Positions 1-23,327 of a stretch of DNA of 23,327 bases are shown in pieces. The DNA comes from Acutalibacter sp. Its GTDB lineage: Bacteria > Bacillota > Clostridia > Oscillospirales > Acutalibacteraceae. Under the pieces are notes generated by a model that saw only the letters and a program-made list of their open reading frames with translations, searched no databases and had not been told where the DNA came from. Position numbers and translations under genes: made by a program. The stretch spans positions 1-23,327 of the forward strand of contig JAAWSH010000001.1 of NCBI GenBank assembly GCA_022801475.1, written 5' to 3'. Position 1 is the stretch's first letter. Every line of letters begins with the position of its first letter.

Positions 1-171
1 CTCTAGAGTCTGTTTGAAAACCGGAGAAATGCTGGATTTTTGACCAAAAATGAGGGATTTCAAGGAAAAAATCGCAAGAAAGGCTACCACCTTTCGAGGA
101 TTTTTGACACCGAAAGCTCCTTTTCCTCTCAAAACAGACAGTATTTCGGAGTTTTAAAACAGACTTTAGGG
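1..171. repeat. Miniature inverted-repeat element A1 (full length)
   Basis: A non-coding AT-rich element whose ends are imperfect inverted repeats about 28 bp long: the left end reads AGTCTGTTTGAAAACCGGAG, and the right end, read on the other strand, starts AAGTCTGTTTTAAAACTCCG. Inside are two copies of GGATTTTTGAC (34-44 and 98-108) and a small AAAGG/CCTTT hairpin around 79-95. A shorter copy in the opposite orientation lies at 15432-15538. No transposase is present, so the MITE-like class is inferred from structure alone. The left edge coincides with the window start, so the element may begin slightly earlier. Confidence 0.75.
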
Positions 172-447
172 AGCCCCGGGGTGGGAGGGCCGCTGTTTCG
201 CAGTTGCCGCGGCTTTGCGCGGCAGCTCCGAAAGGCGCTGCTTTTTGGCGGCGCGACGGTTGTGCTTCTCCTCCGGCTTGTGGGCCGCTTGGGGTTTGGG
301 CCTTTATTTTTGGTTTTCTTTCGCGCCGCTTTTCTTTCATGTATGCCGCTTCTTTAAGGCCGCCTCCGGCGGGGAGGGACTCTGTCCCTCCACCCTGCAA
401 GGGGGCAACCGCCCCCTTGACCCCACGGCGCTTCACGCCTTTTTTAC
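172..447. other. Intergenic stretch with a double-hairpin repeat
   Basis: No convincing gene is seen here; the open frames through it lack a ribosome binding site and run into the araC promoter. The only structure is a GC-rich double hairpin at about 379-420: GGAGGGAC/GTCCCTCC with a 3-nt loop, then CAAGGGGGC/GCCCCCTTG with a 4-nt loop. A double hairpin of similar design lies at 6418-6466, so this may be a dispersed intergenic RNA-hairpin repeat. Its role is unknown. Confidence 0.5.
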
Positions 448-476
448 TTGATTTTTGTGGGGCGGACGGCTATAAT
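448..476 (+). promoter_or_regulatory. Sigma-A type promoter of the AraC-type gene
   Basis: TTGATT (448-453) and a perfect TATAAT (471-476) are separated by 17 bp. Transcription would begin near 483, about 25 nt before the ATG at 508. This also rules out upstream in-frame start codons. Confidence 0.85.
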
Positions 477-507
477 AGAGCAAACTCTTTGCATGGGAGG
501 CCCCTCT

Positions 508-1359
508 ATGGACGAGCCTGTTCTGCTCCATCTGACCGAATCCGGCTTCCGCCAGGGCGAGGCCGGCGTCCTCCACCAGCGGGGCGTACACTCCACCTAC
601 CGCCTCCACACCCACGACTTCTACGAACTCTTCCTGGTGCCAAAAGGCAGCGCCATCCACGTGGTCAACGGCCAGACCCAAATCCTCACCGGCGGCTCTC
701 TGGTGCTCATCCGCCCCAGCGACGTGCATAAGTACGAGCCTCTGGACGGCAGCGACTTCGAGCTGCTCAGCGCCGGAATGCCCGCCGCCGCCTTTCGCCG
801 CCTTTGCACCTATCTGGCGGTAGAGGAGCGGGTATTCCTGGCTCCCGCCCTGCCGCCCCACCGGGTCCTTTCCGGCTGGGTCTTGGCAGACGCCGCCCGC
901 CGCCTGCTGGAGGCGCCCACCGGGGCCCCGGACCTGGCCCTCTATGTGCTGGGGCTGTTCCCCGGGCTGGTGGGGGCGTTTTTAAGCAACCCGCCCAAAG
1001 AGCCCCCCTTTCCCCCCTGGTTCTCCCAGCTGATTGAGGAGATGAACCGGCCGGAAAACTTTGTCCCCGGCCTGCCCCGGCTGCTGCGTCTGGCCAATTT
1101 CTCTCAGGAGCACCTAACCCGGCTGTTCCGCCGGTACCTGGGGGCCACCCCCACGGAGTTTATCAACACCAAGCGCCTGGAGTTGGCCTGCGACCTGCTG
1201 CTGGCGGGAGAGGTCCCCGCCGCCCAGGTGGGCGGGCTCTGCGGCTTTAACAGCCAGAGCCATTTTTATCGTCTCTTTACCGCCCGCTACGGCTATCCGC
1301 CTAAAAAGTACCGGGACGCTTTTTTGCGCCAAAGCGCTGGAAGTTCATCCTCATTATAA
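508..1359 (+). CDS. AraC family transcriptional regulator
   Basis: A 283-residue DNA-binding regulator of the two-domain AraC type. The N-terminal half (about residues 20-90) looks like a cupin sensor with the typical HTHDFYEL motif near residues 34-41. The C-terminal half (about 170-273) carries two helix-turn-helix units, the second including GFNSQSHFYRLF and the family's GYPPKKYR end. The start at 508 is chosen because GGGAGG lies 8 nt upstream and the promoter ends at 476; longer frames begin inside the promoter. Such proteins usually bind a sugar or other small ligand and activate a nearby operon. Here the gene stands alone, convergent with the DUF1848 gene, so its target cannot be read from context. 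Family assignment is firm, ligand unknown. Confidence 0.93.
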   Translation: MDEPVLLHLTESGFRQGEAGVLHQRGVHSTYRLHTHDFYELFLVPKGSAIHVVNGQTQILTGGSLVLIRPSDVHKYEPLDGSDFELLSAGMPAAAFRRLCTYLAVEERVFLAPALPPHRVLSGWVLADAARRLLEAPTGAPDLALYVLGLFPGLVGAFLSNPPKEPPFPPWFSQLIEEMNRPENFVPGLPRLLRLANFSQEHLTRLFRRYLGATPTEFINTKRLELACDLLLAGEVPAAQVGGLCGFNSQSHFYRLFTARYGYPPKKYRDAFLRQSAGSSSSL

Positions 1360-1370
1360 GCCTTTTTGGT

Positions 1371-1401
1371 AAAAAATCCACTGCTACATTGACGGATTTT
1401 T
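1371..1401 (+). terminator. Possible AT-rich terminator after the AraC-type gene
   Basis: AAAAATCC (1372-1379) pairs with GGATTTTT (1394-1401) across a 14-nt loop, 12 nt after the stop codon. The U-rich 3' arm is terminator-like, but the stem is short, so this is a weak call. Confidence 0.35.
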
Positions 1402-1470
1402 CCACTATATTGATTTTTCTATGGAAGGGAAGGGCAAAGCCAAAGCGGGATTCAACGCCAAGCGGCCGCT

Positions 1471-1654
1471 TAGGCCTTGTTTGAAAAAAGAGAAACTGAC
1501 GGATTTTTGCCCAGAAGAGGCGCATTTCAAGGGAAAAAACGAGAGTTGCACGCAACTCTTTGTCAACACTTCCGATTGACCAGGTTTTTTGGGCGCAGAA
1601 AGGGGCCGCTCCTGGGCAAATAAACGGCGTTTTCGATGTCTCAAACAGGTCCTG
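1471..1654. repeat. Miniature inverted-repeat element B1
   Basis: A non-coding element of about 184 bp with ends TAGGCCTTGTTTGAAAA (left) and CAGGACCTGTTTGAGA (right end read on the opposite strand). The centre holds a near-perfect hairpin, AGAGTTGCACGCAACTCT. Read on the minus strand, the element at 18818-18995 matches it along its whole length. Its internal order (GGATTTTTG, then ATTTCAAGG, then a hairpin) also resembles element A1. It sits between two convergent genes. Confidence 0.8.
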
Positions 1655-1707
1655 GTCTAAAGCCCAGAACGCGGCAAACCAACCGGTTTCCCACCTTAAA
1701 AACCAAT

Positions 1708-1735
1708 AAGGCGAAGCCCCGTTGCTCCGCCTTTT
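1708..1735. terminator. Bidirectional-looking terminator between convergent genes
   Basis: AAGGCGAAGC (1708-1717) pairs with GCTCCGCCTT (1724-1733) with one mismatch and a 6-nt loop, followed by TTTT on the plus strand. On the minus strand the hairpin is followed by a GTTTTT run after a short gap. It could serve both the AraC-type gene and the DUF1848 gene. Confidence 0.55.
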
Positions 1736-1846
1736 CTCAATATCCTATAATATAAGCTTTATATGCCCCTGCCCTTCTCCCCAATGAACGCCTTAGCGTC
1801 TTTCAGTGGATGTAGAAGAGGCATTGTCTTGCATCCTTATGAAATC

Positions 1847-2764
1847 TCAAAACAAATTTGCTTCCGCTGTTTTTCCCATATTTCTAGCCTCTGTCCTGGG
1901 CCATCCTGTAAGCATGGGGGCCTCTGGGCAGTGGCTGGCGCGGTTTTTGGCCAGAGCCCCCGCGCTGTGGCAGGCGTAGCAGTACAGGCAGCCGTGGGCG
2001 CAGGTGTCGTAGCAGCCAATGTCCACGCTTTGGGCACAGCCGCACCCTGGACGCTGGTTCTTATCCTTCTTCACCGGCCGGGCCGCGCCCAGGGGTCCGG
2101 CAAAGCGGGCCGGGTCCACGCAGCGGGCTCTTTCTATCCCCAGAGCACTTAGGTCCATGGGCTCGGCGCAGGCATCTATGGCCAGGCCGCAGCTGTGGGC
2201 AATACGGGCCAGCTCACCGGCCAGCCGGCGCTGTTCCTCTTGGGGAAAATCCGCCAGGCCCAGGGGCTCCATGGCCCGGGCGGTGTTCCGGTAAAAGTCT
2301 AAAAAGCTGATGGTGCACCGGCGGGTATAAGGGGCAAGGCGGCGGGTTAGCTCTCCAAAATAATGGACATGATAGGCAAAGCTGTAGTTCCGGCTAAGGA
2401 AAATGGGGTCGTACCGCCAAATCACCCGGTCGGGGCCCAGCTTTTCCGCCAACTGAATAAAGGCTGGGATCACCTTTTGGCCTTTATTGGGCACCCCGGG
2501 CTCCACATCCTGACCATAAGAGGTAATGGTAAACTGAAAATAATAGGCGTAGTCCTCCAGCTCCTTCAGCCTGGGCAGCAAGGGGGCGGGGTTTTTGGTC
2601 CAAAACACAATGCCCTCCACCGCCTGGGGAGAAAGGTCCACCCTGCGGATCTGCTGGGGATTCATGGGATTGGGCACCAGGACCTCTCCGGCCTGAAAAC
2701 GGTGGAGCAGCCAGGAAGTATAATAGGCGGGGATGTCCGTACGGCGGCTGGCGCTGAGAATCAT
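1847..2764 (-). CDS. DUF1848 family protein with C-terminal iron-sulfur-type cysteines
   Basis: A 305-residue protein that begins MILSASRRTDIPAYY, the characteristic start of the DUF1848 family, whose function I do not know. The motif FWTKNP (about 54-59) and the run TISFLDFYRN (about 151-160) also fit that family. Near the C terminus there is a cysteine cluster, C251, C255, C259 and C262; the last three form CX3CX2C, the spacing used by radical SAM enzymes to hold a 4Fe-4S cluster. The start at 2764 is chosen because AAGGAGG lies 5 nt upstream; a longer frame to 2788 lacks this. The gene begins 38 bp after the lacI-type gene ends on the same strand, so the two may be co-transcribed. Family firm, function open. 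Confidence 0.85.
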   Translation of the reverse strand: MILSASRRTDIPAYYTSWLLHRFQAGEVLVPNPMNPQQIRRVDLSPQAVEGIVFWTKNPAPLLPRLKELEDYAYYFQFTITSYGQDVEPGVPNKGQKVIPAFIQLAEKLGPDRVIWRYDPIFLSRNYSFAYHVHYFGELTRRLAPYTRRCTISFLDFYRNTARAMEPLGLADFPQEEQRRLAGELARIAHSCGLAIDACAEPMDLSALGIERARCVDPARFAGPLGAARPVKKDKNQRPGCGCAQSVDIGCYDTCAHGCLYCYACHSAGALAKNRASHCPEAPMLTGWPRTEARNMGKTAEANLF

Positions 2765-2802
2765 GGGGGCCTCCTTACCGGCACTCATTCGTTGAAAAGG
2801 CC

Positions 2803-3864
2803 TTACGGCCTGGCTGTAGACTGTCTGGGAATATGGGTGCAGGGCAGCAAGATCCTGGGATCGTCCGCCTGCCGCCCTGCCATAAGGTCCAGCAGGATCT
2901 TGGCGCTGGCCCGCCCCATTTGGGCAAGGGGAAGATCAATGGTCGTTAGCGCGGGAATCACAAAGCCAGAGGCACTGTCATTGTCGAAACCATGCAGAGA
3001 AAGGTCCTGGGGTACCCGAACGCCCCGCTCATGGGCTGCTTTCATGGCGCCAAAGGCCATGGGGTCGTTCATGCAGAAAATGGCCGTAGGGGGCGCGGGC
3101 AGGTCCAGCAGCCTGCCGCACTGCTCGTATCCCATGTTAAACCCCCAGCTGCCTGTACAGACATAGGCTGGGTCAAAAACCAGGTCGTGTTCCATTAAGG
3201 ACTCGGTATAGGCCTGCATCCGCCGGTGGGTGGGAATAGAATTGATGGGCCCGGAGATCAGGGCAATCCGCTGGTGGCCTAGTCCAGCCAGGTAGTCCAC
3301 AGCCAGCTTGGCCCCCTGATAATCATCATAGTTTACAGTATAGCTGCCTCCGCTTTTGGTAAAGCAGTAGGCGTATACCACAGGAAAAGGCAGCTCTGGT
3401 AAAATCCCCTCTACGTCCCTGGGGTGCAGGCCCACATAGATCAGGCCGCTGACCCGAGAGGCCAGCAGGCTGGTAACACTGAGCTCCACAGAATGCCGGA
3501 ACTCTGGCAGGCGGACCAGTTTATCATACTCCACGTACTTTTGTAAAAGGGTCAGGTGTTCCAGCCGCAGGTTATATAGACTTAGGGCAAAGTCCTGGGC
3601 CTCGCACACAGCGGAGATTCCTTCTATAATCTGCCCGGTCATGAAGGCTCCGATGTCCTCCACAATAATCCCAATGGTGCTGGTCCGGCTGGTTTTTAGA
3701 TCCTTGGCCAGCGTGTTTGGGATATAATTCAGCTGCTTAATGGCAGCCCGCACCCGGGCCTCGGTTTTTGGTGCGGTGGTCCCCTTGCGGTTGATCACAT
3801 TGGACACCGTGGCCACAGAAACACCAGCCAGTGCAGCCACATCGTTGATGGTACTGATGGTCAA
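2803..3864 (-). CDS. LacI family repressor of the arabinofuranoside locus
   Basis: A 353-residue LacI/GalR regulator. Residues 5-50 form the helix-turn-helix and hinge (INDVAALAGVSVATVSNVIN), followed by a periplasmic-binding-protein-like sensor domain ending with the family pattern LSLHGFDND and TTIDLPLAQMG. It starts at TTG (3862-3864) with AAGGAGG 7 nt upstream; no ATG is available nearby. It is divergent from the ABC importer and glycosidase operon. Palindromic TGAAACGTTT-type sites in both control regions suggest that it represses that operon and itself. The inducer is probably a sugar released by the operon's enzymes, such as L-arabinose or an oligosaccharide; this is inferred from position. 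Confidence 0.92.
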   Translation of the reverse strand: MTISTINDVAALAGVSVATVSNVINRKGTTAPKTEARVRAAIKQLNYIPNTLAKDLKTSRTSTIGIIVEDIGAFMTGQIIEGISAVCEAQDFALSLYNLRLEHLTLLQKYVEYDKLVRLPEFRHSVELSVTSLLASRVSGLIYVGLHPRDVEGILPELPFPVVYAYCFTKSGGSYTVNYDDYQGAKLAVDYLAGLGHQRIALISGPINSIPTHRRMQAYTESLMEHDLVFDPAYVCTGSWGFNMGYEQCGRLLDLPAPPTAIFCMNDPMAFGAMKAAHERGVRVPQDLSLHGFDNDSASGFVIPALTTIDLPLAQMGRASAKILLDLMAGRQADDPRILLPCTHIPRQSTARP

Positions 3865-3956
3865 AGAACCACCTCCTTAGCAGATTTTTTATTGAAAAGC
3901 CGCTCTTTAATATCAGGAAAACAAGGGCACGCTCTATGGGGCGGATAAGCAGCTGA

Positions 3957-3968
3957 TGAAACGTTTCA
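3957..3968. promoter_or_regulatory. Perfect palindromic operator for the LacI-type repressor
   Basis: TGAAACGTTTCA is a perfect 12-bp palindrome with the central CG typical of LacI-family operators. It lies about 20-30 bp downstream of the predicted start of the repressor transcript, so it would give autorepression. A near-identical site lies 212 bp away at 4168-4181. Confidence 0.75.
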
Positions 3969-3995
3969 AATCCCAGAAAAGTTCATAATGGTGGT

Positions 3996-4024
3996 AGTAT
4001 AGCATAGGCCCAGAAAATTTGCAA
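3996..4024 (-). promoter_or_regulatory. Promoter of the lacI-type gene
   Basis: On the minus strand TTGCAA (4019-4024) and TATACT (3996-4001) are 17 bp apart. The -35 overlaps the imperfect palindrome GCAAGCGCTATC (4021-4032), which might be another regulator site. The leader would be about 125 nt, containing the operator at 3957-3968. Confidence 0.75.
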
Positions 4025-4103
4025 GCGCTATCTCAATATCCTTGTGCTGGAAATGGTAAGCTGAGGAAAAAGTGGAATTTTTTTGGAAAAGGCGGAAAAA
4101 AGG

Positions 4104-4132
4104 TTGACATCGTTTTTGCTCTATGATATTAT
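4104..4132 (+). promoter_or_regulatory. Main promoter of the arabinofuranoside utilization operon
   Basis: A consensus TTGACA (4104-4109) and TATTAT (4127-4132) are 17 bp apart. Transcription should start near 4139. Repressor half-sites and a full operator follow directly, which fits block-type repression of a strong promoter. Confidence 0.85.
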
Positions 4133-4146
4133 TATAACCAAAAAAG

Positions 4147-4181
4147 CGTGAAACTTTATCTAAAAACTTGAAACGTTTTAA
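4147..4181. promoter_or_regulatory. Operator region overlapping the operon start
   Basis: TTGAAACGTTTTAA (4168-4181) is a 14-bp palindrome with one mismatched pair and shares its core with the perfect site at 3957-3968. A half site, TGAAAC, occurs at 4149-4154. Both lie within about 40 bp of the predicted transcription start. The centres of the two full sites are 212 bp apart, close to 20 helical turns, which would allow looping. Confidence 0.7.
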
Positions 4182-4449
4182 TGACTATGCTACATCCTTG
4201 ACCTGTTTTGGAGAAAACATGTCCAAGCGGCCTAACGGTTCTGGGAAAAAGCTGGCAAAACCGGCGAAAAACTCCTGGAGGGCAGGAAAGAGTTTCTCAC
4301 AAAAGAGCGGCTCTTCACAAAACAAATTAAAACGATTCAAGTTTTGGACCAGAAAATTCCCCCGGGCCTTTGGCCGGACTGGCCAAAAAACCCTTGCCGG
4401 AAACCCCGGGAGAGGGTTCTGGAAAAATCTGCAAAAGGAGGAACGGACT
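4182..4449 (+). other. Long 5' leader of the operon
   Basis: About 310 nt separate the predicted transcription start from the first permease start codon. I recognise no known riboswitch or leader peptide. Weak hairpins are visible, for example TTTGGCC/GGCCAAA around 4370-4388. The permease reading frame stays open throughout, and an in-frame ATG at 4219 has GGAGA just upstream, so a 77-residue lysine-rich N-terminal extension is possible though not favoured. Confidence 0.4.
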
Positions 4450-5382
4450 ATGGCGGAAAAATCGCCAAGCCAAAAGGGTAGGCTGTTCAAAAGGTTCGTA
4501 CGAGAGCGCGAGCTCTGGTTTTGGAGCGTTCTGTGCATTGTGTGGTGGGTGGTGTTCTTCCTCATCCCCCTATACGGCATTGTGTATGCGTTTTTCGACT
4601 ATGTACCGGGCCGGGACATCTCTTGGGACCGGTTTGTAGGGCTAAAGCATTTCGCCGCTTTCTTCCAGGGCAAAGACGCGGGCACCATCATCCGAAACAC
4701 CTTGGTTATCGGCGGACTGAACACCACAGTAGGCTTTGTTGCCCCCATTGTGCTGGCCCTGCTCTTTGACGAACTGCGCAGCTCTAAGCTAAAGCGTGTG
4801 ACCCAGACCATCTCTTACCTGCCCTATTTTGTGTCCTGGGTGGTGGTGGCCAGCATCCTGACCGCCACACTTAGCAGTGAGGGCGTGGTAAACGAGGTGC
4901 TGATGAGCTTGGGCCTTTTGGAAAAGCCCATCCTGTTTTTGCAAGAGGGCAAGTACTTCTGGGGCATGATTACCATTGTGAACATCTGGAAAAACATTGG
5001 CTACAGCACCATTTTATACATGTCCGCCATCGCGGGCATTGACCAGGAACTATATGAGGCCGGCGCTGTGGATGGCCTGGGCCGCTGGGGCATGGTAAAG
5101 CATATCACCCTGCCCAGTATCCTGCCCACCATTGTGCTGCTGTTCATTTTGGGCATTGGCGGAATTTTGAACATTGGCTACGAGCAGCACCTGCTCATTG
5201 GCCAGCCCACCACCCGGGAATACTGGGATATTATCGACACCTACGTGTACCGCTTCGGCGTACAGATGGGGCGGCATTCTTTTGCCATTGCCGTGGGGCT
5301 GATGAAGTCTGTGATTGGCCTCACCCTGGTGTTTGTCACCAACTGGATCTCAAAAAAGACCATGAGCATGTCTATATTTTAA
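4450..5382 (+). CDS. ABC sugar importer permease, LplB type
   Basis: A 310-residue inner-membrane permease of the binding-protein-dependent type with about six hydrophobic segments, the first at about residues 24-48. The EAA loop that docks the ATPase is clear at about 202-222 (YEAGAVDGLGRWGMVKHITL). Members of this LplB/YteP group move oligosaccharides. The start at 4450 follows AAAGGAGG with good spacing. The next gene starts 21 bp after its stop. No ATPase gene is in the operon, as is common for this type, which shares an MsmX-like ATPase encoded elsewhere. Substrate is inferred from the downstream glycosidases to be an arabinofuranose-containing oligosaccharide or glycoconjugate. Confidence 0.9.
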   Translation: MAEKSPSQKGRLFKRFVRERELWFWSVLCIVWWVVFFLIPLYGIVYAFFDYVPGRDISWDRFVGLKHFAAFFQGKDAGTIIRNTLVIGGLNTTVGFVAPIVLALLFDELRSSKLKRVTQTISYLPYFVSWVVVASILTATLSSEGVVNEVLMSLGLLEKPILFLQEGKYFWGMITIVNIWKNIGYSTILYMSAIAGIDQELYEAGAVDGLGRWGMVKHITLPSILPTIVLLFILGIGGILNIGYEQHLLIGQPTTREYWDIIDTYVYRFGVQMGRHSFAIAVGLMKSVIGLTLVFVTNWISKKTMSMSIF

Positions 5383-5403
5383 AGGGAAAGGAGGAATAAG
5401 CTT

Positions 5404-6372
5404 ATGCGTTTCAGCAAATCCAGTAAGTCCAGCCATGCCAATACCCACTCGGCCGCCAACGGGCGGCTGCGGCTGGCAAAAAAGACTGTTTCCAGCCAAG
5501 TTTTCGACGTGGTAAACGTGATTATTATGATCCTGCTGATTTTTGTGATGATCTACCCTTTCTGGAACCAGCTGATTGTCTCGCTAAATGACGGTATTGA
5601 TACCCAGCGGGGCGGTCTGTACTTCTTCCCCCGGATGTTCACTCTCAATAACTATGACTACATTTTGAAGTCCGAGGGCCTGGGCTCTGCGGTGATGTGG
5701 TCTCTGCTGCGGGTTTTTGTGGGCACCATTACCCACCTAATATGCAGCGGGTTTTTAGCCTATATTACTACCGTAAAGTTCTTCTCCTTCCACCGGCCTC
5801 TACGCACCATGTTCCTTATCACAATGTACATATCCGGGGGCATGATTCCCATTTACCTGTGGTATACCAAGATTGGCCTTTTAGAGACTTTCACGGTCTA
5901 TTGGCTGCCAGGGCTTATTGGGGCCTATGATATGATGCTGATTGCCTCCTACATTGAGGGACTGCCCGACGCAGTGACCGAGTCGGCCCGGATTGACGGA
6001 GCCCGAGAGGTAACGATCTTCTTCCGGGTAGTGGCGCCCCTGTGCGTGCCCGTGTTTGCCGCTTTGGCAGTGATGACCGCTGTGGGCCACTGGAACTCCT
6101 GGTTTGACACCATGCTGTACAACTCTTCCGGCAAATATGACACCCTGCAAATGCTTTTGCGAGACATCCTCATAGAGTCTGACAAGATTAAAAAGCTGAT
6201 GCAGGACGCCACAGTGGGCGCAGACGCTGTAAAGAGCCAGGTGTCCCGCATTTCCACGCAGTCCATGCGGGCGGCCACCACCATGATTGTAACCATTCCC
6301 ATTGTGTGCGTGTACCCCTTCTTCCAGCGGTACTTTGTAAAGGGTATTTCCATTGGCGCGGTAAAGGGATAA
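5404..6372 (+). CDS. ABC sugar importer permease, LplC/YtcP type
   Basis: A 322-residue partner permease. After a basic, serine-rich N terminus the first membrane segment lies at about residues 35-60, and the EAA loop at about 192-213 (ESARIDGAREVTIFFRVVAP). A polar stretch at about 250-285 precedes the last membrane segment, and the protein ends with the typical KGISIGAVKG tail of this group. AAAGGAGG lies about 8 nt before the ATG. It forms the translocation pore with the LplB-type protein encoded immediately upstream. Family assignment is firm. Confidence 0.9.
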   Translation: MRFSKSSKSSHANTHSAANGRLRLAKKTVSSQVFDVVNVIIMILLIFVMIYPFWNQLIVSLNDGIDTQRGGLYFFPRMFTLNNYDYILKSEGLGSAVMWSLLRVFVGTITHLICSGFLAYITTVKFFSFHRPLRTMFLITMYISGGMIPIYLWYTKIGLLETFTVYWLPGLIGAYDMMLIASYIEGLPDAVTESARIDGAREVTIFFRVVAPLCVPVFAALAVMTAVGHWNSWFDTMLYNSSGKYDTLQMLLRDILIESDKIKKLMQDATVGADAVKSQVSRISTQSMRAATTMIVTIPIVCVYPFFQRYFVKGISIGAVKG

Positions 6373-6417
6373 AGCGGCACGGGTGGTTTTTTGGCAAGAC
6401 GCGAAGCGTTAATGGGG

Positions 6418-6466
6418 CAAGGGAACAGTTCCCTTGTGGATGATCAAGGCAGAGCCTTGATCATCC
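6418..6466 (+). repeat. Double hairpin between permease and binding-protein genes
   Basis: CAAGGGAAC/GTTCCCTTG (6418-6436) is followed at once by a 13-bp perfect stem, GGATGATCAAGGC/GCCTTGATCATCC, with a 3-nt loop (6438-6466). There is no trailing T-run, so it is not a classical terminator. It may stabilise the downstream transcript end or act as a partial block, giving a different level of binding protein from permease. A related double hairpin occurs at 379-420. Confidence 0.6.
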
Positions 6467-6604
6467 TGCGCCGAACCATGCTTTCTAGCTTCCAGCCAAC
6501 CCAACCGGCAGGACGGCAAAACTTTTACGGTTTCTTTGGAACACTAGACGCCTCCGCGCCCTGTCCTCAAACGGCTTCTATTGCTTGGCAGTTTTGAATA
6601 GAGG

Positions 6605-6623
6605 CAGCCGGACTGTCCGGCTG
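6605..6623 (+). other. Palindrome just upstream of the binding-protein gene
   Basis: CAGCCGGAC and GTCCGGCTG form a 9-bp inverted repeat around a single T, ending about 17 nt before the AAAGGA ribosome binding site. It could be a regulator site or an RNA stem that affects translation or protects a processed 5' end. Function unknown. Confidence 0.4.
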
Positions 6624-6656
6624 AACATCACAAAAACAGAAAGGATGAACCAAATT

Positions 6657-8498
6657 ATGAGCAAGACAAAACGCATTCTCGCCCTGGTACTGGCCCTGGC
6701 GCTGGTTCTGGCTTTGGCGGCCTGCGGCGGAGACAGCGGCTCTTCGAGCTCCACACCGGAGTCCTCCAAGACGGATGCTTCCTCCGCTTCCTCCAGCTCT
6801 ACAGAGAGCGGCGGCGATTCCGCCCCCACTGGCGAGACCAACAAGTACGGCTGGGAAGTGCCCGCCGAGACCCTGAAGTTCTCTTACTTTTATGCGGACG
6901 ACGGCACCATGGCCCAGGACGAAGAGGACGAGCGCCTGGCCGAGACCGCCCAGGTGCTGAAGGATGAGTTCAATGTGGAGATTGAGCGCATTGTCTACAA
7001 GCAGGACCCCACCGAGCGCCTGAACCTGATGCTGGCTGGCAACGACTACCCGGACGTGATCTCCGGCATGCCGGACGCTATGGCCGAAACCTTCATCGAC
7101 CAGGGCCGTGCCCAGCAGCTGGACGACCTTCTGGACCAGTACGGCCAGAATATTGTGAGCGGCTATGGCAAGTACCTGAACCTAATGCGGGACGACGAGG
7201 GTAAGATCTTTAAGCTGGCCCACTCTTGGGGCCACACCACTGACGGCATGGGCCGTGACTTTGCGGTGCGCTGGGACTGGCAGCAGGAGACTGGCCTGCC
7301 CCTGTACGACAGCTTTGACAGCTACTATGAGACCATCAAGAAGATCGTGGAAAACCACCCCACCAATGACGCGGGCGAAAAGGTCTATGGCTTTACAGCT
7401 TTCTCTGAGAAGGGCGAGGAGTTCTATAAGACTCCTCTGGCCTACCTGGGCTTGTTCGGCGTCAGCGGCGGTGTAAACACCAGCGGCGGTTCCATTACCC
7501 ACTATTACAAGCTGAACGACGACGGGAGCATTGCCTACTGGGTGGACACCGAAGAGGGGCTGCGGGTGGCAAAATATATCAACCAGTTCTGGCGTGACGG
7601 CCTCATTGACCCCGACTTCCAGACCAAAGACTACGACGCCTCTGTGGCCTTTATGTCCAACGAGCGCGTGGCCGGCAACATTGGCACCTGGTGGCACAAC
7701 CACGTGGGCGGCCACCAGATCTGGATGTCCACCGAGGACGACTGGACCATTGAGAAGCGCATGCAGTGCGTGACCTTCCAAGAAGGCGACGCCACCCCTG
7801 CCCTGATTTCCGACAACTTTATCCGCACCACCCGCTGCATCATTACCGACAAGTGCCAGAACCCTGAAAACGTGATGAAGTACTGGAACTGGGAGGTCAC
7901 TCCCCTGGGCCTGGCCTTTGTTACCATGGGTCCCGAGGGCGAAGAGCGGGCCTGGAGCATTGACGAAAACGGAGACGCCAAGTTCAGCGACCTGTACTGG
8001 TACGGCAAAGAGGGCGACGATACCTTCCTGTGGGACAGCTGGGAAGAGGACATGGGCAGCTTTAACTACTGGATGATGGCCCCGGGCTATACCCCCGAGG
8101 ACAAGATGGACAACCCCGGCGAGGGCTGGGCCGATCCTGTGGTAAAGATTAACGCATGGGACCCCATTGGCGACTTCAGCCAGCTGGATCAAGACAAGCT
8201 GGCCCCTGGCAACAAGGTTATGCAGTCCCACTATGAGACCTCTACCCCTTATCTGTGGGATCAGACCCTGTGGACCCTAAGCTTCTCCCCGGACGACCCC
8301 GAGCAGCTGATCAACCAGGACGTGGCGGACTGCATTTCCAGCGCCTGGGTGCAGGTTGTTATGGCCAACACCGAGGAAGAGTGCGTAGAGCTCTTTGAAA
8401 AGATGAAGAACGACCTGCACGCTATGGGTCTAGACGACCTGGTGGCGTTCCAGCAGGCAGCCCTGGATAAGAACAGGGCCAAGATGGAAGGCAACTAA
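6657..8498 (+). CDS. Lipoprotein solute-binding protein of the sugar importer
   Basis: A 613-residue extracellular binding protein of the large LplA-like class that pairs with LplB/LplC permeases. Residues 1-22 are a lipoprotein signal peptide with basic KTKR, a leucine/alanine core and the lipobox LAAC, so Cys23 would be lipidated. A serine-rich linker follows to about residue 55, then the binding domain, rich in tryptophan and acidic residues as expected for a sugar-binding surface. The ATG at 6657 is preferred because the upstream ATG at 6645 overlaps the AAAGGA site. It is separated from the permease gene by 284 bp of hairpin-rich DNA and from the GH127 gene by another hairpin, a layout that could give it its own expression level. 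Confidence 0.92.
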   Translation: MSKTKRILALVLALALVLALAACGGDSGSSSSTPESSKTDASSASSSSTESGGDSAPTGETNKYGWEVPAETLKFSYFYADDGTMAQDEEDERLAETAQVLKDEFNVEIERIVYKQDPTERLNLMLAGNDYPDVISGMPDAMAETFIDQGRAQQLDDLLDQYGQNIVSGYGKYLNLMRDDEGKIFKLAHSWGHTTDGMGRDFAVRWDWQQETGLPLYDSFDSYYETIKKIVENHPTNDAGEKVYGFTAFSEKGEEFYKTPLAYLGLFGVSGGVNTSGGSITHYYKLNDDGSIAYWVDTEEGLRVAKYINQFWRDGLIDPDFQTKDYDASVAFMSNERVAGNIGTWWHNHVGGHQIWMSTEDDWTIEKRMQCVTFQEGDATPALISDNFIRTTRCIITDKCQNPENVMKYWNWEVTPLGLAFVTMGPEGEERAWSIDENGDAKFSDLYWYGKEGDDTFLWDSWEEDMGSFNYWMMAPGYTPEDKMDNPGEGWADPVVKINAWDPIGDFSQLDQDKLAPGNKVMQSHYETSTPYLWDQTLWTLSFSPDDPEQLINQDVADCISSAWVQVVMANTEEECVELFEKMKNDLHAMGLDDLVAFQQAALDKNRAKMEGN

Positions 8499-8531
8499 GT
8501 TAACACCATTTTCATTTGTCTTATAGCTGGT

Positions 8532-8570
8532 GGCCAGCCCGCGTCTCCTTTTTGGCGGCGCGGGCTGGCC
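8532..8570 (+). terminator. Strong stem-loop after the binding-protein gene
   Basis: GGCCAGCCCGCG and CGCGGGCTGGCC form a perfect 12-bp stem around a 15-nt loop, 33 nt after the stop codon. No T-run follows, so it is more likely an mRNA 3'-end stabiliser or a partial terminator than a full stop. The glycosidase genes downstream show no clear promoter of their own. Confidence 0.5.
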
Positions 8571-8677
8571 GCTTAATAAGAAGAAATATAGCCTCTCTGT
8601 GAGGCCCCACTCCCTTGCCCCCAAAGCGCTTGGGCGGATTCATCTTAAGAAAATTTTTACCCAGAAAGGAGATCATC

Positions 8678-10588
8678 ATGCCTTACCAAGACATCAACCT
8701 GAAAAACATCAAAGTAGACGACGGCTTCTGGAACAAACGCATCCGCAACGCAGTAGAAAACGTGGTGCCCTACCAGTGGCGGGTCCTTAACGACCAAGAG
8801 CCCGGCGCCGCCCCCAGCCACGCGGTGATGAACTTTAAAATTGCCGCTGGAATGGAAGAGGGGGAGTTCTCCGGTTATCAGTTCCAAGACAGCGACCTGG
8901 CCAAGTGGATGGAGGCCGCGTCCTTTAGCTTGATCTACCATGATTCTGCGAAAGTCCGGGCCGCCCTGGAAGAGGCGATTGACATTATTGAAAAAGCCCA
9001 GCAGTCCGATGGCTACCTGGACACCCACTATATTCTGGCAAAACCAGACAAAAAGTGGCGGGAGATTGCCCATGGCCACGAACTGTATTGCTCGGGCCAT
9101 ATGCTGGAGGCCGCCGTGGCCTACTATACCGTTACTGGCAGCGACCGGCTACTGAAGGTGATGGAGAAAAATGTACGGCTTATCCGCCAGGTGTTTGGCA
9201 AGGGAGAGGGACAGATCGACTCCTACCCGGGCCACGAGGAACTGGAGCTGGCCCTGATGAAGGCCTACCGGGCCACCGGGGAGCCGGTCTATTTTGACCT
9301 TGCCCAGTACTTTGTGGAAAATCGAGGCGAAAAGCCCGGATTTATGGAAGAGGACCGCTTTTTAGAGCTCAGCGGCAAGGACCGCTGGCTGGGCCCCGAC
9401 TATCACCAGGCCCATGCCAAAATTCGGGACCAGAAGGCCGCCGAGGGCCACGCGGTGCGGGCCATGTACTTCTTCACCGGGGCGGCGGACGTAGCCCTGG
9501 AGACCGGCGACCCCACCCTAAAGGCGGCCCTGGAGGACCTGTGGCGCAATGTGACAGGCCGACGGATGTACATTACCGGAGGCGTGGGGTCTCAAGGAGA
9601 CGGAGAGCGCTTTACCATTGACTACGACCTGCCTAATGACACCTGCTACACCGAGACCTGCGCGGCCATTGGCCTGGCCATGTGGGCCCTGCGGATGCTG
9701 CGCCTGGAGCCAGATTCCCGCTACGCGGACGTGATGGAGCGGGCCCTGTACAATAATGTTCTTAGCGGCATCTCCGAGGATGGGGAGCATTACTTCTACG
9801 TGAATCCCCTACAGCTGAAGCCGGACGTGGCCAAGTACCGCCGGGACCACGAGTCTGTGGAGCCGGAACGGGTAAAATGGTTTGGCTGCGCCTGCTGCCC
9901 GCCCAACGTAATCCGTACTCTGTGCGGCCTGGGGGGCTATGTATATACCCAGCAGGGGAATGCCATCTACCAGCACCTGTATGTGGGCCACAGTGCGGAG
10001 ATGGAGACAGATAAGGGCACGGTCCGGCTTTGCTGCCAGTCCTCCATGCCCTGGCAGGGCGCGGCCTCCATTACCTACTACGGGCCAGAGGGGGTCACCC
10101 TATATCTGCGGGTGCCGGAGTATGCCAAAAACTTTACCGTATCCCAGAGCGGCACGGTCCTGAACCTTAACATTGAAAAGGGCTACGCAAGACTAGAGCC
10201 AAAGGACGGATGCACCTACCAGGTGAGCTTTGCCATGGAGGCCCAGTTTGTCCAGGCCAACCCCCGGGTTACCGAGGATTGCGGCAAGGCCGCGGTGCTG
10301 CGGGGGCCCCTGGTATATTGTGCGGAAGAGGCGGACAACGGTCCCCTGCTGAACAGCTTTACAGTGGATATGGGTACAGCTCCCGCAGCGGAAGAGAGCC
10401 CGCTCTTTGGGGACATTACCCTGCTGAAGATAAAGGGCACCCGCCCCGACCCGGACCAGTGGCCGGAGGACCAACTGTATAGCCCGGCCCCCAGCGCCCG
10501 GGTAAATGCAGAGCTGAAGCTAATTCCCTACTTCCTATGGAACAATCGGGGCCTGGGGGAAATGTTGGTGTGGATAAACGCCCGATAG
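8678..10588 (+). CDS. GH127 beta-L-arabinofuranosidase
   Basis: A 636-residue enzyme of family GH127, which removes beta-L-arabinofuranose from short arabino-oligosaccharides, including those on plant hydroxyproline. There is no signal peptide, so it acts in the cytoplasm on imported substrate. The family's zinc and thiolate active site is visible: E326 and C328 (in CYTETCAA) and C406-C407 (in CACCPPN) correspond to Glu338, Cys340, Cys417 (nucleophile) and Cys418 of the characterised HypBA1, and E310 matches its Glu322. The start at 8678 follows AAAGGAG; the upstream ATG at 8615 has no such site. It lies between the importer and GH31 genes. Family is firm; exact substrate is inferred. Confidence 0.93.
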   Translation: MPYQDINLKNIKVDDGFWNKRIRNAVENVVPYQWRVLNDQEPGAAPSHAVMNFKIAAGMEEGEFSGYQFQDSDLAKWMEAASFSLIYHDSAKVRAALEEAIDIIEKAQQSDGYLDTHYILAKPDKKWREIAHGHELYCSGHMLEAAVAYYTVTGSDRLLKVMEKNVRLIRQVFGKGEGQIDSYPGHEELELALMKAYRATGEPVYFDLAQYFVENRGEKPGFMEEDRFLELSGKDRWLGPDYHQAHAKIRDQKAAEGHAVRAMYFFTGAADVALETGDPTLKAALEDLWRNVTGRRMYITGGVGSQGDGERFTIDYDLPNDTCYTETCAAIGLAMWALRMLRLEPDSRYADVMERALYNNVLSGISEDGEHYFYVNPLQLKPDVAKYRRDHESVEPERVKWFGCACCPPNVIRTLCGLGGYVYTQQGNAIYQHLYVGHSAEMETDKGTVRLCCQSSMPWQGAASITYYGPEGVTLYLRVPEYAKNFTVSQSGTVLNLNIEKGYARLEPKDGCTYQVSFAMEAQFVQANPRVTEDCGKAAVLRGPLVYCAEEADNGPLLNSFTVDMGTAPAAEESPLFGDITLLKIKGTRPDPDQWPEDQLYSPAPSARVNAELKLIPYFLWNNRGLGEMLVWINAR

Positions 10589-10894
10589 AGAAGGCGGCAA
10601 AAAAAGATAATATAGCCGCCAGATAAAACATCCACACCCGTGTCGGGCCTGCCCCAAGAGGGGCCTTATCAGCCCAAAAATCATGTTCACGTATTTGGGC
10701 CGGTCAAGGCTCTTGCTTGGGGAGTTCTGATGGTGGCGGGTACTGAAGGGGGCTTTTTCTGGCAAGTGCCCTTCCCTGTCATGCGCTTTTAGGGGACAGA
10801 ACGAGGCCGCGGGGCTCTGTCTCCCCTAACGCCCTTTCACGACGCAGTGTATTCATCTTTTGTTTCTATTCTATATTTTAAAGGAGTTCCTTCT
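10589..10894 (+). other. Intergenic stretch with several stem-loops
   Basis: No gene or convincing promoter is seen between the two glycosidase genes. It contains several possible stems: GGCGGC/GCCGCC near 10593-10620, GCCCAAAAAT/ATTTGGGC near 10672-10700, and an imperfect AGGGGACAGA stem at about 10791-10829. These may be RNA processing or stability signals inside the operon. The longer gap between GH127 and GH31 leaves room for an internal promoter that I could not identify. Confidence 0.35.
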
Positions 10895-12919
10895 ATGCAA
10901 CGCTTTTTTAAGGAAAACGGCGCCCTGGTCTGGCGGGGCAATGGCGAGACTCTGGTTCTGGAGCCCTGGGGGCCAGACAGCCTTCGGCTGCGCTCCCGGA
11001 TGATGGGAGATATTTTGGACGATGATTTTGCCCTGCTGCCCAATCCCCCCGCCCATGGCCCAGTTCAAATTGAGGTGGAGGACCAGCGGGCCAGCATCAC
11101 CAACGGCAAAATTCGCGCCGAGCTGGACTATGACCCCTGGTTCCGAAACTGCCGGGTTCACTACTATAATCAAGAGGGCAAACTTCTGCTGGAAGAGGCC
11201 TTTAACTATGGTGGCCTGAAGAAGTACGCCCGGGAGTTTACCCCCCTGCCTGGGGGCGACTACCGGCTGACCCTGAACTTCGAGGCCCCGGAGGACGAGA
11301 AGCTCTTCGGCATGGGCCAGTATCAGCAGGAATATTTGGATCTGAAGTACAGCGTGGTGGAGATGTCCCAGCGGAACACCCAGGTGAGCGTGCCCTTTCT
11401 GCTCTCCAGCCGGGGCTACGGCTTTTTGTGGCACAACCCCGCTGTGGGTAAGGCCACCTTTGCCAAAAACTTTACCCAGTGGCAGGCCGACGCCAGCCGT
11501 CAGGCGGACTACTGGATTACCGCTGGGGACAGCCCCGCCGAAATCATTACCCGGTACGCCTCGGTAACGGGTACCGCCCCCATGATGCCCGAATACGGCC
11601 TGGGCTTTTGGCAGTGCCGCCTGCGGTACTGGAACCAGGAACAGCTGCTGGAGGTGGCCCGGGAGTACAAACGCCGGGGCCTGCCCCTGGACGTGATTGT
11701 GGTGGACTTCTTCCACTGGCCCAAAATGGGGGACTTCCGCTTTGACCCGGAGTTCTTCCCCGACCCCAAAGCCATGGTGGATGAGCTGAAGGAAATGGGC
11801 GTGGAGCTGATGGTTTCTGTGTGGCCGCAGATTGCCCTGACCAGCGAGAACTATGAGGAAATGCGCCAGCAGGGCCTGCTGGTGCGTGCCGAACGGGGCA
11901 ATCAGGTGACCATGCAGTGGCCGGAGGACAGCACCTTTTACGACGCCACCAACCCCCGGGCCCGGGCCTATGTGTGGGAGAAGTGCAAGAAGAACTACTA
12001 CGACTACGGCATCCGCGTTTTCTGGCTGGACGAGGCGGAGCCCGAGTACGGGGTGTGCGATTTTGACAACTACCGCTATCACCTGGGCAACGCCTCCCGG
12101 GTGAGCAATATCTACCCCCAGCTGTATGCCCGGGGCTTTTACGAGGGCATGGAGCAGGCGGGGCAGAAGAACATTGTCAACCTGATTCGCTGCGCCTGGG
12201 CGGGCAGCCAGCGGTATGGGGCCCTGGTGTGGTCCGGGGACATTGACAGCACCTGGGTGGACTTCCGGCGGCAGATCTGCGCGGGCCTGAACATCTCCCT
12301 GGCGGGCATCCCCTGGTGGACCACGGACATTGGCGGCTTTTCCGGCGGCGACCCTAAAGACCCAGCTTTCCAAGAGCTGCTGGTGCGGTGGTTTCAGTTT
12401 GGCGCCTTCTGCCCGGTAATGCGCCTGCACGGCGACCGGGTCCCCTCCAAGATGATCTACAATAAGGCTGGGAACAAGGTGATGCACGCCGGGGCCGACA
12501 ATGAGATATGGAGCTTTGGTGAAGAAAACTATCAGATTTTACGGAAGTACGTGCTCTTCCGGGAGACCATGCGGCCCTATGTGCGCCAGCTGATGCAGGA
12601 GGCCCATGAGACCGGCGCGCCGGTGATGCGGGCCATGTTCTACCAGTTCCCGGAGGACGCTAAGTGCTGGGAGCTGACAGACCAGTACTGCTTTGGCCCG
12701 GATGTGCTGGTAGCCCCGGTAACCCAGCCGGGAGCCACAGAGCGAACCGTGTACCTGCCCGCCGGGTGCGGGTGGACCAGCCTGCACGACGGGACCCGCT
12801 ATGAAGGCGGCCAAACCGTGACCGCCAGCGCCCCCCTGGAGGTGATTCCCGTGTTCCTGCGGGAAGGAACCCACCAGGAGTGGATAAAGGCCCTTGACTC
12901 CTTCCCCGTTTTCCATTAA
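10895..12919 (+). CDS. GH31 alpha-glycosidase (alpha-xylosidase-like)
   Basis: A 674-residue cytoplasmic family GH31 enzyme. The retaining catalytic pair is readable: D379 in FWLDEAEPE as nucleophile and D449 in WSGDIDSTW as acid/base, followed by the sugar-pocket motif WWTTDIGGF and the MRLHGDR segment. An N-terminal beta-sandwich (about 1-230) precedes the barrel and a C-terminal beta region follows from about 575. The DEAEPE form of the nucleophile motif resembles alpha-xylosidase-type members, but GH31 also holds alpha-glucosidases and alpha-galactosidases, so the sugar is not settled. The start at 10895 follows AAAGGAG. The next gene begins 37 bp after the stop. Confidence 0.9.
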   Translation: MQRFFKENGALVWRGNGETLVLEPWGPDSLRLRSRMMGDILDDDFALLPNPPAHGPVQIEVEDQRASITNGKIRAELDYDPWFRNCRVHYYNQEGKLLLEEAFNYGGLKKYAREFTPLPGGDYRLTLNFEAPEDEKLFGMGQYQQEYLDLKYSVVEMSQRNTQVSVPFLLSSRGYGFLWHNPAVGKATFAKNFTQWQADASRQADYWITAGDSPAEIITRYASVTGTAPMMPEYGLGFWQCRLRYWNQEQLLEVAREYKRRGLPLDVIVVDFFHWPKMGDFRFDPEFFPDPKAMVDELKEMGVELMVSVWPQIALTSENYEEMRQQGLLVRAERGNQVTMQWPEDSTFYDATNPRARAYVWEKCKKNYYDYGIRVFWLDEAEPEYGVCDFDNYRYHLGNASRVSNIYPQLYARGFYEGMEQAGQKNIVNLIRCAWAGSQRYGALVWSGDIDSTWVDFRRQICAGLNISLAGIPWWTTDIGGFSGGDPKDPAFQELLVRWFQFGAFCPVMRLHGDRVPSKMIYNKAGNKVMHAGADNEIWSFGEENYQILRKYVLFRETMRPYVRQLMQEAHETGAPVMRAMFYQFPEDAKCWELTDQYCFGPDVLVAPVTQPGATERTVYLPAGCGWTSLHDGTRYEGGQTVTASAPLEVIPVFLREGTHQEWIKALDSFPVFH

Positions 12920-12956
12920 TATAAAACCGACATATCTTGACAGGAGGCACTTTCTC

Positions 12957-14216
12957 ATGAACAAAGATTTCTACGCCGGTAACCGCCGGCGTCTATACGA
13001 ACAGATGAAGCCGGGCTCCCTGCTGGTCCTTTTCTCCGGCATGGAGGTCCGCAAGACCAACGACGAGTTTTACCCCTTCTACACCAACCGCAACTTCCTC
13101 TACCTTACCAACCTGGACCAAAAGGAGTCCGCCCTAATTGCCCAAAAGGACAGTGCCGGCCAGGTGACGGAAAAGGTCTATCTGCTGCCCCCGGACCTGA
13201 TGGCCGAGCGCTGGACTGGGGAACGCATTAAGCCGGACCAGGCGGCGGAGCTCTCTGGCATAGAGAGCATCGGCCTGGTGGGTGAGTTCCAGGCCGAGCT
13301 GCACCGGCTGGCTGCCAGCGGGCGCTTTCAGCACTTATACCTGGACCTGTACCGGGCCTCTCCCTCTGACCGAGATGAGCCCGCCCACCTGCTGCTGGGG
13401 CGGGTGCACAGCGACTACCCCTACCTAAAGGTGGAGAACGCCAACGCCCTGATCCGCCGGCTGCGCACTATTAAACAGCCCTGCGAAATCGCGGCCCTGC
13501 GAAAGGCGGAAGAGATTACTTCAGCGGGTATCACCGCCATGATGCGGGCCTCGAAGCCCGGCATGTACGAGTACCAGTACAAGGCTGTGTTTGACTATGC
13601 CCTGGGCCAATATGGGCCCCAGGGGCCAGGGTTCCCCTCTATTATCTCCGCGGGGAAAAACAATTTCTGCATTCACTACTACGCCTACCAGGGCCAGGCC
13701 CTGGACGGGGACATGGTCCTCAATGACGTAGGCGCTTGGTATGACCATATGATCACTGACGTTTCCAGGGGCTGGCCCTGCAACGGCAAGTTTAACGACC
13801 GCCAGAGGCAGCTTTATGAGATGGCCCTGGAGACCTCGGACCACATGTTTGGCATCATCAAACCGGGCATGAAAATGGCCGATGTAGACGGTGAATCCCA
13901 CCGGTATTGCGCCCAGCTGATGAAAGACGCGGGACTTTTGGACAACGTGAAAAATGTCGGCCGGTACATGTGGCACGGCGGGGCCCACCACGTGGGCTTT
14001 GACGTCCACGACGTGGTGGAGACCCCAGAGGTGATTGGCCCGGGCATGGTGTTCTGCGTGGACATCGGCATCTATCATGAGGATCTGGGCATTGGCTTTA
14101 GGCTGGAGGACAACTGCCTGGTCACCGAGACGGGCTGCGAGAACCTTTCGGCCTGCACGCCCCGGACCATAGAGGCCATTGAGGACACCATGCGCCAGAA
14201 TTTCGTGGCGTTTTAA
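12957..14216 (+). CDS. M24 family metallopeptidase, Xaa-Pro aminopeptidase type
   Basis: A 419-residue protein with the aminopeptidase P layout: an N-terminal creatinase-like domain (about 1-160, including ERWTGER) and a C-terminal pita-bread domain. Such enzymes release an N-terminal residue that precedes proline, using two metal ions. Four of the five expected metal ligands are present: D257, D268, H344 (GGAHHVGFDVHD) and E384 (FRLEDNCLVTE). The fifth, normally glutamate in an EPG motif, is aspartate here (D369 in VDIGIY). It follows CAGGAGG and lies inside the glycosidase operon, suggesting that the imported substrate contains peptide. The alternative is a general peptidase or an M24 homologue with altered activity. 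Confidence 0.88.
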   Translation: MNKDFYAGNRRRLYEQMKPGSLLVLFSGMEVRKTNDEFYPFYTNRNFLYLTNLDQKESALIAQKDSAGQVTEKVYLLPPDLMAERWTGERIKPDQAAELSGIESIGLVGEFQAELHRLAASGRFQHLYLDLYRASPSDRDEPAHLLLGRVHSDYPYLKVENANALIRRLRTIKQPCEIAALRKAEEITSAGITAMMRASKPGMYEYQYKAVFDYALGQYGPQGPGFPSIISAGKNNFCIHYYAYQGQALDGDMVLNDVGAWYDHMITDVSRGWPCNGKFNDRQRQLYEMALETSDHMFGIIKPGMKMADVDGESHRYCAQLMKDAGLLDNVKNVGRYMWHGGAHHVGFDVHDVVETPEVIGPGMVFCVDIGIYHEDLGIGFRLEDNCLVTETGCENLSACTPRTIEAIEDTMRQNFVAF

Positions 14217-14232
14217 GCATGGAGAGCGGGGA

Positions 14233-15306
14233 ATGAATGAGGTACTGATGATCGTGATGGCCGTGGGCGCGGTGCTGGGGGGCGTCGACCGGCTGCGGGG
14301 CAACAAATGGGGCTTTGGCGACAAGTTTGAGACCGGCTTTATGCTGCTGGGCTCTATGGCCCTGTCTATGGCTGGGATGATCTGCCTGGCCCCGGTGCTG
14401 GCCAACTGGCTGGGCCGGGTCATTGTGCCCTTGTACCAGCTAATGGGCGTGGACCCGGGCATGTTCGGCAGTGTGCTGGCCATTGATATGGGCGGCTACC
14501 AGCTCTCCAAAGAGCTGGCCCGAGACCCGCAGATTGGCAGCTATGCGGGGCTGGTGGTTGCGGCCATTTTCGGCTGTACCCTGGTGTTTACCGTGCCGGT
14601 GGGCATGGGTCTGATCCAGCGGGAGGACCGGCCTTTTTTTGCCCAGGGTGTTATGCTGGGTCTAGCGGCCATGCCGGTGGGCCTGGCTGTGGGCGGGCTG
14701 CTCTGCGGCCTGACTTTGCTGGAATGCCTGTGGCAGAACCTGCCGGTGTTCCTTTTGGCAGTCCTGCTGTTTATTGGCCTGCGGCTGGTTCCGGACAAGA
14801 TGGTGAAGGGCTTCTGCCTCTTGTCCGAGGGCATTCGCTGGCTGGTGACTATTGGCCTGGTGCTGGCCGCCGTGGAGTCCATGACTGGCTGGAACCCCAT
14901 TCCGGGCATGACCCCTATTGCCGAGGCCATGGGCACCGTTGCCTCCATCGGCGTGGTGCTGTTGGGCAGCCTGCCTATGGCGGAGTTAATTCGCCGCCTG
15001 CTGGTGCGGCCCTTTGCCTGGCTGGGGGACAGGCTGGGCATGAAGCCCCAAAGCCTGACGGGCATGCTGGTGGGCCTGGTCAGCGCCCTGCCCACGCTCT
15101 CGATGTACAAAGATATGGACAGCCGGGGCAAGGTGGCGGCAGGGGCCTTTTTGGTCAGCGGTACCAGTCTTTTGGCCGCGCACATGGCATTTGTGGTTAG
15201 CACCGAGCCCCCCATGCTTTTAGCCGTGCTGGCCGCCAAGCTGGCCGGGGCCCTGGCCGCCGTTGCGCTGGCCCTGACCTCTCGAAAAAAGGAGGCGGGG
15301 GCGTGA
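14233..15306 (+). CDS. eutH: EutH family membrane protein
   Basis: A 357-residue multi-span membrane protein of the EutH family, the ethanolamine permease of ethanolamine utilization operons. Family features include GAVDRLRGN followed by WGFGDKFETGF near the start and the segment LAIDMGGYQLSKELA at about residues 80-95; roughly ten hydrophobic segments follow. It starts 16 bp after the peptidase gene, with GGAG upstream, and is the last gene before the operon terminator. No other ethanolamine gene (ammonia-lyase, microcompartment shell or regulator) is in the window, so it is an orphan inside a sugar locus. It may carry ethanolamine, or a different small amine or amino acid released by the operon's enzymes. 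Family is fairly sure, substrate is not. Confidence 0.85.
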   Translation: MNEVLMIVMAVGAVLGGVDRLRGNKWGFGDKFETGFMLLGSMALSMAGMICLAPVLANWLGRVIVPLYQLMGVDPGMFGSVLAIDMGGYQLSKELARDPQIGSYAGLVVAAIFGCTLVFTVPVGMGLIQREDRPFFAQGVMLGLAAMPVGLAVGGLLCGLTLLECLWQNLPVFLLAVLLFIGLRLVPDKMVKGFCLLSEGIRWLVTIGLVLAAVESMTGWNPIPGMTPIAEAMGTVASIGVVLLGSLPMAELIRRLLVRPFAWLGDRLGMKPQSLTGMLVGLVSALPTLSMYKDMDSRGKVAAGAFLVSGTSLLAAHMAFVVSTEPPMLLAVLAAKLAGALAAVALALTSRKKEAGA

Positions 15307-15327
15307 AGCCGCTCTCTCAAACATAGC

Positions 15328-15370
15328 AAAAACGCCGGGCCTCTAAAGCGGGAGTTCCGGCGTTTTTTAT
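15328..15370 (+). terminator. Rho-independent terminator of the operon
   Basis: AAAACGCCGG and CCGGCGTTTT form a stem that runs straight into a TTTTTT tract, 21 nt after the eutH stop codon. It closes the operon that starts near 4139. Confidence 0.92.
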
Positions 15371-15431
15371 TATACCTTTGATAAACTTAAGCAAAGATCA
15401 GTTTCCAAGCAGGAACCATGTTCCCATGGGC

Positions 15432-15538
15432 CCTAGAGCCTGTTTTAAAACCCCGAAATACTGTCTGTTTTGAGCAGAAAAGGAGGTTTCGGTGTCAAAA
15501 ATCCAGCATTTCTCCGGTTTTCAAACAGACTCTAGAGT
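15432..15538. repeat. Miniature inverted-repeat element A2 (internal deletion form)
   Basis: This is the inverted, shortened counterpart of element A1. Both ends match A1 (GCCTGTTTTAAAACCCCGAA on the left; ACTCTAGAG on the right), but it has a single GTCAAAAATCC where A1, read on the minus strand, has two copies 64 bp apart. The length difference (107 versus 171 bp) is exactly 64 bp, so the copy looks like a deletion between the short direct repeats. No gene is present between 15307 and 15778; the remaining part (15539-15631) shows nothing recognisable. Confidence 0.8.
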
Positions 15539-15631
15539 GCTGCCCTAAAAACCACAACGGGCCGAGACTTGGTTTTGCCAAATCCCGGCCCTTTGACCCC
15601 TGTCTTTTCCCTGTCCTTTTGTTCAGTGGTA

Positions 15632-15779
15632 ATATAGTTAACGCAGTTCAAAATAGGTGATAGCTCTAGAGGTGATAGCTCTAGAGCTAACAGCTCTTTT
15701 GAACCTGGCGGCACAGGTGTGCCCGCGCCATTCTGCTTAAAAATCGGTACGAACTGATTTTTAAGCGCGTTTACTATAT
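15632..15779. repeat. Miniature inverted-repeat element C1
   Basis: A 148-bp element with inverted ends ATATAGTTAACGC (15632-15644) and GCGTTTACTATAT (15767-15779). Just inside, GTTCAAAA and TTTTGAAC could close a stem, and a 15-bp direct repeat, AGGTGATAGCTCTAG, occurs twice in tandem (15655-15684). A second hairpin, CTTAAAAATC/GATTTTTAAG (15736-15765), is U-rich on both strands and may terminate transcription. The element ends at the stop codon of the rubrerythrin gene. The copy at 18687-18807 has the same ends. Confidence 0.75.
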
Positions 15780-16318
15780 CAGTAGTTTTCGGGCTTTACC
15801 TGGAAATAGCTCTGGGGATGGGCGCAGACCGGGCAGATCTCCGGGGCCTTCTTGCCCACGCAGATGTGGCCGCAGTTCCTGCACTGCCAGATGGCGTCCC
15901 CGTCCTTAGAGAACACAGCCCCTTCCTCCAGGTTTTTCAGCAGCTTACGGTAGCGTTCCTCGTGCTCCTTTTCAATCTTCGCTACGCCCTCGAACAGGTT
16001 GGCAATCTGGTCAAAGCCCTCTTCCCGGGCGGTTTTGGCAAAGCCCGCGTACATGTCGGTCCACTCGTAATTTTCTCCTTCGGCCGCGGCCTTCAGGTTC
16101 TCCTTGGTCTCGCCAATACCGCCGTTAAGCAGCTTAAACCACATTTTGGCGTGTTCCTTCTCGTTGGCGGCGGTCTCCTCGAAAATGGCGGCGATCTGCT
16201 CGTAGCCGTCCTTACGGGCCTTGCTGGCAAAGTAGGTGTACTTATTTCGGGCCTGGCTCTCACCGGCAAAGGCAGTAAGCAGGTTGGCCTCGGTTTTGCT
16301 TCCTTTTAGTTCAGGCAT
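15779..16318 (-). CDS. rbr: Rubrerythrin
   Basis: A 179-residue cytoplasmic peroxide-reducing protein of anaerobes. The four-helix di-iron domain (about 1-132) has the expected ligands: E20 in FAGESQAR, E53 and H56 (ANEKEHAK), E82/E85 (GENYEW) and E116/H119 (IEKEHEERY). A C-terminal rubredoxin-like domain holds one iron through C145-x2-C148 and C161-x2-C164. Length is normal for the family. It starts at 16318 with AAGGAGGAAC upstream and has a strong promoter of its own. It uses reduced rubredoxin or NADH-linked partners, none of which is encoded next to it. Very secure. Confidence 0.97.
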
Positions 16319-16402
16319 GGGATGTTCCTCCTTGTAAAAAATTTAGCCGTATTAAGATTGTAATAGCTGTGCTTGCGGTCTTGATATATTGTTCTTGTAG
16401 AT

Positions 16403-16431
16403 ATTATGGCATAAAATGGCAAAAATGTCAA
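16403..16431 (-). promoter_or_regulatory. Promoter of the rubrerythrin gene
   Basis: On the minus strand, consensus TTGACA (16426-16431) and CATAAT (16403-16408) are 17 bp apart. The overlapping stretch TAAGAATTATTGACA matches 10 of the 14 fixed bases of the PerR box consensus known from Bacillus, so peroxide control is possible, but this similarity is weak. Confidence 0.75.
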
Positions 16432-16642
16432 TAATTCTTATTTTTTAAAAAAGTAGGAAGCGGTCATATTAGGAAACTGGCAAAACCACTTAGAAGGTTT
16501 TTTGTAACCTGCCTCACACAGTTTTCTCCGTCCAAAAAGATCAAGTGTGCCAAACATCTGCCGAAAAGCTGGTTGACCAGCGCTTTTGACTAGCTTTTTA
16601 TTTTGAATTTGTAAAATTATCGTGAAGCCTGGGAACAGGCTG

Positions 16643-16671
16643 TTGAAAATTCCTGTCAGGGAGGGTATACT
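16643..16671 (+). promoter_or_regulatory. Promoter of the zinc-ribbon protein gene
   Basis: TTGAAA (16643-16648) and TATACT (16666-16671) are 17 bp apart, giving a start near 16678. An ATG directly after the -10 box therefore cannot be the translation start. The stretch 16432-16642 between the two promoters shows no gene. Confidence 0.75.
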
Positions 16672-16706
16672 ATGAGTAATAGAATACGTTGAAGGTGTTG
16701 ATTTTT

Positions 16707-17102
16707 GTGTTTTTCCAAAGGTTCCAGCGCTTTTTGTACGGCCGCTATGGTACAGACCAGATGAGTATGGTTCTGCTGGTGCTAGGTTTAGTATTGTCCC
16801 TAGTGGGCGGAATATTCTTTTGGCCGCTCACCCTTTTGGCAGACGCTGTATTTATCTATGTGCTGTTCCGCACCTTTTCCCGGAACATTGCCGCTCGCCA
16901 GCGGGAGCTGGCAGCTTTTATGAAGCGGTGGGAGCCGATTTCCCAGTGGTTCCGGGTGCAAAGGGAACGGTTCCGCCAGCGCAAAACCTATAAGTATTTC
17001 AAATGCCCAAACTGCCGCCAGCAGCTGCGGGCGCCCCGCGGCAGGGGGAAAATTGAGGTAACCTGCCAGCGGTGCCGAAGCGTTTTTCAGACCAAGACTT
17101 AG
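16707..17102 (+). CDS. Small membrane protein with C-terminal zinc ribbon
   Basis: A 131-residue protein of unknown function, of a type common in Clostridia. It begins MFFQRFQRFLYGRYGTDQM, has two membrane segments (about 20-38 and 40-56), a basic linker, and a zinc ribbon formed by C100-x2-C103 and C120-x2-C123. The GTG at 16707 is preferred: GAAGGTG lies 9 nt upstream and the promoter puts the transcript start near 16678. A TTG at 16689 would add six residues and lacks a binding site. The last codons and the stop lie inside the first unit of the 41-bp tandem repeat that follows, so the C-terminal SVFQTKT tail is repeat-derived. It may sit at the membrane with its zinc ribbon in the cytoplasm. 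Confidence 0.8.
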   Translation: MFFQRFQRFLYGRYGTDQMSMVLLVLGLVLSLVGGIFFWPLTLLADAVFIYVLFRTFSRNIAARQRELAAFMKRWEPISQWFRVQRERFRQRKTYKYFKCPNCRQQLRAPRGRGKIEVTCQRCRSVFQTKT

Positions 17103-17219
17103 TCTTTGTCCTCAAACGCTGCGTTTTTCAGACCAAGACTTAGTCTTTGTCCTCAAGTGCTGCGTTTTTCAGACCAAGCTTAGTCTTTGTCCTCAAGTAC
17201 TGCATTTTTCAGACCAAGT
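17080..17219. repeat. 41-bp tandem repeat with palindromic core
   Basis: Three and a half units start at 17080, 17121, 17162 and 17202 (spacing 41, 41 and 40 bp). Each begins GCGTTTTTCAGACCAAG and the full ones carry the near-palindrome AAGACTTAGTCTT; unit 3 has lost one base in it. The first unit overlaps the 3' end of the zinc-ribbon gene and supplies its stop codon. Units are contiguous, so this is not a CRISPR array. It may act as repeated RNA hairpins or protein-binding sites. Confidence 0.85.
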
Positions 17220-17242
17220 CCTTTGCGGCTCTCTTGTCCCCA

Positions 17243-17277
17243 CCCAGCCAGCCGCTTTGTGACAGGGGCTGGCTGGG
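17243..17277 (+). terminator. GC-rich hairpin upstream of the AI-2E family gene
   Basis: CCCAGCCAGCC (17243-17253) and GGCTGGCTGGG (17267-17277) form a perfect 11-bp stem around a 13-nt loop. There is no T-run, only an A-rich stretch downstream. It could be a transcript end for the zinc-ribbon gene or an attenuating leader structure for the next gene. Confidence 0.4.
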
Positions 17278-17348
17278 GAGAATGGGAAAAAACCGGAGTC
17301 GAAGTTTGTGGGGGGAAAGCCCCAATGACCTTTAATGAGGAGAGTAAG

Positions 17349-18554
17349 ATGAGAGAAAAGTTTTCTAAAAGTATGCTGGGCACTGGCTGCCTACTGATTG
17401 CCTTTGCGGGGGCAGTCACCTTGGCAGTGCTACGGTTCGACCAGGTGTGGGCCGCCCTGACTACCTTGGGCAACACGGTGGCTCCCCTGATAGGGGGCCT
17501 GGTGCTTGCCTATATTTTGAATGTGTTCGTCCACTTTTTTGAGGATATTGCTTTTAAGCCCTTTGCCAGAATAAAATCCCCTATGTGGAAAAAGGCCCGC
17601 CGCCCCCTGGCCATTACCCTGGCCTACCTGGTGGTGCTTCTGGTGGCTGTGTTTATCTGCTGCTTTATTATCCCCAGCCTGGTGGAGTCCGTCAGCGGCC
17701 TGGCGGCCACCATACAAAGAACCGCGCCGGTGTATGTCAACCAGTTTATGGCATGGGCCAACCAGGTTGCTCTGGAATATGACCTGACCTTTGTCCAGGA
17801 CTTTTTACGGGGCTTTAACTGGAGTTCCATGCTTACGGACGTGACAAAGGTCACCACCGAGTTTTTGGCCTCCCTGTTCAATGTTACCGTGAACCTGGCC
17901 TCCGGCGTTTTTTCCGTGATTATGGGCTTCATCTTCTCGGTATACATGCTTTTTGGAAAAGAAAAGCTGCTGCGCGGCACCAGGGACGCTCTGCGGGCAT
18001 TTTTGCCCCACCGGGCCGCCGCAGTGGCCGCCCACGTGGGCCGGCTGAGCAACCGGGTGTTTTTCTCCTTTATCAAAGGGCAGCTCACCGAATGTGTGAT
18101 TTTGGGGGTGCTGTGCTACCTGGGCATGAGCCTTTTGGGCCTGGACTATGCCCTGCTCATCTCCTCTGTGGTGGCCCTGGGGGCCTTAATTCCCATTCTG
18201 GGGGCCTATGTCGGCGCAGGGGTGGGGGCCTTTATCCTACTGCTTGTACACCCCATTGACTCTCTGATCTTTGTGATCTTCCTGGTAATCTTACAGCAGG
18301 TGGAGGGCAACCTGATCTATCCCCGGGTGGTGGGCTCCTCGATTGGCCTGCCGCCTCTGTGGACCATGTTCGCGGTGCTGTTCTGGGGAGGCATCCTGGG
18401 CATTGTGGGCATCTGGATTGGTACCCCAGTAACAGCGGTAGCCTACCGCTTGCTGCGCACAGCAGTCTATAGCCGGCTGCATAAGCGGGACTCGCTGCCA
18501 GAAACGCTAGAAATAGCGGCAGAGAAAGCCGCTACAAAAGAAGCGGGGGAATAA
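17349..18554 (+). CDS. AI-2E family transporter
   Basis: A 401-residue membrane protein of the AI-2E/UPF0118 (DUF20) family. The pattern fits: two or three membrane segments in the first 110 residues, a soluble middle part, then a cluster of membrane segments from about residue 225 with the family's FIKGQLTE motif, LGALIPILGAYVG and the end motif PRVVGSSIGLPPLW. Characterised members export the signal AI-2, or act as sodium/proton antiporters, and many are unassigned, so the substrate is unknown. The ATG at 17349 has GAGGAGA 5 nt upstream; an ATG at 17325 is an alternative adding eight residues. It ends in a basic, alanine/glutamate-rich tail and is followed by a terminator. Confidence 0.88.
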   Translation: MREKFSKSMLGTGCLLIAFAGAVTLAVLRFDQVWAALTTLGNTVAPLIGGLVLAYILNVFVHFFEDIAFKPFARIKSPMWKKARRPLAITLAYLVVLLVAVFICCFIIPSLVESVSGLAATIQRTAPVYVNQFMAWANQVALEYDLTFVQDFLRGFNWSSMLTDVTKVTTEFLASLFNVTVNLASGVFSVIMGFIFSVYMLFGKEKLLRGTRDALRAFLPHRAAAVAAHVGRLSNRVFFSFIKGQLTECVILGVLCYLGMSLLGLDYALLISSVVALGALIPILGAYVGAGVGAFILLLVHPIDSLIFVIFLVILQQVEGNLIYPRVVGSSIGLPPLWTMFAVLFWGGILGIVGIWIGTPVTAVAYRLLRTAVYSRLHKRDSLPETLEIAAEKAATKEAGE

Positions 18555-18624
18555 CGCGCACAGGCAACGCGCCGCGCTGCCCGTATGGCACTGGCACCTG
18601 TACGCTCCCTGCTAAAAACAGAAG

Positions 18625-18660
18625 AAGGAGCCTCCTCCCTACATGGAAGAGGCTCCTTTT
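18625..18660 (+). terminator. Terminator of the AI-2E family gene
   Basis: AAGGAGCCTC and GAGGCTCCTT form a 10-bp stem with a 14-nt loop and TTTT at the end, 70 nt after the stop codon. Nothing else is recognised between 18555 and 18686. Confidence 0.8.
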
Positions 18661-18686
18661 CGCATACTTCTTTTAAAATACCGGGG

Positions 18687-18807
18687 ATATAGTTAACGCG
18701 GTTCAAAAGAGGTATTTTACCTCTGGTATTTCACCTCTTATGAACCGCGCTCGCTTTGGCCAGCTTAAAAATCGATATTCACCGATTTTTAAGTGCGTTT
18801 ACTATAT
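18687..18807. repeat. Miniature inverted-repeat element C2
   Basis: A 121-bp copy of family C, in the same orientation as C1, with ends ATATAGTTAACGC and GCGTTTACTATAT. Its inner stem is GCGGTTCA/TGAACCGC, with GAGGT/ACCTC pairs inside, and the second hairpin is CTTAAAAATCG/CGATTTTTAAG. The ends and second hairpin are conserved with C1 while the inner part differs. It lies between convergent genes and directly beside element B2. Confidence 0.75.
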
Positions 18808-18817
18808 AGGCCGGCCT

Positions 18818-18995
18818 TAGTGCTTGTTTGAAAAATCGGTAACGCCGTCTTTATGCCCATAAGAGGCCTCTTTCTGCGGTCCTCGCTAATCGGGAAGAGT
18901 TGACAAAGAGTTGTGTGCAACTCTCGGTTTCTTCCTTGAAATGGACCCCTTCTGGCCAAAAATTCGTTATTTCCTCTATTTTCAAACAAGCCCTA
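18818..18995. repeat. Miniature inverted-repeat element B2
   Basis: A 178-bp element in the opposite orientation to B1. Its ends are TAGTGCTTGTTTGAAAAA and, on the other strand, TAGGGCTTGTTTGAAAA. Long stretches match B1, including the hairpin AGAGTTGTGTGCAACTCT and CTTGAAATG. Its last three bases on the minus strand, TAG, are the stop codon of the serine hydrolase gene, so insertion appears to have reset the 3' end of that gene. Confidence 0.8.
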
Positions 18996-20525
18996 GTGAT
19001 TCATAACCTCCCAGTACATTTTGGTCTTGGTGCTCACCTCACCCTGGGTAATCGTAAAGGCCATCTCTGGCAGAGACAGCTCGCCCAGACCGCTGGGCTC
19101 GGGAATTGTGGGGGTGGCGGTTACGGTCATACCCTCTCCGGTAAAGGCGAACAGGAACCGCCGCCCGCTGGCCCGACGGGTGTTGCGGATCTGCACCTCC
19201 AGCACATCCCGGCTACGCCAAGATCCGTTAAGGCCATAGGGCGTTCCATCCACCTCGGTCACAGCAAAATGGCCGTTCATGCCCAGGTCCAGGGTGGCTG
19301 TACCAGTATCTTGGGTCACAATCAGCTGGGCCTTGCCGTCCTCAAACCGGAAGCCAAGAGATTCCAGCTGGCCGCCAGCAGGGGCAAAGCTCCCTACCCC
19401 GCCCACCAGGTCCGCAAACCCCGGCAAGGGGCTGTTGGGTATGTAGACCGCACCGTTTAGCGAGCCCTCGGCCCCGGGGTTGCGCATGCCGAACAGCGGG
19501 TTCAGTTCCAGGCGCTCCAGGCGCTTTTGCAGCACATGCTGGGCATGAGGGTCCTCAGGCAGGGGGCCCTCAGCCATTTTGGGCAGCAGCTGGTGGTAGA
19601 CAGCGTCCAGGGCAGGCTGAAGGGTCTGAGAGGCTGAATGGATCACCAGCACGGCGTCCTGCTGGGTCATCACTACGCCGAACTGGCCATAGGCCCCGTC
19701 CCCCCGGAACACCCCGGGCTGGCTGCACCGCCAGAACTGGAAGCCGTAGCCAGACTGCCAGTCTGGGTCGCCACCCCAGCCAGCCCCGGCGTTCTCGATC
19801 TGCTTGGAGGTGGCCAGGTCAAACCACTCTGGGTTCAGCAGCTGCTTGCCCTGCCAGCTTCCCTTGTTGGCCACAAACTGCACAAACCGTGCCATGTCCT
19901 CAATGGAGATGGACATGCCCGCGCCGCCCATCTGGATGCCGTCGGCCATGGGCTGGCAGAAGATGTCCGCCATGCCAAGAGGCTGGAACAGCCGGGGCCC
20001 AAGGAACTGGGTCAGGGACAGGCCGGTCTTTTTGGTGATTATGGCGCTAAGCAGGTTGGTGCCAGCGGTGTTATACATAAAATGGGTGCCTGGCTCGTAC
20101 ACAAAGGGATGATGCATAAAGTCACGGACCCAGTCCACACTGCCGCCTCCGGCCCAGTCGATCTCATCCTGGTGGCCACAGCCCATCATCAGCACGTGGC
20201 GCACCTGGCATTTTTGCAGATTCTCGCTGGGGTTCTCGGGGACATGCTCGGGAAACAGGTCCACCAGCCGGTCGTCCAGGCTGAGGATGCCCTCCTGCAC
20301 CGCAAATCCTATGGCGGTGGAGGTCAGGCTTTTACTAAAGGAGAACATGATGTGGGGCACCCCGGGCTGGTATGGGGCCCAGGTTCCCTTGGCGCAGAGC
20401 TTGCCGTGGCGCAGCAGCATAAAGGCGTGCATCTCGATACCGGCGCTATAGAGCTCGTCCAGCATTGCGCCGATGGCGGCGGAAGGGATCCCTACGCTTT
20501 CGGGGGTGACGGTTTGAAAATCCAT
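18993..20525 (-). CDS. Serine hydrolase, class C beta-lactamase fold
   Basis: A 510-residue member of the beta-lactamase-related family (Pfam Beta-lactamase type). The catalytic S62-x-x-K65 lies in FSFSKSLTS and the tyrosine motif at Y151-N152-T153 in FMYNTAGTN. The hydrolase domain covers about 1-350; a beta-rich C-terminal domain follows. There is no signal peptide, so it is probably cytoplasmic and more likely an esterase or peptidase than a drug-resistance enzyme. The ATG at 20525 is chosen because GAGGT lies 8 nt upstream; the frame continues to 20618 without a start site. The stop codon is formed by repeat B2, so the original C terminus may have been slightly different. Substrate unknown. 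Confidence 0.87.
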   Translation of the reverse strand: MDFQTVTPESVGIPSAAIGAMLDELYSAGIEMHAFMLLRHGKLCAKGTWAPYQPGVPHIMFSFSKSLTSTAIGFAVQEGILSLDDRLVDLFPEHVPENPSENLQKCQVRHVLMMGCGHQDEIDWAGGGSVDWVRDFMHHPFVYEPGTHFMYNTAGTNLLSAIITKKTGLSLTQFLGPRLFQPLGMADIFCQPMADGIQMGGAGMSISIEDMARFVQFVANKGSWQGKQLLNPEWFDLATSKQIENAGAGWGGDPDWQSGYGFQFWRCSQPGVFRGDGAYGQFGVVMTQQDAVLVIHSASQTLQPALDAVYHQLLPKMAEGPLPEDPHAQHVLQKRLERLELNPLFGMRNPGAEGSLNGAVYIPNSPLPGFADLVGGVGSFAPAGGQLESLGFRFEDGKAQLIVTQDTGTATLDLGMNGHFAVTEVDGTPYGLNGSWRSRDVLEVQIRNTRRASGRRFLFAFTGEGMTVTATPTIPEPSGLGELSLPEMAFTITQGEVSTKTKMYWEVMNH

Positions 20526-20648
20526 GGTGATTACCTCGCTTAATATAAAAAATTTAGGGATAGCAAAAAAGAGGAAGCCTTGCACAGCCAAGGAACGCGA
20601 ACCTATCGAGGCCAGCAAACGCCAGAGAGAGGGGGAGGCTAGGGGCCG

Positions 20649-22540
<1,892 letters not shown>

Positions 22541-22581
22541 GCGGACAGCGATGCCGCCTGGTCCAAAAGAGAAAGAACGCC

Positions 22582-22604
22582 GCTTTTGAACTGTGTTGAC
22601 TATA
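22582..22604. repeat. Possible solo end of a family C element
   Basis: Read on the minus strand, TTATAGTCAACACAGTTCAAAA resembles the ATATAGTTAACGCAGTTCAAAA end of element C1 with about five differences. No matching right end is seen within about 150 bp, so this would be a relic. A chance match is possible. Confidence 0.3.
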
Positions 22605-22614
22605 ACTATGCAAG

Positions 22615-22650
22615 AAGGCCGGAACCCAGCCAGGGCTCCGGCCTTTCTCT
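22615..22650 (+). terminator. Terminator of the enolase gene
   Basis: AAGGCCGGAACCC and GGGCTCCGGCCTT pair over 13 positions with one mismatch and a 5-nt loop, followed by a T-rich tail. On the minus strand it could also end the downstream-facing exported-protein cluster. Confidence 0.85.
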
Positions 22651-22739
22651 TATTTATGCCGCTTTCGTACCAAAGCTAAAATCCCCGCCGCCAGTACCGT
22701 GGTTCCCACATAGATCCCAATCCCCACCAAAACCCACAT
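22650..22739 (-). CDS. 29-residue single-span membrane peptide or detached anchor
   Basis: The sequence starts MWVLVGIGIYVGTTVLAA and ends RKRHK: one hydrophobic span followed by a basic tail, like the C-terminal anchor of a surface protein. It is in the same frame as the exported protein upstream, separated from it only by TAG and two further codons. A weak site, AGAGGC, lies before the ATG. It may be a real small protein translated by coupling, or the rest of a longer gene cut by an amber stop. I cannot decide between these from the sequence. Confidence 0.45.
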   Translation of the reverse strand: MWVLVGIGIYVGTTVLAAGILALVRKRHK

Positions 22740-22745
22740 CTGCCT

Positions 22746-23288
22746 CTATCCCCCCACAGTGGTCCAATCTCCGTCCTCCGTCTGGGTCTGGGCAACAATA
22801 AACAGCTGCTGTTCGCCCATCAGCTGTAGCAGCTCTACTGCCTCTGGGTCCAGCTTCTTGTTAACCCGCACGGCCGTATACGCGGCCGGCGTCTGCTGTC
22901 CAGGCAGAAGCAGCCCGCCGGTCTCTTGGTTCTGGTAGTATAGATATTCGCCCTGGGCTTGCCAGTATTCCCCGGCCGGGGTGTTTTCGCATCCTGCCGG
23001 ACGGAACCCGGCGTTGGTCAGGTCGCCTGCCTCCAGCACCGCCTGTCCGTCCAGCTGGGGCGGACACAGCTTTACCCGCAGCCGGCAGGGAACGTTCCCC
23101 TGGTTGCGAAAGGACACCCCGCCAGGGGCAGACTCTCCCGGTTCCAGCACAGGGCCAGGGCCGCTGCCGCCCAGGGGGATAACCTCCACCTTGGTCTCCG
23201 GCTGGTGGGGGGCCAGCCGGTAACACAGGCCCCACAGCACGGCTACCAGTACCAGCAGCGAGGCCGCGGCCATCTGCCGCCGCCTCAT
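22746..23288 (-). CDS. TasA/camelysin-like exported protein
   Basis: A 180-residue protein with an N-terminal basic stretch (MRRRQ) and one hydrophobic segment (about 6-24), then an extracellular-type domain. The pattern VSFRNQGNVPCRLRVKL, followed later by GEYLYYQNQETGGLLLPGQQTP, resembles TasA/camelysin proteins, which have a KNTGN-x-VRV strand and a YYY-x-LAPG segment and are often processed by the SipW signal peptidase. This similarity is by eye and moderate. The ATG at 23286-23288 overlaps the stop of the upstream gene as ATGA, so translation is probably coupled. The frame ends at TAG (22746-22748) and continues in phase into a membrane anchor-like segment. Confidence 0.6.
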   Translation of the reverse strand: MRRRQMAAASLLVLVAVLWGLCYRLAPHQPETKVEVIPLGGSGPGPVLEPGESAPGGVSFRNQGNVPCRLRVKLCPPQLDGQAVLEAGDLTNAGFRPAGCENTPAGEYWQAQGEYLYYQNQETGGLLLPGQQTPAAYTAVRVNKKLDPEAVELLQLMGEQQLFIVAQTQTEDGDWTTVGG

Positions 23289-23327
23289 GGGGCCGCACCC
23301 AGCTGGTAGCTCTCCCAAACCGCGCCG
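23285..23327 (-). CDS. C-terminal end of an upstream gene (partial)
   Basis: Only the last codons are in the window, reading GAVWESYQLGAAP and then TGA. The stop overlaps the next ATG by the ATGA pattern, which is typical of genes in one operon. Too little remains to identify the product; a SipW-type peptidase or another exported-protein gene would be a reasonable neighbour. Confidence 0.55.
   Translation of the reverse strand, partial: GAVWESYQLGAAP

Follow-up and report, generated by a model that had tools for sequence, protein, structure and literature searches.

The locus described here raises the question of what a bacterium feeds on when the genes for a sugar importer, two glycosidases, a peptidase and a EutH-family membrane protein follow one another. 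The original prediction named short glycopeptides from plant hydroxyproline-rich glycoproteins, which are a large and little-studied part of the dietary plant cell wall. According to the present analysis, this operon of gut Clostridia appears to import and trim plant cell-wall glycans that bear arabinose and xylose, and the neighbour genes of related operons hint at hydroxyproline-rich glycoproteins as the source.

Results and Discussion

The window, by which we mean the whole stretch of DNA that was analysed (23,327 nucleotides), is contig C255 of genome G000. The operon genes all lie on the plus strand, in the order LplB, LplC, solute-binding protein (SBP), GH127, GH31, M24 and EutH, and are separated by 21, 272, 179, 306, 37 and 16 nt, respectively. 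The features are the following:

2803..3864, − strand: LacI-family regulator, divergent from the operon (Pfam LacI and Peripla_BP_3)
3956..3969, no strand: palindromic operator-like site (LacI-type palindrome)
4104..4132, + strand: promoter-like site TTGACA-17-TATTAT (agrees with the consensus at 11 of 12 positions and has a TG ahead of the second hexamer)
4168..4181, no strand: palindromic operator-like site, shortly 3′ of the promoter-like site
4327..4340, no strand: weaker palindromic operator-like site (1–2 mismatches)
4450..5382, + strand: LplB-type sugar ABC permease (Pfam BPD_transp_1, 9e-19)
5404..6372, + strand: LplC-type sugar ABC permease (BPD_transp_1 at 3e-4, below cut-off; NCBIfam sugar permeases, below cut-off)
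6645..8498, + strand: solute-binding lipoprotein, SBP (lipobox LAAC, read by eye)
about 8529..8573, + strand: strong intercistronic hairpin without U run, between the SBP and GH127 genes (ends from dot-bracket)
8678..10588, + strand: GH127 of beta-L-arabinofuranosidase type, predicted cytoplasmic (PF07944, 5.5e-104)
10895..12919, + strand: GH31 of alpha-xylosidase type, predicted cytoplasmic (PF01055, 1.2e-89; start as read here)
12957..14216, + strand: M24 metallopeptidase with AMP_N domain, aminopeptidase P type (PF05195 and PF00557)
14233..15306, + strand: EutH-family membrane protein of the M24-linked clade (PF04346, 3.1e-126, 422 bits; tree)
about 15328..15367, + strand: intrinsic-terminator-like hairpin 3′ of EutH (12 plus 4 pairs, 3′ arm running into GUUUUUUAUUAU)

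Domain searches thus bear out the gene content that had been proposed, with two permeases and a lipoprotein SBP in front of the enzymes, and the starts of GH127, GH31 and M24, read by eye, agree with the claim that the enzymes have no signal peptide. The start of LplB was taken as the ATG behind AGGAGG at 4450, and the sequence searches ran from 4456. Each of the seven related loci has a counterpart of LplC with 53% identity or more, and the SBP gave no match in the Pfam search and a weak one (2e-9) to AlgQ2-type oligosaccharide SBPs. To judge from these matches, the importer looks made for sugars.

A single promoter and a single terminator had also been proposed, and this was found to hold in part. 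The promoter-like site at 4104–4132 is the best of 9 in the whole stretch (5.3 expected), and the terminator-like hairpin follows EutH, with equally good folds in 8 of 200 shuffles. However, the strong hairpin between SBP and GH127 (−55.1 kcal mol−1 and z −6.8 for the fold of 8495–8610) lies inside the unit and may lead to uneven expression of the operon. We infer that the operon is co-transcribed. The operator-like palindromes at 3956, 4168 and 4327, which resemble TTGAAACGTTTYAA (6 strand matches against 0.16 expected), stand around the promoter-like site. A 97% identical copy of the LacI regulator is present in the related genome G005, where the gene order is identical and the proteins are 97–100% identical to those of the window; LacI homologues of 36–46% identity occur in the related loci L196, L198 and L201.

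We now consider the glycosidases. The catalytic, middle and C-terminal domains of GH127 (PF07944, PF20736 and PF20737) are all above cut-off, and the structure matches are 618 bits for 4qjy, which we take to be a Geobacillus-type GH127, and 481 bits for HypBA1. For HypBA1, PMC10850190 gives H142, Y145, H194 and R273 as binding residues, together with a Cys3-Glu zinc site. In the alignment, all of these residues are identical in the window enzyme, including the Cys nucleophile of the zinc site and the acid/base Glu, in line with an enzyme of the HypBA1 type. For the zinc-site and acid/base residues, the HypBA1 numbering is presumably E322, E338, C340, C415, C417 and C418. Since 6ex6 shares the two His and the Arg, these residues alone are no proof of arabinose specificity, which is likely. 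Another candidate function, aceric acid hydrolase, was rejected, as NF049879 gives 430 bits against a curated cut-off of 950.

Around the GH127 orthologues of G001, G002, G006 and G011, neither a transporter of this type nor M24 lies within the 16–20 kb that were fetched. In G001, G002 and G006 the GH127 gene lies beside glycyl radical enzymes; since these are of the PFL2-3 type and under the HypD cut-off, they were left out of the support. A GH127-like match about 4 kb from M24 was observed at three further loci (L135, L140 and L143) and is likewise not counted.

For GH31, the suggestion of an alpha-galactosidase has to be abandoned. The enzyme matches MeXyl31 (PDB 5zn6, deposited as an alpha-xylosidase) with 849 bits and nearly over its full length (residues 2–659 of 674), whereas among the best 60 of 69 matches the GH31 alpha-galactosidases reach at most 123 bits (8j53). 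With the NCBI equivalog alpha-xylosidase model PRK10658 it scores 252 bits, under the cut-off of 606. Alpha-xylose is not known as a sugar of extensins, and it suits xyloglucan better than extensin.

The M24 protein is closest to Xaa-Pro aminopeptidases (253 bits for PDB 3ig4 and 198 bits for 1a16). We take the five metal ligands of aminopeptidase P to be D, D, H, E and E, assigned to M24 positions via the structure alignment. Four of them are kept (D257, D268, H344 and E384), and the fourth ligand, which is Glu in 1a16 and 3ig4, is Asp369, so that the full set is not present. An alignment scan of genome contigs gave at least 516 relatives, and in the best 80 of these loci, which were kept, the Asp is found at this position in every one. 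The change from Glu to Asp369 is conservative, and the protein is a putative aminopeptidase-P-like hydrolase. M24 relatives also adjoin many unrelated genes.

It is important to consider the EutH protein together with its neighbour. EutH belongs to the family known from ethanolamine utilisation (PF04346), but falls below the cut-offs of the NCBI EutH models (360 bits of 482, 322 of 387, 233 of 574 and 176 of 575). Among 148 relatives, EutH is found in 24 and EutB in five. M24 lies directly beside EutH in 12 of the 24, namely 11 members of the window's genus and G059, with 70–100% identity; for the other 12, no M24 was found in the flanks fetched (up to 1.5 kb). None of the 12 genomes with M24-adjacent EutH has EutB (E up to 1e-30), and a role in ethanolamine catabolism was for this reason rejected. 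In the EutH tree, 32 of whose 44 rows had been selected through M24, a branch with 100/99 support sets all M24-linked proteins to one side. Among the best 80 of at least 516 M24 loci, EutH lies inside the locus in 41, always within about 140 nt 3′ of M24, and in 32 of the 39 loci without it, 1.2 kb or more of sequence was available downstream.

A lack of conservation of M24 and eutH with the operon in relatives had been named as speaking against the original prediction, and it was observed in part. The pair is kept in G005, but of the 11 genus members that have it, only G000 and G005 carry it beside GH127 and GH31; in eight of the 11 it stands among unrelated genes, and in G006 only 163 nt of the contig precede M24, with GH127 on another contig. 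The orthologous operon of G008 is without the pair. M24-EutH seems to be a conserved module of its own, a point that belongs to the explanation preferred below and shares its nearly even odds.

Do M24 and this type of transporter nonetheless belong together? Fifty genomes were selected through M24 from the best 80 of at least 516 M24 loci (seven loci were already in the relative set). LplC of the window's clade (E up to 1e-85) occurs in eight of 80 genomes searched (G000, G005, G008, G551, G553, G558, G571 and G727) with 56–100% identity, G551 having one further copy of 46%. The transporter clade is present in four of the 50 M24-selected genomes and is linked to M24 in all four; DUF5695, which has a PL27 fold and marks the PL27-like protein of the sister operons, is also present in four of the 50, each time in the same run of genes as M24. 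G551, G553 and G558 have the order SBP, LplB, LplC, DUF5695, M24, followed by EutH in the latter two, and G571 has LplB-LplC-SBP-DUF5695-GH127-M24, so that M24 stands directly behind the enzyme genes in all four, like in the window. A second M24 of G551 (L183) lies elsewhere, unlinked to the operon. To place six operon-linked rows on the M24 tree, at least four gains or losses of the link are required. The position of M24 behind this type of transporter is a recurrent one, and these results speak against the reading, suggested by the genus data, that M24-EutH is unrelated to the operon.

On the other hand, in the three DUF5695 loci that were not reached through M24 (G008, G727 and G267), the operon lacks M24; in G008, an M24 of 55% identity lies about 6 kb away, apparently on a separate transcript. 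Across a sample of 391 genomes of the class, M24 was found in 14 and DUF5695 in four, and the three genomes that hold both have them on different contigs, with longer DUF5695 frames (1361–1601 aa). Taken together, M24 is a recurrent partner of the operon and not a fixed part of it.

A further indication comes from G008, where HypD and ProC, known from hydroxyproline reduction in Clostridia, lie upstream of and adjoin the orthologous operon. A terminator-like hairpin and a TTGACA site separate the hyp and lpl genes, which look like separate transcripts. With the cut-off of 1100, however, HypD is found neither in G000 (64% complete) nor in G005 (99% complete), the best glycyl radical enzyme scoring about 238 bits in both, nor in any genus member with M24-EutH. 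It is present in only three of the 50 M24-selected genomes, and in G553 and G727 it is unlinked to the operon. With this frequency and its absence from G000 and G005, M24-EutH is no general partner of HypD.

For the hydroxyproline-glycopeptide reading as a whole, the outcome is mixed. The GH127 residues, the recurrence of M24, and the HypD/ProC and PL27-like neighbours of related operons point to hydroxyproline-rich glycoproteins, while the alpha-galactosidase, the genus-wide conservation of M24-eutH and a HypD in G005 were not found.

The explanation that we prefer, at close to an even chance, is a LacI-controlled uptake and trimming of wall oligosaccharides or small glycopeptides with beta-L-Araf and alpha-D-Xyl. 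The LacI regulator would control the operon, and LplB-LplC-SBP would take up the substrates, with an ATPase presumably encoded elsewhere. In the cytoplasm, GH127 would remove terminal beta-L-arabinofuranose and GH31 alpha-D-xylose. The source would most likely be a hydroxyproline-rich glycoprotein of the arabinogalactan-protein (AGP)/extensin class, and the M24-EutH pair, joined to the 3′ end of the operon, would handle the peptide or amino-acid portion of that food, with EutH transporting a small amine or imino acid. Gene content, conservation, active-site residues, the repeated linkage of M24 and the PL27-like and HypD neighbours in relatives are the observations from which we infer the substrates, the entry of peptide through this importer and the cargo of EutH.

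Xyloglucan as the food is somewhat unlikely. GH127 and then GH31 would act on an arabinosylated side chain, M24-EutH being a bystander with an amino-acid role. The T chain of solanaceous xyloglucan, beta-L-Araf on alpha-L-Araf on alpha-D-Xyl, is one known side chain that would suit both enzymes, and the alpha-xylosidase type of GH31, the oligosaccharide type of the SBP and the location of M24-EutH, mostly elsewhere in the genus, all agree with it. However, the operon scan revealed neither an alpha-L-arabinofuranosidase nor a beta-glucosidase, and the PL27-like and HypD/ProC neighbours and the repeated M24 linkage are not accounted for. These last two also weigh against an origin in type II arabinogalactan, that is, the import of peptide-free side-chain fragments of AGPs, with M24-EutH handling unrelated dipeptides or amides: HypD/ProC adjoin the G008 operon, M24 is linked repeatedly, and the PL27-like gene is absent from the window. 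The PL27 fold in the sister operons, the sugar type of the importer and the terminal beta-1,3-Araf present in AGPs (PMC10850190) are in favour, and we regard this case as decidedly unlikely. Improbable is a chance insertion of M24-EutH behind a sugar operon in the ancestor of G000 and G005, with no functional link. The many unrelated neighbourhoods of the pair, its presence at this place in just those two of 11 genus members and the absence of M24 from the three DUF5695 loci found without it as bait would fit, but the linkage in all four M24-selected genomes with the transporter (four of 50), the four or more gains or losses on the M24 tree and the gap of only 37 nt between GH31 and M24, in the same direction, are hard to reconcile with it. 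It is the lack of HypD in G000 and G005, its presence in three of 50 genomes, the fit of alpha-xylose and the sugar-type importer that hold the glycoprotein reading near evens and leave xyloglucan a real share.

Finally, the operon can be compared with known systems. Like the HypBA1/HypBA2 cluster of Bifidobacterium longum, as presented in PMC7263609 and PMC10850190, it has a HypBA1-type GH127 beside a sugar ABC importer. That cluster has a GH121 (HypBA2), while a Pfam scan of the nine operon and flank proteins found no GH121 beta-L-arabinobiosidase; GH31, M24 and EutH are additional in the operon, as are HypD/ProC and a PL27-like protein in sister loci. The PL27-like protein has about 15% identity to the PL27 L-rhamnose-alpha-1,4-D-glucuronate lyases (BACCELL_00875, PDB 5no8). 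Unlike the EutH of eut systems, the window protein has M24 as neighbour, its own branch with M24-linked EutH, and no EutB in the 12 genomes.

Conclusion

No description of such a Clostridial operon was found in the open-access literature (titles and abstract openings), and literature under the name DUF5695 was found only in the context of fungal regulators. In its fullest form, which we consider unlikely, the proposal would be an undescribed Clostridia system for hydroxyproline-rich glycoproteins: this importer clade, the PL27-like protein (DUF5695), GH127 and GH31 would act together with an Asp-ligand aminopeptidase P that releases Hyp or Pro from peptides stripped of their sugars and an EutH that moves an imino acid and not ethanolamine, some strains would reduce Hyp by HypD/ProC, and the window would be the form in which M24-EutH replaces HypD/ProC.

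The annotation “EutH” in the M24-EutH pair may be a misnomer. If the glycoprotein reading is true, a Clostridial operon family that combines hydroxyproline reduction with beta-arabinosidases and a PL27-like protein would constitute a testable breakdown route for hydroxyproline-rich glycoproteins, and would offer a starting point for assigning functions to DUF5695 and the M24-EutH pair.

A hairpin of very high stability is found at 8529-8573 of the window, with the binding-protein gene on one side and GH127 on the other, and differential expression of the operon may be shaped by it. The window's own genome carries also a second GH127, 43% identical, at G000:C264:11365-13122. In three other genomes, a glycyl radical enzyme of the PFL2-3 type is encoded at a distance of ca 2 kb from the GH127 orthologue:

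L098:11107-13521, GH127 orthologue near this enzyme, genome G006
L100:6176-8590, the same, genome G002
L101:13106-15511, the same, genome G001

For DUF5695 (PF18951) of the Clostridial sister operons, both profile and fold agree on a kinship with PL27. A total of 1131 homologues were counted, and a search of the open-access literature for the domain's name gave a single paper, on fungal regulators.

L096, L131, L133, L138, L166, L196 and L197, loci with DUF5695, PL27 relative (profile and fold)

We now turn to the M24-EutH gene pair, which is widespread in Clostridia:

12957-15306, + strand, the pair in the window
L086-L095, loci with the pair
L104-L183, the best 80 M24 loci out of at least 516 relatives, 41 with the pair

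In four genus members (L087, L089, L090 and L092), one protein family is encoded directly 5' of the pair; in its L087 member, S-layer homology domains accompany a GH5 domain. Elsewhere in the clade, M24 has other glycosidases as neighbours: in L172 (1537-3582) the adjoining gene encodes a GH127 that carries an aBig_2 domain, and in L175 (392-4450) a GH36 alpha-galactosidase is encoded nearby, together with permease-like genes.

Since EutB, the ethanolamine ammonia-lyase, was not found in any of the 12 pair-bearing genomes examined, ethanolamine may not be the cargo of the M24-paired EutH.
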